Assembly (NCBI RefSeq): GCF_024198255.1 | Contig: NZ_JAJVKW010000005.1 | Location: 496,001 to 560,000, forward strand | Direction of reading: 5' to 3' | Origin: Myxococcus guangdongensis | GTDB taxonomy: Bacteria > Myxococcota > Myxococcia > Myxococcales > Myxococcaceae | DNA: 64,000 nucleotides | In this document: piece after piece, positions 1 to 64,000 of the stretch | Layout of the letters: each line of letters opens with the position of its first letter | Position numbering within the stretch: position 1 is the first letter of the stretch | Position numbers and translations under genes: made by a program | The notes under the pieces: model-generated | Told to the model about the DNA's origin: nothing | Databases searched by the model: none | Seen by the model: the letters and a program-made list of their open reading frames with translations, nothing else

Positions 1-1319
1 TCATCACCGACGAGAAGTACAAATCCGCGCTCTTCCAGTTCCTGAAGAAGAAGGGCGAGGACGTCTACTCGGTGGAGGACCCGAAGCGGCCCGCCTCCTT
101 CACGAAGGAGAAGCCGAGCACCTTCGTCCAACCGCCGGTGGCCCGTCCCTTCGACCGCGCGCGCTGGCTGAAGGTGGCGCGCGAGGTGTCCGCGCAGTTC
201 AACGCGCATCCGGAGCTGTTCGACTCGGAGGTGCGCATCACCGCCGACAAGGTGACGCGGCTGTTCGTGTCCACGGAGGGCACGCGGCTGGTGACGGAGG
301 AGACGCTGTACGGGTTCCACGTCTCCGCGGTGACGCGCGCGCCGGATGGACAGCTGCTGGATGACTCGCGGGACTTCTACGCGCCCACGGAGGCGGGGCT
401 GCCGGACGACGAGCGCATCCGTCAGTCGGCGGCGAAGGTCATCGAGGAGCTGATGGCGCTGCGGCAGGCGCCAGCCATCGACCCGTACACGGGCCCCGCC
501 ATCCTCGCGCCCGAGGCCTCCGGCGTGCTCTTCCACGAGACGGTGGGGCACCGGTTGGAGGGAGACCGGCAGGACGGCGACAACGAGGGGAAGACCTTCA
601 AGGGACAGGTGGGCAAGCTGGTGCTGCCCGGCTTCCTGTCCATCCATGATGACCCGTCGCAGCGCGCGCTCGCGGGGGAGCCGCTCAACGGCTACTACCT
701 CTACGACGAGGAGGGCGTGAAGGGGCAGCGGGTGACGCTGGTGGAGAAGGGCGTGCTGCGCAACTACCTGCTGGGGCGCCGTCCGGTGGAGGGCTTCCTC
801 CAGTCGAACGGGCACGGTCGCAGCCAGGGCACGCTCAAGCCGGTGGCGCGCATGGCCAATCTCATGGTGGAGAGCACGCGCCAGGTGAGCGACGAGAAGC
901 TGAAGCAGATGCTCATCGACGAGGCGAAGAAGCAGGGCAAGCCGTACGGCCTCATCATCCGCGACATCACCGGTGGCAACACGAACACGTCCAGCTATGG
1001 CTATCAGGCCTTCAAGGGCGTGCCGCGCATGGTGTACCGGGTGGACGTGAAGACGGGGAAGGAGACGCTGGTGCGCGGCGTGGAGATCGTCGGCACGCCG
1101 CTGTCCGCGGTGAACCGCATCGTGGCCACGGGACAGAAGCGCGGCATCTTCAACGGCTTCTGCGGCGCGGAGAGCGGGAACGTGCCGGTGTCCACGGTGG
1201 CGCCGGCGGCGCTGCTGCAGGAGATCGAGCTGCAGCGCGCGGTGGAGGGCAAGGACCGTCCGCCCCTCCTGCCGAGCCCCGCGGCGCAGCAGGCTCCGGC
1301 GCCGGCCGAGAAGCCCTGA
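1..1319 (+). CDS. TldD/PmbA family metallopeptidase (5' end outside window)
   Basis: The reading frame is already open at the window edge, so the N-terminus is missing; about 438 codons are visible. The motif HETVGHRLEGD (near base 535) is the zinc-binding HExxxH helix of TldD proteins, and the conserved C-terminal stretch GAESGNVPVSTVAP is also present. TldD works with a partner (TldE/PmbA) as a peptide protease; in E. coli the pair matures microcin and degrades the CcdA antitoxin. The active-site motif marks this as the TldD-type, not the PmbA-type, subunit; a partner gene, if adjacent, would lie upstream of the window. The last ~25 residues are Pro/Ala-rich. Family assignment is firm; the substrate is unknown. 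Confidence 0.9.
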   Translation, partial: ITDEKYKSALFQFLKKKGEDVYSVEDPKRPASFTKEKPSTFVQPPVARPFDRARWLKVAREVSAQFNAHPELFDSEVRITADKVTRLFVSTEGTRLVTEETLYGFHVSAVTRAPDGQLLDDSRDFYAPTEAGLPDDERIRQSAAKVIEELMALRQAPAIDPYTGPAILAPEASGVLFHETVGHRLEGDRQDGDNEGKTFKGQVGKLVLPGFLSIHDDPSQRALAGEPLNGYYLYDEEGVKGQRVTLVEKGVLRNYLLGRRPVEGFLQSNGHGRSQGTLKPVARMANLMVESTRQVSDEKLKQMLIDEAKKQGKPYGLIIRDITGGNTNTSSYGYQAFKGVPRMVYRVDVKTGKETLVRGVEIVGTPLSAVNRIVATGQKRGIFNGFCGAESGNVPVSTVAPAALLQEIELQRAVEGKDRPPLLPSPAAQQAPAPAEKP

Positions 1320-1811
1320 GGCACGCCGATGCGGGGGGCACGGCGAGACAGACCCCCGGCGTCTCCGGGGAGTGACGGTCGGGTGGAGGCGTTGCTCCCG
1401 AAGGCGCCGCGCGTCCTGTCACCGCCGCGCGACGCGGTGCCAGGCCGAGGCGCGTGGGGATGTGTCGTTCGAACGCCTGAGACCGGATGCCGCGGAGTGA
1501 GGGTGATGCGCGGGGTGTTCCCGAAAGGGGGCCATGTCGTGCGGAATCGGCTGTGCGAGAGGCGTGGTTCGGCGTCACCGCTGCGTCGGGTCGTGGCTTC
1601 GTCGCGTCCTCTCTCGGGTGTCGGGGCGCGTGCCCGACGTCGACAGGCGTCCCAGGGCCTCGGGCGCCGTCGCGCGGCGAGGGCGTTCGCGGTGTCGTGG
1701 CTTCACTCCGCCAGGGCCCCGCGTCCCCACTTTTTCGCGCGGACGCTGGATTCTCGGGCGAGGACAACGGTCTTTTGGCTTCCATCCCACCCGAAAGGGG
1801 AGCCAGGCGGC
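1320..1811. other. 492-base gap with no convincing gene
   Basis: Long open frames cross this gap on both strands, but their translations are Arg/Pro-rich and unlike any protein, as expected from GC-rich non-coding DNA. A GC-rich hairpin lies at 1354-1370 and a second one (GTCGGG, 7-base loop, CCCGAC) at 1620-1638. The stretch GAAAGGGGAG just before base 1812 is the ribosome binding site of the next gene. The gap probably holds the tldD terminator and the promoter and leader of the OmpA-family gene; I could not pick out a promoter. Confidence 0.6.
1354..1370 (+). terminator. Candidate terminator hairpin after the TldD-like gene
   Basis: CCCCGG and CCGGGG are separated by CGTCT, 35 bases after the stop codon. 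The 6-bp stem is all G:C but no T-run follows, so it is only a candidate. Confidence 0.35.
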
Positions 1812-2789
1812 ATGGGGCACGCCCTCGGACTGCGGTCACGGGGGCGGCGTGTGCTCGCGGGGTGTCTCTTCCTGCTCGCGATGCTCATGGCGGGCAGCGC
1901 GGGCGCCGAGCCCGTGGCGACCGGTGATGCGTGGTTGGAGCTGGCGCACGATGACAGGCTCGGCAAGGACGGGGCCTGGGAGCTCGTCTCCGTGGAGTAC
2001 ACGTTGGATGGGCGGACCTTGCCGTCCGCGACGTCTCCGGGGGCTTCCGTGCCTCGACACGCGCTGCCGCTCGGGCTGCGCTGGCTCGACGTGTCCGTGG
2101 TGTACGAGGGGCGCTCGCAGGTCTTCTCGTACGTGGATGAATACCGCTTCGTGATGCGCGGGCGTGTCACCCTCGACGCGCGGCCCGGGGACACGGTGCG
2201 AGTCACCTCGATGGCCTACGAGCGCGACGGCGTCACGGTGCAGTGGCAGCAGCGTCCTGCCTTCATGCTCCTGGGCCAGCCGCAGGAGGCCATCGTCGGA
2301 ATCGAATACGGCCCCGTGGTGAACACGCCGCTCCCCGATGAAGTGGCCGCGCGTGTCGTCGACGAGGTGCTCGCGGAGGCGCGCCGACTCTCGCCCCAGC
2401 GTCAAGCCACCGCGTCCATCTCGGACACCGTCGCGCCGCCCGTCTCGTGCGAGCTCGAGCCCGTCTTCTTCGCCTTCTTCGACACCCGACTCTCGACGGA
2501 GGGCGAGGCCTCGCTGCTGCGCGCGGCGGAGTGTCTCCACCGGGGCCCACAGCTGCGCGTCCGACTGCGCGGACACGCGGACATCCTCGGCCCCGAGTCC
2601 GTCAACGCCTCGTTGGGCCTGGGCCGCGCGCAGTCCGTGGCCGCGAAGCTCCAGGCGCTCGGCATCGAGGGCGCGCGGCTCGTCCTGGAGACCCAGGGCG
2701 CGGACCTGCCACCGTGCAACGACGGCACTCCGGGATGCATGGCGCGCAGCCGCCGCGTGGAGCTGCTCGTGGAGTCCTCGCCGCCCTAG
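1812..2789 (+). CDS. OmpA-family outer-membrane/periplasmic protein
   Basis: 325 residues. The N-terminus is a clear signal peptide: a basic start, a hydrophobic core (LFLLAMLMAGSAGA) and a likely cut after AGA near residue 31. The middle (about 35-200) has no domain I recognise and looks beta-rich. The C-terminal ~110 residues match the OmpA peptidoglycan-binding domain: FFAFFDTRLS, the RLRGHAD segment, a SLGLGRAQSV helix, and a closing RSRRVELLVE strand, with a Cys pair just before it (CNDGTPGC). The protein should anchor the outer membrane or a periplasmic complex to the cell wall. ATG at 1812 was chosen because it has a strong ribosome binding site and opens the signal peptide; the frame upstream is not protein-like. 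Confidence 0.8.
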   Translation: MGHALGLRSRGRRVLAGCLFLLAMLMAGSAGAEPVATGDAWLELAHDDRLGKDGAWELVSVEYTLDGRTLPSATSPGASVPRHALPLGLRWLDVSVVYEGRSQVFSYVDEYRFVMRGRVTLDARPGDTVRVTSMAYERDGVTVQWQQRPAFMLLGQPQEAIVGIEYGPVVNTPLPDEVAARVVDEVLAEARRLSPQRQATASISDTVAPPVSCELEPVFFAFFDTRLSTEGEASLLRAAECLHRGPQLRVRLRGHADILGPESVNASLGLGRAQSVAAKLQALGIEGARLVLETQGADLPPCNDGTPGCMARSRRVELLVESSPP

Positions 2790-2811
2790 CTGGACGCGAG
2801 GATGACGCGCG

Positions 2812-4317
2812 CTACCGGGGCTTGGTCTCCTTGGGTGGGGCCGTGCCGAGCTGCCGCGCGTCCCAGCCGCCTCCCAGGGCCTTGATGAGGCCGACCGCGG
2901 CGACCATCCGCTGCCCCCGGATGCTCACCAGCTTCTGCTCGGCGCCGAAGGCCGTGGTCTGCGCGACAATCACGTCGAGGTACGTCGCCGTGCCCGCCTT
3001 GTACTGGTTCGTCACGATGTCCACGACCTGCCGGGCCGACTGGACGCCTTCCTCCTGAAGGGCGACCTCCTGCTCGAGCATCCTCAACGACACGAGGGTG
3101 TCCTCGACGTCCTGGAACGCGGCCAGCACCGTCTGCCGGTAGTTCGCGACGCTCTGGTCGTACTCCGCGCGGGCCGCCTCGGTCTGGGCCGCGCGCAGGC
3201 CTCCATCCAGGAGCGTGGCCACCAACTGGGGGCCGAGCGACCACACCAAGGCGGGCGCGCTCAACCAATGCGCGAGCGTCAGGCTGCTGAACCCTCCGGA
3301 CGCCGACAGCGTCAGCGACGGAAAGAAGGCGGAGATGGCGATGCCGATCTGCTCGTTCGCGGCCGCCGCGGCGCGCTCGGCCGCCGCGATGTCGGGGCGT
3401 CGCTCCAACAGGGATGAAGGCAGCTGCGCGGGAATCTCCGGCGGCGTCGCGCGGAGCGGTTCGCGGACGATGGCGAAGCTCGACGCGGGCTCGCCCACCA
3501 GCACCGCGATGGCATGTTCGAGCTGTGCCCGCGCGATTTCGTTCTCGGCCGCCGCAGCGCGCGCCAGCAGCCACTGGGTCCGGGCCTGGAGCACGTCCGT
3601 GCGGGCCGCGACCCCTTGCTCGTAGCGGTTCTGGGTCAGCGTGAGCGTCCGCTGGTACGCGAGGACGATGTCATCCAGCAGTTGCTGGGTCGCGTCCGCC
3701 GCGCGCAGCTGGAAATAGCTCTGTGCCAGCAAGGCCTGCGCGGACAGCTTCGCGTTCGCCAGGTTCGCGGCCGCGCTCTGCGCGGAGGCCTTCGCGCCCG
3801 CCACCTGTCGGCGTACGCGCCCCCAGAGGTCCGGCTCCCATGAGGCATCCAGGGCGAGGCTGTAGTCGTTGCCCACGCTGGTCGCGCCCGCGTCCGCGCC
3901 CGTTCCGCGCCCTCGGCCCCGGGAGCGCCCCACCGACGCGGAGGCCCCGAGCACGGGATAGGCCCCCGCGCGAGCCTGGGCCACCAACGCCCGAGCCCGC
4001 CGATAGGCCGCCTCGAAGCCCGCGACGGTCTGGTTCGCGAGCGCGACGCGCTCCTCGAGCGCGCTCAACGTGGGGTCCTCGAACACCGCCCACCAGACGC
4101 CTCGCTCGTGGTGGTCGCTGGGGCGCGCGGGCTTCCAGCCCTCCGTCGCCTCCTTGAAGCGCTCGGGGATGGCGACCTGCGTCCGTTGATAGTCGGGGCC
4201 CACCGCGCAGCCGCCCAGCATCACCGTGGCGAGCACCCGGGCTCCCAGCCGGCACGAGCGGATGCGGCCCCACCGGTGGAGGAGGCTGGCGCGACATGGA
4301 GGGGGACTCGCGGACAT
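2812..4317 (-). CDS. NodT-family outer-membrane efflux lipoprotein (RND channel)
   Basis: 501 residues. The N-terminus carries a lipobox ending in MLGGCAVGPDY, the classic start of OprM/NodT outer-membrane factors; the Cys would be lipidated. Two repeats typical of the TolC superfamily follow, with helical segments such as AQSYFQLRAAD and NRYEQGVAARTDVLQA in the first half and QYKAGTATYLDVIVAQT in the second. It forms the outer-membrane exit duct of the tripartite pump encoded just upstream (gap of 17 bases). It is the last gene of the efflux set and converges on the OmpA-family gene. The start at 4317 puts the lipobox about 40 residues in; a shorter start cannot be excluded. Confidence 0.92.
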   Translation of the reverse strand: MSASPPPCRASLLHRWGRIRSCRLGARVLATVMLGGCAVGPDYQRTQVAIPERFKEATEGWKPARPSDHHERGVWWAVFEDPTLSALEERVALANQTVAGFEAAYRRARALVAQARAGAYPVLGASASVGRSRGRGRGTGADAGATSVGNDYSLALDASWEPDLWGRVRRQVAGAKASAQSAAANLANAKLSAQALLAQSYFQLRAADATQQLLDDIVLAYQRTLTLTQNRYEQGVAARTDVLQARTQWLLARAAAAENEIARAQLEHAIAVLVGEPASSFAIVREPLRATPPEIPAQLPSSLLERRPDIAAAERAAAAANEQIGIAISAFFPSLTLSASGGFSSLTLAHWLSAPALVWSLGPQLVATLLDGGLRAAQTEAARAEYDQSVANYRQTVLAAFQDVEDTLVSLRMLEQEVALQEEGVQSARQVVDIVTNQYKAGTATYLDVIVAQTTAFGAEQKLVSIRGQRMVAAVGLIKALGGGWDARQLGTAPPKETKPR

Positions 4318-4334
4318 GAGGCTGCTCTCCCGAA

Positions 4335-7300
4335 TCACGGAGCCTTCGGAGTGACGAGGGGGGCGCGCCGGCCGCGCTGTCGTCGGGCCCAGTGTCCGAA
4401 GCGGTCCAACGTCAGGTAGATGACCGGCGTGGTGTAGAGCGTCAGGACCTGGCTGACGCACAGGCCCCCGACGATGGCGACCCCCAGGGGCCTGCGCAGC
4501 TCGGAGCCGACGCCCGTTCCCAGCGCCAGGGGCAGCGCCCCGAGCAGCGCGGCCATCGTCGTCATCAGGATGGGCCGGAAGCGCAGTCGCGCCGCGCGGT
4601 AGATGGACTCGCGCGGGCCCAGCCCTTCCTCGCGCTCCGCCGCCAGCGCGAAGTCGATCATCATGATGGCGTTCTTCTTGACGATGCCAATCAGGAGGAT
4701 GATGCCGATCAACGCGATGATGGAGAGCTCCAGCCGGAAGAGCAGGAGCGCGAGCAGCGCCCCCACGCCCGCCGACGGCAGGGTCGAGAGGATGGTGATG
4801 GGGTGGATGGTGCTCTCGTAGAGGATTCCCAGCACGATGTAGACGGCGAGCAGGGCGGCGGCGATCAACATCGGCTCGGAGGCGAGTGAGGCCTGGAACG
4901 CCTGCGCCGTGCCGCTGAAGTCGCCGTGCACGCCGGCTGGCAGCCCCAGTTGTTGGACGGCCGCTTCGATCTGCGTCACCACCGTGCCCAGCGAGGTCCC
5001 CGGCTGGAGGTTGAAGGACAGCGTCACCGAGGGAAACTGTCCCTGGTGATTCACGGAGAGCAGCGTGTCGGACGCGGCGAACCTCGAGAACACCGCGAGC
5101 GGCACCTGCTTGCCGTTCGCGGAGGGGACGTAGATGTCGTTCAGGCTCTCCGGGCGCCGCCAGAAGCGCTCCTGGACGACCATGACCACGTGGTACTGGT
5201 TGCTGGGGGTGTACATCGTCGACACCTGCCGCTGGCCGAACGCGTCGTAGAGCACGGTGTCGATCTGCGCGGGGGTGATGCCGAAGCGACGGGCCGTGTC
5301 GTGGTCTACCGTGACGAAGGTCTGCAGGCCCCGGTCCCGCTGGTCGGTGTTGACGTCGACGACGCCGGGGAGCTGCTGCAGCCGCGCCATCACCCGAGGG
5401 CCCCACTGCCTGAGGACGTCCAGGCTGTCGGCGGAGAGCGTGTACTGGTACTGCGCCCCGCCTTGCCGCCCGCCTATCACCAGGTCCTGCGCGGACTGCA
5501 TGAACACGGATGCTCCCGGCACCGCCGCCAACCTTCCGCGAAGCCGGCGGATGATGGCGTCCGCGTTCGTCTTGCGCACCTCCAGCGGCTTGAGTGTCAC
5601 GAAGAATGAGCCGGAGTTGGTGGAGCCGCTCGTGCCGCCCAGCGTCCCCGACACGGCCTCCACCGCGGGGTCCTCGCCGATGATCTTCGCGTACGCGGTG
5701 AACTTCCGGGCCATCGCGTCGAAGGAGATGTCCTGCTCCGCCTGGACGCTCCCGCTCAGCCGGCCCGTGTCCTGCTGCGGGAAGAAGCCCTTCGGCACGG
5801 CGATGAACAGCGTCACGTTCAGCGCGATGGCCGCGAACAGCACGAGCAGCAACAGCCCGGGATGTCGTAGCGCCCAGTCGAGGCTCCTGGCGTAGCCGTC
5901 GCGCAGCCGCTCGAACAGCCGCGGGTGGAAGCGCGAGCGCGGCTTCGTCCGGGGCGCACGTGCTCGCAGCAGCCAGGCGCACATGACGGGCGTCACGGTC
6001 AGGGACACCAGCAACGACACGAGGATGGCCACCGACAGGGTGACGGCGAACTCGCGGAACAGTCGGCCGACGATGCCCTCCATCAACAGGAGGGGGATGA
6101 ACACGGCGATGAGCGAGAGGCTCATCGACATGACGGTGAAGCCGACCTCGCGCGCGCCTCGCAGCGCCGCCTCCCAGGGGGGAATCCCTTCCTCGACGTG
6201 CCGCTCGATGTCCTCCAGCACGACGATGGCGTCGTCGACGACGAAGCCCGTGGAGATGGTCAGCGCCATCATCGACAGGTTGTCCAGGCTGTAGCCCAGC
6301 AGGTACATCACCGCGAAGGTGCCGAGCAGCGACAGCGGCACCGCCACGCTCGGAATCAGGGTGGCGCGAACGCTGCCGAGGAACGCGTACACGACGAGAA
6401 TCACCAGGGCGATGGCCAGCAGCAGGGTGAACTCCACGTCATGGAGCGAGGCGCGGATGGTCGTCGTGCGGTCCATCGTCACCGTCATGTCGATGCCCGC
6501 CGGCATCTGCGCCTGGAGGGTCGGCAACATCTGGCGAATGCCATCCACCGTGTCGATGACGTTCGCCCCTGGCTCCTTGAAGACGACCAGGAGCACCGCC
6601 TGCTTGCCACGGGCCAGGCCCAGGCTGTGGACGTCCTCGACGTTGTCGTCGGTGACGTCCGCCACGTCCTGGACCCGCACCGGCGCGCCATTCCGGTAGG
6701 CGATGATGACGGCGCGGTACTGCTCCGCGGTGAAGAGCTGGTCGTTCGTCTGGAGGGAATAGGTGAGGGCCCCCTCGTCGAACTGTCCCTTGGGCCGGTT
6801 CGCGTTCTGCGCGGCGAGCGCGGTCCGGACCGCTTCGAGCCCCAGCCCGTTCTGGTTGAGCACCGTCGGGTTCACCTCGACGCGCACGGCCGGCAGCGCC
6901 CCTCCGCCGACAATCACCTGCCCGACGCCGCTCACCTGCGACAGCTTCTGCTGCAGCCGCGTGGAGGCGAAGTCGTACATCTGCCCTCGAGTGAAGGTCT
7001 CCGACGTCAACGCGAGCAGGACGATGGGCGCGTCCGCGGGGTTCACCTTCCGGTAGCTCGGGTTGTTCGGCAGGTTCGCGGGGAGGTTGCCCCGCGCGGC
7101 GTTGATGGCCGCCTGGACGTCGCGCGCCGCCCCGTCGATGTCTCGCGACAGGTCGAACTGCACGACGATGCTCGTCGAGCCCAGGTTGCTGGCCGAGGTC
7201 ATCTGGGTGATGCCGGCGATGCGGCCCAGCTGGCGCTCCAGCGGGGTGGCCACCGACGTGGCCATGATTCGAGGACTGGCGCCGGGCAGCTGCGCCTGCA

Positions 7301-7439
7301 CGGAGATGGTGGGGAACTCCACCTGGGGCAGTGGGGCGACCGGCAGCAGCTTGAACGAGAGCGCCCCCAGCAGCGCGATGCCCACGCCCAGCAGGGACGT
7401 GGCGATGGGGCGACGGATGAAGGGCTCGGACAGGTTCAC
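4335..7439 (-). CDS. RND efflux pump inner-membrane subunit, MdtC-like
   Basis: 1034 residues, the full length of HAE1-type RND pumps. It begins [17 protein letters not shown], the usual RND N-terminus and first membrane helix, followed by the porter motif [17 protein letters not shown]. Transmembrane helix 4 keeps the proton-relay aspartates ([17 protein letters not shown]) and helix 10 keeps the relay lysine ([15 protein letters not shown]). The gene overlaps the upstream pump gene by 4 bases, so the two are translationally coupled. Paired RND genes behind one adaptor are the hallmark of MdtABC, where MdtB and MdtC form a mixed trimer. The substrate cannot be read from the sequence; bile salts, novobiocin and metal-chelate export are known for relatives. 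Confidence 0.93.
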
Positions 7440-10400
7440 CGCGTCTGCCTCGTCGGCGCGCGTGGCGCGGTGTGCCAGGAGAACCAGCGGGAGGCCCCGC
7501 GCGAGAGGCTGTCGAAGCCCAGGTAGATGACGGGGGTGGTGAAGAGCGTCAGCACCTGGCTGACGGCCAACCCGCCGATGATGGCGATGCCGAGCGGTTG
7601 ACGCAGCTCGGACCCCATCCCGCCGCCGAAGGCGAGCGGCACCGCGCCCAGCATCGACGCCATCGTCGTCATCAGGATGGGGCGCAGGCGCAGCAGGCAG
7701 GCTTCATGGATGGCTTCGCGCGCGCTCCGGTGGCGCGTGCGCTCGGCCTCCAGCGCGAAGTCGATCATCATGATGGCGTTCTTCATCACGATGCCGATGA
7801 GCAGGATGATGCCGATGATGGCGATCATCCCCAGGTCGATGCCGCACAGCAGCAGCGCGAGCAGGGCCCCCATCCCCGCCGACGGGAGCGTGGAGAGGAT
7901 GGTGATGGGGTGGATGTACGATTCGTACAGCACCCCCAGCACGATGTAGACGACGACGATGGCGGCGAGCACGAGGAAGCCCTCGTTCGCGAGCGAGTCC
8001 TCGAACGTCTTCGCCGTGCCCTCGAACGCGGTCTGCACCGAGGCGGGTATCCCGAGCGCCTGCTTCGCCTGGGCGAAGACGCGCACCGTCTCCGACAGGG
8101 AGGTGCCGGGCGCCGGATTGAAGGAGACCACGGCGACCGGGAACTGGCCCTGGCGGTGGATGATGAGCGGACCCACGCCCTGGGACACCCGGGTGAAGGC
8201 CCCCAGGGGGACGGGGCCTCCCGTGGCGGACTGGAGGTAGAGCGTGTCCAGCGCGAGCGAGGCGCGCTGCAGCCGTGGCGCGGCCTCCAGCACGACGCGG
8301 TACTGGTTCGACTGGGTGAAGATGGTCGAAATCTGACGCTGTCCGAAGGCGTCGTAGAGCGCGTCGTCGAACTGCTGCGTGGTGATGCCCAGGCGCGCGG
8401 CGGTGTCGCGGTCCAGGTGGAGGTTCATCCTCAGTCCGCCCTCCTGGAGGTCGCTCGACACCTCGCCCAGCTCGGGCTGCTGCTTCAAGTGGTCGACGAG
8501 TCGCCGCGTCCACAGCGACACCTCCGCCGCGTCCGGTGAGCCGAGGCTGTACTGGTACTGCGTGCGACTCACCCGGGTGTCGATGGTCAGGTCCTGCACC
8601 GGGGACAGGAAGAGGCTGATGCCGGAGACCTCGGCCAGCCGTGGCTGCAAGCGGCGGATGACCTGGGCGGCGGTGACGTCCCGTGCGCCCATCGGCTTGA
8701 GGTTGATGAGCATCCTCCCGCTGTTCAGCGTGGTGTTCGTCCCGTCGATGCCGATGAAGGACGAAAGGCTCTCCACGGCCGGGTCCTGGAGGACGACCTC
8801 CGCCAGCGCCTGCTGCCGCTCGGACATGGTGGGGAAGGAGATGGACGGGGGCGCGTCGGAGATGCCCTGGAGCACACCGGTGTCCTGGACCGGGAAGAAG
8901 CCCTTCGGGATGGTCCACAGCAGCAGCGCGGTGAGCAGCACGGTGGACAGCGCCAGCAGCAGCGTCAGCCCCCGGTGGTCCAGCACCCAGCTCAGCGCGA
9001 CGTCGTAGCGGTCCACCACCCGCTGGAAGCCGCCCCCCATCACCCGCTCGAAGCGGCTCTCCCGGCCCGGAGCGCGGTGCGAGAGCAGCCGTGAGCACAA
9101 CATGGGCGTGAAGGTGAGCGAGATGACGGCCGACAGCAGGATGGTCACCGCCAACGTGATGGCGAACTCCCGGAACAGCCGCCCGACGACGTCCCCCATG
9201 AAGAGCAGGGGGATGAGCACGGCGATCAACGAGACGGTCAGCGACAGGATGGTGAAGCCAATCTGCCGGGAGCCCTTCAGGGCCGCCTCCATGGGCGGCG
9301 TGCCCCCTTCGATGTAGCGGGTGATGTTCTCGATCATCACGATGGCGTCGTCGACGACGAAGCCGGTGGCGATGGTGAGCGCCATCAACGTGAGGTTGTT
9401 CAGCGAGAAGCCCAGCAGGTACATGGCCCCGAAGGTGCCCACGAGCGACAGCGGCACCGCGGCGCTCGGGATGAAGGTGGCCGGGAGGTTGCGCAGGAAC
9501 AGGAAGATGACCAGCACGACGAGCCCGATGGAGAACCCCAGGTCCCACTGGACGTCCCTGACCGAGGCGCGGATGGTCGTGGTCCGGTCGGTCAACACCG
9601 CGACCTTCACCGTCGCGGGCAGCGTCGCCTGGAGCCGCGGCAGCAGCTGCTTCACGCTGTCCACCACGGCAATCACGTTGGCGCCCGGCTGCCGCTGCAC
9701 GTTGAGAATCACCGCGGGGACCTGGTTCATCCAGGCGGCCTGCCGCACGTTCTCCGCGCCATCGAAGACGCGCGCCACGTCGGACAGGCGCACGGGGGCC
9801 GAGTTGCGGTACGCGAGAATGAGCGGCGCATAGTCCGCGCTGGTCAGCAGCTGGTCATTGGCGTTGAGGGTGTACGCCTGTCGCGGTCCGTTGAAGCTGC
9901 CCTTCGGGGTGTTCACGTTCGCGGCGGCCACCACGGTGCGCACGTCCTCCAGCGTCAGCCCCTGGGCGGACAGCGCGGTGGTGTTGACCTGGATGCGCAC
10001 CGCGGGCCGCTGGCCGCCGCTGATGCTCACCAGCCCGACACCGGGCAGCTGGGAGATTCGCTGGGCGAGCCGGGTGTCGGCGAGGTCCTCGACCTGGGGC
10101 AGTGGCATCACCCGCGAGGTGAGGGCCAGCGTGATGACCGGCGTGTCCGCGGGGTTCACCTTGCTGTAGACCGGCGGGTTCGGCAGGTCGGTGGGCAGCA
10201 GGTTGGTGGCGGCGTTGATGGCGGCCTGGACCTGCTGCTCGGCGATGTCCAGGCTCATCGCGAGCGTGAACTGGAGGGTGATGACGGACGCGCCCTCGGA
10301 GCTCGAGGAGGTCATCTGGTCCAGGCCGGGCATCTGCCCGAACTGGCGCTCCAGCGGCGCGGTGATGGCGGAGGCCATCACGTCCGGGCTGGCGCCCGGG

Positions 10401-10546
10401 TAGAACGTCATCACCTGGATGGTGGGGTAGTTGACCTCCGGGAGCGCGGCCACGGGCAGCAGCCGGTAGGCCAGCACCCCGGCGAGCAGCAGCGCCAACA
10501 TCAGCAGCGACGTCGCGATGGGGCGCAGGATGAAGGGATGGGACAT
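7436..10546 (-). CDS. RND efflux pump inner-membrane subunit, MdtB-like
   Basis: 1036 residues. The N-terminus [19 protein letters not shown] and the stretch [17 protein letters not shown] fit MdtB-type RND pumps. Proton-relay residues are intact in helix 4 ([17 protein letters not shown]) and helix 10 ([18 protein letters not shown]). It begins directly after the stop codon of the adaptor gene (no spacer) and overlaps the next pump gene by 4 bases. With that gene it should form a heterotrimeric proton/drug antiporter in the inner membrane. MdtB versus MdtC naming rests on gene order and the paired arrangement. Confidence 0.93.
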
Positions 10547-11818
10547 CTAGCGACCGCCGTCCGTCCCGCCCTGGCCGCTCCCGCCCACCCCGAGGCCCGG
10601 CGCCGCGTGCGCCTGGACCCGGACGTGCGCGCCGTCGGTGAGCTTGTCGGCTCCCTCCACCACCACCCGCTCGCCCACGCTCACGCCGCGGGTCACCACG
10701 GTGTCGTCGGCGTCCGTGGGGCCGAGCGACACGGGCTGGACCCGGACGGTGTCATCTGGCTGGAGGACGTAGACGAAGGGGCCCTGCACGCCGTGCTGGA
10801 TGGCCGCGGTGGCGACGACGGTCGCGTCGCGGAGCACGTCGATGCGCAGCCGCGCGTTGACGAACTGTTGGGGGAAGAGCTTGAAGTCGTGGTTGGGGAA
10901 GTCCGCGCGCAGGCGGGCGGTGCCCGTCGTCGGGTCGATTTGATTGTCGACGGTGGCCAGCGTTCCTCGCGCGAGCAGGCGCTGGTCGCCGCGGTCATAC
11001 GCGTCCACCGGGAGCGTCTGGTGGGCCTCCAGTCTGGCGAGGATGTCCGGCACGCGGTCCTCCGGCACGGAGAAGATGACCGTGATGGGCCGCAGGCTGT
11101 TGACGATGACGATGCCCGTGGAGTCGGCCGCGTGCACGATGTTGCCGGGGTCGACCTGTCGCAGGCCCACGCGTCCGGCGACCGGCGAGGTGATGCGTGA
11201 GTACGTGAGGTTGAGCTCCGCGGAGGCCACCGCGCCCTCGTCCGTCTTCACGATGCCCTCGTATTGCCGGACGAGCGCCGCCTGCGTGTCGAGTGTCTGC
11301 TTCGCCACGGAGTCCTGGGCGAAGAGGGTGCGGTAGCGCTGGAGGTCCAGACGGGCGTTCGTGAGCAGGGCCCGGTCGCGGAGCAGCTGGCCCTGGGCCT
11401 GCTCGAGCTGGACCTGGAACGGACGGGGGTCTATCTCCGCCAGCACGTCTCCCTCGTCGACGAGCTGGCCCTCCTTGAAGGCCAGCCGCATCAGCTGGCC
11501 GTCGACCCGGGTGCGCACCGTGACGGAGTGGGTGGGCGTCACCGCGCCCAGGCCGGCGATGAAGACCGGCACGTCGCGAGCCCGGGCCGTGTCGGGGACC
11601 ACCTGCTGGGCTCGGTCCTGCCCCGCGTCCGCGCCGTGTGGGCCCGCCAGGTGTCCCGCGGCCGCGTCACCGCGTCGCCGGACCTGGAAGACGGCGGCAC
11701 CGACGAGCACGGCCAGGGCCAACACGAGCCAGGGCCAGCGGCGGCGCCTGGGCGGAGGGGAGGGCTGTGTGCCCTCCGCTCCCGCGGGAGGATGTTCGGA
11801 GGCAGAACTCGTGTCCAT
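10547..11818 (-). CDS. RND efflux periplasmic adaptor, MdtA-like
   Basis: 423 residues. A basic segment (RRRRWPW) precedes one membrane helix (LVLALAVLVGAAVF), so the protein is anchored in the inner membrane with the rest in the periplasm. The lipoyl/barrel-sandwich halves are visible (VTVRTRVDGQLMRLAFKEGQ and LTYSRITSPVAGRVGLRQVD), flanking an alpha-hairpin, then beta-barrel and membrane-proximal domains. The C-terminus is Gly-rich. It links the two RND pumps to the outer-membrane channel. ATG at 11818 was preferred; a TTG at 11896 would add 26 residues, but that codon sits beside a hairpin likely to end the preceding transcript. Confidence 0.9.
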   Translation of the reverse strand: MDTSSASEHPPAGAEGTQPSPPPRRRRWPWLVLALAVLVGAAVFQVRRRGDAAAGHLAGPHGADAGQDRAQQVVPDTARARDVPVFIAGLGAVTPTHSVTVRTRVDGQLMRLAFKEGQLVDEGDVLAEIDPRPFQVQLEQAQGQLLRDRALLTNARLDLQRYRTLFAQDSVAKQTLDTQAALVRQYEGIVKTDEGAVASAELNLTYSRITSPVAGRVGLRQVDPGNIVHAADSTGIVIVNSLRPITVIFSVPEDRVPDILARLEAHQTLPVDAYDRGDQRLLARGTLATVDNQIDPTTGTARLRADFPNHDFKLFPQQFVNARLRIDVLRDATVVATAAIQHGVQGPFVYVLQPDDTVRVQPVSLGPTDADDTVVTRGVSVGERVVVEGADKLTDGAHVRVQAHAAPGLGVGGSGQGGTDGGR

Positions 11819-11856
11819 ACGCCCGTGCCGAAGCCCATGGGAGAGGCCGCGTCCTG

Positions 11857-11869
11857 CTGGGGCCCCCAG
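11857..11869. promoter_or_regulatory. Perfect 13-base palindrome in the efflux leader
   Basis: CTGGGG-C-CCCCAG lies about 40 bases before the adaptor start. Its position suits an operator or leader structure for the efflux genes, but GC-rich palindromes are frequent in this genome. Confidence 0.25.
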
Positions 11870-11899
11870 GGTGGATACGGGCCCGGGCGTCTTCAATCA

Positions 11900-11916
11900 C
11901 CCCGGTGGGGCCGGGG
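11900..11916 (-). terminator. Hairpin between histidine kinase and efflux genes
   Basis: CCCCGG-TGGGG-CCGGGG, 35 bases past the kinase stop codon. It could end the kinase transcript and separate it from the pump operon; there is no T-run, so it may only attenuate. Confidence 0.4.
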
Positions 11917-11950
11917 CTCTGTCCATGGCCGACACCTGGCCGTGCGCGGC

Positions 11951-13810
11951 TCAGCCCCGCGTCGTCGGCAGGGGAACGGCCATCACCGCGTCGCGCAGGT
12001 GTCGGGCATCGAAGGGCTTGGCGAGCACGGGGTTCTTCACCTCCTGCAGGAAGCGCTTCGTCTCCGGCGTGAAGGCCCCACCGCTGATGAAGACGATGCG
12101 CTCGTGCAGCCCCGGCCAGGTGTCGCGGACGGCCTGGTACACGTCCACGCCCGTCAGCTCCGGCATCATCAAGTCACACAGGATGACGTCGAAGGCGCTG
12201 TCGCCCCTCAGTCGCGCCAGGGCCGCGCGTCCATCCGGCACGGTGACCAGCTCATGGCCGCGCAAGAGCCGCCGCATCAGGTCCAGCACGCGCGGCTCGT
12301 CGTCCACCACCAGCACGCGCCGGCCCTCGGAGCGGGCGAGGGTCTGGAGGCTCGGCGCGAGCGGTAGGGGGGCTTCGGCGCGCGGCAGGGTGACCTCCAC
12401 CGTGGTGCCTCGCCCGGGCTCGCTGCGCACGTCGATGCGGCCTCCCAGCGCCGTGACGATGTCGCGGCAGATGGCCAGCCCCATGCCCATGCCCTCACCC
12501 GCGCGGCGCGTGGTGAAGAGGGGGTCGAAGATGCGCGGCAGGACCTCCGGCGCAATGCCGCAGCCCGTGTCGGAGACCGACAGCCGCACCTCGTTGGACC
12601 CGGCGTGCAGGCTCACGGTGATTCGGTTCTCGGAGACGTGGCCCTCGGGGATGGCGTGCGTCGCGTTGAGCACCAGGTTGAGCAGCACCTGGCCCAGCTT
12701 CGTCGACGTGCCACGGACCCGAGGCACATCCTCGCCATAGTCTCGCACCACCTGCGCGCGGTGGCGGAGCTGGTTGGCCGCCATCCTCAGCGTGCTCTCG
12801 GTGACGGCCTTGAGGTCCACCGGCTCCGTGGCCTCCACGTGCGTGGAGGACAGGGCCTTGAGGTCCGCGACGATGCGTTGGATTCGCAGCGTGCCCTCCA
12901 GCGCCTCGTCCAGCACCTGGAGGCACTCCGCGTCCGTCGGCTCGCTCACGTCGGGCAGCCGCTCGCGCAGGTACTCCAGGTTGCCCGTCGCGTACGCCAG
13001 CGGGTTGTTGATTTCGTGCGCCAGCCCCGCCGCGAGGATGCCCAGCGACTGCGCGCGCTGCTCGCGCTCCTTCTCCTGCAACAGCTGCGCGTCCCGACGC
13101 TTGCGGTCCACCGCGCTGACCACCACGTGGGCCGTCAGTCGCATCAGGTGCCGCTCCTCGGGCGTCCACTCGCGCGCGGCGTCCACCGAGTCGAAGGCCA
13201 TCCACCCGAGCAGCCTCCCGGCGAGCAGCAGCGGCGCGGTGATGTACGAGCGCACGCCCAGAAACGCGCAGACGCGCCGCTCCTCGGCGGCCTCGGGCGG
13301 CAGCCGCCCCGCGTCCGTCACCGTCACCATGCGCCCCGCGCGCAGCTCATCGAGCGACCAGGGGAAGCTCACCAGCGAGCGCCCGCGGTGCTGCGCCAGC
13401 CCATGGGCCCGCATGCCGGGCGAGAACCACTCGTACGCCTCCGACAGGTGCTCGCCGTCATCCGACAGCAGCGTGACGTAGCCGCGCTGCGCGTCGATGT
13501 TCCGCCCCAACACCTCCAACGCCGCGCGCACGCCCGACTCCAGCTCGTCCGGAGGCAGGTTGAGCAGCTTCTGGGACGTGTCCGTGAGCAGCGACCAGCT
13601 CTTGAGCAAGAGCCCCAGCTCCCCACGCATGCGCCGCAGCGACGCGGCCTCCTGCCGCAACGCCGCGGACGTGCCCTCGGACAGCTCCGGGGCCTGTGTT
13701 CCGCTGAGGTTCTCCAGGACGTCGGCGGACCGCTGGAGTCGCTCCAGCAAGGTCCTCGAGTCCGCTGCATCGGCGGACAGCTCCGGGCTGTTCCGCGGCG
13801 GCTCCGTCAT
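11951..13810 (-). CDS. Hybrid sensor histidine kinase (GAF-HisKA-HATPase-receiver)
   Basis: 619 residues, no membrane segments, so cytoplasmic. A helical N-terminal segment (about 20-75) precedes a GAF-type sensory domain (about 75-235). The dimerisation/phosphoacceptor helix has LAAGLAHEINNPLA with the phospho-His at 265. The ATPase domain shows the N box (LLNLVLNATHAI), G1 (DTGCGIA), F box and G2 (GMGMGLAICRD). A C-terminal receiver domain carries DD at 503-504, the phospho-Asp at 546 and Lys 598. There is no adjacent DNA-binding response regulator, so output must go through the receiver or a distant partner. It precedes the efflux operon on the same strand and may sense its substrate, by analogy with BaeS-mdtABC; this is inference. 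ATG at 13810 has GGAGGGGG upstream. Confidence 0.9.
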   Translation of the reverse strand: MTEPPRNSPELSADAADSRTLLERLQRSADVLENLSGTQAPELSEGTSAALRQEAASLRRMRGELGLLLKSWSLLTDTSQKLLNLPPDELESGVRAALEVLGRNIDAQRGYVTLLSDDGEHLSEAYEWFSPGMRAHGLAQHRGRSLVSFPWSLDELRAGRMVTVTDAGRLPPEAAEERRVCAFLGVRSYITAPLLLAGRLLGWMAFDSVDAAREWTPEERHLMRLTAHVVVSAVDRKRRDAQLLQEKEREQRAQSLGILAAGLAHEINNPLAYATGNLEYLRERLPDVSEPTDAECLQVLDEALEGTLRIQRIVADLKALSSTHVEATEPVDLKAVTESTLRMAANQLRHRAQVVRDYGEDVPRVRGTSTKLGQVLLNLVLNATHAIPEGHVSENRITVSLHAGSNEVRLSVSDTGCGIAPEVLPRIFDPLFTTRRAGEGMGMGLAICRDIVTALGGRIDVRSEPGRGTTVEVTLPRAEAPLPLAPSLQTLARSEGRRVLVVDDEPRVLDLMRRLLRGHELVTVPDGRAALARLRGDSAFDVILCDLMMPELTGVDVYQAVRDTWPGLHERIVFISGGAFTPETKRFLQEVKNPVLAKPFDARHLRDAVMAVPLPTTRG

Positions 13811-13884
13811 CGATACCCCCTCCACTCTCCCCGCACGGGCTTCCCCAACCCGTGACGTGGATTTCAGTCGCGCCGGAATAATGC

Positions 13885-13926
13885 CACTGGTTTGTTCTCT
13901 GCATCCAGTGTGCAGTTTTGAAAACT
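13885..13926 (-). promoter_or_regulatory. Inverted repeats upstream of the hybrid kinase
   Basis: CACTGG (13885) and CCAGTG (13905) form an inverted repeat, and AGTTTTGAAAACT at 13914-13926 is a perfect 13-base palindrome and one of the few AT-rich spots here. They lie 75-115 bases before the kinase start and may be operator sites. No clear promoter was found. Confidence 0.3.
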
Positions 13927-13955
13927 TCAACCCGGCGAAAGGTGGTGTGCGGGGC

Positions 13956-14882
13956 TCAGAGCGAGGGAGGTGGAGGGACGGTGAGGTGGTCGGGAGTGGG
14001 GAAGGAGTGGGGGCGCAGCAGGCGGCCGCCCTTGAAGCCACGCCATTGGACGTAGCGGCGGAAGTCCCGGAGGAAGGCCTCCTGGGACAGGCCCACGGCC
14101 TGGGCGAAGGCCTCTGGGAAGTCGGGGCCCTGGCTCATGACGCGCAGGACGCCCCGGGCCACGGGCTCGCCGTAGCGGCGGACCAGGAAGGTGAAGGCGT
14201 GGTGGGCGGCGCTGTAGACGATGTCGCTCTCGCGTCGGTAGAGCGAGTCCGCCTGGGCCAGCGGGTCCGCCTGGGGATGCAGGCCGTAGTAGCGGGCCAG
14301 GTCCTCGAGGGACGCGGTGCGGTAGCCCTGCTCGGCGGTGTACGAGGCCATGCCCTCGCGGAACCACAGGGGGATGCGCTTGCGCGTCCAGCCCATCCGG
14401 TCCGAGGCCACCTGGTACATCAGGCTGTGGGTGAGCTCGTGCAAGAGCAGCTCGTCCACCTGGGATTGGCTGGCGCCCATGAGCGTCCACGTGCGCGGGC
14501 TCTGGAGCTCTATCTGTTCGTAGCGGGCCCAGGCCCTGAGGAAGTCGTGGTTGGGGCGGTTGGCGGCGCGCTCGAGGGCGGCGTGGTTGGGGTGGATGAT
14601 GATGGAGACCGAGTCATCGAAGCTGCCCCAGCGCGCCATCCGGGGCAGGGCGCGCTCGACGGCCAGCCGCACCTGGTCCGCGGCGGCGGTGTCGCGCGGC
14701 TGGAACTCCAGGGTGATGCGCGCGCCGCTGGAGGTGGGCAGGGCCGTGGTCTTCGCGAGGGCGCCGGCAGGGACGGCCGGGGAGATGTCCACCGTGCTGC
14801 GGCGTGGAGCCTGACAGCCTGCGAGCATGGCCATGAGGGCCGCCCCCACGACGAGGAGGCCCGCGCGTCCCTGTCCGTCCAT
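13956..14882 (-). CDS. Lipoprotein with gluzincin-type (peptidase MA-like) metalloprotease domain
   Basis: 308 residues. The signal peptide ends in a lipobox (MLAGCQAP), so the protein should be lipid-anchored. The zinc-binding helix LLHELTHSLMYQ and the downstream WFREGMASYTAE supply the HExxH plus distal Glu pattern of gluzincin/peptidase MA proteins. The remainder is helical with a proline-rich tail. The substrate is unknown; its neighbour upstream on the same strand is a phosphatase-superfamily enzyme 20 bases away, so the two may be co-transcribed. ATG at 14882 was chosen because it opens the signal peptide and has GAGGGG just before it. Confidence 0.8.
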   Translation of the reverse strand: MDGQGRAGLLVVGAALMAMLAGCQAPRRSTVDISPAVPAGALAKTTALPTSSGARITLEFQPRDTAAADQVRLAVERALPRMARWGSFDDSVSIIIHPNHAALERAANRPNHDFLRAWARYEQIELQSPRTWTLMGASQSQVDELLLHELTHSLMYQVASDRMGWTRKRIPLWFREGMASYTAEQGYRTASLEDLARYYGLHPQADPLAQADSLYRRESDIVYSAAHHAFTFLVRRYGEPVARGVLRVMSQGPDFPEAFAQAVGLSQEAFLRDFRRYVQWRGFKGGRLLRPHSFPTPDHLTVPPPPSL

Positions 14883-14902
14883 CCATCCCCTCGTCACGAG
14901 CG

Positions 14903-15838
14903 TCACTCCACTGCGAGCCAGCGCATCACGGTGCGTCCCACGTCGGCGACGGTGGAGAGCGCCTCCACCTCCGGCGACGGAGGCCCGAAGTAGAGCACGG
15001 GGACGGGGTGAAGCGTGTGTCCGCGCGTGGACAGGTCCTCCACGTTGCCATGGTCGCTGCACACCATGAGCCGCGCGTCGGCGGGGCGCGTGGCGAGCAC
15101 CGCGCGCAGGAAGGCGTCGAAGGTGTCCAGCGCGGCGTGGGCGGCGGTGAAGTCCTGGGCGTGCCCGGCCTCGTCCGCGAGGTAGTGCTCGAAGTAGGTG
15201 AAGTCCGCGCCCATCGCCACGCGCCAGAAGATGTCCGCGGCCTCCTCGGGCGTGCGCTCGGGCGCGGGCAGCCCGAAGGCGCGCGCGTGGGCGCCGGTGA
15301 TGTCGGGCGTGATGCCGTCCGCGGCGCGTGCGTCCTCCAGCGTGCGCAGCGGCACGTCGCCCGCGGCGAAGGCCAGCTTGGCGGCGGAGGGCTTCATGCG
15401 GCGGCGGGCCTCGGGGGGCGGGGTGAACTCCGGAGGCGAGGTGGTGGGGCGCCGGGGGACACCGAGCGCGTCCAGGTACGCGGCGGGGTAGGCGGTGGCG
15501 AACGTGGCCTCGCGGCCGGCGGCGCGCAGGCGCTTGACGATGGAGCGCTCGGCGAGCAGCGCGCGCAGGGCCGCGTTGGGGTAGCCCAGAACGTGCTGGC
15601 CGAGGAGCGCGGGGGCGGGCTCTCCGGTGAGGATGGCCGTCTGATTGGAAGCGGACTGGGGCCGACCGGACACACCGAAGGTCGTGTCCACCGGGATACA
15701 CAGGCCGCCGTCGGGCAGCGCGGGGCTCGGGGCGTCCTGGAAGCGGGAAAGCAGGTGCTCGCGGTGGGCGAGCGGGTTGATGGCCGGGTCCTTCCGGCCG
15801 ATGCCCACGCCATCGATGAAGAGGAGCGCGACGCGCAC
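14903..15838 (-). CDS. Alkaline-phosphatase-superfamily metalloenzyme (phosphomutase-like)
   Basis: 311 residues from the GTG chosen. The first strand RVALLFIDGVGIG supplies the first metal ligand of the iPGM/phosphopentomutase/alkaline phosphatase fold. SNQTAILTGEPA is the nucleophile loop, and SDHGNVED with GHTLHPVPVLYFG supplies the last metal-binding Asp and His residues, very like cofactor-independent phosphoglycerate mutase. At about 310 residues it lacks the full iPGM insert domain, so it belongs to the short uncharacterised metalloenzyme group. GTG 15838 matches the usual family N-terminus; ATG 15865 would add nine residues, has GGAGGG nine bases upstream, and would leave only five bases to the divergent gene. 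Confidence 0.78.
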   Translation of the reverse strand: MRVALLFIDGVGIGRKDPAINPLAHREHLLSRFQDAPSPALPDGGLCIPVDTTFGVSGRPQSASNQTAILTGEPAPALLGQHVLGYPNAALRALLAERSIVKRLRAAGREATFATAYPAAYLDALGVPRRPTTSPPEFTPPPEARRRMKPSAAKLAFAAGDVPLRTLEDARAADGITPDITGAHARAFGLPAPERTPEEAADIFWRVAMGADFTYFEHYLADEAGHAQDFTAAHAALDTFDAFLRAVLATRPADARLMVCSDHGNVEDLSTRGHTLHPVPVLYFGPPSPEVEALSTVADVGRTVMRWLAVE

Positions 15839-15870
15839 GGCTCGTGACTGTATCCTCGAACGCATACCGC

Positions 15871-16956
15871 ATGGCCCTCCACGGCGACCTCTTCAGCTAC
15901 CCGCTTCCCGAGTTCCTTCAATGGTTGGACAGCTCCCGCAAGACGGGCACGCTCCAGCTCTCCTGGGAGGCCGGCGAGCGGAAGCTCTTCCTGCTCTCCG
16001 GTCAGGTGGGGGCCACCGCCTCCGAGGGGCTCCGTGGCCGCGTGGCCCGGCTGCTCGCGCTGGCGAAGCTGGCCTCGGGCACCAAGGTGCTCGCCGCCTT
16101 CGATGAGCTGTCGCGCACGCCGGACGTGGACGCCGCCTTCGATGTGCACGGCATCCAGTCGCGGTGGATACGCGACCTGGGCCGCGAGGAGCTCTTCGCG
16201 GCGATGACGGATTTGACGATCGCCGGGCGCGGCACGTTCCACTGGACGGAGGACGCGGACCGCTCGGGCGAGGACTGGGTGCCGTCGGACATGGGCATCC
16301 GCGAGCTGCTCTTCGAGTCCTTGCGTTGGGTGGATGAGCAGCCGGACGTGGACAAGGCGCTGCCCATCGACGCGCTCAGCGTGCGCGCGCTGGCGCCGCC
16401 GAGCCCGAGCCAGCCGCTGATGCACAGAATCATCCTGGGGCTGTGCGCCACGCCGCAGAACCTGGGGCGGCTGCGCCTGTCGATGGGCGTGTCGCGCTCG
16501 TCGGTGACGCGGCGGGTGTACGAGCTGCTCCGCTCGAAGCTGGTGGAGGTGGAGGGCGCGCCGCAGGTGGAGGCGGACCCGGTGGCGGAGATGCTGGAGA
16601 AGGGCGCGGTGCTGATGCGCGAGGGGCAGTACGACGCGGCGGGCATCGTCTGCGCGTCGCTGCTCGCGAGCGACCCCGCGGACCGGCGCGTGCGCGAGTT
16701 CGCCCGGCTGGTGCAGCGCGAGCACGTGGCCGCGCTCTACTCGGACATGCCGCCGCTCCTGATTCCCGTCGTCGTGCACGACCCGCAGGGCATGGCGCTG
16801 CTCAAGCCCGAGGAGCGGCAGATCGCGGGCCTCGTGAGCGGGACGTGGGACGTGTCCACCATCGTCCTGGCCAGCCCCTCGCGGGAGCTGGAGACGCTCA
16901 AGACGCTGGCGAAGCTGCTCCGGATGGGGCTGCTCCAGCTCACCGCCCCTCGCTGA
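15871..16956 (+). CDS. DUF4388 (PATAN) domain protein
   Basis: 361 residues. It opens with MALHGDLFSYPLPEFLQWLD, the typical beginning of DUF4388/PATAN domains, which are abundant in myxobacteria and are thought to act as signalling adaptors. The middle (about 180-230) has a winged-helix-like segment (MGVSRSSVTRRVYELLRSKL). A helical repeat-like region follows, and the C-terminus (LKPEERQIAGLVSGTWDVST) resembles a second small helical domain. It is convergent with an MglA-like GTPase gene, 22 bases away. GTG at 15844 would add nine residues. The domain is clear; the role is unknown. Confidence 0.8.
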   Translation: MALHGDLFSYPLPEFLQWLDSSRKTGTLQLSWEAGERKLFLLSGQVGATASEGLRGRVARLLALAKLASGTKVLAAFDELSRTPDVDAAFDVHGIQSRWIRDLGREELFAAMTDLTIAGRGTFHWTEDADRSGEDWVPSDMGIRELLFESLRWVDEQPDVDKALPIDALSVRALAPPSPSQPLMHRIILGLCATPQNLGRLRLSMGVSRSSVTRRVYELLRSKLVEVEGAPQVEADPVAEMLEKGAVLMREGQYDAAGIVCASLLASDPADRRVREFARLVQREHVAALYSDMPPLLIPVVVHDPQGMALLKPEERQIAGLVSGTWDVSTIVLASPSRELETLKTLAKLLRMGLLQLTAPR

Positions 16957-16978
16957 GGGAGGGGCGGCGGGGCCGGGC

Positions 16979-18190
16979 CTACTCCGACGCGGGCAGGCCC
17001 ACCGCGTTGAGCCGCGCGAAGGACTGCATCAGCACGTAGAGCGCGAAGGCCGCGTCGTCCACGCGCAGGTGCGACTGGGTGGAGAGGCCCTGCACGCGCA
17101 GCAGGTCCGCGCCGTCCATGCGCAACAGGAACGCCTGCTGCGACAGCGTGCCCTCGCCCGCGTACGCCAGCGCGCGCCGGATGGCGTCCGTGCACGCGGT
17201 GACGCAGGTGGAGTAGTTGCCCGCCATGAACGCGGCCTCGGCGGCGCGCGCGTGGTCGAAGAGGTCACCCGGTGCCAGCGCGCTCGCGGCGCCCAGCAGC
17301 TTGGGCCCCGCGGACTGGGCCACCACGGCGGGGGCCAGGACGGCGGGCGCCACGGGCGGCGGTGTCACCGGCGGCGGCGTCACCGGCTCCACGCGGGGCG
17401 GAGGCGCAATCGCGGGGAACGAGCCCGACGGCCGATGGGGCACGGGCGTGTTGGGCACCACCGCCATCGCGGGCGCATGGCCGCCGGACATCGCCACGGG
17501 GGGCGCGGCCGGGGGCTGGCGGTGCTGCAGGTGCTGGGCGAGCTGGGCCTCCAGGCCCGCGGGCTGCACACCGGCGGGCGCCACGGGGCGGGGCGGCGGG
17601 ACGATGCGCTTGGCGCGCAAATCCTTGATGACCAGCCGTGTGATCGCCTTGAGCGTGTCGAGCACGCCCCGGCCGTTGGTGGCCGCGGTCTCGAAGTCGG
17701 GCACGCCGCGCGGGTTGAGCTCCTGGCGCAGCTGCTCCACGGTCAGCACGTGGTCCAGGTCGCGCTTGTTCCACTGCATCACCAGTGGGAAGCGGTCCAA
17801 CCGGATGCCGTGCTCGAAGAGGTTCTCCTCCAGGTTCGCCAGCGACTCGCGGTTGGCGTCCATGGCCTCCGGCTGCGAGTCCGCCACGAAGACGACGCCG
17901 TCGGCGCCCTGGAGCACCAGCTTCCGCGTCGCGTTGTAGAAGACCTGGCCGGGCACGGTGTACAGCGCCAGCCGCACCGAGCAGTCCCCGACGCGCTCCA
18001 CCTTCACGGGGAGGAAGTCGAAGAAGAGGGTCCGGTCGCCTTCGGTGGCGATGGACATCATCTCGCCTCGATGCGCGGGCCGGACGGTTTCGTAGATTTT
18101 CCGCAGCGAGGTCGTCTTCCCGGACAAACCCGGTCCGTAGAAGACGATTTTGGCGGCCACCTCGCGGGCCATCAGGTTCACGCTGCTCAC
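16979..18190 (-). CDS. MglA-like small Ras-family GTPase with C-terminal extension
   Basis: 403 residues. The first ~195 closely follow MglA: P-loop YGPGLSGKTTSL, switch region TEGDRTLFFDFLP, LYTVPGQVFYNATRKLVL and the NKRD guanine-specificity motif (QWNKRDLDH). MglA is the polarity switch of gliding and twitching motility in Myxococcus. Residues ~200-300 are Pro/Ala/Val-rich linker, and ~300-403 form a helical, TPR-like domain absent from MglA. No MglB-like GAP lies beside it. Its GTG start overlaps the anmK stop by 4 bases (GTGA), so it is translationally coupled to MurNAc recycling. It is not MglA itself, which is about 195 residues. Confidence 0.87.
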   Translation of the reverse strand: MSSVNLMAREVAAKIVFYGPGLSGKTTSLRKIYETVRPAHRGEMMSIATEGDRTLFFDFLPVKVERVGDCSVRLALYTVPGQVFYNATRKLVLQGADGVVFVADSQPEAMDANRESLANLEENLFEHGIRLDRFPLVMQWNKRDLDHVLTVEQLRQELNPRGVPDFETAATNGRGVLDTLKAITRLVIKDLRAKRIVPPPRPVAPAGVQPAGLEAQLAQHLQHRQPPAAPPVAMSGGHAPAMAVVPNTPVPHRPSGSFPAIAPPPRVEPVTPPPVTPPPVAPAVLAPAVVAQSAGPKLLGAASALAPGDLFDHARAAEAAFMAGNYSTCVTACTDAIRRALAYAGEGTLSQQAFLLRMDGADLLRVQGLSTQSHLRVDDAAFALYVLMQSFARLNAVGLPASE

Positions 18191-19341
18191 GGTGTCAGCT
18201 TTCCTAGAACGACTCGACGCTTCGCGCCAGTTGCGGACGGGACATTCGCGGGGGTTCCCACGAGGTACTCGGCGGCCAGCAGGGCGAACAAGGCCGCTTC
18301 CTTCGCGCCTTCTGGAAATCCAAGGCTATCAAGCCGGCGCACGGGGAGGGGAGCCAGTCGCGCTTCGAGTCGCCCCATCAATCGGGGATTCCGTGTGCCG
18401 CCCCCTGAGACGTACATCGCCTCCAGGTCCGGCGCTCGGGGAAAAACCCAGGTTTCGTACGCTCTCGCGGTGCTCTCCACGGTGAGCTCCAACGCGGTGG
18501 CCAGCAAGTCATTCGCCCGGTCCGGGTGTCTCGCCCAGAGTCGCTCCACGAGTGCGTCTCCGTAGCGCTCCCGGCCCGTGCTTTTCGGGGGAGGCTGGGC
18601 GAGGAAGGCGTCGGCGAGCAGCTCCTCGAGCAGCTCCGGAATCACCCGGCCCTCCGCGGACAGCGTCCCGTCCAGGTCGCACGCCAGCCGGTTGTGCGTC
18701 GCGCGCCGGGCCAGGCCGTCCAGCACCATGTTGCCGGGGCCGGTGTCGAACGCGAAGGTGTCGTCGAGGAGCGGCCCGACGACGGACACGTTGGCGATGC
18801 CGCCCAGGTTCTGGAGCGCGCGAGGGGCCTGGAGTCCTCGGAAGGCCACCCAGTCGAAGTAGGGCACCAGCGGCGCGCCGTGGCCCCCGGCGGCCACGTC
18901 CCGGGTGCGGAAGTCGCTGATGACGGGCAGCCCCGTGAGCTCGGCGATGACGGACGACTCGCCGATCTGCAGGGTGGAGGGCACGTCGGTGGTGCCCGGG
19001 GGATGGTGGGCCATCGTCTGGCCGTGGGAGCCGATGGCGGCCACGTCCGAGCGCGCCACGCCCGCCTGCTCCATCACCTGGAGCGCGGCGCGGGCGAAGT
19101 ACTCCCCCAGCTCGAAGTCGAGCCGGCTGAGCGAGTGTGCGTCCTGGGGGCCCAGCATCCGCGCCACCACGTCCGGAGGGAAGGGCGCCGAGACGTGGGA
19201 CAACAGCCGCAGCCGCGCGCCGCCGCCCGTGCCAGTCACTTCGCACAGCGCGGCCTCCACCGCGTCCGCGCTGGTGCCGGACAACAGCCCGATGCACAGG
19301 CGCGGTCGCTCGGAATCGGAGAGAGGAGGAGGGAGGCGCAT
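18187..19341 (-). CDS. anmK: Anhydro-N-acetylmuramic acid kinase
   Basis: 384 residues, the normal length. AnmK opens the 1,6-anhydro ring of anhydroMurNAc and phosphorylates it to MurNAc-6-phosphate during peptidoglycan recycling. Visible motifs are the nucleotide loop GLLSGTSADAVE, GSHGQTMAHHPPG, the catalytic-region DFRTRDVAAGGHGAPLVP, NLGGIANVS, DTGPGNMVLD and YVSGGGTRNP. The usual GTSxDGxD reads GTSADAVE, keeping the Asp. It follows murQ by 10 bases, and MurQ acts on its product, so the two form a pathway pair. ATG at 19341 is chosen because the GTG at 19371 would overlap murQ by 20 bases. Confidence 0.93.
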   Translation of the reverse strand: MRLPPPLSDSERPRLCIGLLSGTSADAVEAALCEVTGTGGGARLRLLSHVSAPFPPDVVARMLGPQDAHSLSRLDFELGEYFARAALQVMEQAGVARSDVAAIGSHGQTMAHHPPGTTDVPSTLQIGESSVIAELTGLPVISDFRTRDVAAGGHGAPLVPYFDWVAFRGLQAPRALQNLGGIANVSVVGPLLDDTFAFDTGPGNMVLDGLARRATHNRLACDLDGTLSAEGRVIPELLEELLADAFLAQPPPKSTGRERYGDALVERLWARHPDRANDLLATALELTVESTARAYETWVFPRAPDLEAMYVSGGGTRNPRLMGRLEARLAPLPVRRLDSLGFPEGAKEAALFALLAAEYLVGTPANVPSATGAKRRVVLGKLTP

Positions 19342-19351
19342 GCCTCCAAGT

Positions 19352-20326
19352 CTAAGTCCCGGTCCCCACACGCCGCTTTCGTGGAGCGGGCGGGTGGGCG
19401 GCCGATGCGTGCGCGCCCTTACGTCCCGGCCGGCCGAGCGCGCGCAAGCCGTTCTCCTCCAGACGCTTCCGGGCTTCCCGGGCGCCCAGACCGGTGAAGG
19501 CCATGGCCACCGCGACCCGCACCTCGCCCCCGGCCTTCGCGAGCAGCGCCTCGGCGTCCTCGCCGGGCAGTCCGGTCAGCTCGGCCACCATGCGCGCGGC
19601 GCGGGCCCGCAGCTTCGCGTTGACGGGGCGCATGCCCACCATCCGGCCCCGGTACACCCGGCCCAGCGCCACGAAGGCCGCGGTGGTGATGGCATTCAGG
19701 ATGAGCTTCGTCGCCGTGCCAGCCTTCAGCCGCGTGGAGCCCGCCACCAGCTCCGGCCCCGTGCGCGCCAGCACCAGCGTGTCCACGTCCGCGCGGGCTC
19801 CGGGCGGGTTGCAGCACACCAGCACCGTGTGGGCGCCTCGCTGCTTCGCCTCACGCAGCGCGGCGCGGACATACGGGGTGGAGGCGCTCGCGGAGATGCC
19901 GCAGACGACGTCCCGGGGGCTCGCGGCGAAGTCGGCCACGTCCCGGGCGCCTGCCTCGACGTCGTCCTCGGCGCCCTCCACGGCATGCGTCATCGCCCGG
20001 CGTCCACCCGCGATGCGGGCCTGGACCTGGGTGGGGGCGCTGCCAAAGGTCGGAGGACACTCACTGGCGTCGAGGACGCCGAGACGTCCACTCGTGCCAG
20101 CGCCGATGTAGAGGAGCCGCCCGCCCGCCCGCAACGCAGCCACCACGGCTGTCGCGGCTCGGGCGACAGCGGGTAGCGCGGGGCGAACCGCACGGACGGC
20201 GACAACGTCCTCGTCATGTAACCGGCGGACGACCGACCCGAGAGAAAGCAGATCGAGGCCGTCCGCGCGGGGGTGAAGCCGCTCGGTGGGAGGGAGTTTC
20301 GTGAATGAAGCGCGAGAGGAACCCAC
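19352..20326 (-). CDS. murQ: N-acetylmuramic acid 6-phosphate etherase
   Basis: 324 residues. MurQ removes the D-lactyl ether from MurNAc-6-phosphate to give GlcNAc-6-phosphate. The SIS-domain signature LYIGAGTSGRLGVLDASECP is intact and includes the catalytic-region Glu; GARDVADFAASPRDVVCGIS and GSTRLKAGTATKLILNAIT are also family-typical. The C-terminal ~25 residues are basic and low-complexity. It starts at GTG 20326 with GGGG upstream and lies 16 bases after rpmB and 10 before anmK, in one likely operon. Confidence 0.94.
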   Translation of the reverse strand: MGSSRASFTKLPPTERLHPRADGLDLLSLGSVVRRLHDEDVVAVRAVRPALPAVARAATAVVAALRAGGRLLYIGAGTSGRLGVLDASECPPTFGSAPTQVQARIAGGRRAMTHAVEGAEDDVEAGARDVADFAASPRDVVCGISASASTPYVRAALREAKQRGAHTVLVCCNPPGARADVDTLVLARTGPELVAGSTRLKAGTATKLILNAITTAAFVALGRVYRGRMVGMRPVNAKLRARAARMVAELTGLPGEDAEALLAKAGGEVRVAVAMAFTGLGAREARKRLEENGLRALGRPGRKGAHASAAHPPAPRKRRVGTGT

Positions 20327-20342
20327 CCCCGAGCGCCCGACT

Positions 20343-20534
20343 TCAAGCTGCCTTGGTCACCTTGCCCGCTTTGATGCAGCGGGTGCAGGCCAGAACGCGC
20401 TCCGTGCGACCCTCGACGCTGGCCCGAATCTTCTGGAGGTTCGGGAGGGTCCGCTTCTTGGTCTTGTTGTTCGCGTGGCTGACGTTGTTGCCGACGAGCG
20501 GACGCTTGCCACAGATGTCACACTTCCACGCCAT
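20343..20534 (-). CDS. rpmB: 50S ribosomal protein L28
   Basis: 63 residues. [20 protein letters not shown] is the L28 N-terminus with the CxxC pair; a second CxxC ([11 protein letters not shown]) near the end indicates a zinc-ribbon (C+) form of the protein. The rest is basic, as expected for an rRNA-binding protein. AAGGAG lies 10 bases before the ATG. It heads a minus-strand run with murQ, anmK and the MglA-like GTPase. Confidence 0.96.
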
Positions 20535-20583
20535 GACCTCTAACTCCTTGAAAACTGGGGCGTTGGACGCCTGCCATTAAAAG

Positions 20584-20610
20584 AGCGGCGGAACCTGCCA
20601 GAAAGCCGCT
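20584..20610 (-). terminator. Hairpin with T-run ahead of rpmB
   Basis: On the minus strand AGCGGC and GCCGCT pair around a 15-base loop and are followed by CTTTTAA. It lies 30 bases past the FAD oxidoreductase stop and 50 before rpmB, so it probably ends the former or attenuates the latter. Confidence 0.5.
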
Positions 20611-20639
20611 TGGAAATCCAGCCTTTCAGCCGTTTTGGA

Positions 20640-22163
20640 TCAGCCCTTGAGCGGATCCTTCTTCTTCAACATGTCCTGAACCAGCCGCGCGGCGCGTACG
20701 CCCGCGAGCAGCTCGCCCTCCAGGCCCAGGCCCGGAAGCACCTCGCGGCCCGCGAGCAGCAGGTTCTTCACGGGCGTGCGCTGGTTCAACCCGGTGACGC
20801 CCAGGAAGGCCTGTGACTCGAAGCTGTAGAGGGGGTGGGGCATCAGCCGCGTCCCTCGGGAGCCGCTGGCGTCCAGGTAGGGGACCGAGCGCAGCAGGCG
20901 GTGGGACGCGGTGAAGGGCATCAGCGCGTCGAGCTGCCCGTCGATGCGCACGGCCAGCCCCTGCAGGTGCTCGTCGCCCAGCTCCCGCGCGGACGCGGGG
21001 ACGAAGACGCCGGCGCACACCACGCGCACGCCCTCCACGTCCTTGCCCTCCTTGCCTCCCGAGGCGGTGGTGCGCGCCGGGTGGAGCTGCAGCAGCATGG
21101 GGCCCAGCTCCGCGTCCTGCGTGTCCACCAGCGTCAGCTCTCCCATGCCCCGGGGGAGCGCCGACTCGGGCACCACCCAGTTGACGGTGAAGAGCAGCGA
21201 CTTCGTGGTGGACTGGTCCAGGTGCTCGAGCAGGCCGCGGTGGTGCTTCTTGTCCGTCACCAGCCTGCGCAGGGCGCCAGAGTCGGTGGCGGCGACGAGG
21301 CAGGAGGCGCGGTAGAGCGTGTCCGAGCGCACCAGCTTGACGCCCGCGAACTTGCTGCCGTCGAAGGACATCTCGTCGACGATGAAGCCCGTGGGGCTGT
21401 CGCGGCCGAGCACGTCCCCGCCCAGCTCCGCGAGCCGGCGCGTGAGCAGCTCGCGCAGGCCGTCGTGGCCGCCCTGGAACGAGGACGGGGCCGACAGCAC
21501 CTGGGACAGGGGCCGGGTGAGCGCCAGGGGCGACTCGGGCTTGTCCAGATGGTTGATGAAGGGGCGCAGCCCGCGGATCAACGCGGCCGCGGGGGCGTCC
21601 GAGGCGAGCCGGGGCGCGCTCTCCAGGCCGGGGTGGGCCTTGATGAGCTTCTTGAGTCCCCAGCCCTCGAAGAACCCGTCCGGGGGCAGGGCGGGCTGGG
21701 CCTTGAAGAAGGCGTCGCTCGCCTCGTGCTGGGCGGTGGTGCCGGACAGCGCGCCCAGGAGCGCCTCGCCCTCGTCACCCAGCTCGCGCGTCACCTCGGC
21801 CTTGCGCCGGGCGGCGTCGGCGTGCAGGTCCATGCGGTTCCTGGGCAGGACCAGCTGGAGCTCGGGCGAGTGGGGCCGCAGCGCGCGCTGTACGGTGGTG
21901 GTGAGGCCCAGCTCGGTGAGCGCCTCCTCCACGGCGGGCATGGCCTTGAGCGGGGGCGCGACGAAGGGCGCGTAGGGGAGCACGTAGCCGCCGTGCTCGT
22001 AGCCGGGCCCCATGCCGTCGTGCTCGACCCAGAGGACGCGGTGGCTGCGCTTGGCCAACAGCGCCGCGGCGAGCGCGCCACCGAGCTGGCTGCCCAGCAC
22101 GATGACGTCGTACACGTGCCGCGACGGGCCCGAGGGAAGCTTGAGTTTGGCTGCGGACGTCAT
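20640..22163 (-). CDS. FAD-dependent oxidoreductase, phytoene-desaturase-like
   Basis: 507 residues. A Rossmann FAD-binding start (YDVIVLGSQLGGALAAALL) with the acidic ADP-ribose ligand at the end of strand 2 (VLWVEHDG), and the C-terminal FAD signature LLLAGREVLPGLGLEGE, place it in the CrtI/NAD(P)-binding-like amine oxidase group. The middle is the variable substrate domain. No carotenoid genes are nearby, so the substrate is unknown. The dinucleotide loop is Gly-Ser-Gln-Leu-Gly-Gly rather than the common GxGxxG. The ATG at 22163 was preferred to one 21 bases upstream; neither has a clear ribosome binding site. Confidence 0.78.
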   Translation of the reverse strand: MTSAAKLKLPSGPSRHVYDVIVLGSQLGGALAAALLAKRSHRVLWVEHDGMGPGYEHGGYVLPYAPFVAPPLKAMPAVEEALTELGLTTTVQRALRPHSPELQLVLPRNRMDLHADAARRKAEVTRELGDEGEALLGALSGTTAQHEASDAFFKAQPALPPDGFFEGWGLKKLIKAHPGLESAPRLASDAPAAALIRGLRPFINHLDKPESPLALTRPLSQVLSAPSSFQGGHDGLRELLTRRLAELGGDVLGRDSPTGFIVDEMSFDGSKFAGVKLVRSDTLYRASCLVAATDSGALRRLVTDKKHHRGLLEHLDQSTTKSLLFTVNWVVPESALPRGMGELTLVDTQDAELGPMLLQLHPARTTASGGKEGKDVEGVRVVCAGVFVPASARELGDEHLQGLAVRIDGQLDALMPFTASHRLLRSVPYLDASGSRGTRLMPHPLYSFESQAFLGVTGLNQRTPVKNLLLAGREVLPGLGLEGELLAGVRAARLVQDMLKKKDPLKG

Positions 22164-22248
22164 GCGGCGCGCAACACTACACAACGTCCTCCCGGCTGGC
22201 TCCCTTTTGACGAGAGGAAGAGGGCGGGGTGCTCGGGGCCCCGGGCCC

Positions 22249-22935
22249 TCAGGCGCCCGCGCCGAAGAGGCGGGCCTCCAACTCGGGCGGGAAGGTGGTG
22301 AAGTCTGGGAGCGTCCACTGGGCGCCGGCCTGGCGCAATTGGAGGGCCGTGGTGGTGGTGGTGAGGCCCACCACCGGCATGCCCGCGTCCCTGGCGGACA
22401 TGACGCCGAGGATGGCGTCCTCGAAGGCGAGGCACTCGGAGGGGTCCACGCCTAGCCCGCGCGCGGCGGCCAGGAAGATGTCCGGGAAGGGCTTGCCCCG
22501 GGAGACCTCCTCGGCGCCGACGATGCGCTGGAAGACGGGGCGCAGGCCCAGGCCGTCGATGACCAGCTCGCGGTTGCCCTCCGGCGCGGCGGTGGCGATG
22601 GCCATGGGGATGCCGGCCGCGCGCAGCCGGGCGAGGAGGGCCTCCGCGCCGCGGTGCAGCCGCAGGTGGGGCCGATACAGGGTGCGGTAGTGGCCCTCCT
22701 TCTCGTCGGCCAGGCGCTGGAGCTCCTCCGGGTCCAGGGCGCGGCCGAGGAGCTCGGGGAGGATTTCTTCGTTCTTCCGGCCCGCGAAGCGCGTCTGGAA
22801 GTCGTCGGCGGTGAGCGACAGGCCGAGCTTGCGCGCGAGCGCCACCCACGCCTGGTTGTGGAACACCATGTTGTCGACGAGGGTGCCGTCCATGTCGAAG
22901 ACGGCGGCTCGGAGGGGCGCGTCGGAGGGTGTCAT
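22249..22935 (-). CDS. HAD-superfamily hydrolase, beta-phosphoglucomutase-like
   Basis: 228 residues. Motif I FDMDGTLVDN (nucleophile Asp 14, acid/base Asp 16), motif II in IATAAPEG, motif III Lys in SRGKPFPDIF and motif IV CLAFEDAILGV are all intact. The helical cap after motif I is the C1 type of the beta-phosphoglucomutase/phosphatase group. Likely a cytoplasmic sugar-phosphate phosphatase or mutase; substrate not predictable. It is divergent from the 3-hydroxyisobutyryl-CoA hydrolase gene across 85 bases. Confidence 0.88.
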   Translation of the reverse strand: MTPSDAPLRAAVFDMDGTLVDNMVFHNQAWVALARKLGLSLTADDFQTRFAGRKNEEILPELLGRALDPEELQRLADEKEGHYRTLYRPHLRLHRGAEALLARLRAAGIPMAIATAAPEGNRELVIDGLGLRPVFQRIVGAEEVSRGKPFPDIFLAAARGLGVDPSECLAFEDAILGVMSARDAGMPVVGLTTTTTALQLRQAGAQWTLPDFTTFPPELEARLFGAGA

Positions 22936-23020
22936 GGTTTCCCACCCATAGCGCGGCCGGAGGGGTGGAGGCGGCCGAATCGTGCGCGCCTGCTTTGGAG
23001 GACTGATATTCGGGCCTCAC

Positions 23021-24100
23021 ATGAGCGACGGCGTGCGGACAGAGATGCGAGGCGCGGTGGGGGTGGTGACGTTGGACCGGCCCAAGGCGCTCCATGCGTT
23101 GAATCTGGAGATGTGCCGGCGGCTGCTGCCCCAGTTGGAGGCCTGGCGTGCGGACCCCGCGGTGAAGGCCGTGGTCGTCCGGGGGGCGGGCGGGCGGGCC
23201 TTCTGCGCGGGAGGGGACGTGCGCGCCGTGGCGGCCTCGATGGCGGAGCCCCGGCCTGCCGACGCGGAGCGCCTGTCGCGGGAGTTCTTCCGCGCCGAGT
23301 ACGCGCTGAACCACCTCATCCACCACTTCGGCAAGCCGTACATCTCGCTCGTGGACGGCATCTGCATGGGCGGCGGGCTGGGCCTGTCCATCCACGGGGC
23401 ATACCGCGTCGTCACCGAGAAGCTGGTGCTGGCGATGCCGGAGACGGGGATTGGCCTGTTCCCGGACGTGGGCGGAGGCTGGTTCCTGCCGCGCTTCCCG
23501 GGCGAGTCGGGGACGTACCTGGGCCTGACGGGCGCGCGGTGCAGCGCGGCGGACGCGATGTGGCTCGGCTACGGGACTCACTTCGTGGAGTCGGCGCGAC
23601 TGGAGACGGTGCTGGAGGCGCTGGTGGGCGCCGAGTGGGGCGAGGGCCTGTCGAGCGCGGTGGTGGAGCGGCTGCTGAAGGAGTTCCACGCGGACGCGGG
23701 GACGTCGGTGCTGGCCACGCAGCACGTGGGGATGGACCGGTGCTTCGCGGCCGAGCGGGTGGAGGACATCCAGCAGGCGCTGGAGGCAGAAGGGACGGCG
23801 TGGGCGCAGGAGACGTGGGCCACGCTGGTGCGCATGTGCCCCATGAGCCTGAAGGTGACGCTGCGCCAACTGCGCATGGGTCGCACGCGCGACTACGACG
23901 AGATGCTGTCGGTGGAGTACCGGCTGAGCCAGTCGATGACGGCGCGGGCCGACTTCCGCGAGGGCATCCGCGCGGTGCTGGTGGACAAGGACAACAAGCC
24001 GCGCTGGCACCCGGGAACGCTGGGCGACGTCTCCGATGCGGACGTGGAGGCGTGCTTCGTGTCCCCGGATGGGGATGAGCTGGTGCTGTCGCGCAGCTGA
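23021..24100 (+). CDS. 3-hydroxyisobutyryl-CoA hydrolase (crotonase superfamily)
   Basis: 359 residues, the size of HIBCH enzymes rather than the ~260 of simple enoyl-CoA hydratases. Motifs: RPKALHALNLEM, the oxyanion-hole strands (GRAFCAGGDVRAVAA and GICMGGGLGLSIHG) and PETGIGLFPDVGGG with the catalytic Glu. The extended C-terminal half contains LKVTLRQLRMG and a YRLSQSMTARADFREGIRA helix typical of this hydrolase. It releases 3-hydroxyisobutyrate from its CoA ester in valine degradation, a pathway important for branched-chain acyl-CoA supply in myxobacteria. ATG 23021 was chosen; an upstream in-frame start adds 13 atypical residues. Confidence 0.88.
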   Translation: MSDGVRTEMRGAVGVVTLDRPKALHALNLEMCRRLLPQLEAWRADPAVKAVVVRGAGGRAFCAGGDVRAVAASMAEPRPADAERLSREFFRAEYALNHLIHHFGKPYISLVDGICMGGGLGLSIHGAYRVVTEKLVLAMPETGIGLFPDVGGGWFLPRFPGESGTYLGLTGARCSAADAMWLGYGTHFVESARLETVLEALVGAEWGEGLSSAVVERLLKEFHADAGTSVLATQHVGMDRCFAAERVEDIQQALEAEGTAWAQETWATLVRMCPMSLKVTLRQLRMGRTRDYDEMLSVEYRLSQSMTARADFREGIRAVLVDKDNKPRWHPGTLGDVSDADVEACFVSPDGDELVLSRS

Positions 24101-24104
24101 GCGC

Positions 24105-24971
24105 TCAGCGTGTGCTGGAGGGGCTCTTCAGGGCCTGCTTCACGAAGTCGACGCAGGCCTCGGGTGCCTCCTCGTGGGGCCAGTGGCCCGCGTCGGGGAG
24201 CGTGTCCACGGTGGCGTGAGGCCAGGCCTTCCGGAACCGTTCGAGGACCACCGGAGGGAAGGCGGCGTCGCGCAGGCCCCAGATGAAGTGGACGGGGGTC
24301 TTCGCGAACCGCTCACGCCGGTCCCAGAGGGACTGGAAGAAGGGCGTGGACCCCGCGAGGCTCTTGGCGAGGGCCCACAGCACGCGCTCGCGCGAGTCCG
24401 CGTCGGGGAACATGAAGGTGTACTGGTTCCACATCTTCTCGGGGCGCGGCCCCTTGCCCCAGGCCGACTTCGCGATGAGGAACGAGAGGTTCACCTTCCG
24501 GTACAGCCAGCGGAAGAGCCCGCCGCCCGCCATGCGCGCGGCCCTGGCGAGCGAGGGCTCGTCGACGAAGGGCCAGGCGATGGTGTTGAGGAGCACCACG
24601 CGCTCGATGCGCTCCGGATGGGAGAGCGCGTAGTCGAGCGAGATGGGGCCGCCGAAGTCGTGGGCCACCAGGGTGAAGGGGGGCAGGTTCAGCGCCTCGA
24701 TGACCGCGGCGAAGCGGCGCGCGTGGGCCTCGGGCGAGTAGTCCGCGTCCGGTGGCCGGGGCGACAGGCCGAAGCCCAGGTGGTCCACCGCGATGCAGCG
24801 GTGCGTGGCGGAGAAGGCGCGGATGAGCGCACGCCACTCGAAGGACCAGGTGGGGGTTCCATGCACGAAGACGATGGGCGGCCCCTGGCCCTCGTCCACC
24901 ACTGACAGTCCAGCCACCTCACGCACGTTGAAGGGAAAAGCCTCTCGGTCGACCCAGGCGGGAACTTGCAT
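24105..24971 (-). CDS. Alpha/beta hydrolase of the haloalkane dehalogenase fold
   Basis: 288 residues. The oxyanion region VFVHGTPTWSFEWR and nucleophile elbow VAHDFGGPISL use Asp (105), not Ser, as in haloalkane dehalogenases. Asp 235 (IWGLRDAAF) and His 263 (DAGHWPHEE) complete the triad, in the spacing of the DhlA type. The halide-binding Trp that follows the nucleophile in true dehalogenases is Phe 106, and the Asn/Glu after HG is Thr 39. So the fold and triad are clear but dehalogenase activity is uncertain. It is divergent from a MarR gene with two inverted repeats between them, suggesting induction by a small organic compound. It ends 4 bases from the convergent upstream gene. Confidence 0.82.
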   Translation of the reverse strand: MQVPAWVDREAFPFNVREVAGLSVVDEGQGPPIVFVHGTPTWSFEWRALIRAFSATHRCIAVDHLGFGLSPRPPDADYSPEAHARRFAAVIEALNLPPFTLVAHDFGGPISLDYALSHPERIERVVLLNTIAWPFVDEPSLARAARMAGGGLFRWLYRKVNLSFLIAKSAWGKGPRPEKMWNQYTFMFPDADSRERVLWALAKSLAGSTPFFQSLWDRRERFAKTPVHFIWGLRDAAFPPVVLERFRKAWPHATVDTLPDAGHWPHEEAPEACVDFVKQALKSPSSTR

Positions 24972-24979
24972 GGAGGATA

Positions 24980-24995
24980 GTCAATGGTTCTTGAC
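24980..24995. promoter_or_regulatory. Candidate MarR operator 1
   Basis: GTCAATGGTTCTTGAC: arms GTCAA and TTGAC around six bases, nine bases before the hydrolase ATG. It shares its layout and right half with the site at 25003-25018. Confidence 0.55.
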
Positions 24996-25002
24996 CAATA
25001 AA

Positions 25003-25018
25003 GTCAAGTAGACTTGAC
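25003..25018. promoter_or_regulatory. Candidate MarR operator 2
   Basis: GTCAAGTAGACTTGAC: perfect 7-base arms around two bases, ending three bases before the MarR ATG. Start-to-start distance from the first site is 23 bases, about two helical turns. TAGACT inside it could be a -10 element. Confidence 0.62.
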
Positions 25019-25021
25019 TGG

Positions 25022-25495
25022 ATGAAGAGGAAGGACGCGCTCGAGGATGTGAAGAAGCTTCAGGCCAGCAGCCTGGGTTACGTGCTCATCCGGTGTGGGC
25101 AGTTGTTCAACGAGTTGGGGATGCAGGCGGTCAACTCCGAGGCCGGCTACCCGATGATGCGAGAGGTCCACGCGCGCATCCTCCCGTACCTGGAGAATCC
25201 GGACGGCGTGCGCATCACGGAGCTCGCGCGCAGCCTGGGCGTGACGAAGCAGGCGGTGCAGCCGGTCATCGCGGAGCTCGCGGAGTTCGGCGCGGTGCGG
25301 ATTGAACCGGACCCCGATGACGCCCGTGCGCGGCGGGTCGTCTTGACGGAGAAGGGCATCGCGGCCATGCGGCACGGGACGACGAAGCTGGTGGAGATCG
25401 ATCGGCGGGTGGCGAAGCGCCTGGGCGCGGAGGAGACCCGGGAGCTGCACGGGCTCTTGACCCGACTGTTCGAGGTGCTGAAGGCGCGGGACTGA
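25022..25495 (+). CDS. MarR-family transcriptional regulator
   Basis: 157 residues. Helical dimerisation segments flank a winged helix: ITELARSLGVTKQAVQPVIA is the helix-turn-helix, and the wing is VRIEPDPDDARARRVVLTEKG, the DxRxxxV/LT pattern diagnostic of MarR proteins. It is divergent from the dehalogenase-fold hydrolase and should repress it and itself through the inverted repeats in the 50-base gap. There is no ribosome binding site and the operator abuts the start, so the transcript may be leaderless. The ligand is unknown. Confidence 0.9.
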   Translation: MKRKDALEDVKKLQASSLGYVLIRCGQLFNELGMQAVNSEAGYPMMREVHARILPYLENPDGVRITELARSLGVTKQAVQPVIAELAEFGAVRIEPDPDDARARRVVLTEKGIAAMRHGTTKLVEIDRRVAKRLGAEETRELHGLLTRLFEVLKARD

Positions 25496-25544
25496 AGCGC
25501 GTGCCTTTGTCGGGGCGGCGTCGTCACTCTTGAGGTGGAGCCGC

Positions 25545-25786
25545 GAGGCCCGGGGGCGGCGAAGGACAGGGCCTCGTTGTTGGCGTCGGGGATTGCGCCG
25601 AGTGAGCACGGCGTCGTGGAGTCGTGAGGCCCGGGGGCGGCGAAGGACAGGGCCTCGTTGTCGGCGTTGGGGATTGCGCCGAGTGAGCACGGCGTCGTGG
25701 AGTCGTGAGGCCTGGGGCGGCGAAGGACAGGGCCTCGTTGTCGGCGTCGGGGATTGCGCCGAGTGAGCATGGCGTTGGAGTTCGCC
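25545..25786. repeat. 81-bp tandem repeat, three copies
   Basis: Copies start at 25545, 25626 and 25707. The first two differ at only two bases; the third has a one-base deletion and decays at its end. The unit is 27 codons long, so frames stay open across it, but translations are low-complexity and no frame has a convincing start. It lies between the convergent MarR and DUF523 genes and abuts a second repeat family. Confidence 0.9.
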
Positions 25787-25990
25787 GACGTTGCTGGCGA
25801 GCGCGCCTCGTCCGTCGAGGTGAGGGCACGTCGCCGGGCTTCGGTAGAGGCCGCCTCGTGGGCCGATGCGCCGGGTGCTCCGGACGTTGCTGGCGAGCGC
25901 GCCTCGGCCGTCGGGGCGAGGACACGTCGTCGGGCTTCGGTAGAGGCCGCCTCGCGGGCCGAGGCGCCGGGTGCTCCGGACGTTGCTGGC
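25787..25990. repeat. 96-bp tandem repeat, two copies plus a stub
   Basis: Copies start at 25787 and 25883 (about 93% identical), and a 12-base third start (GACGTTGCTGGC at 25979) runs into the DUF523 stop codon. The unit is 32 codons. It differs in sequence from the 81-bp family next to it. Confidence 0.9.
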
Positions 25991-26814
25991 TACAGCTCTT
26001 CGTCGCTGACGACGGTGATGTCCTTGGAGCGCAGCAGGGCGGTGGTGATGCCTTCGCCCGAGCGCAGCACTCCGGACTCGTAGACGCGCTGGCTCCCGCA
26101 GGAGGGGCTCTTCTCCTTGAGCAGCGCGACCGTCACGTCGAAGCGTTGCGCGGCATCGAGCGCGAGGAGGGCTCCACGCTGGAAGTCCTCGGTGCGGTCC
26201 GTGCGTGCTTCGCGCTCCAGCGCGCGAGCCTGCCCCGCCCAGACGTCGACGCCCGTGCCGCCGCGCAGGTCGACCGGAGGGCGAGGAACGGGCAGCCCGG
26301 AGGCGACCTCGGGGCAGATCGGCACGACCGCCTTTCCCTCGAGGGCCGCGAGCACTCGCTCCGAGCGCTGCGAGCGTCCGTCATAGCGGCACGCTTCGCC
26401 CAGGAGGCACGCGCTCACCAGCACCACGGGGGCTTCGCGAAGGGCGGCGCGGCGCGCTTCCTGTGGCGGTACCTCTCGCCCCCGTGCGTGACAGCCCGCG
26501 GCTGCCGAGGGTGACGCGGTCGTGCTCGAACGCGGCACTGAGGCGTGCCCTGGCGGAATGGCGTCGCCCTCGGTGGGGCTCGCTGCCCGAGCGTCCGTAT
26601 CGGTGGGCTTCAAGTGCTCGGAGGCCGACTGGCGCGGATGGGTGGCTCCGTCGCCACCCTTGGCCGTCAGCCTGGCGTCCGAAGCCGACCTTGCCTCCGG
26701 AGTGGCGCGCGAGCGACTCGACTGCGTGATTCCACCTTCGTCCGCCGGACCCTCGGCGTCACTGTCCACCGAGGATGCGAGGCTCGTACCGGCCCGCGCG
26801 TCCTCGCGTGTCAC
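25990..26814 (-). CDS. DUF523 protein with long low-complexity N-terminal extension
   Basis: 274 residues. The C-terminal ~147 form a complete DUF523 domain: VVLVSACLLGEACRYDGRS, VPICPEVASGLPVPRPP and LKEKSPSCGSQRVYESG with the conserved cysteines. The first ~127 residues are Ser/Ala/Thr-rich and match nothing. The GTG start at 26814 overlaps the purN stop by 4 bases (GTGA), the arrangement seen throughout this operon, which favours the long form. Against it, the extension uses clearly more A/T-ending codons (roughly a quarter of third positions) than its neighbours, and a GTG before VVLVSACLLG would give the usual short protein. Function of DUF523 is unknown. Confidence 0.75.
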   Translation of the reverse strand: MTREDARAGTSLASSVDSDAEGPADEGGITQSSRSRATPEARSASDARLTAKGGDGATHPRQSASEHLKPTDTDARAASPTEGDAIPPGHASVPRSSTTASPSAAAGCHARGREVPPQEARRAALREAPVVLVSACLLGEACRYDGRSQRSERVLAALEGKAVVPICPEVASGLPVPRPPVDLRGGTGVDVWAGQARALEREARTDRTEDFQRGALLALDAAQRFDVTVALLKEKSPSCGSQRVYESGVLRSGEGITTALLRSKDITVVSDEEL

Positions 26815-27476
26815 GTCGTCGCCCCGGGGCTGCGCAGGGCCAGCTCACCCGTGCTCGGCGCCGCCGTCACGCGCGTCCTCACGCCATCCAGCGTCACCTG
26901 TCCGGTCACCGCGAGCCGCACAGCCAACGGATACAGCCGATGCTCCTCGACGAGGATGCGCGCGCTCAGGCTCTTCTCGTCATCGTCCGACAGCACCGGC
27001 ACCGCCGCCTGTCCGATGATGGGCCCCGTGTCCGTGCCCGCGTCCACGAAGTGCACCGTGCACCCGGCCACCTTCACCCCGCGCTCCAGCGCCTGCCGCT
27101 GCGCATGCAGCCCCGGGAACGACGGCAGCAGGGAAGGGTGGACGTTCAGCACCTTCCCGGCGAACCGCCCCAGGAAGTCCGCGCTGAGCAGCCGCATGAA
27201 CCCCGCCAGACACACCCACTGCACCCCCGCGGTGCCCAGCGCCTCGAGAATCGCCGCCTCGAACGCGGCCTTGCTCGCATGCGCCTTGTGGTCCACGACC
27301 ACCGCGGGCACGCCCGCGGCCCGCGCCCGCTCCAGCGCATACGCCGTGGGCACGTTCGACACCACGCAGGCCACCTCGGCCGGGAAGTCCTCGCGCGCGC
27401 ACGCGTCGAGCAACGCCTGCAGGTTGCTCCCGCCGCCGCTGACGAGCACGCCCAGCCGGACCCGCGCCGCGCTCAT
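26811..27476 (-). CDS. purN: Phosphoribosylglycinamide formyltransferase (GART)
   Basis: 221 residues. PurN transfers the formyl group of 10-formyl-THF to GAR, step 3 of purine synthesis. The phosphate loop [16 protein letters not shown], the catalytic Asn 111-x-His 113 in [15 protein letters not shown], and Asp 149 in [15 protein letters not shown] are intact. ATG at 27476 overlaps the purM stop by 4 bases (ATGA), so translation is coupled. It in turn overlaps the DUF523 gene. Confidence 0.95.
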
Positions 27477-28510
27477 GGCTCGATGACCGCCGTGGCCTCG
27501 CCCGAGCCCGCCTCCACGCGGCCCACCTCGGACGCCTCCACGCCCCGCGCCCTCAGCACCTCGAGCGCCTGCGCCACGTCCTCCTTCGCCACCACGACGA
27601 TGAGGCCCAGGCCCATGTTGAACGTGCTGAACATCTCGTCGCGCGCCACGCTCCCCAGCTTCGCGATGAGGTCGAAGATGGGCGGCTTCACCCAGGACTT
27701 CTCGCTCAGCACCGCGCGCGTCCCGTCCGGCAGGCACCGGGGCAGGTTGCCGGGGATTCCGCTCCCGGTGATGTGCGCCATGCCATTCACCTTCACCGCC
27801 TGCGTCAGCGCCAGCGCGTCCTTCACGTAGATGCGCGTGGGCTCCAGCAGCGCGTCGCCCAACGTCCGCCCCAGCCCCTCGGGCGTCGCGTCCAGCGCGA
27901 GCTTCGCGTTCTCCAGCAGCACCTTGCGCGCCAGCGAGTAGCCGTTGCTGTGCAGCCCCGACGACGTCAACCCGATGAGCGCGTCCCCCGGCTTGACGCT
28001 CTTGCCGTCGATGATGGCCGAGCGCTCCACCACCCCGACGCAGAAGCCCGCCAGGTCGTACTCACCCCGCGCGTAGAAGCCCGGCATCTCCGCCGTCTCG
28101 CCGCCGAGCAGCGTGCACCCGGCCTGCTCGCAGCCCTGGGCGATGCCCTTCACCACCTCCGCCGCCGCGTCCACCTCCAGGCGGCCCGTGGCGAAGTAGT
28201 CCAGGAAGAAGAGCGGCTCCGCGCCGCAGGTGAGGATGTCGTTCACCGACATGGCCACCAGGTCGATGCCCACCGTGCCGTGCCGGCCCGCGGTGAAGGC
28301 CACCTTCAGCTTGGTGCCCACCCCGTCCGTGCCCGCCACCAGCACCGGCTCGCGGTACTTGCCGGGCGGCAGCGCGAACAACCCCCCGAAGCCGCCGACT
28401 CCCGCGACGACCTCCGGACGCATCGTGCGCGCGGCGTAGGGCTTGATTCGGTCGACAAACGCGTCGCCGGCCTCGATGTCCACTCCGGAGTCTTTGTAGG
28501 TCGTTCCCAC
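27473..28510 (-). CDS. purM: Phosphoribosylformylglycinamidine cyclo-ligase (AIR synthetase)
   Basis: 345 residues, exactly the family norm. PurM makes AIR from FGAM with ATP, step 5 of purine synthesis. [15 protein letters not shown] is the standard N-terminus; [57 protein letters not shown] and [16 protein letters not shown] are family motifs. GTG at 28510 was chosen because it gives the canonical length; the frame upstream is non-homologous. It leads purM-purN-DUF523. Confidence 0.95.
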
Positions 28511-28662
28511 GGGCGGCCTTCTATCGACCCCGGAGTCCGTTGTCTCGGGCTCCGGAACCCCGGTGTCGGGTTTGCGGCGAGCCCGGACGCACGGTGTGTC
28601 CCACCGGTCCGTACAAAAGGTAATTTGACCAGGGGGGGAGGGGCTGATTGACTCCTCGCAGG
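28511..28662. promoter_or_regulatory. Divergent control region between purM and the Crp-like gene
   Basis: 152 bases. CGGTG-N5-CACCG at 28592-28606 and CCGGAG/CTCCGG at 28530-28555 are inverted repeats; a TTGACC hexamer at 28625 has no matching -10 box. No purine riboswitch-like structure was seen. Confidence 0.3.
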
Positions 28663-29319
28663 ATGGGCGCCGAGGAAACCCTCTTTCAACGTTTCGGCAA
28701 GGAATTCCCAAAGGGCACCGAACTCTTCCGTGAGGGAGAGGCGGGCCGGGAGATGTTCGTCATTCAGGCGGGCAAGATCTCCATCTCCAAGCGCGTACGC
28801 GACGTGGAGAAGGTCCTGGCGGTCCTGGGGCCCGGCGAGTTCTTCGGGGAGATGGCCATCATCTCCAACAAGCCGCGCAACGCGTCCGCGGTGGTCAACG
28901 AAGACGCCCGGCTGTTGGTCATCGACCCCAAGACGTTCGAGGCGATGATCCGCGGCAACGCGGAGATCGCCGTCCGGATGATCAAGAAGCTGGCCGAGCG
29001 CCTGTCGGAGGCGGACGCCCAGATTGAGAACCTGCTGCACAATGATCCGGCCAGCCGGGTCGTGCACCAGCTCATCCAGACCGCCCAGTCGCGCGGCCGC
29101 CCCTCCGAGGAGGGGACGGGGACGGACATCGACTTCGTCATCCGCGAGATGCCCCGACAGATTGGCGTGGGCGAGCCCGCGGTGCGCAACGTGCTGGAGC
29201 GGCTGATCCGCGCGGGCCTCATCTCACGCAGTGGTGACAGACTCACCGTGTATGACACGGCCAGACTCCACGACTTCCTCCAATACCTGGAGATGAAGTG
29301 GAAGTTCGGAGACCTCTAG
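28663..29319 (+). CDS. Crp/Fnr-family cyclic-nucleotide-binding regulator
   Basis: 218 residues. Residues ~10-115 form the cNMP-binding beta-roll; the phosphate-binding cassette [18 protein letters not shown] keeps Glu 63 and Arg 72, the residues that hold the ribose and cyclic phosphate, so it should bind cAMP or a similar nucleotide. A long dimerisation helix follows, then a C-terminal winged helix with [19 protein letters not shown] as recognition region. It is followed after one base by a cyclic-nucleotide phosphodiesterase gene. ATG 28663 was preferred to a TTG 15 bases upstream. It is shorter than, and not, the developmental regulator MrpC. Confidence 0.87.
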
Positions 29320-29320
29320 C

Positions 29321-30076
29321 GTGAAGCTCCGCGTCCTCGGCTGCCACGGTGGCGAGCTTCCCACGTGCAAGAGCACGTGCTTCCTCGTCGATGACGTGCT
29401 GGCGCTCGATGCGGGCGCCCTGACGGGGACGCTCTCGTTGGAGGAGCTGTGCCGGGTGGACCACGTGCTCGTGGGCCACAGCCACTTCGACCACGTGAAG
29501 GACCTGCCGCTGATGGCGGACCTGGTCATCGGTCGCCGGGACAAGCCCGTCACCATCCACGCCTCTCGCGAGTGCGCCAAGGCCCTGCGCGAGAACATGT
29601 TCAACAACGCCCTCTGGCCGGACTTCACCCGCATCCCGACCAAGGCCAACCCCGTCCTGCGCATCCAGACGTTCCGCGCCGGCGGCACCTTCCAGGTGGG
29701 GCCCTACACCGTGCGCAGCGTCCCGGTGAGCCACCCCGTGGAGTCCTGCGGCTTCATCATCTCCAACGGCAAGAGCACGCTCGCCATGAGCGGGGACACC
29801 GGGCCCACCGACAAGCTCTGGAAGGCCCTGAACGAGACGAAGAACCTCAAGGCCCTCCTGCTGGAGACGTCGTTCCCCAACGCCCTCCAATCGCTGGCCG
29901 ACATCTCCGGCCACCTGACGCCCCACACCCTGGGGCTGGAGCTGCAGAAGTTCCAGCGCAACGGGGCCTCGGTGATGCTCTACCACCTCAAGCCGGCGTT
30001 CGTGGCCCAGCTCAAGAAGGAGCTGGCGAGCATGCCGGTGGAGGTGCTGGAGCTCAACGACGTGTTCGAGTTCTAG
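29321..30076 (+). CDS. Class II cyclic-nucleotide phosphodiesterase-like metallo-hydrolase
   Basis: 251 residues, metallo-beta-lactamase fold. The metal motif GHSHFDHVKDLP (His 53, His 55, Asp 57, His 58) and later SHPVESCGFIIS, LAMSGDTGPTD and LLLETSFPN fit the class II 3',5'-cyclic-nucleotide phosphodiesterases (yeast PDE1, Vibrio CpdP). It should hydrolyse cAMP or cGMP. The GTG start lies one base after the stop of the Crp-like gene, with GGAG inside that gene's end, so the receptor and the enzyme that removes its ligand are co-expressed. Another MBL phosphodiesterase activity remains possible. Confidence 0.8.
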   Translation: MKLRVLGCHGGELPTCKSTCFLVDDVLALDAGALTGTLSLEELCRVDHVLVGHSHFDHVKDLPLMADLVIGRRDKPVTIHASRECAKALRENMFNNALWPDFTRIPTKANPVLRIQTFRAGGTFQVGPYTVRSVPVSHPVESCGFIISNGKSTLAMSGDTGPTDKLWKALNETKNLKALLLETSFPNALQSLADISGHLTPHTLGLELQKFQRNGASVMLYHLKPAFVAQLKKELASMPVEVLELNDVFEF

Positions 30077-30157
30077 CCCGTCCCCCGGGCGGCGACGCAG
30101 CGCGCCACACGGAACGGTTGACGGGCGCGGACGGTCGGATTAACCCCCGCCGTTCTC

Positions 30158-31009
30158 ATGGCCTGGTTTTCGAAGAAGCCGCGCATCGCCGTCGACACCC
30201 AGCAGCAGCCCGAGCCCGGACCGTCTCGCATGGAGGGCCTGTGGGCCAAGTGCGAGAGCTGCGACGAAATCATCTACCGGCAGGAGCTGGAGAAGAACTG
30301 GATGGTGTGTCCGCACTGCGACCACCACCACCCCTGGAACGCGCGCGCGCGACTGGCGACGCTGCTGGATCCGGACAGCTTCGAGGAGTTCGACAAGGAG
30401 CTGGAGCCGCAGGACCCGCTCGGGTTCAGCGACTCGAAGAAGTACAAGGACCGGCTGAAGTCCACGCGCAAGAACCTGGAGGAGAACGACGCGTTCGTCT
30501 CCGGCGTGGGCCGCATCGGCGGGCACCAGGTGTCCGTGGGCGCCTTCATCTTCGAGTTCATGGGGGGCTCCATGGGCTCGGTGGTGGGGGAGAAGGTGGC
30601 GAGGACCTTCGAGCGCGCGCATGACCTGAAGTGCTCCGCGCTCATCTTCTCGGCGTCCGGCGGCGCGCGCATGCAGGAGGGCATCTTCTCGCTGATGCAG
30701 ATGGCGAAGACGTCCGCGGCCATCGCCCGCTTCCGCACCGGCAACAAGCCCTACATCTCCGTGCTGCTGCACCCGACGACGGGTGGCGTGGCGGCCTCGT
30801 TCTCCTGGCTGGGGGACGTCATCCTCGCCGAGCCCAAGGCGCTCATCGGCTTCGCCGGTCCGCGCGTCATCGAGCAGACCATCCGCCAGAAGCTGCCCGA
30901 GGGCTTCCAGCGCTCGGAGTTCCTGCTCGAGCACGGAATGATCGACAACATCGTCAACCGCAAGGACCTGCGCGGCCGGCTGGGTCAGATCCTCGGCCTG
31001 CTGGGCTGA
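30158..31009 (+). CDS. accD: Acetyl-CoA carboxylase carboxyltransferase subunit beta
   Basis: 283 residues. The zinc ribbon is formed by Cys 32, 35, 51 and 54 (KCESCDEIIY...CPHC). The crotonase-fold carboxyltransferase follows: GAFIFEFMGGSMGSVVGEK, SASGGARMQEG, LLHPTTGGVAASFSWLGDV and FAGPRVIEQTIRQKLPEGFQ. With AccA it moves CO2 from carboxybiotin to acetyl-CoA, the first committed step of fatty acid synthesis. folC follows 25 bases downstream, the accD-folC order found in many bacteria. Confidence 0.96.
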   Translation: MAWFSKKPRIAVDTQQQPEPGPSRMEGLWAKCESCDEIIYRQELEKNWMVCPHCDHHHPWNARARLATLLDPDSFEEFDKELEPQDPLGFSDSKKYKDRLKSTRKNLEENDAFVSGVGRIGGHQVSVGAFIFEFMGGSMGSVVGEKVARTFERAHDLKCSALIFSASGGARMQEGIFSLMQMAKTSAAIARFRTGNKPYISVLLHPTTGGVAASFSWLGDVILAEPKALIGFAGPRVIEQTIRQKLPEGFQRSEFLLEHGMIDNIVNRKDLRGRLGQILGLLG

Positions 31010-31034
31010 GCCCCCGCGCTCATCTGAGTCCCCC

Positions 31035-32327
31035 ATGAGCGCGCCCAGGACACCGGAGGAAGCACTCGCCTTCCTCTCGCGGCTCAACCCCTCCGGCATC
31101 AAGCTGGGGCTGGAGCGGGTGAGCGAGGCGCTCGAGGCCCTGGGCCACCCCGAGCGCCGCGCTCCGGTACTGCACGTCGCCGGTACCAACGGCAAGGGCA
31201 GCACCTGCGCCTTCGCCGCCACCGCGCTCCAGGCCGCCGGCCACCGCGTGGGCCTCTACACGTCCCCGCACCTGGTGCGCGTCAACGAGCGCATCCGCGT
31301 GGACGGCGAGGACATCTCCGACGAGGACTTCGGCCGCGCCATCCTCGACGTGCTGGAGCGCTATCCCTCCGCCGTCGCCGAGCCGATGACGTACTTCGAG
31401 TTCGGCACCGTCGTCGCGCTGTGGCACTTCGCGCGCGTGGGCGTGGACGTCGTCGTGCTGGAGACGGGCCTGGGCGGCCGGCTGGACGCGACCACCGCGG
31501 CGCCCTCCATCGTGACGGCCATCACCCCCGTCTCGTTCGACCACATGGAGTACCTGGGCAACACCCTGGCGGCGATCGCCGGCGAGAAGGCCGGCATCCT
31601 CAAGCCCGGCGTGCCCTGCGTCGTCGCCCGACAGGCCCCCGAGGCGCTGGAGGCCATCGAAGCCCACGCGCGGGTGCTCGGGTCGCCCCTCCTCGTGGAA
31701 GGGCGGGACTTCGAGGCGTGGCTCCAGCCCGACGGGAGCCTGTCGTACCAGGGGGGGGCGTGGCGGCTGGAGGGGCTGCGCCTGTCGCTGCGAGGCCCGC
31801 ACCAGGTCCAGAACGCGGCGGTGGCGCTGGCCTGCCTGGAGAGCCTGTCCACGCGTGGCGTGGCCGTCTCGGGCGAGGAGGCGAGGGTGGGGCTCGGCTC
31901 GGCGCGCTGGCCAGGGCGGCTGGAGGAAGTGGGGGAGCGACCGGTCGTCCTCCTGGATGGCGCGCACAACCCGGCGGGGGTGGAGGTGCTGCTCGCGTCC
32001 CTGCGCGCCCTGTACTCGGGACGCCCGGTGCACTGCGTCTTCGGCGTGGTGGCGGACAAGGACCGGGGGCCGATGATGCGGGCCCTCTTCCCCGCGTGTG
32101 CCTCCGTGCAGCTCACGCCCCTGGACACTCCGCGCTCGCTGGTGCCCGGGGCCTATCTCGACGAGGCGCGCGCGCTGACGCCCGACGTCGCCGCGTGGCC
32201 GGACGTGGACGCGGCGCTCGCGGCGGCACGGCGACGCGCGGGCCCGGAGGGGCTGGTGCTGTGCACCGGCTCGCTGTTCCTGGTGGGCATGGTGCGGGCC
32301 CGCCTGGGGCGAACGAGCACACCCTGA
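31035..32327 (+). CDS. folC: Folylpolyglutamate synthase / dihydrofolate synthase
   Basis: 430 residues. The ATP loop VAGTNGKGSTCAF (Lys 54), the following SPHLVRVNERIRVDG, LETGLGGRLDATTA, the carbamylated-Lys region GEKAGILKPGVPCV and the C-terminal domain motif LLDGAHNPAGVEVLL are all present. It adds glutamate to dihydropteroate and to folates. It is probably co-transcribed with accD. Confidence 0.94.
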   Translation: MSAPRTPEEALAFLSRLNPSGIKLGLERVSEALEALGHPERRAPVLHVAGTNGKGSTCAFAATALQAAGHRVGLYTSPHLVRVNERIRVDGEDISDEDFGRAILDVLERYPSAVAEPMTYFEFGTVVALWHFARVGVDVVVLETGLGGRLDATTAAPSIVTAITPVSFDHMEYLGNTLAAIAGEKAGILKPGVPCVVARQAPEALEAIEAHARVLGSPLLVEGRDFEAWLQPDGSLSYQGGAWRLEGLRLSLRGPHQVQNAAVALACLESLSTRGVAVSGEEARVGLGSARWPGRLEEVGERPVVLLDGAHNPAGVEVLLASLRALYSGRPVHCVFGVVADKDRGPMMRALFPACASVQLTPLDTPRSLVPGAYLDEARALTPDVAAWPDVDAALAAARRRAGPEGLVLCTGSLFLVGMVRARLGRTSTP

Positions 32328-32503
32328 GGGGCCAGCCCGCGCCCGGCGTCGGACATCGACCTGGTGCCTTCGGGCGAGGGCCGCCGGAGTGCTGCCCCAG
32401 GGGGTGACCTTCGAGGAGGGGCCTTGCGTCCAGGACGGGCAAGACACATGGGCCGACGGGGTGAATCCTTGGCGCGTTGCATCAGGCGCCGTAGATTCGA
32501 GAC

Positions 32504-33778
32504 ATGCGCCTGCCGGACTGGAGAGCCGCGACCACCACGGGACCCGCCATCCCGTCCATCGACGAAGTCGACTTCCGGGCGCTTTACACGAAGACGAAGT
32601 ACGTGGTGGAGACGGCGGACGGTTGGTCGCTGGTCATCACGCGCTACCGTCCGGTGAAGCAACCGTTCGCCCAGCCCCTGTTCGGCGAGCCGCTGCTCCT
32701 GGTGCATGGCTTCTCGCAGAACCGTCACACGTGGACGAGCGGCCAGTTCGTCAAGAACCTGCTCTTCTTCGGCGTGGACATCCACATCCTGGAGCTGCGC
32801 GGCCACGGCAAGAGCTCCATCGCCTTCCAGAAGGAGCGCGCCGAGCGCTTCAAGCGCCCGCTGCCTCCGGACCTGGACTACGGCTGGGACCTGGACAGCT
32901 ACTTCCTCTACGACCTGCCGGCCGCCGTGTCTGGCGTCAAGCGCATCACCCGCCGCGAGCGCATCTTCTACTGCGGCCACTCCATGGGCGGGATGCTGGG
33001 CTACGGCTACACCGGCATCCACGACGACTTCGAGGGCCTCATCACCATCGGCTCGCCCGCGGACCTGGGGCGGGGCTTCATGGCGCTGCGCATGCTCGCG
33101 CACGGCGCGCCCATGCTCGCGGGGATGATCGACATGACGCTCGCCGGGGTGAACCTGGGCGGCGACGTCAACGGCCTGGGCAAGAAGCTCTTGTCGCGCG
33201 GGGTGGGCGCGTTCAACGCGAAGTGGGGCCGCAAGCTGGTGCCCGAGGAGCGCCGCAAGCTGCGCTTCGACGCGGTGCCCGTGGACCTCATCCTCAAGTT
33301 CGTCGAGCGGCAGATTGGGAAGGCGGAGGACTCGCCGCTGTATCAACAGCTCACCACGCGGCTCAACCGGCTCATCAACCCGGAGCGCGTGGGCGCCGAC
33401 GACATCCGGTGGCTGTTGCGCGAGGGCGGTGAGCGCGAGCCTCGCAAGGTCATCGAGCAGTTCGCCAGGTGGATCCGCCGCGGGGAGATGGTCTGCTACC
33501 GCACCGGCTACGACTTCAAGCGCGGCTTCGAGAAGATCCACATCCCCATGGCCATCATCTTCGGGGACATGGACCCGCTCGCCTCGGTGGAGTCCACCCG
33601 GAGCGTGTACCGCGCAGCCAAGAGCGAGTACCTGCTCTGGCGGCCGGTGAAGGGCAACAGCCACATCGAGCTGACGATGGGGCACGACATCCGGCAGATC
33701 TGCTACGACATCAAGAACCTCATCGAGTACGCGCGCACCCACCGCAACCGCGCGCCGACCCTGCCTCGCCTGCGCTAG
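32504..33778 (+). CDS. Alpha/beta hydrolase (lipase/esterase-like)
   Basis: 424 residues, no signal peptide. LLLVHGFSQNRHTW is the oxyanion strand-loop, ELRGHGKSS follows, and FYCGHSMGGMLGYGY is the Ser nucleophile elbow. The acid is probably in IIFGDMDPLAS and the base in GNSHIELTMG. An extended helical lid of ~130 residues lies between. The last residues are basic. It resembles polyhydroxybutyrate-depolymerase-type or lysosomal-lipase-type hydrolases, but the substrate is unknown. It stands alone, 176 bases from folC. Confidence 0.8.
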   Translation: MRLPDWRAATTTGPAIPSIDEVDFRALYTKTKYVVETADGWSLVITRYRPVKQPFAQPLFGEPLLLVHGFSQNRHTWTSGQFVKNLLFFGVDIHILELRGHGKSSIAFQKERAERFKRPLPPDLDYGWDLDSYFLYDLPAAVSGVKRITRRERIFYCGHSMGGMLGYGYTGIHDDFEGLITIGSPADLGRGFMALRMLAHGAPMLAGMIDMTLAGVNLGGDVNGLGKKLLSRGVGAFNAKWGRKLVPEERRKLRFDAVPVDLILKFVERQIGKAEDSPLYQQLTTRLNRLINPERVGADDIRWLLREGGEREPRKVIEQFARWIRRGEMVCYRTGYDFKRGFEKIHIPMAIIFGDMDPLASVESTRSVYRAAKSEYLLWRPVKGNSHIELTMGHDIRQICYDIKNLIEYARTHRNRAPTLPRLR

Positions 33779-33810
33779 TCGCGCCTGGGTGAGGCGGTGT
33801 GGCTGGAAAG

Positions 33811-33847
33811 TTGGAGGGTGATGGGCGCGTGTTAGCATCCGCGCCCA
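33811..33847 (+). promoter_or_regulatory. Hairpin and possible promoter before the AMIN-domain gene
   Basis: TGGGCGCG (33822) and CGCGCCCA (33840) pair around a 10-base loop. A TTGGAG hexamer at 33811 and TAGCAT at 33833, 16 bases apart, could be a sigma-70 promoter that overlaps the hairpin. Either reading is tentative. Confidence 0.35.
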
Positions 33848-33872
33848 CTGTCAACGTGAAGGGGAGTGGTCG

Positions 33873-35249
33873 ATGAAGGCCTCAGCGGTGTGGCTGCTCG
33901 GTGTGGTGCTCGTGCCTTGCATGGCGCTCGCGCAGGCTCCGGCGGCGAACCTGAACACCATCACCAGCGTGCAGGTGAATGGCGGGACGGTGACCATCTC
34001 CGGCTCGAAGAAGGCGAACTTCACCACCTTCACGATGACGGACCCGCCCCGGCTCGTCATCGACATCGCGGAGGCCGTGTTCAACGGCGTCCCCGAGGAG
34101 ACGCAGGTGGGCAATGGCACGGTGACGGGCATCCGCACCGCCAGCTACGGCTCGGATGACTCCGCCATCGCCCGCGTGCTCATCGGCTTCGAGCGCGAGG
34201 TGGAGACCGACATCCAGGCCACCGACAGCCAGCTCGTCGTCAAGGTCGTCGGGGGCGCGGGACAGGCCGTGGCCCAGGCCGCGCCCACGCCGCCGGCCGC
34301 CCAGCCCGCCACGGATGGCTCCGCCGCCGAGGCCGCCGCTCGCGCCGAGTCCGAGCGCCAGGCCCAGGAGAAGGCCGCCGCCGAGGCCGCCGCCCGCGCC
34401 GAGTCCGAGCGTCAGGCCCAGGAGAAGGCCGCCGCCGAGGCCACCGCCCGCGCCCAGCAGGACGCCGACGCCGAGCGCCAGCGCCAGAAGGAGGCCGAGG
34501 CCCGGGCCGTGGCCCAGCGCGAGGAGGAGCAGCGCTCCGCCCAGGCCGCCGCGGACGACAGGAAGCGCCAGGAGGCCGAGGCCCAGGCCTCCGCCAAGGC
34601 CGCCGCCGACGAGCGGAAGCGCCAGGAGGAGGAGGCCCGTGCCTCCGCGCAGGCCGCCGCCGATGAGCGCCGCGCCACCGCCCAGGCCGCCGCCGACGAG
34701 AAGAAGCGTGCGAAAGAGGACGCTCTCGCCGCCGCGAAGACGGCCGCCGAGGACAAGCGCGCCGCCGCCCAGGCCGCCAAGGAGGAGGCCGCCGAGGCCC
34801 GCCGTCAGCGCGAGGAGGAGGCCCGCGCCGAGCGTGAGCGCCGCCAGCAGGAGCGCGTCGCCATGGCGGCCCAGCCCCGGGAGCGCCGCGAGGTGTCGAG
34901 CGGCGGTTCGTCCGAGGTGTCGTCGCGCCGCAAGACGATGACGCTGGTGGGCTTCCAGCAGCAGGGTGGGGTGTCGCGCGTCTTCATCCGGACCAACGAG
35001 CCGGTGCGCTACAGCGTGAGCGAGACGGGCAACGCGGTGGTGCTGGAGCTGGAGAACAGCCGCATCGACCTGAGCAACAACACCCGGCCGCTGGACACGT
35101 CCTACTTCAACTCGCCCGTCACCCGGGTGGACGCGGACGCGGAAGGCCGCAACGTGCGCGTCACCGTGCAGCTGCGGCAGCAGGCCCCGGTGCAGGCGCG
35201 GCAGGACGGGAACGTCATTTCGTTGGATTTTCAGCGCACCGCTCGGTGA
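33873..35249 (+). CDS. AMIN-domain protein with central Ala/Glu coiled coil
   Basis: 458 residues. Signal peptide (LLGVVLVPCMALAQA). Residues ~28-130 form an AMIN domain (ISGSKKANFTTFTMTDPPRLVIDI), the module that targets amidases and PilQ to peptidoglycan. Residues ~145-345 are a long Ala/Glu/Arg/Lys helix like TolA, partly built from an exact 18-residue repeat. Residues ~350-458 form a second AMIN-like domain (VFIRTNEPVRYSVSETG). The protein could span the periplasm with wall-binding ends. It precedes lptD by 46 bases, pointing to envelope assembly. AAGGGGAG provides the ribosome binding site. Confidence 0.8.
   Translation: MKASAVWLLGVVLVPCMALAQAPAANLNTITSVQVNGGTVTISGSKKANFTTFTMTDPPRLVIDIAEAVFNGVPEETQVGNGTVTGIRTASYGSDDSAIARVLIGFEREVETDIQATDSQLVVKVVGGAGQAVAQAAPTPPAAQPATDGSAAEAAARAESERQAQEKAAAEAAARAESERQAQEKAAAEATARAQQDADAERQRQKEAEARAVAQREEEQRSAQAAADDRKRQEAEAQASAKAAADERKRQEEEARASAQAAADERRATAQAAADEKKRAKEDALAAAKTAAEDKRAAAQAAKEEAAEARRQREEEARAERERRQQERVAMAAQPRERREVSSGGSSEVSSRRKTMTLVGFQQQGGVSRVFIRTNEPVRYSVSETGNAVVLELENSRIDLSNNTRPLDTSYFNSPVTRVDADAEGRNVRVTVQLRQQAPVQARQDGNVISLDFQRTAR
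34326..34433 (+). repeat. 54-bp in-frame direct repeat in the AMIN-domain gene
   Basis: Two nearly identical 54-base units starting at 34326 and 34380, with a decayed third from 34434. Each encodes an 18-residue coiled-coil unit (AEAAARAESERQAQEKAA). Confidence 0.9.
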
Positions 35250-35258
35250 TAAGGGCCC

Positions 35259-35277
35259 CCGCGCGGCCGTGGCGCGG
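35259..35277 (+). terminator. GC-rich hairpin between the AMIN-domain gene and lptD
   Basis: CCGCGC-N7-GCGCGG ten bases after the stop codon. No T-run; may be partial termination or a coincidence of composition. Confidence 0.3.
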
Positions 35278-35295
35278 CATACCTTGCACCCCTGA

Positions 35296-37956
35296 ATGAG
35301 CCTCCTCGTTCCGCTCGCCGCCGCGCTGCTGGTCTCCTCGGCGCAGATTCCGCTCGCCACCCAGGTCCAGCTCCCCTCCGGCGAGACGGTGGAGCTGGCC
35401 GCCGACTTCCTCACCTACGAGGCCGACAAGCAGGTCCTCACCGCGCGCGGCCACTGCGAGCTGCGCACCGGCGAGATGCTGCTGCGCTCGGACGAGGTGA
35501 CGTACGACGAGGCGAACCAGGTGGCCACCGCCACCGGCAACGTCATGTTCGTGGGCCCCGGCGGCATGGCGGCCGTCGCGGACGACGTGAGGGTGGACAT
35601 CCGCTCCTTCGAGGCCACGCTCCAGGGTGGCCTCTTCATGCAGAAGAAGGGCGTCACCCAGGAGGCGATGCTCGCGGCGAAGACGCCCGAGGAGCTGCGC
35701 TCCATGGGCGAGACGCCCATCATCCTCAGCGGCACCCGCATCCGCCGCACCGGGCCCAACGCCTTCACGGTGGATGACCTGGCCTTCACCCCGTGCGAGT
35801 GCGGCTCCGGGGAGCCCACCTGGCGCATGGAGGCACGGTCCGCCAACGTCATCCTCGGCGAGCGCGCCACCCTGTCGTGGCCCGTGGTGTACGTGGAGTC
35901 CGTCCCCATCTTCGCGCTGCCCTGGGTGTATCTGCCCCTGGCCGAGCGCCGCACGGGCTTCCTCTTCCCCAACCCCAACTTCTCGGGCCAGAGCGGCTTC
36001 AGCCTCGAGCAGCCGTTCTTCCTCACGTTGGGGCGCAGCTACGACATGACCTTCACCCCGGGCTATTACCTCGGCTCGTCGAAGCAGTCGGTGACGCGGG
36101 AGCTGCCGTCAGGCAGGTTGATCACCTCCGACGAACCGCGGCTGTTCGGCGTGAAGGGCCCTCGGCTGCGCACGGAGTTCCGTTACGTGCCCAGCGAGAC
36201 GACGCGAGGTCGGGTGACGCTCGGCCTGCTGCACGACTCCCAGCCCGTGCGGAACCCTCAAAACGGCAACTTCTACATCTACCCAGAGGGGACGCCGAAC
36301 GAGGGCCGATACGTGGACGTGGCCCGGGGCTGGCGCGGCGAGGCGTCCTGGCAGCACTTCCAGGACCTGGGCTCCGGTTGGTACGACCGGGTGGACGCGG
36401 CGTTCGTCTCGGACGGCAACTACACGCGCGACCTCACCGCCGACATCATCATCCGGGACCTCGACTACCTGCGCAGCAGCGCCACCGTGTTCCGCCGCAA
36501 GGAGGACTCGTACGCGGGCCTGGACGTGTCCCTGCGCCAGGACATCCGCTGGCCCTATCGCTTCTTCCAGGACAACCGCGTGCCGGCGCAGGTGGACCCG
36601 CTGCGGCCGGACCTGCCCTCGCCGGTGACCTTCCAGCGCCTGCCCGGCATCCTCTACGCGCTGCCGGAGCGCCCCCTGTTCGGTGGCGTCGTCGGCGGGC
36701 TGCGCGCCGAGTTCACCCGCCTGGCGCCCATGACGGGCGGCTTCGGGGACGAGGGCGTCGACGGCATCTTCCGCCGCGAAGGCATCTACCTCCCGCTGGG
36801 CTACTACTACACGGACCCGACGTGGCCCCTGGACCCGGGGCAGGGCAACGGCCTCTTCGATACGCAAGATCGCGAGGCGAGAGATCGCATCGACCTCACC
36901 TCCCGACTCGCCACGTCCATCCCCCTGGGGAACGTGGCCAGGGTGACGCCGTCGCTGGGCGTGCGCCAGGACGTGTGGGCCGGTGAGTACTCGGGCCGGA
37001 CCTGGCAGCGCGGCTACCCCATCGCGGGCCTGCTCGTGGACACCCAGCTGACGCGCACCTGGGACGGGGAGAAGAACCGCTACCGGCACGCCTTCGCGCC
37101 CTCGCTGGAGCTGCGCTATGTGCCGGGCGGCTGGGGCCACGTGCCGTCCGCGGGCGCTCAGCGGGGGCCTGGGTTCGCCCAGCCCTACGACGAGGTCGAC
37201 GCGGCCGTGCCCCTGGACCTGGACGGCCGCACGCGGGGCTTCCTCCAGGGCGTCTTCGCCGTGGACCAGACGCTGCGCGTCAAGGTGGGCAACGTGTACC
37301 GCGAGCCGCTCCGGCTGCGCATCGGTCAGGGCTTCGACCTGACGCGTTACGCACCCGCCGCGAACAAGCTCGGGGATCCCGAGCCGGTCCTCCGCGACAC
37401 CTTCGCGCGTCTGTCGACGAGCGTGGGAATGCTCACCGCCGGTGGGATGGTTCGCTTCGACCCCAACTCGGGGCGCGTCACGCAGATCTCCGGCGACTTC
37501 AACATCGACAACGGCAAGGGTCAGGCGCTCTACGCGCGCTACGACGACATCCTCACCACCGCGCAGACGGCCATCGACCGGGGTGAAATCCCCAACGCCC
37601 TGGGCCCCGATTCCATCCGCCGCCCCCTGGATGCCCTGGTAGGCCGCGTATCCCGGGAAACGCCCGGCCTCCCCACGGCCGAGCGGGCCCAGGCTCTCAT
37701 CGCGGGTACGCGTTTGACGCTCGGATTTGGCCTCGGGGTGCGGTACGAAGCCCTGGTGCAGCCCCTCTACCAGGATCTCGCAAACCAAGAGGCGTCGGCG
37801 CCCTTCGCCCAGCAAACACTGGGGGTGTCTTATGGGCCAGCGTGTAATTGCTGGCGCATTGAAGGGGTGGTGACCCTCAGACGTGATATCGGACTGGAAT
37901 TTTCCGGTGTGAATTTCAGCGTCACTGGGTTGGGATCGTTCGGTTCGGGCGGCTAG
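35296..37956 (+). CDS. lptD: LPS-assembly outer-membrane protein LptD
   Basis: 886 residues. A short signal sequence, then an LptA/OstA-like N-terminal beta-jellyroll (about 28-115: ADFLTYEADKQVLTARGHCE, VTYDEANQVATATGNV) and a large C-terminal barrel (about 190-886) with aromatic beta strands such as FRYVPSETTRGRVTLGLLHD and WQHFQDLGSGWYDRVDAAF. LptD with LptE inserts lipopolysaccharide into the outer leaflet. Cys residues in the linker (TPCECGSG) differ in layout from the E. coli disulphide pattern. The barrel ends in GFG/Phe-rich strands. No strong ribosome binding site; it may be coupled to the AMIN-domain gene. Confidence 0.9.
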   Translation: MSLLVPLAAALLVSSAQIPLATQVQLPSGETVELAADFLTYEADKQVLTARGHCELRTGEMLLRSDEVTYDEANQVATATGNVMFVGPGGMAAVADDVRVDIRSFEATLQGGLFMQKKGVTQEAMLAAKTPEELRSMGETPIILSGTRIRRTGPNAFTVDDLAFTPCECGSGEPTWRMEARSANVILGERATLSWPVVYVESVPIFALPWVYLPLAERRTGFLFPNPNFSGQSGFSLEQPFFLTLGRSYDMTFTPGYYLGSSKQSVTRELPSGRLITSDEPRLFGVKGPRLRTEFRYVPSETTRGRVTLGLLHDSQPVRNPQNGNFYIYPEGTPNEGRYVDVARGWRGEASWQHFQDLGSGWYDRVDAAFVSDGNYTRDLTADIIIRDLDYLRSSATVFRRKEDSYAGLDVSLRQDIRWPYRFFQDNRVPAQVDPLRPDLPSPVTFQRLPGILYALPERPLFGGVVGGLRAEFTRLAPMTGGFGDEGVDGIFRREGIYLPLGYYYTDPTWPLDPGQGNGLFDTQDREARDRIDLTSRLATSIPLGNVARVTPSLGVRQDVWAGEYSGRTWQRGYPIAGLLVDTQLTRTWDGEKNRYRHAFAPSLELRYVPGGWGHVPSAGAQRGPGFAQPYDEVDAAVPLDLDGRTRGFLQGVFAVDQTLRVKVGNVYREPLRLRIGQGFDLTRYAPAANKLGDPEPVLRDTFARLSTSVGMLTAGGMVRFDPNSGRVTQISGDFNIDNGKGQALYARYDDILTTAQTAIDRGEIPNALGPDSIRRPLDALVGRVSRETPGLPTAERAQALIAGTRLTLGFGLGVRYEALVQPLYQDLANQEASAPFAQQTLGVSYGPACNCWRIEGVVTLRRDIGLEFSGVNFSVTGLGSFGSGG

Positions 37957-37983
37957 GAATCACCGTAGGTGAATGGTGGTTCC
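37956..37983 (+). promoter_or_regulatory. Inverted repeats between lptD and the XRE gene
   Basis: GGAATCACC and GGTGGTTCC pair (one G:U) around a loop that itself contains TCACC-GTA-GGTGA (37960-37972). The site starts at the lptD stop and lies 33 bases before the XRE start; it may be an XRE operator or the lptD terminator. Confidence 0.45.
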
Positions 37984-38015
37984 AACAACCCCCAAGCAGC
38001 CAGGAGAAGTATTTC

Positions 38016-38366
38016 GTGTCGGACCTCGGAAAACGAATCGGCCAGCGCATCCGCGAGCTTCGTACGCAGAGGCCGGAGCGGTGGACGCAGGAAGAGCTCG
38101 CGGAGCGGGCTCAGATCAGCGTCTCCTTCCTTTCCATGATCGAACGCGGCGAGCGTGTCCCTCATGTGGAGACCCTCGCCGCCCTGGCCAACGCCCTTGG
38201 CGTCAGCCTGGGAGAGTTGTTCACGGGAACGGAGCAGACCCTTGCCCAGACGGAGGACCTGCTGCGTCCCCTGTCTGATTTCGCGCGCGCCCGGGGCCTC
38301 ACCGCACGGGACGTGGACCGCCTGCTCGGGGTCGCCCGGGTGATGTTCAGCGGCACCATCGCGTGA
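38016..38366 (+). CDS. XRE-family helix-turn-helix regulator
   Basis: 116 residues. The first ~70 are a Cro/CI-type helix-turn-helix: IGQRIRELRTQRPERWTQEE, LAERAQISVSFLSMIERGER and VPHVETLAALANALGVSLGE. The remaining ~45 are helical (LRPLSDFARARGLTARDVD) and may dimerise. GTG start with AGGAGAAG eight bases upstream. It sits alone between lptD and a lipoprotein gene and has a candidate operator just upstream and a hairpin just downstream. Confidence 0.9.
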   Translation: MSDLGKRIGQRIRELRTQRPERWTQEELAERAQISVSFLSMIERGERVPHVETLAALANALGVSLGELFTGTEQTLAQTEDLLRPLSDFARARGLTARDVDRLLGVARVMFSGTIA

Positions 38367-38378
38367 ATCCCACCCTCA

Positions 38379-38408
38379 AGGGGCCCTGGCTGGACGCAAG
38401 GGGCCCCT
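38379..38408 (+). terminator. Terminator hairpin after the XRE gene
   Basis: AGGGGCCC and GGGCCCCT pair perfectly around 14 bases, beginning 12 bases after the stop codon. The tail is pyrimidine-rich but has no T-run. Confidence 0.55.
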
Positions 38409-38524
38409 CGGTCCTCCTGTCCTGTCCTTGACTGGACGGTAGGTAGACCGGGAAGATGGCGGAAATGCGCTGTGCGCCGCGTGCGCACAGCGTGCTTCCT
38501 TCTTCGTCCAAGGAGTCTTCGCTG

Positions 38525-40063
38525 ATGCGTCCGGGTCTTGCCTCGTGGATGGCCCTCACGAGCATGGTGTTGTTGGCGTGTTCCTCGCCAGCTCCCGCCA
38601 CGCTTGAATTCGTGGATCAGAATCCGGCCAGGCCGCGGCTGGGTGAGATCACCACCCTGCGGTTCCGGGCGGTGGACTCGCGTGGCATGCCGCAAGCCGG
38701 CACGCAGGTGCGGTTCTCACTGCAGTCCGAGGTGCCGGGGGTCCAACTGTCGCCGACCGAGGGGACGACCAACCCCGGGGACGGCATCGTGTCCATGCAG
38801 GTGACGGCCACGGGAGGCCGCGTCACCTCCGTGGTGGTGGTCGCCTCGGCGGGTGAGGGAGCGGAGGCCAAGTCGGTCATCTCTCCTGTGATCAGCTTCG
38901 CGGGCACCAACTCGAGCTCCCGCCAGCTCACCTTCCAGTGTGGCTCGTGGTCCGGTGAGGCCTCCGGTCTGCACCACGCCATCGGCGCGTGGGACGAGGC
39001 GCGCTCGCTCATCGCCGGCGTGAAGGTGAACTGCATCGCCCACGTGGGTGATCGCAACGGCGACGGCATCGAGGGCGCCCAGGTGTCCTTCCTGACGGAG
39101 GCCGGCACCATCGGTCCCACCGCCACGTCCCTCACGGACGTCGTGGGCAACGCGCAGGTGCTCTACAAGACTTCGCTGCCCTTGCCGCAGGACGTGGACC
39201 CGGGTGAGTTCACCTGGAACCCCACCAACGACGCCACGCACACGGGCGAGTACCTGGCGCCGCTGTGGATGCAGCCCTTCCTGTGGGAGCAGAACCCGCT
39301 GGCCGCGCACGGCACCCCGGCGCAGCCCCAGTCGAACCGGCCCGAGCCCCAGCGCGCCGACCCCATCCGCCCCAACAAGATCAACAACCCGCGCGACAAC
39401 CTGGTCTCGCTCATCGCCGTCACCTCCGGCGAGGAGGCCTTCAGCGACGACAACAACAACGGCCAGTGGGACACGGGTGAGGCCTTCGTGGACCTGACCG
39501 AGCCCTTTGTCGACAACAACGACAACGGCACGTGGGATCCGGGCGAGCGCTTCGTGGACACCAACGGCAACGGCCGCTGGGATGGCAAGAACGGCGTCCA
39601 CGACACCAGCACGCTCATCTGGGTGCAGGAGCGCATCCTCTGGACGGGCGTGCCGCACTCGCTGGACCGCCCGGATACGGTGCGTCAGATTTCGCCGCCG
39701 CCCCCGGCCACCAACGTCGGCATCGACCACTTCGGCTCGGCCAGCGCCACGTTCCTGGTGGCGGACCCCTGGTACAACATGATCGCCCAGAACTCGCAGG
39801 GTGACGGTTGCAACGCCGGCGCGGAGGGCCCGATTGAAATCGAGCCGGCCATCACGGGCGCCATCCCGCTGACCTACCCGTCGTACGCCGTCGTGCGCTA
39901 CCTCATCAAGGACAAGCATGACGTCTCCCAGGAGCCTCAGCCGGGGCCGTTCCCCCAGCCCATCCCCTGGAAGTCGGACGCGGTCTGCACGTACACGGCC
40001 GCCCAGCTCGACGGCCACAAGGTCCAGGTCGTCGCCCCCACCGTGACGGGCACCGTCCTCTAG
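38525..40063 (+). CDS. Surface lipoprotein with Ig-like and Asp/Asn-rich repeat regions
   Basis: 512 residues. Lipobox MVLLACSSPAP with Cys 19. Residues ~25-225 look like two Ig-like (bacterial Big_1 type) domains, e.g. GEITTLRFRAVDSRGMPQAG and NGDGIEGAQVSFLTEAGT. Residues ~305-360 hold three Asp/Asn-rich units (DDNNNGQWDTGE, DNNDNGTWDPGE, DTNGNGRWDGKN) resembling calcium-binding loops. The rest is unassigned. It is probably exposed at the cell surface or in the periplasm. ATG 38525 was chosen because it opens the lipoprotein signal and has AAGGAG upstream; the in-frame sequence before it is not homologous. A very strong terminator follows. Confidence 0.78.
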   Translation: MRPGLASWMALTSMVLLACSSPAPATLEFVDQNPARPRLGEITTLRFRAVDSRGMPQAGTQVRFSLQSEVPGVQLSPTEGTTNPGDGIVSMQVTATGGRVTSVVVVASAGEGAEAKSVISPVISFAGTNSSSRQLTFQCGSWSGEASGLHHAIGAWDEARSLIAGVKVNCIAHVGDRNGDGIEGAQVSFLTEAGTIGPTATSLTDVVGNAQVLYKTSLPLPQDVDPGEFTWNPTNDATHTGEYLAPLWMQPFLWEQNPLAAHGTPAQPQSNRPEPQRADPIRPNKINNPRDNLVSLIAVTSGEEAFSDDNNNGQWDTGEAFVDLTEPFVDNNDNGTWDPGERFVDTNGNGRWDGKNGVHDTSTLIWVQERILWTGVPHSLDRPDTVRQISPPPPATNVGIDHFGSASATFLVADPWYNMIAQNSQGDGCNAGAEGPIEIEPAITGAIPLTYPSYAVVRYLIKDKHDVSQEPQPGPFPQPIPWKSDAVCTYTAAQLDGHKVQVVAPTVTGTVL

Positions 40064-40075
40064 TAGACGCGATTG

Positions 40076-40120
40076 ACGCGGGCTCCCGGAGAAGTACCCA
40101 TTGACCCCGGGAGCCCACGT
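40076..40120 (+). terminator. Strong terminator after the lipoprotein gene
   Basis: GGGCTCCCGG (40080) and CCGGGAGCCC (40107) are a perfect 10-bp stem; with one mismatch it extends to 14 bp (ACG outside). The loop is 17 bases. Confidence 0.75.
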
Positions 40121-40136
40121 TCGTAGGGTCCACCTC

Positions 40137-40160
40137 GGCTGATTGAAGAATCAACCGGCC
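40137..40160. promoter_or_regulatory. Candidate TetR operator
   Basis: GGCTGATTGA-AGAA-TCAACCGGCC is a 24-base inverted repeat with 8 of 10 arm positions matching, 13 bases before the TetR start codon. Placement fits autorepression. Confidence 0.55.
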
Positions 40161-40173
40161 GGTGGAGGACGTC

Positions 40174-40887
40174 GTGGGCCAGAGCAAGTCGGCGGCGGAC
40201 AACGGCAACCGCGAGAGCGAGCGCCGCCGCACCATCCTGCGGGCGGCCATCGATGTGTTCGCCCGAAAGGGCTATCACGGCTGCCGCATCGCGGACGTGG
40301 CGAAGGAGGCTGGAGTCGCCTACGGCCTCGTCTACCACTACTTCAAGAACAAGGATGAGCTGCTGGAGACCGTGTTCGACACGGGCTGGAGCGGCTTCGT
40401 CACGCGCGTGCGCGCGGTGGTGGAGGGCGAGGGGGCGCTGGCGCAGAAGGTGCGCGGCGTGGTGGACGTGGCCTTCGAGGCGTACCGGGTGGACCCGCGC
40501 GCGGTGAAGGTCCTCATCCTGGAGATTGCCCGCAGCCCCGCGGGCTCCCGCATCAACCGGCAGACGGCCTTCGTGGACGCCATCCGCCTCTCCTCGGAGC
40601 TGTTCACCCGGGCGAAGGAGGCAGGGGAGCTGCGCGCGGACACGGACCCGCTCCTGTCGTCCGCGCTGCTCTTCGGCGCCATCGAGATGGGGCTGACGGC
40701 CTTCGTCACGGGGCTGGCCGACGCGCGCGACACCCAGGCGCTGGAGCGCGCGAAGGCGCAGATCGCCGAAACCTTCCTTCACGGCGTCCTGGCCGACGCG
40801 TCGCCAGGCGCGGAGTCCACTGCATGGAAGCCGGAGAAGTCGTCGGAGAAGTCCGCTACGAAGTCCAAGGTCCCCAAGCGCACCTGA
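40174..40887 (+). CDS. TetR-family transcriptional regulator
   Basis: 237 residues. The N-terminal DNA-binding domain reads ILRAAIDVFARKGYHGCRIA, DVAKEAGVAYGLVYHYFKNK, the standard TetR helix-turn-helix. The ligand domain follows (about 75-210), and the tail (KPEKSSEKSATKSKVPKRT) is Lys/Ser-rich. GTG 40174 was chosen because GGAGG lies seven bases before it; a GTG 12 bases earlier lacks this. Its last 64 bases overlap the start of a crotonase gene, so it likely controls acyl-CoA metabolism as many TetR/FadR-like proteins do; the ligand may be an acyl-CoA (inference). Confidence 0.87.
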   Translation: MGQSKSAADNGNRESERRRTILRAAIDVFARKGYHGCRIADVAKEAGVAYGLVYHYFKNKDELLETVFDTGWSGFVTRVRAVVEGEGALAQKVRGVVDVAFEAYRVDPRAVKVLILEIARSPAGSRINRQTAFVDAIRLSSELFTRAKEAGELRADTDPLLSSALLFGAIEMGLTAFVTGLADARDTQALERAKAQIAETFLHGVLADASPGAESTAWKPEKSSEKSATKSKVPKRT

Positions 40888-41618
40888 CCATCGACCGGCC
40901 CCGGGCGCGCAACGCCCTGTCGCCCACGGTGGTGAAGGCGCTGATGGATGGGTTGGACCGCGCGGACGCGGACCCCGCCGTGCGCGTGGTGGTGCTCACC
41001 GGCGCGGGTGAGAAGGTCTTCTGCGCGGGCGGGGACTTGGGGCAGATGGCCGGCGACGGCGGCTTCCTCTCCACGCATGACGGCCGCCGCTCCTACGGGA
41101 AGCTCTTGGCCCGGTTCCAGGAGGCGCGCAAGCCCACCGTGGCGCGCGTCAACGGGCACGCGCTGGCGGGCGGCCTGGGGCTGGTGCTCGCGTGTGACCT
41201 GGCCGTCGCGGTGGAGGGCGCGGACTTCGGTACGCCCGAAATCGACGTGGGCCTCTTCCCGATGATGATGATGGCGCTGCTCCAGCGTCACGTGGGCCGC
41301 AAGCGCGCGCTGGAGCTGGTGCTCACGGGGGACAAGCTGCCCGCGCGCGAGGCGCTCGCGCTGGGGCTGATCAACCGCGTGGTGCCCGCCGCGGAGCTGG
41401 ACGGCGCGGTGGCGGCGCTGGCGGGGAAGCTCGCCGGCAAGAGCCAGGCGGTGCTCGCGCTGGGGCGCCGGGCCTTCTTCACCGCGGAGGACCTGCCGCT
41501 GCCCGCCGCGCTGGAGTTCCTCGCGTCCCAGCTGTCGCTCAACGTGCTCGCGGACGACGCGGGCGAGGGCGTCTCCGCCTTCCTGGAGAAGCGCCCGCCG
41601 AAGTGGAACGACCGCTAG
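40824..41618 (+). CDS. Enoyl-CoA hydratase/isomerase-family protein
   Basis: 264 residues. Crotonase fold: LTIDRPRARNALSPTVVKAL, oxyanion hole EKVFCAGGDLG and ARVNGHALAGGLGLVLACD, then FGTPEIDVGLFPMMMM. The two catalytic Glu positions of true enoyl-CoA hydratases are not both present: the first falls in GGLGLVLA (no Glu) and the second region reads VGLFPMMM. It may therefore be an isomerase, a methylglutaconyl-CoA-type hydratase or another crotonase activity. The start overlaps the TetR gene by 64 bases in another frame, and there is no later start codon before the conserved region. Confidence 0.82.
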   Translation: MEAGEVVGEVRYEVQGPQAHLTIDRPRARNALSPTVVKALMDGLDRADADPAVRVVVLTGAGEKVFCAGGDLGQMAGDGGFLSTHDGRRSYGKLLARFQEARKPTVARVNGHALAGGLGLVLACDLAVAVEGADFGTPEIDVGLFPMMMMALLQRHVGRKRALELVLTGDKLPAREALALGLINRVVPAAELDGAVAALAGKLAGKSQAVLALGRRAFFTAEDLPLPAALEFLASQLSLNVLADDAGEGVSAFLEKRPPKWNDR

Positions 41619-41628
41619 CCGCGCGACG

Positions 41629-42618
41629 TCAGGGCGTGCCCAGTCGCGTCTCCCCGCTGGCGACGGCGGGGAGGGCGGGCGGGAAGAAGTCCAGACGCAA
41701 GAGCGACTCGCCGTCCACCCAGATGCCGTCCACCTTCACGCCCCAGTGGAGGTGGGGGCCGGTGACGCGGCCGGTGCTGCCCACCAGGCCCAGCTGCTGA
41801 CCCTGCTGGAGCTTGTCGCCCTGCTTCACCTGGATGCGCGACAGGTGGAAGTACGCGGTGAAGAGGTCCCCGCCGTGGTGCACCAGCACCGTCTTGCCGG
41901 CGGAGTAGTTGTCGCGCGCCATCACCACCGTGCCCTCGTTGCTGGCCATCACCGGCGTGCCCGGGTCTCCGTCGATGTCCACGCCGAAGTGCTGGCTGGA
42001 CAGCTTGCCGTTGAAGGTGCGCCGGTCTCCGAAGGGCGCGGTGATGCGGTCCTGCCGGGGCCAGGCGAAGTTCTGGGCGAAGTGGGGCGCGCTGAACGGC
42101 TGCGAGAAGGCGGTGGCGAAGGCGCGGCGGTCCGCGGCCATGCGCGCCTTCACCGAGGCGGGCGGCGCCACGTACTTGCCCGACACCTTCAGCTCGCGCG
42201 AGGGGTAGCCCGGCTCGACGATGTCCAGCGTGCCCATCAGCTCCAGCGGCGCGCCCGCGGACGCGCCGGGGCCCACCACGCGCACGGGCGCCGTGCCCGG
42301 CGTCAGCTCCACCGGCAGGCCCGTCACCGCGAGGAAGCCGTCACCCCACGCGAAGAAGCGCAGCGGGCGTCCCGCGAGCGTGCCCGCGGGCATCCCCGTC
42401 ATGCCCCGCACCGTCACGATGACGGGGTCTCCCGGGCGCGCCGAGCCGGGCTGGAGCGAGAGCAGCGGCTGGCCCTGGGCTGTCGTCGACGCGGAGGAGG
42501 GGAGGGCCGCGGACGTCGGCGTCGGCTCGGAGGCCTGGGCCTTCGCACCGAGGGCGAGCAGCGCGAGCAGCAGGTGGGATGGCGCGGAATGAAACCAGCG
42601 GGCGGGGTGCGGAGCCAT
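41629..42618 (-). CDS. M23-family peptidoglycan endopeptidase (LytM-type)
   Basis: 329 residues. Signal peptide (HLLLALLALGAKAQA). Residues ~50-145 form a beta-rich domain (GSARPGDPVIVTVRG) that could be Ig-like. Residues ~185-329 are a complete M23 domain with all zinc ligands: His 210 and Asp 214 (SSQHFGVDIDGD) and His 289-x-His 291 (GPHLHWGVKVDG), plus HHGGDLFTAYFHLS. It should be an active periplasmic metallopeptidase cutting peptide cross-links. It ends 10 bases from the convergent crotonase gene. Confidence 0.9.
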   Translation of the reverse strand: MAPHPARWFHSAPSHLLLALLALGAKAQASEPTPTSAALPSSASTTAQGQPLLSLQPGSARPGDPVIVTVRGMTGMPAGTLAGRPLRFFAWGDGFLAVTGLPVELTPGTAPVRVVGPGASAGAPLELMGTLDIVEPGYPSRELKVSGKYVAPPASVKARMAADRRAFATAFSQPFSAPHFAQNFAWPRQDRITAPFGDRRTFNGKLSSQHFGVDIDGDPGTPVMASNEGTVVMARDNYSAGKTVLVHHGGDLFTAYFHLSRIQVKQGDKLQQGQQLGLVGSTGRVTGPHLHWGVKVDGIWVDGESLLRLDFFPPALPAVASGETRLGTP

Positions 42619-42924
42619 GGGCGTTCTTTACACCACGGATGGCCGGACTCTTCCCAGGGTGAGAAATCCGCGCATCGGACGCCTGCCTCCCTGCCCGGGA
42701 GCGCCCGTCGGGTCGCCTGCTGAACAGAGGCGCGTCGGCTGCCCACCGGGCCAGCGGGGCGCGCCTGGATTTGTCGGCACTTGAGCGACGCAGGGGCGCG
42801 GAATCGCGGGCCGGCGGGCTGGAGGGCAGGCAGCCGGCTGCATGTCGTGGCGTCAAGCCGTACCGGCGCGCCTCCAGGCTTCCTAGCTTCTGCTCGGACC
42901 CAATTACCTTGTGGAGATTCGCGG
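42619..42924. other. 306-base divergent intergenic region
   Basis: Lies between the start codons of the M23 gene (minus) and a basic unknown protein (plus), so it should carry both promoters. GCAGCCGGCTGC at 42830-42841 is a perfect 12-base palindrome. GTGGAG before 42925 is the ribosome binding site of the next gene. I see no credible ORF. Confidence 0.5.
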
Positions 42925-43461
42925 ATGCCTCGTCCCTATAGCTTCGACCATTTCCAGGTTCCGAAGACGCTGCCGAAGCAGAGCCGCAGCCTGCGTCGAC
43001 GGGACAAGGCGCACCTGGCGCAGTCCCGTGCGCAGCCAGAGGAACTGGCGGCGCGCGAGGGAGTCCACTACGGCAAGTCCTTCGCGGAGACGGAGGACCA
43101 CTACAACGCCCGGCAGATGGAGGCGCAGCTCGAGGAGCTGGCCCGCCTGGAGCCGGATGGCAAGTTCTCCCACGGCACCTCCGCGCCCGCGCAGCGCGCC
43201 ACGAAGCGCGCCTCGCGTGAGAAGGAGCAGCGCAAGGCGGAGCCCGTCGTCCGGAGCACCACGCCCATCGGCGCGCTGCCGCCCACGCGCGAGCAGCCTC
43301 CGCGCGGCCGGCTCCCGGACCTGCTCGACGAGGCGAACCGTCAGCTCCAGACGCTCAAGGGCGGACTGGGGGACGCGGCGAAGGCCGTGGCCCGGCTGGC
43401 GGTGCTGCCGCTGGAGGTGGTGCGGCTGGCGGCGCGGCGCCTCAATCCCCTCCACGGCTGA
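42925..43461 (+). CDS. Basic hypothetical protein
   Basis: 178 residues, very rich in Arg, Lys, Glu and Gln; I recognise no family. It opens MPRPYSFDHFQVPKTLPKQS. Residues ~20-110 are charged and probably helical (TEDHYNARQMEAQLEELARL), residues ~90-125 are disordered, and a C-terminal amphipathic segment (LGDAAKAVARLAVLPLEVVR) might contact membrane or protein. No signal peptide. ATG 42925 has GGAG upstream. It precedes an EEP-family gene by 10 bases and may be co-transcribed. Confidence 0.7.
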   Translation: MPRPYSFDHFQVPKTLPKQSRSLRRRDKAHLAQSRAQPEELAAREGVHYGKSFAETEDHYNARQMEAQLEELARLEPDGKFSHGTSAPAQRATKRASREKEQRKAEPVVRSTTPIGALPPTREQPPRGRLPDLLDEANRQLQTLKGGLGDAAKAVARLAVLPLEVVRLAARRLNPLHG

Positions 43462-43471
43462 GCCCGCGCGC

Positions 43472-44239
43472 GTGGAGCTGACGCTCGTCTCGTACAACAT
43501 CCACAGCGGCATCGGGACGGACGGCCGGTTCGACCTGGGCCGCGTGGGTGAGGTGCTCCGCGAGGTGGGCGCCGACATCGTCGCCCTGCAGGAGGTGGGC
43601 GACTTTCGCGCGCGCACCTCGCGGGAGGACCAACCCGAGCACCTGGCGGACGTGCTCGGCATGCACATGGCCTTCGGCCCCAACGTCGTGCGCAACGGCC
43701 GGCGCTATGGCAACGCCATCCTCACGCGGCTGCCCATCCTCCACTCGAAGAACTACGACCTGAGCGTGGGGCGGCGCGAGCCTCGGGGCGCGCTGCGGTG
43801 TGACCTGGACATGGGCGGGGGCCAGCAGCTCCACGTGTTCTCGCTCCACCTGGGCCTCCGGGTGTCGGAGCGGCGGCGGCAGGAGGCGCTGCTGCTCGGC
43901 TCGGACATCCTGCGGGACGCCGTGCGCAAGGACCCGGCGGTGGTGTGCGGGGACTTCAACTACTGGGGCAACGGCGCGGTGCCCTCGCTGGTGCGCAAGG
44001 CCATCCACGACGCCGCGCTGGAGCTGGGCACGCCGGCGCGCACCTATCCCACGCGGTGGCCCATGCTGCGCTTGGACCGCATCTACGTGGACTCGGGCGT
44101 CCGGCCGCTTCGAATCTTTCCCCACCGCACGGAGCTCAGCCGGGTGGCGTCGGACCACCTGCCGCTGGTGCTGCGCTTCCAGGCGCCCATCCTCTCCGAG
44201 AGCACGTCCGACTCTCCACCGGTGCAGCTCATCGGCTAG
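43472..44239 (+). CDS. Endonuclease/exonuclease/phosphatase (EEP) family protein
   Basis: 255 residues. LTLVSYNIHSGIGTDGRFDL, VALQEVG (metal Glu), VFSLHLG, VVCGDFNYWG (Asp-x-Asn) and ASDHLPLVLRF (catalytic Asp-His) are the full EEP set. No signal peptide, so cytoplasmic. Substrates in this family range from DNA to phosphoinositides; the short YNIH form is common in bacterial EEP proteins next to cardiolipin synthases, but none lies here. GTG 43472 directly precedes the first strand. Confidence 0.87.
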   Translation: MELTLVSYNIHSGIGTDGRFDLGRVGEVLREVGADIVALQEVGDFRARTSREDQPEHLADVLGMHMAFGPNVVRNGRRYGNAILTRLPILHSKNYDLSVGRREPRGALRCDLDMGGGQQLHVFSLHLGLRVSERRRQEALLLGSDILRDAVRKDPAVVCGDFNYWGNGAVPSLVRKAIHDAALELGTPARTYPTRWPMLRLDRIYVDSGVRPLRIFPHRTELSRVASDHLPLVLRFQAPILSESTSDSPPVQLIG

Positions 44240-44249
44240 CGTGCGGGAA

Positions 44250-44288
44250 CCGGCGTCACGTTGAGTGGCTGACGCTTGTGAACGCCGG
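44250..44288 (+). terminator. Candidate terminator after the EEP gene
   Basis: CCGGCGTCAC and GTG-A-ACGCCGG pair (10 bp, one bulged A) around an 18-base loop, starting 10 bases past the stop codon. No T-run. Confidence 0.5.
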
Positions 44289-44379
44289 ACAGAAATGCCC
44301 CAGGGAGGTTGTCCCAAAGGGCAGGGGTGCCTAGGTTGGCGCCACTTCTGTGAGGACGCGAGCGCCGGCCGGAGAGTGA

Positions 44380-44841
44380 ATGCACGTGGGGAGCGAACAG
44401 ACGGAGCGTGGGCTCACCGCGCTCGTCGGCCGCATGGCGGACAGCTTCAGTCGGCTGGTGACCCAGCACCTGCAGCTGGCGCGCCTGGAGCTCGAGGAGG
44501 ACCTGAAGTCCGCGAGCATGAACGTGGCGATGATCGCCGCCTTCGTGCCCTTCATCCTGGTGGGCTATGCCTTCGCGTGCGCGGCGCTCGCGGCGGTGTT
44601 GTTCCCCTGGCTGGGGTGGGCGGGAGCGTTCGGCGTGGTGGCGCTGCTCAACCTGGTGGCGGGTGGTGGCGGTGTGGCCTGGGCGCTGCACAAGCTGAAG
44701 ACGCGGCGGATGATGGACGACACCACGGACGAGCTGTCGCGCAGCATGGCGGCGCTCACGGCCCCGGCCCCCATGTCCCTGGGCAACTCGCTGCAGGGTG
44801 GGGACGGTCATCTCTTCAAGGAGCCCCCGCATGGGCGCTAG
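44380..44841 (+). CDS. YqjE-like membrane protein (DUF1469 / Phage_holin_3_6)
   Basis: 153 residues. An amphipathic N-terminal helix (FSRLVTQHLQLARLELEEDL) leads into a two-helix membrane hairpin (MIAAFVPFILVGYAFACAAL, then FGVVALLNLVAGGGGVAWAL), then a basic cytoplasmic helix (LHKLKTRRMMDD). This is the layout of the DUF1469 family, which includes E. coli YqjE; despite the holin name nothing here suggests lysis. It is the first gene of a five-gene cassette and overlaps the second by 11 bases. Confidence 0.78.
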   Translation: MHVGSEQTERGLTALVGRMADSFSRLVTQHLQLARLELEEDLKSASMNVAMIAAFVPFILVGYAFACAALAAVLFPWLGWAGAFGVVALLNLVAGGGGVAWALHKLKTRRMMDDTTDELSRSMAALTAPAPMSLGNSLQGGDGHLFKEPPHGR

Positions 44842-45052
44842 CAACGGACATCCCAAGCCGACGGGGCCTCGCACGAGCGCGATGCTCCGTCAGGACATCG
44901 AGCGGACGCGCGCGGAGCTGGCCACGTCGGTGAGCGCGCTGCGCGAGGAGGTGGCGGTCGCCGCCGACTGGCGTGAGTGGGTGCGCCGTCATCCCTACGC
45001 GTGCGTGGGGGCGGCGTTCGCGGTGGGGATGTTGTTGGGCTCGCGTCGCTGA
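44831..45052 (+). CDS. Small C-tail-anchored protein, DUF3618/DUF883-like
   Basis: 73 residues. A helical middle (LRQDIERTRAELATSVSALR) resembles DUF3618. The end, EWVRRHPYACVGAAFAVGML followed by LGSRR, is the Pro-plus-glycine-zipper membrane tail with a terminal Arg pair seen in ElaB/YqjD (DUF883) proteins, so it should be anchored in the inner membrane by its C-terminus. ATG 44831 has AAGGAG upstream and overlaps the previous gene by 11 bases. Confidence 0.72.
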   Translation: MGASNGHPKPTGPRTSAMLRQDIERTRAELATSVSALREEVAVAADWREWVRRHPYACVGAAFAVGMLLGSRR

Positions 45053-45115
45053 AGCGGCGCGCGTGGGCCCCGAGACTTTCGCAGTTCCATTTTTCGAATC
45101 GAGGAGAGCACGTTC

Positions 45116-45316
45116 ATGGACATGAATCCGCAGCAGGTGGCCGACCGGGCCCGACAGCTCCAGGACCAGGTGTTGCCGCAGCTCGACGAGGCCCGGCAGA
45201 ACCTGGTGGACATGAACCACCGCGTGGTGAGCTTCATCCGCGCCAACCCCGGCACGTGTCTGTTGGGCGCGGTGGCCGTGGGGTTCCTGGTCGGCCGCAT
45301 CGCTTCCCGCCGCTGA
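45116..45316 (+). CDS. Small C-tail-anchored membrane protein, DUF883-like
   Basis: 66 residues. A helical N-terminal half (QQVADRARQLQDQVLPQLDE) and a C-terminal membrane tail FIRANPGTCLLGAVAVGFLV ending GRIASRR, the same Pro/Gly-zipper/Arg pattern as the preceding gene. In E. coli such proteins (ElaB, YqjD, YgaM) sit in the inner membrane and bind ribosomes in stationary phase; a similar role here is inference. Good ribosome binding site (GAGGAGAG). Confidence 0.72.
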   Translation: MDMNPQQVADRARQLQDQVLPQLDEARQNLVDMNHRVVSFIRANPGTCLLGAVAVGFLVGRIASRR

Positions 45317-45351
45317 AGCCGTCCTGGGACGGCACACGAGAGAGGACACTC

Positions 45352-45804
45352 ATGACGAACTATCCAGGGGCTTCAGGCAATGGCAACCCTTCGTCGCGGC
45401 CCTCGGGCACGGACGCGGGGTTCGGCCAGCGGGTGGACCAGATTGGCTCGGAGGCGCAGCAGCTCTGGAGTGATGCCAGGGGCGCGGTGGATGACCTGGG
45501 CCAGACGTTGGACCTGCGGGGCCGCGTGGAGCGCAACCCGTACGGGATGATCGCCGCCGCGCTGGGCGTGGGCTACGTGCTGGGCGGGGGGCTGTTCACG
45601 CCGCTGACGGCGCGCATGCTCCGGTTGGGCGTGCGCCTGGCCGCGCTGCCGTTCGTGAAGGACGAGCTGCTGGGCATGGCGGAGACGGCGTTCCAGGGTT
45701 ATCAGGCGGGTCGCGGCGCGGTGAGCTCCGCGGTCTCGCGGGAGCCCGGTGCCGCGTCCGCGGATGCGTCCGTCGCGGGCACGCCCCGTCCCCCGTCCTA
45801 CTAG
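45352..45804 (+). CDS. Glycine-rich small membrane protein
   Basis: 150 residues. A Ser/Gly/Asn-rich N-terminus (~35 residues), a helix (QQLWSDARGAVDDLGQTLDL), then RNPYGMIAAALGVGYVLGGG, again the Asn-Pro-plus-glycine-zipper membrane segment found in the two previous genes. A further hydrophobic stretch (MLRLGVRLAALPFVKDEL) and a disordered tail follow. No known family recognised. Fourth gene of the cassette. Confidence 0.68.
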   Translation: MTNYPGASGNGNPSSRPSGTDAGFGQRVDQIGSEAQQLWSDARGAVDDLGQTLDLRGRVERNPYGMIAAALGVGYVLGGGLFTPLTARMLRLGVRLAALPFVKDELLGMAETAFQGYQAGRGAVSSAVSREPGAASADASVAGTPRPPSY

Positions 45805-45849
45805 GCTTCTCGTCGTTCCCTCGTCGTTTTATTTTCCTTTGGAGTCGCC

Positions 45850-46143
45850 ATGAACCTGAACGCCCTGAAGAAGATGGACAAGGACGACCTGCTCAACCTC
45901 ATCGGCCTGGAGAGCCGTCGCAGCGCGGCGGAGGATGTGCTGCCGGTGATCGGCGCCTTCGCGGCCGGCCTGCTGGTGGGCGCGGGCCTGGGGCTGCTGC
46001 TGGCCCCCAAGCCGGGCACCCAGCTGCGGGACGACCTGCGCCAGAAGCTGCAGACCGGCCAGGACTACCTGAACAACCAGCTGAACCGGGGCGAGAGCGC
46101 TCCGGCGCAGGGCACGCAGTCGCCCGTGTCGCGCACGGCGTGA
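45850..46143 (+). CDS. YtxH-like small membrane protein
   Basis: 97 residues. After a short charged start, VLPVIGAFAAGLLVGAGLGL followed by LLAPKPGTQLRDDLRQKL is the YtxH pattern: one Gly-rich membrane helix ending in LAPxxG and an amphipathic helix. YtxH-type proteins belong to general stress regulons in Firmicutes; function unknown. Last gene of the cassette, followed by a strong terminator. Confidence 0.75.
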   Translation: MNLNALKKMDKDDLLNLIGLESRRSAAEDVLPVIGAFAAGLLVGAGLGLLLAPKPGTQLRDDLRQKLQTGQDYLNNQLNRGESAPAQGTQSPVSRTA

Positions 46144-46187
46144 GCCTGTCGGCCCGCGGCCTTGGCTGCGTGGACCGTGATTGACGT

Positions 46188-46223
46188 GAGGGCCCTCATC
46201 CGCGCAGGCGGGTGGGGGCCTTC
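46188..46223 (+). terminator. Terminator of the small-membrane-protein cassette
   Basis: Sixteen-base arms 46188-46203 and 46208-46223 (13 Watson-Crick pairs and 3 G:U) close on a GCAG tetraloop; GTCGTTT follows. It begins 44 bases after the YtxH-like stop. Confidence 0.75.
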
Positions 46224-46305
46224 GTCGTTTCGGGCGGGTCCTGTCACGGCTTCGCGCGCGTCCCGAGCGGCCGGGCCGACCCGAAGCGGGTGTAGAGTTG
46301 GCATC

Positions 46306-47199
46306 GTGAGTGACCTGGCAAAGGGTGATGGGGCGGTGGGACCGGAGGCGGCGCTGGCGCGGCTGCGCGCGCTGGAGACGCTCGAGTCCGGCTACGAAGC
46401 CTGGCTGGAGCTGAAGCTGGAGCACGCGGCCTCCGTCGCGCGGTTTCGCGAGGAGCGCGAGCGACTGACGCAACAAGGCTCGTTCCTCCTGGGCGCGGTG
46501 CGCGCCGCGGGGCTCGACGCGTCCGCCTCATCGGAGCCAGGGCTCGCGCCCACGTCCGCGGGGGACTTCCTGCGCGACGCGGAGGCGAAGCTCGCGAGCG
46601 CTCGCGAGGCGCTGTCCTCACGCGAAGCCGAGACCGAGGCGGGTTATGCGTCCGCCTTCGCGGAGATCCGCGCGACGCTGAAGGACCGGGCCTTGCGTCA
46701 CCTGTCGGTCCATCGCCCGCGGCTGACGTTGCTGCTCCGTCGCGTGGGCGCGGAGCGCTCCATCCTCCACCTGGAGCGCGTCTCGGGCGACACGCCCGTG
46801 CTGCTGTGCATGCTCTTCTCCGGACGGATTCCGTCGCGGTACGGCTTCCTGCTCGATGACTCGACGGAGGACGTGGCGCTGCCACCCGCGCCGCTCTATC
46901 CCGAAGAGGGTGTGGCCCCCGGCGACGTGCGGCCCGACGCGGCCGCCCTGGTGGCGCGGATCCGCGCGGGCGAGGAGGTCCTCCCGCTCAAGGGGATGCT
47001 TCCGCTGTCCATCCCCCGGCCCGGTGGGGACGAGGACTTCTTCCGGCTCCTCCAGCGGGGCGCGGTGCTGGAGGTCGAGGTGGCGGACGGGGCGAGCTTC
47101 CGCAACGTCCTCTCGCGAGAGGAGTCGGAGCGCTTCGCGGGCCACCTCCTGCGCCTCAAGCTGTCGGGGCGCATCGAGCTGGACATCGAAGCGGGCTGA
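46306..47199 (+). CDS. Hypothetical protein with N-terminal coiled coil
   Basis: 297 residues; I recognise no family. Residues ~10-135 are a long charged helix, broken once (LESGYEAWLELKLEHAASVA, FLRDAEAKLASAREALSSRE). Residues ~150-297 look like a compact alpha/beta domain (RSILHLERVSGDTPVLLCML, then FSGRIPSRYGFLLDDS). No signal peptide or membrane helix. The GTG start at 46306 is weakly supported: no clear ribosome binding site. It is convergent with a lipoprotein gene, seven bases away, and separated from the cassette by a terminator. Confidence 0.65.
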   Translation: MSDLAKGDGAVGPEAALARLRALETLESGYEAWLELKLEHAASVARFREERERLTQQGSFLLGAVRAAGLDASASSEPGLAPTSAGDFLRDAEAKLASAREALSSREAETEAGYASAFAEIRATLKDRALRHLSVHRPRLTLLLRRVGAERSILHLERVSGDTPVLLCMLFSGRIPSRYGFLLDDSTEDVALPPAPLYPEEGVAPGDVRPDAAALVARIRAGEEVLPLKGMLPLSIPRPGGDEDFFRLLQRGAVLEVEVADGASFRNVLSREESERFAGHLLRLKLSGRIELDIEAG

Positions 47200-47206
47200 A
47201 GCGCCT

Positions 47207-48076
47207 TCAGTTTGTCCGGATGACGCCCACGTCGGCGGTGCCCGCGAGCAGGGCGCTGCCGATGAACAGGTTGTTGGACTCGGCGCCGCCCAGGCGCACG
47301 GCCTGGAAGATGACCAGGTACGTCTTGTTGGACTGCGGGAAGGCCGAGCCGGGAATCGTCACCTGGGCCTCGCGGTACGAGCCCGGCACCGCGACCAACT
47401 GGAGGAACTCCACCGGCGTGGTGGGCACGTTGGAGTAGGTGGGCTCGCCCTTCGAGCCGTCCGAGCTCAGGGGCACCACGGTGACGAAGCCCAGCGTGCG
47501 CTCCTTGCCACCGGAAACCGCCGCGCGCTCGAAGCTGAGCGCCGTGCCGGACGCATGGCGCACGAAGCCCTCGGGCGGATGGAAGCGGGTGATGGCCTCC
47601 TGCACGGGCGCGTCGTCCACCTGCCCCACGTAGCGCGTGCCGTTGCGCGCGGCGATGAACTGGTACGTCGCGCCCGAGGCGTACGTCAGCGCCGAGTCGC
47701 TCCCGCCCACGTTCGTGCGGCTGTAGCTGCCCGAGCCGTCCTCGTTCAGCACCGTCGCCTGCCCACCCTGGGGCTGGAGAGTCGCGGTGGCGCCCGTCAC
47801 GCCCGAGGGCTGCGAGTTCTCACCGGAGCGGGTGCCGAAGAACACGAGCGCGGCCGTCTGGGCCGGAATCGCGATGACGTCCCCACCATCCGGGCCGAAC
47901 GTCCCCCCGTCGAAGCCGGCGAGCGCGGAGGCGGACAGCTCCACCTCGGGCGTGGCCAGCAGGGTGCCCACCATGACGTGCTCGGCGGTGAGCTGGGCCC
48001 CCGTCTTCTCCAGGTCGCACGCCAGGGGAGCGAGGAAGAGGGCGGTGACGGCGGCGGACACGAGGATGCGTTTCAT
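47207..48076 (-). CDS. Hypothetical lipoprotein
   Basis: 289 residues. Signal peptide with lipobox FLAPLACDLEK; Cys near residue 20. The rest is beta-rich with Gly/Ser/Thr loops (PQGGQATVLNEDGSGSYSRT), resembling surface or periplasmic beta-sandwich proteins, but no family is recognised. ATG 48076 has AGGA upstream. It is divergent from a CHASE2 cyclase gene across 102 bases. Confidence 0.68.
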   Translation of the reverse strand: MKRILVSAAVTALFLAPLACDLEKTGAQLTAEHVMVGTLLATPEVELSASALAGFDGGTFGPDGGDVIAIPAQTAALVFFGTRSGENSQPSGVTGATATLQPQGGQATVLNEDGSGSYSRTNVGGSDSALTYASGATYQFIAARNGTRYVGQVDDAPVQEAITRFHPPEGFVRHASGTALSFERAAVSGGKERTLGFVTVVPLSSDGSKGEPTYSNVPTTPVEFLQLVAVPGSYREAQVTIPGSAFPQSNKTYLVIFQAVRLGGAESNNLFIGSALLAGTADVGVIRTN

Positions 48077-48178
48077 CAGGAGTCTTCCTGGGGTGTGTGA
48101 GCGGGGGCAGGGAGCATAGCAGGGGCCCGTGACAGACCCCTCGCGCATGGGAATCTCGGGGTATCCTCCCGCGCACCC

Positions 48179-50782
48179 GTGCAAGCACACCGCGTACACT
48201 TCGCGAGCTGGCGTTTCTTCAAGCGGCTCGGCTTCTCACTGGCGATGGCCGTCTTCTTCGGCTGTGTGCTGGGCATCCTCGTGTACCTGCGGGCACCCCA
48301 GCCCGCGGCGCCGCGCGAGGACTCTCCCGCGTGGGTTCCGTCAGGCGCCGTGGAAGTGGCGCAGGGCTGGCTGGAGGGGCTGGAGCGCCGCACCTACGAC
48401 TGGCGCGTGCTGGAGCTCGGCGCGCGCTCGGAGCGCCCGGACGAGGCCGTGGTGGTGGCCATCGACGACGAGACGCTCGCCGAGGCCCGTCAGGACGACC
48501 GGCCCGGCATCGCGACGCAGCCCTGGCCCCGGCAGCTCGTCGGAGCCATGGCCCACCGGCTGGTGGAGGAGGGCGCCCTGCTGGTGCTGTTGGACCTGCC
48601 CTTCCCGGAGCTGAGCCCCAACGCCTGCGTCAACCCGAAGCTGTCGCTCGGCGCCACGTCGAGCGATGACGCGTCCTTCCGCGAGTTCCTCGAGCGCGAC
48701 TCGGGCAAGGCGCTGCTGTCGTTCTCGTGGGAGAGCCAGGGCTCGCGCGTGCTGCCACCGGCGAGCCGCCTGTGGCCGTACCGGGTGAAGGTGGGCACGT
48801 TCCCCAGCACCAGCGAGGCGCGGGAGCGGACGCAGACGGTGCTCGCGGTCCAGCGCCCCGCGTTCGTCATCCCCGCGGGCAACCAGGTGGAGGTCTGGGG
48901 CGGCGCCACGGACGAGGCGGACGCGAAGTCGCTCGGCTCGCGGCTGGGGGCTCCCGGCGCCGTCATCGCCGAGCGGCGCGCGTCGGACGACACGTTCCGC
49001 GTGGGCCCCACGGACCTGTTCGTGTCGCTCGCCGAGGTCCAGGTCGAGGGCCTGGACACCTCGAAGCTCCTGGAGGTGCGCCAGCTCCAGCACCCGGTGG
49101 CGCCGCTGCTGGGCGGCGGTGCGGGCTATGGCGCCGTCACGCTGACCACGGACCCGGATGGGGTGGTGCGCGGCATCCCCCACCTGGTGGCCTACACGGC
49201 GAGGGATGGCCGCCACATCCTGCCTTCGCTGCCGCTCGCCGCCGCGATGCGCCTGGCGAACACGCGCACGCTCCGCTACGCGGACGGGCGGCTGCACGTG
49301 GGGGACGCGTACGCGGTGCCCATGGATGACTCGGGCTTCAGCCTGATGCGCTGGGATGCGCCGACGGCGGGGCGGGGCTCACGTGGCTCGCTGTCGCGCT
49401 CCATCCGCGCGTGGAACGTGCTGCTCAACGTGTTCGACGTCGCGGACGAGCGCCCCGCGCGGTTCGACAATGACCTGGAGGGGCGCACCGTCGTCCTCAC
49501 GCGGACCGCGGGCGAGTCCGGGCACATGCGGGCCACGCCCATCGGTCCGGAGACGCCGGGTGGCGCCATCCTGGGCCAGGCGCTGGCCAACATCCTGCGC
49601 TCCGAGGGCATCTCCCGCGCGCCGGCGGACCACGACCTGGCGCTCACCATGGGGCTGGCCTTCCTGGGGGCCTTCCTCGCGCTGTCGCTGAGCTTCCTCC
49701 TGCGCTCGCTGCGGGGCGCGCTGCTCTACGTGAGCGGCCTGGGGCTCGCGGGCGCGGGCTACATGGCGGCGGCCTGCTACGTGTTCATCGAGCAGCGGCT
49801 GTGGGTGGCCATGGCGGGGCCGCTGCTCGCCATGGTGGGCGCGTTCGCCGTCACCACCGTCTACGCCTTCCGCAACGAGCAGCAGATCCGGGACTTCGTG
49901 CAGGCGGCGCTCGGCCGGTACGTGAGCCCCGAGGTGGCGCGGCTGGTGACGCGCGACCTGAGCCTGATGCGTCCGGAGCGCCGGCGGATGTCGGTGTACG
50001 TCTGCGACATCGAGGGCTTCACGCGGCTGTCCGAGGGCATGACGCCCGAGCAGCTGGTGGGGCTGTTCAACGAGTACCTGCTGGAGATGGCGGCGGTGGT
50101 GCGCTCCACGGCGGGGCAGATGGACAAGTACATCGGCGACTCGGTGATGGCGTTCTGGGGCGCGCCGGTGCGCACGGAGCGCCACGCGCACCTGGCCTGT
50201 GAGGCCGCGCTGAAGATGCGCGAGGTGCTGGCGGCGCGGCAGGACGCCTGGGAGAAGAAGTACGGGCGCCGCCTGAGCTTCCGCGCCGGCGTGGACACGG
50301 GCGAAGTCGTCGTAGGCGACATGGGCAGCGAGCTGAAGTCCAACTACACCGTGCTCGGTGACGCGGTGGGGGTGGCCGCGCGGCTGGAGTCGCTCAACAA
50401 GGTGTACGGCACCTACGTGCTCGTGGGCGACGGCACGGTGACGCTCGCGGGGGACAACTACGTGTTTCGCGTGGTGGACCGGGTGCGCCTCAAGGGCCGC
50501 GCGGAGCCGCTGCGCGTGCACGAGCTGGTGGGGCGCAAGGGTGAAATCACCACGCCGCAGCAGGAGCAGCTCTCCGTCTACGAGCGCGCGCTGACGGCCT
50601 ATCACCAGCGCCGCTTCCCGGAGGCGCATGCCCTGTTCGAGCGCTCCGCCACCGACTTCAAGGACTCGGTCTCCGCCGTGTACGCGGCCCGCTGCGCGCG
50701 CTTCCTCGTCACGCCGCCGCCCGCGGAGTGGGACGGCGTGCACGGCCTGGAGGAGGGGGACGCGCCGGCCATCGCCGCGTAG
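48179..50782 (+). CDS. CHASE2-domain adenylate/guanylate cyclase
   Basis: 867 residues. One membrane helix (~15-38), an extracytoplasmic CHASE2 sensor (~55-490, with VVVAIDDETLAEARQD), three membrane helices (~482-560), then a class III cyclase domain (~600-770). Metal Asps are 610 (CDIEGFT) and 654 (IGDSVMAFWG); Lys 650 and Thr 724 fit ATP selectivity of the CyaC type; Arg 735 is present. The transition-state Asn of GDxVNxAAR is Gly 731 here (GDAVGVAARLE), which may reduce or abolish activity. A C-terminal helical segment (~800-867) looks TPR-like. The GTG start has no strong ribosome binding site. Confidence 0.87.
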   Translation: MQAHRVHFASWRFFKRLGFSLAMAVFFGCVLGILVYLRAPQPAAPREDSPAWVPSGAVEVAQGWLEGLERRTYDWRVLELGARSERPDEAVVVAIDDETLAEARQDDRPGIATQPWPRQLVGAMAHRLVEEGALLVLLDLPFPELSPNACVNPKLSLGATSSDDASFREFLERDSGKALLSFSWESQGSRVLPPASRLWPYRVKVGTFPSTSEARERTQTVLAVQRPAFVIPAGNQVEVWGGATDEADAKSLGSRLGAPGAVIAERRASDDTFRVGPTDLFVSLAEVQVEGLDTSKLLEVRQLQHPVAPLLGGGAGYGAVTLTTDPDGVVRGIPHLVAYTARDGRHILPSLPLAAAMRLANTRTLRYADGRLHVGDAYAVPMDDSGFSLMRWDAPTAGRGSRGSLSRSIRAWNVLLNVFDVADERPARFDNDLEGRTVVLTRTAGESGHMRATPIGPETPGGAILGQALANILRSEGISRAPADHDLALTMGLAFLGAFLALSLSFLLRSLRGALLYVSGLGLAGAGYMAAACYVFIEQRLWVAMAGPLLAMVGAFAVTTVYAFRNEQQIRDFVQAALGRYVSPEVARLVTRDLSLMRPERRRMSVYVCDIEGFTRLSEGMTPEQLVGLFNEYLLEMAAVVRSTAGQMDKYIGDSVMAFWGAPVRTERHAHLACEAALKMREVLAARQDAWEKKYGRRLSFRAGVDTGEVVVGDMGSELKSNYTVLGDAVGVAARLESLNKVYGTYVLVGDGTVTLAGDNYVFRVVDRVRLKGRAEPLRVHELVGRKGEITTPQQEQLSVYERALTAYHQRRFPEAHALFERSATDFKDSVSAVYAARCARFLVTPPPAEWDGVHGLEEGDAPAIAA

Positions 50783-50934
50783 CTTCGCGCGCTGGAGAGA
50801 GCATGGCGCGCACACGGCCTGTTCCCAGGGCGTGCCCGTCGGCGCCCGCCGTCGCCGAATGAGGCCACCTCCCAGCGACGAGGTGCGCTCGGGGCGAGGC
50901 GTCGACGGAAGCGCGCGACCCGGCGAGGGAACAT

Positions 50935-50957
50935 GGCCTCGCGCACTGCGAGAGGCC
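50935..50957. terminator. Hairpin between convergent genes
   Basis: GGCCTC and GAGGCC pair around 11 bases that contain a further CGC/GCG pairing. It lies between the ends of the CHASE2 cyclase and the [2Fe-2S] protein genes and could serve both. Confidence 0.35.
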
Positions 50958-50979
50958 GATGAGCAGCTTGAGCCGCCGC

Positions 50980-51348
50980 TCAGTCGTCGTCCGGAGCCGG
51001 CGTGTCCGGTTGTCCGAAGAGCTCCGCGATGGGCGCGTCCTTCGCGATGTGCTCGCTCACCACCCGGCGCATCTTCTCGGGCGTCATCTCCGAGTAGTAC
51101 ACCTCTCCGTCCCACCCCATGAGTTGGTAGTCCTCGGGGGAGAGCGGGTCCCTCCGGCGGCCGGTGTCCTCGCGGACGACGACGTTGGGCCCCATGTGGC
51201 AGAAGCCGTAGCAGCCGCCCCGGTACAGCTCGCAGCGGGGCACCAGCCCCTGGGCGCTGAGCTCCGTGCGGGCCATCGCGTACACGTCATCCGCGCCGCC
51301 GGCCTTGCAGGTCGACCCCTTGCACACCGACAAGCGGTAGCGCTTCAT
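50980..51348 (-). CDS. Thioredoxin-like [2Fe-2S] ferredoxin
   Basis: 122 residues. YRLSVCKGSTCKAGGADDV and LYRGGCYGFCHMGPNVVV supply the four cysteines (C-x4-C and C-x3-C) of the thioredoxin-like [2Fe-2S] fold used by NuoE C-terminal domains and by stand-alone ferredoxins. The C-terminus is Asp/Pro-rich. It lies on the same strand as, and downstream of, the nuoCDGHI genes, which lack nuoE and nuoF, but a strong terminator separates them. ATG 51348 was preferred to a start 18 bases earlier. Confidence 0.82.
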   Translation of the reverse strand: MKRYRLSVCKGSTCKAGGADDVYAMARTELSAQGLVPRCELYRGGCYGFCHMGPNVVVREDTGRRRDPLSPEDYQLMGWDGEVYYSEMTPEKMRRVVSEHIAKDAPIAELFGQPDTPAPDDD

Positions 51349-51520
51349 CGCCAAGACAGCACCCACCCTACGCAGGCCTCACGCGGGACGAAAGCCACCC
51401 GCCCGCGCCTCTGTGCGCCCGAACGCACTCCACGCCGTCCCACGGGACGACTGTCCGCACGCCAGACGCCAGGGCCACTGAAGAGCTGCAACGTCATCAC
51501 CCGCGCCCCGAAATGACACC

Positions 51521-51554
51521 GGCCCGCCTGCCGCTCGGGAGCGGGAGGCGGGCC
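51521..51554 (-). terminator. Terminator of the nuoCDGHI operon
   Basis: Arms 51521-51536 and 51539-51554 match at 15 of 16 positions (GGCCCGCCT outermost). It lies 43 bases past the nuoI stop, and on the minus strand TCATTT follows. Confidence 0.75.
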
Positions 51555-51596
51555 GTGGTTGCTACGAGTCCCTACGCGCGGGACGTCCGGATGGAT

Positions 51597-52373
51597 CTAC
51601 TTCAGGAACTTCGTCACCTGGATGGGACCCTGCTGGGTCACCACCGTCTGCCCGTGCGCCACCACGCTCTTGCCGTGCGGCGCGTGGTGCTCATGCCCCC
51701 CGGCCAGGTGGGGCGTCTTGAGCTGCACCAGGCCCTCGCCGACGCGCGTGTGGGCCTCCTTGTGCACGTGGTGCGGCTCCTCGGAGCCCTCGCGCTTGTT
51801 CCACGGGTCCGAGGGGTGCGACACCGCCGGGCCCTTCAGGAGCTTCGGGATGTCGTAGACGAAGTTCTGCCGCGTGTACTCGGAGGGCGTGTGCATGTAC
51901 GTGTCCATGCGGATGGCGTCCTTCGGGCACGCGTCCACGCACAGGCCACAAACGATGCAGCGCAGCTCGTCGATGACGAACTGGGTCGGGTACTTCTCGA
52001 TGACGCGCGACTCGCCGTCCGCGTCCGACTCCTCGTACTCACCCGCCTCGATGTAGATGCACTGCGCCGGGCAGATGGTCGCGCACATGTAGCAGGCCAC
52101 GCAGCGCGGCTTGCCGTCCTCGCGCGGAACCAGCCGGTGCAGACCGCGGTAGCCCTCCGGGTAGATGGGCTTCTCCTCGGGGTACTCGACCGTCGTCATC
52201 AGGCTGGTGCCCGTGCGGTCCTGCACCTGCGTGTTGGTGTCACGCGTGCCGAAGAGGTTGCGGAAGAAGTGCTTCGTGGTGATGGCCAACCCGTGCAGCA
52301 GCCCCGGGATGTACATCCGCTCGCGGATGTCCGTCCGGGGGTCCTGGGTGACCTTCGTAACCTTGATGGCCAT
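51597..52373 (-). CDS. nuoI: NADH-quinone oxidoreductase subunit I
   Basis: 258 residues. Two [4Fe-4S] motifs, [12 protein letters not shown] and [12 protein letters not shown], carry clusters N6a and N6b that pass electrons towards NuoB. The N-terminal [19 protein letters not shown] is an amphipathic membrane-associating segment. The C-terminal ~70 residues, His-rich ([15 protein letters not shown]), extend beyond the usual ~165-180 length. Last gene of the nuoCDGHI block. Confidence 0.95.
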
Positions 52374-52402
52374 GATGGTGTCTACCTTGGTCGGGCCGGG
52401 AG

Positions 52403-53827
52403 CTAGTGCGAGGACGCCGCGCTGGCGTGGGACGGAAGCCCGTGCGCGTCGTGCCCGTGGTCATGGCCGTGGGCGCCGTGCGCTCCGTGCGCACCACCCT
52501 CCGCCGCGTCTGCCTTCTTCGTCATCGTCAGCACCACGAACACGCCAATCTCCAGCATGCCGAAGATGGCCAGCGCCCGCAGGGACGGATCCCACAGCAC
52601 CAGCGCGCCGGTGATGAACACGTTGGCCAGCGCCAGCGGCAGGAGGATCTTCCAGCCCAGCGTCTGGATCTGGTCGTAGCGGAAGCGGGGGAACGTCCAG
52701 CGGATGACCAGCTGGATCCAGATGAGGAAGACCACCTTCACCCAGAACACCGTGCCCAGCAGGGTGCCGTACAGCCACCCGTGCTCCTGCATCAGCGGCT
52801 GGCTCGCCAGCCACTCGTTGCCGAAGGGCAGGTGGTGGCCGCCGAAGAACAGCGCCGTCGTCACGCCGGCCAGCACCACGACCTCCACGAACTCGGAGAT
52901 CATGAACAGGCCGAACTTCATGCCGGAGTACTCCACGAAGTAGCCGATGATCTCCGACTCGCCTTCCGGCACGTCGAACGGGGCGCGCTTGGTCTCCGCG
53001 AAGGACGCGGCGAAGAAGCCGATGAACCCGATGGGCTGCAACAGGAAGCCCCACGCCGGGATGCCCAGGTCGAACCCGCCCTCGGTGCGCCACAGGTACT
53101 GCGCCTGCCCCGTGGCCTGCGCGCCGTCCAGGGCCAGCGTGCCGACGAGCGCCGGCAGCTGCAGCGAGGAGAACGCCATGAACAGGCCGACCAGCGACAG
53201 GCCCAGGGCGACCTCGTAGGAGATCATCTGCGAGGAGGCGCGGACGCCGCCCAGCAGCGCGAACTTGTTGTTGGAGGACCAGCCGGCGAGCGCGGTGCCG
53301 TAGACCGCCAGCGACGCGATGGCCAGGAGGTACAGCACGCCGAAGTCGGGCGTCGCCACCACCATGTCCACGGAGTGGCCGAACACCGTGACGGAGGGGC
53401 CCGCGGGCACCACCGCGAACAGCGCGAACACGGGGGCGAAGGCGAGGATGGGGCCCAGCTTGAACATGAACGTGTTCGCCGTGCCCGGGATGAAGTCCTC
53501 CTTGGTCAGCATCTTCAGCACGTCCGTGAGGATGTGCGGCAGACCCGCCAGGGAGCGGTTGCGGATGCCGGGCAGGTTGATGCGCGCGCGGTTGGGACCG
53601 ACGCGGTCCTGCATGAGCGCGCTCCACTTGCGCTCGGCGATGGTGAGCAGCGTCGCGATGATCATCACGAAGACGAGCATCAGGAACAGGATGTTCGTCA
53701 GGCGGCTGGCGCCCGCGAATCCGTGCTTCTCGGCGAGGCCGCCGACCACGTAGGCCGCCGCGGAGACTCCCGCGAGCGTCGCGACGATGAAGCCCATCGC
53801 GAAGAGGACAGTCAGAACGCGCTTCAT
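52403..53827 (-). CDS. nuoH: NADH-quinone oxidoreductase subunit H
   Basis: 474 residues, longer than the usual ~325-430. About nine membrane helices. [12 protein letters not shown] and the quinone-site loop ([19 protein letters not shown]) are conserved family landmarks. An extra N-terminal helix pair and a His/Gly-rich C-terminal tail account for the length. NuoH forms the quinone chamber with NuoB and NuoD. It starts two bases after nuoG. Confidence 0.95.
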
Positions 53828-53829
53828 CG

Positions 53830-55716
53830 CTAGATACCCCTCACCCGGGGAGCACCGAACTCACGGTAGCCCGGAGGACGCCCGTCGGCGCCCGTCGGCA
53901 GCGGATTGATACCCGGCTTCTCCCGGTCCGGCGGAGACGCCTTGTCCCAGTTGAACTCCGCGAACTCGGCCACCTTGCCGGACAGCTCGCGCCACACGTC
54001 CCGCGCGCTGCTCCAGGTCGGCGCCTCGCCCCCCAGCTCGCGCGTCAGCTCCGCGGCCCACTTCCAGCCGGGGATGACGTCGCCCTTGGGCGGGTACGCC
54101 TTGCGGAAGCGCTGGGTCATCCCGTCCATCTGCGTGAACGAGCCCTCGTCCTCCACGTGGATGGACGCGGGCAGCAGCACCGTGGCCTGCGCCGTCACCG
54201 GCGACTCGTTCTTCTCCTGGACCACGAAGACGTCCAGCGAGGCCGCCGCGCTGGCGAAGGCCTCCACGTCACCGGGCACCTCGGTGCCGATGGCGTACAG
54301 CCCCTTCACCTGACCCTTGGAGAGCGCCTGGGTGAGCGACTCGTAGGTCTCCACCTTCAGGCCCAGGCCCTTGGCGATCCACTCCAGACCCTTGCGGTTG
54401 GGGTTCTTGTCCGCCGTCTTCAGGAAGTGGTCCGACTTGCCCGCCGGACGACCCCCCACGTAGACGGTGGTGAGGCCCAGCGTCGCCTTGGCGAAGGTGA
54501 GGCCCGCCAGGAGCTCCTCGTTGGAGGACACCGGCGAGGCGAGCACCGCGAGCTTGCTCGAGCCCACCAGCGGCTTGAGCGCCTTGGCGGCGGCCTGCGC
54601 GGCCTCCTTGCGCGTCACCACCGGCACGGCCTCGGAGCCGGACTGGCCCGTGGCGCGGCCCACCCTCGCCTGGAGCACGCGGCCCAGGTTGAAGGACTTG
54701 TACATGAGCCGGCCCTGATCACACATCCAGCTCTTGTTGATCTCCTCGTTCTCGCGAGGACGGATGCGGTAGGTGTCCTGCGACATCCAGTCCGCGTACG
54801 TGTTGCAGCCCTTCGCGCAGCCCGTGCAGATGGACGGCGTGGCGGACAGGAACCACGCGCGCGCCTTGAAGCGGAAGTCGCGGCTGAGCAGCGCGCCCAC
54901 CGGGCAGACGTCCACGGTGTTCATCGAGTAGTCGCTGTCGAGCTCGTTGCCCGGGAACACGTCGATGCGCTCGTGGCTGCCGCGGCCGAACACGCCCAGC
55001 TGCGGCTCCTTGGCGACCTCGTTCATCACGCGCACGCAGCGGGTGCACATGATGCAGCGCTCCTGGTCCAGCACCACGCGGGGGCCCAGGACCTTGCGCT
55101 TGTTCTTCAGCGTCTTGCCGCCCTCGAGCCGCGAGGGGCGGTAGTCGTACTTCATGTAGTAGTCCTGCAGCTTGCACTCACCGGCCTGGTCGCAGATGGA
55201 GCAGTCGACCGGGTGGTTGAGCAGCAGGAACTCCATCACCGCGCGCTGCTGCTCCTTCACCTTCGGCGTCGTCGTCTTGACGACCACGCCCTCGGCCAGC
55301 GGCGTCTGGCACGCGGGCACCATCTTGGGCGCGTTGGACGCCTCGATGAGGCAGATGCGGCAGTTGGCCGCGATGGAGAGGCGCGGGTGGTAGCAGTAGT
55401 AGGGGATGTCCGAGCCGACCGTCTTGGCCGCCTCGATCATGTTCGTCCCCGGCTTCACGACGACTTCCTTGCCGTCGATGGTGCAGGTGACGAAGCCCGG
55501 GTTCTTCGGCGCGGGCTTGGGCGGCGGGCCCGGAGGCGCGGCCGCCTTGGGGGGCGCGGTGACGCTGCTGGCCGCCGCGGGGGGCGTGTCCAGCTTCGCG
55601 CCGGCCGGAGGGTTGGAGGGCTCGGGACCGATCTTCGCCGCGGGGGTGTCCGTGGGCGCGCCCTTGGGGGGCGGCTGCGCGTCACCGGTCGGCTTCTTCG
55701 TGTCGTTGTCGCTCAC
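53830..55716 (-). CDS. nuoG: NADH-quinone oxidoreductase subunit G
   Basis: 628 residues. A Pro/Ala-rich extension (~1-75) precedes a [2Fe-2S] domain (CYHPRLSIAANCRICL), the His/Cys cluster N3 (HPVDCSICDQAGECKLQDYY), N4 (CIMCTRCVRVMNE...CPVGAL) and CTGCAKGC with a downstream Cys (WMCDQGR), the extra N7-type cluster. The molybdopterin-like C-terminal part (~340-628) is shorter than in E. coli. The GTG start overlaps the nuoD stop by 4 bases. Normally NuoG works with NuoE and NuoF, which are not encoded here. Confidence 0.93.
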   Translation of the reverse strand: MSDNDTKKPTGDAQPPPKGAPTDTPAAKIGPEPSNPPAGAKLDTPPAAASSVTAPPKAAAPPGPPPKPAPKNPGFVTCTIDGKEVVVKPGTNMIEAAKTVGSDIPYYCYHPRLSIAANCRICLIEASNAPKMVPACQTPLAEGVVVKTTTPKVKEQQRAVMEFLLLNHPVDCSICDQAGECKLQDYYMKYDYRPSRLEGGKTLKNKRKVLGPRVVLDQERCIMCTRCVRVMNEVAKEPQLGVFGRGSHERIDVFPGNELDSDYSMNTVDVCPVGALLSRDFRFKARAWFLSATPSICTGCAKGCNTYADWMSQDTYRIRPRENEEINKSWMCDQGRLMYKSFNLGRVLQARVGRATGQSGSEAVPVVTRKEAAQAAAKALKPLVGSSKLAVLASPVSSNEELLAGLTFAKATLGLTTVYVGGRPAGKSDHFLKTADKNPNRKGLEWIAKGLGLKVETYESLTQALSKGQVKGLYAIGTEVPGDVEAFASAAASLDVFVVQEKNESPVTAQATVLLPASIHVEDEGSFTQMDGMTQRFRKAYPPKGDVIPGWKWAAELTRELGGEAPTWSSARDVWRELSGKVAEFAEFNWDKASPPDREKPGINPLPTGADGRPPGYREFGAPRVRGI

Positions 55717-56972
55717 TGCTCGACCTCGCCGCCAATCATGTTGATGGTGTCAAACGTGGGGATGAGGTCCGCCAGCATCTTCCCCTCGATGATGTGGGGC
55801 ACCGCCGCGAGCACCGGGAAGCCCGGCGCGCGCACGTGCACCTTGTACGGGCGACCGCGCCCGTCGCTCACCAGGTACCAGCCCAGCTCGCCGTTCGAGG
55901 CCTCCGTCGCGTCGTAGGCCTCGCCGGGGGGCACCTGGATGCCCTCCATGACGAGCTTGAAGTGCGCCATCACGCCCTCGATGGTTCCGTACACCTCGGG
56001 CTTGGGCGGCAGCGCGATGCGCCAGTCATCCACGATGATGGGACCGGCCGGGATGGTGTCGAGCGCCTGGCGCAGGATGCGGATGGACTGACGCATCTCC
56101 TCCATGCGGACGAGGTAGCGGTCGTAGTTGTCGCCGTGCTCGCCCACCGGGATGTCGAAGTCGAAGCGGTCGTAGACCCAGTACGGCTGCGTCTTGCGCA
56201 GGTCGTGGTCCACGCCGCAGGCGCGCAGCGCGGGGCCCGTCCAGCCGTAGTCGATGGCGTCGTCCGCGGTGATGATGCCGGTGCCCTTGGTGCGGTCGAC
56301 GAAGATGCGGTTGCGCGTGAGCAACCCGTCCATCTCCACCAGCAGCTCCTCCGTGCGGGTGAGCGTCTTGCGGACCTTGTCCGCCCAGCCCTCGGGCAGG
56401 TCGCGGTTGATGCCACCCACGCGGCCGAAGCTGGTGGTGAGGCGCGCGCCGGTCAGCTCCGTGACGCGGTCCTGGAGCAGCTCGCGGGCCTCCATGCCGT
56501 AGAGGAACGGCGCGAAGCCGCCCATCTCCAGGCCGGTGGCGCCCACGCACGTCAGGTGGTCCGTCAGCCGGTGCAGCTCGCTGCCGATGACGCGGATGTA
56601 CTGGGCGCGCTCGGGAATCTCCAGGCCGATGAGCTTCTCGACGGCGTTGAGGAACCCGAAGTTGTTCATCATCGCGGACAGGTAGTTGAGCCGGTCCGTG
56701 TACGGCAGGCACTGCGTCCAGGTGACGTTCTCGCAGCTCTTCTGGAAGCCGCGGTGGAGGAAGCCGATCTCCGGGTCGATCTTGACGATGGTCTCGCCGT
56801 CCAGCTCCACCTTCAGCCGCACGGTGCCGTGCGTGGCGGGGTGGGACGGGCCCATGTTGATGACCATGTGCTTGGCCTGGAGATGCGCCTCCAGCTCCGA
56901 GCCCTCGGGCGGCAGCGAGCCGTCCGTGTCCGGATTGTGGCCCTTCGCTTCAAAGTTGTGGCTGTCGGCCAT
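55713..56972 (-). CDS. nuoD: NADH-quinone oxidoreductase subunit D (49 kDa)
   Basis: 419 residues. HMVINMGPSHPATHGTVRL, EIGFLHRGFQKSCENVTW, the helix with CLPYTDRLNYLSAMMNNFGF, GGFAPFLYGMEARELLQD, RVGGINRDLPEGW and the terminal HIIEGKMLADLIPTFDTIN are family-typical. NuoD lines the quinone site next to cluster N2. It starts 10 bases after nuoC and overlaps nuoG by 4 bases. Confidence 0.96.
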   Translation of the reverse strand: MADSHNFEAKGHNPDTDGSLPPEGSELEAHLQAKHMVINMGPSHPATHGTVRLKVELDGETIVKIDPEIGFLHRGFQKSCENVTWTQCLPYTDRLNYLSAMMNNFGFLNAVEKLIGLEIPERAQYIRVIGSELHRLTDHLTCVGATGLEMGGFAPFLYGMEARELLQDRVTELTGARLTTSFGRVGGINRDLPEGWADKVRKTLTRTEELLVEMDGLLTRNRIFVDRTKGTGIITADDAIDYGWTGPALRACGVDHDLRKTQPYWVYDRFDFDIPVGEHGDNYDRYLVRMEEMRQSIRILRQALDTIPAGPIIVDDWRIALPPKPEVYGTIEGVMAHFKLVMEGIQVPPGEAYDATEASNGELGWYLVSDGRGRPYKVHVRAPGFPVLAAVPHIIEGKMLADLIPTFDTINMIGGEVEQ

Positions 56973-56982
56973 GGTGTCGTCC

Positions 56983-57516
56983 TCAGGAGTGCCCGCTGGT
57001 GCCGGGACCGCGGAAGATGTCCTTGATGGGGCGCTCCGGGATGAGCGGCTGCCTGTCTCGCAGCGCGTAGTCCTTGCGCAGCGGGTGGCCCTGGAACTCC
57101 TCGTACAGGAGGATGCGGCGCAGGTCCGGGTGCCCGTCGAAGCGGATGCCGTAGAAGTCCCAGACCAGGCGCTCCCACCAGTTGGCGCCGCGGAACAGCG
57201 GGACCAACGAGGGAATCACGGCCTGGTGCTCGCTCACGCGCACCTTGAGCCGCACGTGCTCGTGGCGCTTGAGGGAGTAGAGGAAGTAGACGACCTCGAA
57301 GCGCGGGTCGTTCTCCGCCAGGTGCAGCCGGTCCACGGCGTCGACGGAGCCGAAGAGCTTGAACTGCAGCTCCTCGTCGTTCTTCAGGAACGCGGCGACC
57401 TTCGGCAGTGAGTCGGGATGGATCACGGCCCAGGCGCCACCGGCCCGGTCCACGTAGCGCTCCACCACCGCCTCGGGGAAGTGGGCGGAGACCCTGTCCA
57501 ACGCGAAAGTGCTCAA
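56983..57516 (-). CDS. nuoC: NADH-quinone oxidoreductase subunit C (30 kDa)
   Basis: 177 residues from TTG 57516. VYFLYSLKRHEHVRLKVRVS and the signature ANWWERLVWDFYGIRFDGHPDL identify the 30-kDa subunit; it is not fused to NuoD. The TTG at 57582 used by the longest frame is ruled out because it lies inside the -35 box of the promoter. The chosen TTG would give a leader of about 30 bases and has no good ribosome binding site. Confidence 0.93.
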   Translation of the reverse strand: MSTFALDRVSAHFPEAVVERYVDRAGGAWAVIHPDSLPKVAAFLKNDEELQFKLFGSVDAVDRLHLAENDPRFEVVYFLYSLKRHEHVRLKVRVSEHQAVIPSLVPLFRGANWWERLVWDFYGIRFDGHPDLRRILLYEEFQGHPLRKDYALRDRQPLIPERPIKDIFRGPGTSGHS

Positions 57517-57552
57517 GGGGGACCCAATGACTGAGGGAGAAGAATCCGCGGC

Positions 57553-57582
57553 TTTATAAGGAGCCCAGAAGGGGGGCGTCAA
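57553..57582 (-). promoter_or_regulatory. Near-consensus sigma-70 promoter for nuoCDGHI
   Basis: On the minus strand TTGACG (57582-57577) and TATAAA (57558-57553) are 18 bases apart. Transcription should begin near 57546, about 30 bases before nuoC. Confidence 0.7.
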
Positions 57583-57681
57583 CGTAAACCCTCAACCATG
57601 TAGGCCACTTAGGAAGACCAGAAGCCAGCGTTGCGCACCCGGCGTCCGGGGAGGCTCACGGATCGTCCAAAGGGTCGGGAA

Positions 57682-58962
57682 TCAGGCGGCCGAGCCCGGT
57701 CCCCGGGCCAGCGAGGGCCCCGCCGCCAGAGGGACGAAGGTGGCCACCGGCTGGCTCTTGCCGGGCACCAGGGCCTGTCCGACGGCCTCCCAGCCGAACC
57801 GGGCCCCCGCCTGCTCCCGGGTCGCTCCGGACACGAGGACGGGCACTCCGGCCCGCTTGGTGAGCCCCTCGATGCGGCTGGCCAGGTTCACCGTGTCGCC
57901 GATGGCGGTGTAGTCCAGGCGCCGGGCCGTGGAGCCGATGTTCCCCAACACCACCGGGCCCGTGTGGATGCCCACCCCCATGCGCAGGGCCGGCACGCCC
58001 TGGAGGGCCCGCTCCGCGTTGAACCCCTCCAACTCGCTCACCATGTCCAGCGCGCAACGCACCGCCCGGGAGGCGTGCTCCTCGTCGGTCAGGGGCGCGC
58101 CGAAGTACACCATGAGTGCGTCCCCGATGAACTTGTCCAGCGTTCCGCCGTGGCGGAACACCACCTCCACCATGCGGCCATAGTAGGCGTTGAGCAGCTT
58201 GACGACCTCGCCCGGGGGCAGGTGCTCGCTCATGGCGGTGAAGTCGCGGATGTCGGCGAAGAGGACGGTGACCTCGCGCAGCTCGGGCTCAGGGGAGGCG
58301 AGGCGCTGGAGGCGCTCGGCGACGGCGGGGGCGAAGTAGCGGCCCAGGCGGGCGCGCTTGAGCTCCTCCTCGGAGACGGCGGCGGACAGGGCGCGGATGC
58401 GGTTGAGCAGGTGCCGGGCGCCGGCGGCGGCCACGGAGAGCATGACGACGGCGGCCATCTGCGCGCCCACGCCGATGCCGGCCTGGTGCTGGAGGGCCAC
58501 CTCGGCGACGGCGGCGAAGGCGGTGACGACCAGCGTCACGGTGTTGCGCAGGGTCAGCGCGGCCAGCAGCACCAGCACCGCGTAGATGCCGAGCGTGAAG
58601 CCAGCGACGCCCCCGGGGGAGGGGGACACGGGGATGGCGTGGCTCTGGAGCCAGTACACCGCGGGCACGTCGATGAAGGCCACGGACAGCCCCGCCCAGC
58701 GCACGGCCCGGGGCGAGCGGACCACCGCGACGAGCACACCCGTGGTGCACAGCCAGTACACGCTCAAGGGGGCCAGGTATTCGGCCCAGTCGGCCTTGCC
58801 CACGAAGAGGCCCAGCGTGGCGGAGATGGCGAACATCACGGTGATGGCGACGAAGCGGATCCACGCGAGCTGGCGCGCGTTGCGGTGGCGCTCGCCGTCG
58901 AGGGCGCGGTTGACCGAGTCCTCGATGCCTTCTGGCGCGTTGGGACGCAGGGCTCCCCCCAT
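57682..58962 (-). CDS. Membrane-bound class III adenylate/guanylate cyclase
   Basis: 426 residues. Six membrane helices (~33-182), a short linker, then the cyclase domain. Asp 237 and Asp 281 bind metal ([22 protein letters not shown]), Lys 277 and the [13 protein letters not shown] region, with intact Asn and Arg, fit an active enzyme. There is no separate periplasmic sensor; the membrane domain may itself sense. It lies between nuoC and nuoA on the minus strand and is divergent from a sulfatase-fold gene (77 bases). Whether it is part of the respiratory cluster is unknown. Confidence 0.88.
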
Positions 58963-59039
58963 CCGCGAGCGCTGCGCCTTCCGGGCCGGAAAGGGGCCAT
59001 GGCTCGCGAGCCTCTCTCATTGCGGTATACACGCCCTGC

Positions 59040-61178
59040 ATGGTCGAGTCCTCTTCCTCGCACCCCCTCCGCCCGCTCGTCTGGCGCCTCGCCCTGGGCC
59101 TGGGGCTGGGACTTGTGCTGTTCGCCGGGGAGACCTGGTGGCTTTTGCGCTCCGGCCTCGTGGGCGTGGACATCCCCGTGGATGGCCCCTATGCGGCGCT
59201 GTCGGCGGCGGTGCGACCCGTGCTCCCGGGGCTCCTGGCCCGCGTGGCGGCCGTCTACGTCGTGGCGGGCATGGTCCTCGCGGCGGTGGCCTGGGGGCTC
59301 GCGCGCGTCTGGGGGCGGGGGGGCGTCCTGGCCACGCTGGCGGGGTGGCTCGGGCTTGGCCTGGTGCTCGCGTGGGACCGCGCCATCGCCCGGCCCGCGC
59401 TGTTCGATGACCTGCCGGCGGTGAGGCCGGTGCTGGGGTGGCTGGTGGACCACGGTGAGCCCTGGCACCCGAGGCTCGCCGCGGGGCTGGTCGCGCTGCT
59501 GCACGTCGGGGTGTGGCTCTGGTGGCAGGACACGTGGACGCGGCGGGCGCGGCAGGGTGGCGTGGTGCTGGCGGGGGGCCTGGCGCTGTTCGTCGCGGGA
59601 CGCGCGGGCGGCTGGGTGGGGGGCGAGAAGCATCCGTTGGTGGTGCTCATCGGCATCGACGCGTTCCGGCCGGACCGGCTCTTGAGCCAGGGAGGCTCGG
59701 GGGCGGTGGCGCCGCACGTGGACCGCTTCGTGGCGGAGTCCACGTTCTTCACCCAGGCGTACACGCCGGTGGCGCAGACGGAGCCCGCGTGGCGCTCGCT
59801 GCTCACCGCGCGCTGGCCGCATGAGACAGGGGTCCGCTACGCGCTGACAGCGGAGTCCCGGATGCAACTGCAACCCACCTTCGCGGAGAACTTCGCGCGG
59901 GCGGGCTGGCGCACGGTGTTCGCCACGGACTGCTCCCGCTTCCACGCCGAGGGGCCGAACTCTGGTTTCGCCACCCGGTTGCAGCCGCCGCGCGGGGCGG
60001 TGAACTTCCTCCTGGAGAAGCTGCGCTACCGGGCGCTGGGCGTCTTCGCGGACCACGCGCTGGGCGCCGCGTGGGTGCCGGAGTTCATCGACAACCGCGC
60101 GCTGGCGGGCATCCACGACCCCATGGGCTACGCGGAGCGGCTGACGTCCCGGCTGCTCGAGGAGGCGGGGCAGGGGCCCACGCTGTTCGCCTTCCACGCC
60201 ACCGCCGCGCACTTCCCGGGCGACCCGGTGCACCCGTTCTACCGGCGCTTCGTGTCCGCGTCCGAGCCGCTGGAGCGGCGGCTGCGCATGCACTTCGCGC
60301 CCGTGTCACCGGGGGCCAAGGGGAGCTGGAGCCGCGAGGGCGCGGAGGCGCTCTACGACGAGCTGATTGCCCAGGCGGACGCGCAGGTGGGGCTGATGCT
60401 GGAGGCGCTGCGCCGCTCGGGCCGCTACGACGACGCGCTCATCGTCCTGGTGTCGGACCACGGCGAGAGCTTCCACGAGGACCGTCCAGACCTCGCTGGC
60501 GCCACGCCCGTGCACGGGGCCCGGCTGTCGGAGCTGGAGAACCGCATCCTGTTCGCGGTGAAGCCCGCCGGAGGTCGAGGCGCGGCGCCGGCCACGCTGG
60601 GCTCGCTGGTGCGCCTGGTCGACGTGGGCCCCACGCTGCTGGAGCTGTCGGGCCTGCCCGCGCTGCACGGCGCGGATGGCGTGTCGCTCGGGCCGTTGCT
60701 TCGTGGGGAGACGGTGCCGCCGCTCTCGCTGTACGCCGAGACGGGCTTCACGCACGTGTCGCCAGAGGTCTTCGATGAGGGGCACTGGCCCGGGGCTCCG
60801 CGCGCGTTCGACGCGTACCGCATCCGTCCGGACGGCGTGGTGGAGTTGAGCGACACCGCGCACACGGCGGTGGTGCTGGAGAAGGACCGGGGCGCCTACG
60901 ACGGGCAGCGCTGGTGGGTGGACCGTCCTCGCGCGGATGGCTCCATGCTGCGCGCCTGCACGGGCGACTGTGAGGGCCTGGACGCGCTGGCGTTGGAGGC
61001 GTGGCTGGACGCGGTGCAGGGACGGACGGGGGCAGGGGAGTCGCGTAAGGTGGCGGGCCATGTCGACGACCCCAGACACCCCGTCCCTTCAGGAACAGTA
61101 CGCCCCCCACAACAGCTGCTTCGGTTGCGGCCCGGCCAACGCCCAGGGCCTGCGCATCCGCAGCCGCGCGGAGGGTGA
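59040..61178 (+). CDS. Membrane sulfatase/phosphotransferase-fold protein
   Basis: 712 residues. About five N-terminal membrane helices (~12-190), then an alkaline-phosphatase-superfamily domain (~200-600): VVLIGIDAFRPDRLL binds the first metal, AQTEPAWRSLLTARWPHETG is the nucleophile loop with Thr in place of the sulfatase Cys, and LVSDHGESFHED supplies the last ligands. This resembles lipid/phosphoethanolamine or lipoteichoic-acid-type phosphotransferases. Its last 119 bases overlap the thioesterase gene in another frame, and those ~40 residues are low-complexity, so the natural end is doubtful although no earlier stop exists. Confidence 0.78.
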   Translation: MVESSSSHPLRPLVWRLALGLGLGLVLFAGETWWLLRSGLVGVDIPVDGPYAALSAAVRPVLPGLLARVAAVYVVAGMVLAAVAWGLARVWGRGGVLATLAGWLGLGLVLAWDRAIARPALFDDLPAVRPVLGWLVDHGEPWHPRLAAGLVALLHVGVWLWWQDTWTRRARQGGVVLAGGLALFVAGRAGGWVGGEKHPLVVLIGIDAFRPDRLLSQGGSGAVAPHVDRFVAESTFFTQAYTPVAQTEPAWRSLLTARWPHETGVRYALTAESRMQLQPTFAENFARAGWRTVFATDCSRFHAEGPNSGFATRLQPPRGAVNFLLEKLRYRALGVFADHALGAAWVPEFIDNRALAGIHDPMGYAERLTSRLLEEAGQGPTLFAFHATAAHFPGDPVHPFYRRFVSASEPLERRLRMHFAPVSPGAKGSWSREGAEALYDELIAQADAQVGLMLEALRRSGRYDDALIVLVSDHGESFHEDRPDLAGATPVHGARLSELENRILFAVKPAGGRGAAPATLGSLVRLVDVGPTLLELSGLPALHGADGVSLGPLLRGETVPPLSLYAETGFTHVSPEVFDEGHWPGAPRAFDAYRIRPDGVVELSDTAHTAVVLEKDRGAYDGQRWWVDRPRADGSMLRACTGDCEGLDALALEAWLDAVQGRTGAGESRKVAGHVDDPRHPVPSGTVRPPQQLLRLRPGQRPGPAHPQPRGG

Positions 61179-61536
61179 GCTGGTCGTCGCCGAGTGGACG
61201 CCCTCCGAGCACCACCAGGCCTTCCCCGGGGTGCTCAACGGCGGAATCATCGGCGCGCTGCTGGACTGTCACTGCAACTGGACGGCGGCGTACCACCTGA
61301 TGAAGGCGCAGGGCGCGGAGTCCCCGCCGTGCACCGTCACCGCCGACTACACCATCACCCTCAAGCGCCCCACGCCGATGACGGGGCCGGTGCGGCTGGA
61401 GGCGAAGCCCGTCGAAATCAAGGGCGACCGCGCGGTGATTGAAGGCACCCTCATCGCGGGCGGCAAGGTGACGGCGCTGTGCCGGGGCACCTTCGTCGCG
61501 GTGAAGGAGGGCCACCCCGCGTACCACCGCTGGTGA
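61060..61536 (+). CDS. PaaI-like hotdog-fold thioesterase
   Basis: 158 residues. NSCFGCGPANAQGLRIRS is a common N-terminus of PaaI-type thioesterases; FPGVLNGGIIGALLDCHCNW contains the hotdog central helix with its acidic residue, and TADYTITLKRPTPMTGPV is the following strand. It probably hydrolyses an acyl-CoA. ATG 61060 has AAGGTGG upstream and starts inside the preceding gene. Confidence 0.87.
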   Translation: MSTTPDTPSLQEQYAPHNSCFGCGPANAQGLRIRSRAEGELVVAEWTPSEHHQAFPGVLNGGIIGALLDCHCNWTAAYHLMKAQGAESPPCTVTADYTITLKRPTPMTGPVRLEAKPVEIKGDRAVIEGTLIAGGKVTALCRGTFVAVKEGHPAYHRW

Positions 61537-61555
61537 GCGGCGCCCGGAAACACCA

Positions 61556-61599
61556 GGGGCCCCGACGCCGCCCTTCGAGAGGGTGGCACGCGGGGCCCC
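61556..61599. terminator. Bidirectional terminator between thioesterase and nuoB
   Basis: Outer stem GGGGCCCCG/CGGGGCCCC (9 bp), inner stem GCCGCCCT/AGGGTGGC (one G:U), small internal loop, five-base apical loop. It sits between convergent genes and would work for both strands. Confidence 0.75.
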
Positions 61600-61627
61600 G
61601 GGAGCACTTCGTGGACTTCCGTGTGGA

Positions 61628-62191
61628 CTACTTGCCCATGGAGATGAGCAGGTCGTGCCGGGCCGCGGTGGGGTTGGGCTGCTCGCGGTCGGCGATGCGG
61701 TGGACCTGGTTGGCGATCTTGTCCTGCAGCAGCATGAGACCGTCCAGCACCTGCTCCGGGCGGGGCGGGCAACCGGGGATGTAGACATCCACCGGGAGGA
61801 TGCGGTCGATGCCCTGGAGCACCGCGTAGTTGTCGTAGAAGCCGCCCGAGGACGCGCACACGCCGAACGACACGACCCACTTGGGCTCGGTCATCTGCTC
61901 GTACACGCGCTTGAGGATGGGCGCCTGCTTCAGGTTGATGGTGCCCACCACCATCAGCAGGTCTGCCTGCCGGGGGGAGAAGCGCGGGAACTCCGCGCCG
62001 AAGCGCGCGATGTCGTGACGGCTGGCCGCCACGGACATGTACTCCATGCCGCAGCAGGCGGTGGCGTACGGGTAGGTGAACAGCGAGTACTTACGGGCCC
62101 AACCCAGGCCCTTGGAGACCATCCGCTGGAAGAAGCCCATGGCCTCGTCGCGGCGGGTCGTCAGCACTGGAGCGATGTCTGCATCAGCCAT
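61628..62191 (-). CDS. nuoB: NADH-quinone oxidoreductase subunit B (PSST)
   Basis: 187 residues. The cluster N2 cysteines are visible: the tandem pair in [10 protein letters not shown], then [13 protein letters not shown] and [18 protein letters not shown]2 is the last cluster before quinone. It follows nuoA by six bases. The other soluble subunits lie 4 kb further along the same strand beyond unrelated genes. Confidence 0.96.
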
Positions 62192-62197
62192 GATGGT

Positions 62198-62569
62198 TCA
62201 GCTCTCCCAATCCAGGGCGCCCTTCTTCCACACGTAGATGAGGCCCACCACGAGGGTCACCGCGAAGACGAGCATCTCCATGTACCCGAACCAACCGAGC
62301 GCCTGGAAGTTCACCGCCCAGGGGTACATGAACACGGCTTCCACGTCGAACACGATGAACAACAGCGCGACGACGTAGAACTTCACCGCGAACCGCTGAC
62401 GTGCCGGGCCGCTCGACTCGGAGCCAGCCTCGAAGGCGGTCGACTTGATGGCGCTCGGGCGCTTGGGGCCCAGCCGCGCCGTGATGAAAGGAATCGCGAC
62501 GCCCATGATGCCGGCAAGCAGCAGCACCACCGCCAGGGGCAGATAGGGCGAGAGGGGAGAGGGAGTCAT
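62198..62569 (-). CDS. nuoA: NADH-quinone oxidoreductase subunit A
   Basis: 123 residues. Three membrane helices, the loop FEAGSESSGPARQRFAVKFY and helix 2 with FIVFDVEAVFMYPWAV, the conserved family core with its acidic residues. A promoter-like TTGACA lies just upstream, and there is almost no untranslated leader or ribosome binding site. Confidence 0.95.
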   Translation of the reverse strand: MTPSPLSPYLPLAVVLLLAGIMGVAIPFITARLGPKRPSAIKSTAFEAGSESSGPARQRFAVKFYVVALLFIVFDVEAVFMYPWAVNFQALGWFGYMEMLVFAVTLVVGLIYVWKKGALDWES

Positions 62570-62578
62570 CGCGCGCGG

Positions 62579-62608
62579 AACCTAATGACACCGGCTGACG
62601 CATGTCAA
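62579..62608 (-). promoter_or_regulatory. Candidate nuoAB promoter
   Basis: On the minus strand TTGACA (62608-62603) and TAGGTT (62584-62579) are 18 bases apart. Start of transcription near 62572 leaves about three bases before the nuoA ATG. Confidence 0.5.
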
Positions 62609-62733
62609 AGGGAAAGTCCCCTGCTCGGCGCCGCAACCCCTTGAGATGACGACGAAAAGCGCGGCTTGTCCCGGCCGGGCCAGGCAGGGGGCTGGCGGAT
62701 GTCTCCTCGGGTGTCCCTGGGCGGGGGCGTGTT

Positions 62734-62763
62734 TGACGCTCCCGGGGACGGACGCCTACCGTC
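62734..62763 (+). promoter_or_regulatory. Candidate promoter for the chemoreceptor gene
   Basis: TTGACG (62734) and TACCGT (62758) are 18 bases apart, the same spacing as at nuoA and nuoC. The -10 box is weak. Confidence 0.38.
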
Positions 62764-62817
62764 GTGCGGCCCGCGCTGGCGGGCGATCAGCGCTGCACTT
62801 GGGGAGAGGAAGAGGGC

Positions 62818-64000
62818 ATGTGGGGCCGGCTCGGCTTGCGGATGCAGGTGGCCATCGCGGTGCTGGTGCCTTGCCTCACGGTGATGGGCCTGTGCATCTG
62901 GAACTTCTCCGCCCGACAGCATGAGGTGTCGGTCGACTTGCTCCAGAAGCGCGCCCGGGTGCTGGGCTCGCTGGTGGCGCAGCATCCGGCGGTGCTCCAG
63001 TGGGATGGCTCGCAGGAGGCCCAGGCGCGGCTGGAGACCGTGCTCGCGCGGGTGGAGGCGCGTGACGCCAACGGCGACGCGGGCTTCACGGTGAGCTACC
63101 AGGGGCTGCTCGGCCCGGACGGTCGCCCCGTGTACGAGTCGCTGGCACGTCTGCCGGAGCACGCGCGCGGCCCGACGGTCCGGGTGCGCGAGGGTTGTGT
63201 CACGTCGCTCATCGGCCTGCGCGAGGTGTCGCTGCGCTGCGCGAGCGGCGAGCGGACCTATGTCGTGGGCCTGGGCCTGGACGAGGCGGCGGCGTCCGTC
63301 ACGGACCTCAAGGGCTCGGTGGTGGTGGGGCTGGTGGGCGCGCTGGGCCTGGGGCTCCTCTTGGCGGTGCTCATCAGTCGGACCATCGTCGACCCGGTGT
63401 CGCAGGTGACGGAGGTGGTGCGGGACGTGGCGCGCGGCGACGTGTCGCGCATGGAGCTGGACGTGCCCGCGACGGGCGAGGTCCGGCTGATGGCGGAGTC
63501 CTTCAACAAGATGCTCGGCACGCTGCGCATCACGGTGCTGGAGCTGGTGTCGCGCACCGAGCAGCTCTCCGGCGCATCGCGGGGGTTGTTGGGCGCGTCC
63601 GCGGACCAGGAGCACGTCATCAGCCAGCAGGCGGCCTATGCGCAGCAGATCGCCGCGACGTTCGAGGAGCTGAGCCGCACGGCCGAGCAGATCTCCTCCT
63701 CCACGGAGGTGGTGGAGTCGAGCGCCCGGCGCACCCACGAGGCGGTGGCTGAGGCGATGGCCGTGGTCGCGCAGGTGGTGGCGGGCATCAACGACATCCG
63801 CACCGAGTCCAAGGGCGTGGCGGACGCCATCGTCGGCCTCAACCAGGACCTGCAGCAGGTGTCGAAGATCGCCCACGTCATCAATCAGGTGGCGGAGCGC
63901 TCGGACCTGCTCGCGCTCAACGCCGCGCTGGAGGGCACCAAGGCGGGCGAGGTGGGTCGGGGCTTCTCGCTGGTGGCCGCGGAGATGCGCAAGCTGGCGG
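62818..64000 (+). CDS. Methyl-accepting chemotaxis protein (3' end outside window)
   Basis: 394 codons visible. ATG 62818 follows AGAGGAAGAGGG. One N-terminal membrane helix (VAIAVLVPCLTVMGLCIWNF), a ~130-residue extracytoplasmic domain with two cysteines (REGCVTSLIGLREVSLRCAS), a second helix (VVVGLVGALGLGLLLAVLIS), a HAMP domain (RTIVDPVSQVTEVVRDVARG) and the start of the signalling coiled coil (FEELSRTAEQISSSTEVVES; NQVAERSDLLALNAALEGTK). The window ends shortly after the hairpin-side motif RGFSLVAAEMRKLA. The ligand is unknown. It is divergent from nuoA. Confidence 0.93.
   Translation, partial: MWGRLGLRMQVAIAVLVPCLTVMGLCIWNFSARQHEVSVDLLQKRARVLGSLVAQHPAVLQWDGSQEAQARLETVLARVEARDANGDAGFTVSYQGLLGPDGRPVYESLARLPEHARGPTVRVREGCVTSLIGLREVSLRCASGERTYVVGLGLDEAAASVTDLKGSVVVGLVGALGLGLLLAVLISRTIVDPVSQVTEVVRDVARGDVSRMELDVPATGEVRLMAESFNKMLGTLRITVLELVSRTEQLSGASRGLLGASADQEHVISQQAAYAQQIAATFEELSRTAEQISSSTEVVESSARRTHEAVAEAMAVVAQVVAGINDIRTESKGVADAIVGLNQDLQQVSKIAHVINQVAERSDLLALNAALEGTKAGEVGRGFSLVAAEMRKLA

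Follow-up and report, generated by a model that had tools for sequence, protein, structure and literature searches.

Paired palindromes between divergent marR and alpha/beta-hydrolase genes of Myxococcus guangdongensis: candidate operators that appear to follow the regulator

Introduction

In the genome of Myxococcus guangdongensis, a gap of only 50 bp separates two divergent genes, one encoding a MarR-family regulator and the other an alpha/beta-fold hydrolase, and two similar palindromes are packed into it. What are these palindromes for, and are they tied to the regulator, to the enzyme or to neither? The question is addressed here by computational analysis of the surrounding stretch of 64,000 nucleotides (the window, to whose numbering the coordinates of this locus refer) and of related loci in the same family, in the phylum and beyond.

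Results

The divergent gap and its twin sites

The gap is bounded by the ATG codons of the hydrolase gene (24971, minus strand) and the MarR gene (25022, plus strand) and contains both sites (Table 1). The initial annotation had described two 16-bp inverted repeats in a 50-base gap between divergent MarR and hydrolase genes, with common GTCAA left ends and CTTGAC right halves and each next to one start codon. All of this proved correct: the start of site 1 is 8 bp from the start codon of the hydrolase, and the end of site 2 is 3 bp from that of MarR. The 23 bases by which the repeats were said to be apart hold as a start-to-start distance; as a separation the figure does not stand, for the sites are 7 bp apart. 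The two palindromes differ in quality, with 5 of 8 pairs matching in site 1, the weaker one, and 7 of 8 in site 2. In the latter, 8-bp arms (AGTCAAGT/ACTTGACT) flank a central AG and span 25002–25019.

Table 1. Features of the divergent locus (coordinates in the window).
Feature	Position	Strand	Description
Alpha/beta-fold hydrolase	24105..24971	-	288 aa; most similar to haloalkane dehalogenase-like proteins of subfamily III; triad of D105, H263 and D235, with T39 and F106 at the halide-binding positions
Divergent intergenic gap	24972..25021	.	50 bp; both candidate operators inside
Operator 1 (candidate)	24980..24995	.	GTCAATGGTTCTTGAC; imperfect palindrome, hydrolase-proximal
Operator 2 (candidate)	25003..25018	.	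GTCAAGTAGACTTGAC; near-perfect palindrome, marR-proximal
MarR-family regulator	25022..25495	+	157 aa; one cysteine (Cys25), recognition helix beginning with GVTKQA; Pfam, AF2 model, PDB matches

A consensus scan found no sigma-70-like promoter in 24850–25150, so we only infer that the promoters overlap the sites. No co-directional gene follows closely downstream of marR (the next large plausible gene, at 25990–26814, is on the minus strand), and the local unit therefore consists of two genes. At the other end, the hydrolase gene is convergent towards an ECH_2 gene (22982–24100). Two tandem-repeat arrays lie at 25535–25990, in the stretch from marR to the minus-strand gene beyond it, one of 3.0 copies of an 81-bp unit (95% matches) and one of 2.1 copies of a 96-bp unit (93%).

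The regulator and the hydrolase

The regulator contains a MarR winged-helix domain that scores above the cut-offs of both PF12802 (MarR_2; 34.5 bits, cut-off 27) and PF01047 (MarR; 28.2 bits, cut-off 24.6). Its AF2 model has a mean pLDDT of 91.5 and matches MarR chains in the PDB, DNA complexes among them, with Z up to 14.9 and an rmsd of 3.1 over 144; absence from this fold-search list excludes no family. In its anatomy, as read from the sequence and the orthologue survey, the locus is of the MarR type, with palindromic sites of 16–20 bp beside a divergent gene.

The partner had been labelled a dehalogenase-fold hydrolase, a name that holds for the sequence family and fails at the halide-binding residues. 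Its top match in the PDB is 8ooh (E 1.5e-49), which we take to be DhmeA, a haloalkane dehalogenase-like protein of subfamily III, with the nucleophile, base and acid aligned and common to both proteins. In all 10 aligned sequences this triad of D105 (nucleophile), H263 (base) and D235 (acid) is invariant. The two halide-stabilising residues of dehalogenases (Trp plus Asn, or two Trp) were not found at the Asn and Trp positions of DhmeA, which are the positions compared, the cap-domain Trp position of subfamily I lying outside the comparison: T39 is present in 10 of 10 sequences, and F106 is Phe in nine and Tyr in one. In DhmeA itself the halide-binding residues are N63 and W130 according to the available part of its description (PMC10503415), where the Myxococcus hydrolase has T39 and F106. 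Because both usual halide-binding residues are absent (Thr39 for Asn, Phe106 for Trp), dehalogenase function is doubtful. Loss of the Trp is the stronger argument, since 5mxp_A keeps it though Gln replaces the Asn. The NCBIfam equivalog cut-off for haloalkane dehalogenase was not reached either, the best score being 147.9 bits (PRK03204.1) against 466. Judged by its sequence, the protein is a dehalogenase-like hydrolase and probably no true dehalogenase.

Conservation of the paired sites in the family

Orthologues of the regulator were found in 11 of the 96 family genomes (E<=1e-20) and those of the hydrolase in 10 (E<=1e-60). All 10 are among the 11 MarR-positive genomes, and the two genes are neighbours in each. 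In the eleventh, G006 (locus L018), the match to the adjacent hydrolase is split over two reading frames, and its gene is therefore either frameshifted or misassembled. The check that the initial annotation had proposed, a motif search upstream of orthologous gene pairs, was run on these loci and bore out the expectation: the pair is present in all 11 MarR-positive family genomes at a spacing of 22–24 bp, also where the identity of the regulator is 37–58%. At the orthologous loci of M. qinghaiensis and M. eversor, the regulator is 93% identical.

Both sites are exact in L001, L009, L010, L011, L013, L014 and L017, with a total of one mismatch in L012 and L015 and of two in L016 and L018. In L013, the two genes are parted by an extra ~490 bp, with two sites next to the hydrolase gene and a third next to marR; this locus is a miss under the fixed 240-bp rule, which accordingly gives 10/11. 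Position 6 of the half-site is G in 28 of 36 symmetrised half-sites, though it was outside the search pattern. The other half-site bases were part of that pattern, and their conservation is thus partly due to selection.

Rarity of the motif

The exact motif GTCAA-N6-TTGAC occurs at two places in the 11.2-Mb genome of M. guangdongensis, both in the marR–hydrolase gap, and its reversed control at none. Relaxing the motif to at most one mismatch raises the count to 49, compared with 19 for the reversed control. Three of the 49 (L160, L162 and L169), inspected as extra regulon members, have no second good site within ~80 bp on either side, and none of seven weaker MarR-like matches in the same genome has a pair upstream. 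When two mismatches are allowed, the window contains five single motifs against 8.5 expected, and since there is no enrichment, this loose test is uninformative. A lone copy is not diagnostic, since one or more exact single copies turn up in 62 of the 96 family genomes.

The spaced pair (GTMAA-N6-TTKAC, 5–9 bp, the same again) was searched for in 195 genomes of the phylum and occurs in eight, once in each, with no control matches among the matches listed. Seven of the eight arrays are the marR–hydrolase locus. The eighth, in G032 (L170 1501–1537; G032:C5:596897–596933), is a GTAAAG..CTTTAC/GTCAAG..TTTGAC pair that adjoins a gene of dehydrogenase-like appearance by eye, along with other genes; no GVTKQ MarR was seen nearby. 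As a further control, 2364 windows of 240 bp from the flanks of the same MarR loci yielded no pair with up to two total mismatches and one with three. These flank windows took over from remote loci, actinobacterial and others, which were first intended as a negative control and carried sites. A co-occurrence probability of 1e-12 takes no account of relatedness and is left out of the argument.

Distant relatives and exchange of the partner gene

More distant regulators were drawn from the phylum sample, in which 20 of 195 genomes have a MarR match at E<=1e-25, and from a sample of named genomes, in which 79 loci were kept of 158 confirmed stretches. The DNA sites played no part in selecting these loci. 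A pair was counted if it lay just upstream of marR with no more than two mismatches per site and a spacing of 21–25 bp. Such pairs precede marR at nine of the 20 loci from other Myxococcota and at 33 of a further 61, every one of these 33 being actinobacterial; under this rule no pair was found at 11 and 28 loci, respectively. Among the 20, L148, whose aligned stretch does not look MarR-like, is counted as a miss. L149, L150, L151 and L154 are counted as misses too, yet degenerate pairs are visible there by eye. At a limit of two total mismatches, the counts are 10/11 in the family, 7/20 in other Myxococcota and 25/61 at the further loci. Most Myxococcota pairs are made of 16-mers spaced by 22–24 bp, and most actinobacterial ones of 15-mers, with 21 bp as the commonest spacing. 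The GVTKQ helix start is shared by the named distant loci partly through selection, because one of the patterns used to fetch them contains it. Two loci have more than two site-like copies: four in L067 (3895–3982), repeated every 24 bp ahead of a related MarR whose partner has no Pfam match, and three at 22 bp in L075.

The gene across the gap varies. In all 11 family loci it encodes an alpha/beta hydrolase. Among ten partners scanned in another set, seven reach the cut-off of DUF4336 (L074–L077 and L150–L152), L149 matches DUF4336 below the cut-off, L147 belongs to the carboxymuconolactone decarboxylase family and the tenth is that of L067. Two further partners were scanned: the one in L072 also reaches the cut-off for DUF4336, and the one in L081 gave no match. 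Of the ten actinobacterial partners that were scanned, nine contain a Cupin_2 domain, and the remaining one (L096) is an alpha/beta hydrolase. L070 and L073, whose MarRs are 38% and 36% identical, have a hydrolase gene upstream on the same strand and no recognisable sites. The sites keep to the regulator across these exchanges of partner, which makes operators of MarR itself their best interpretation. On this comparison of sequences the motif is seen to follow the regulator, not the enzyme, and its persistence in this MarR lineage alongside other partner genes supports the candidate reading of dual MarR operators advanced in the initial annotation.

Cys25 (25094–25096), the only cysteine of the regulator, is kept in 11 of 11 orthologues. 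The same column holds Cys in L067, L070 and L073 but no Cys in the DUF4336-linked relatives. Cys25 is a possible redox or electrophile sensor, a candidacy that comes from the alignment; its association with hydrolase linkage may just follow descent.

Discussion

A probable twin-operator switch

The twin palindromes are very probably operators through which the adjacent MarR silences its own gene and that of the hydrolase until an inducer releases it. One MarR dimer would occupy each operator, the two lying next to each other at a distance of about 2.2 helical turns and together spanning the whole 50-bp gap, which would have to contain both start-proximal promoters. Bound MarR would repress marR and the hydrolase gene alike. 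The inducer could be a small molecule, or oxidation or alkylation of the invariant Cys25 could take its place; MarR would then be released and the hydrolase made. A leaderless marR transcript is conceivable given the 3 bp from the end of operator 2 to the marR ATG, with TAGACT (25009–25014), inside operator 2, as a putative -10 element. Cooperativity between the two dimers and the substrate of the hydrolase are matters that we only infer.

Some MarR-family proteins act as activators, and the sites could be MarR operators through which the protein only autoregulates or else activates the hydrolase gene. The unequal quality of the sites, with the better palindrome on the marR side, would fit such an arrangement. 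However, two adjacent sites fill the 50-bp gap and leave little promoter room outside, and L013, where the genes are separated, has two sites by the hydrolase and one by marR, which makes this arrangement unlikely. It is far less probable that the palindromes serve another regulator and that MarR is a mere neighbour. The L170 array, near which no GVTKQ MarR was seen, speaks for this, but the motif goes with the MarR lineage when the partner is exchanged, and seven of the eight arrays adjoin this MarR.

A role of the repeats as RNA, in the form of a hairpin, attenuator or terminator in a leader, might be read from the folding of the gap, whose minus-strand RNA is folded more stably than shuffled versions (z -3.74, against -1.73 for the plus strand), and from a single terminator-like site flagged by a scanner over operator 2. 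But any two palindromes with shared halves would fold in this way, and 3 bp lie between site 2 and the start codon of marR. Moreover, the arms and the 22–24 bp phase are conserved, the central bases are free and four copies follow a 24-bp period in L067, all as expected for protein–DNA binding, and an RNA element is accordingly a very remote prospect. Least probable of all, to the point of being negligible, is a chance or mobile repeat: the lack of a single-motif excess in the window at two mismatches would agree with it, but the pair is kept in all 11 orthologous loci and the genome has only two exact copies.

Taken as operators of MarR, the sites also permit a wider evolutionary scenario, which we offer tentatively and with somewhat less than even confidence. 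GTCAAG/CTTGAC twin operators in a 21–24 bp phase would be an ancestral signature of the GVTKQA MarR subfamily in Myxococcota and Actinobacteria, regulator and operators being kept as a cassette while the divergent enzyme was exchanged (alpha/beta hydrolase, DUF4336, carboxymuconolactone decarboxylase, cupin). In the branch linked to the hydrolase, a lone sensor cysteine would have arisen in the regulator and the hydrolase would have lost its halide pocket, to serve a non-dehalogenase, possibly detoxifying, reaction.

Comparison with known systems

Divergent MarR–enzyme pairs with twin operators are already known. In the EstR/estC system of Agrobacterium tumefaciens, as described in the available part of the report, a MarR-family repressor is encoded divergently from an alpha/beta-hydrolase gene, and its two palindromic operators, OI and OII, were shown experimentally to cover both promoters (PMC5201249). 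The Myxococcus locus has the same outline (MarR family, divergent alpha/beta-hydrolase gene, two palindromic sites), whereas the EstR operator given there, GTTATCGCGATAAC, is unrelated to GTCAAG-N4-CTTGAC and the EstR operators lie farther apart than the Myxococcus pair (PMC5201249). EstR is a paralogue of OhrR, and the same portion of the report describes single-cysteine sensing via Cys16 (PMC5201249). Cys25 seems to lie further along the same helix than Cys16 of EstR, an estimate from aligned ranges with OhrR only.

CtcS/ctcR of Streptomyces aureofaciens is alike in having a MarR, a divergent gene and two protected regions, with CAAG/CTTG half-sites (CTTGTC) to set beside the CAAG/CTTG core in Myxococcus; it differs in its partner, an efflux protein rather than a hydrolase, and in the half-site spacing, and tetracyclines weaken its binding (available part of PMC6905112). 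Two other regulators were considered as guides to the operator and dropped. Rv2887 of Mycobacterium tuberculosis, also of the MarR family, is the best phmmer match of the regulator in the PDB; the footprint reported in the accessible part of its description, CGTCAGCTGAACGGCGGTCGTCGATCG, lacks the Myxococcus motif (PMC5526998). For CrtR of Corynebacterium, the portion of the source at hand gives a TTAA motif, not GTCAA/TTGAC (PMC5401885).

Biological implications

A search of the openly accessible literature found no report on this MarR, on the GTCAAG/CTTGAC motif or on a link between DUF4336 and MarR. The operator motif would predict the regulon of a widespread MarR branch that, by the same literature, is apparently unstudied, and it would tie DUF4336 proteins and dehalogenase-like hydrolases to one kind of switch. 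The locus also cautions against naming the hydrolase a dehalogenase, and it may offer a compact two-operator promoter for an inducible myxobacterial system.
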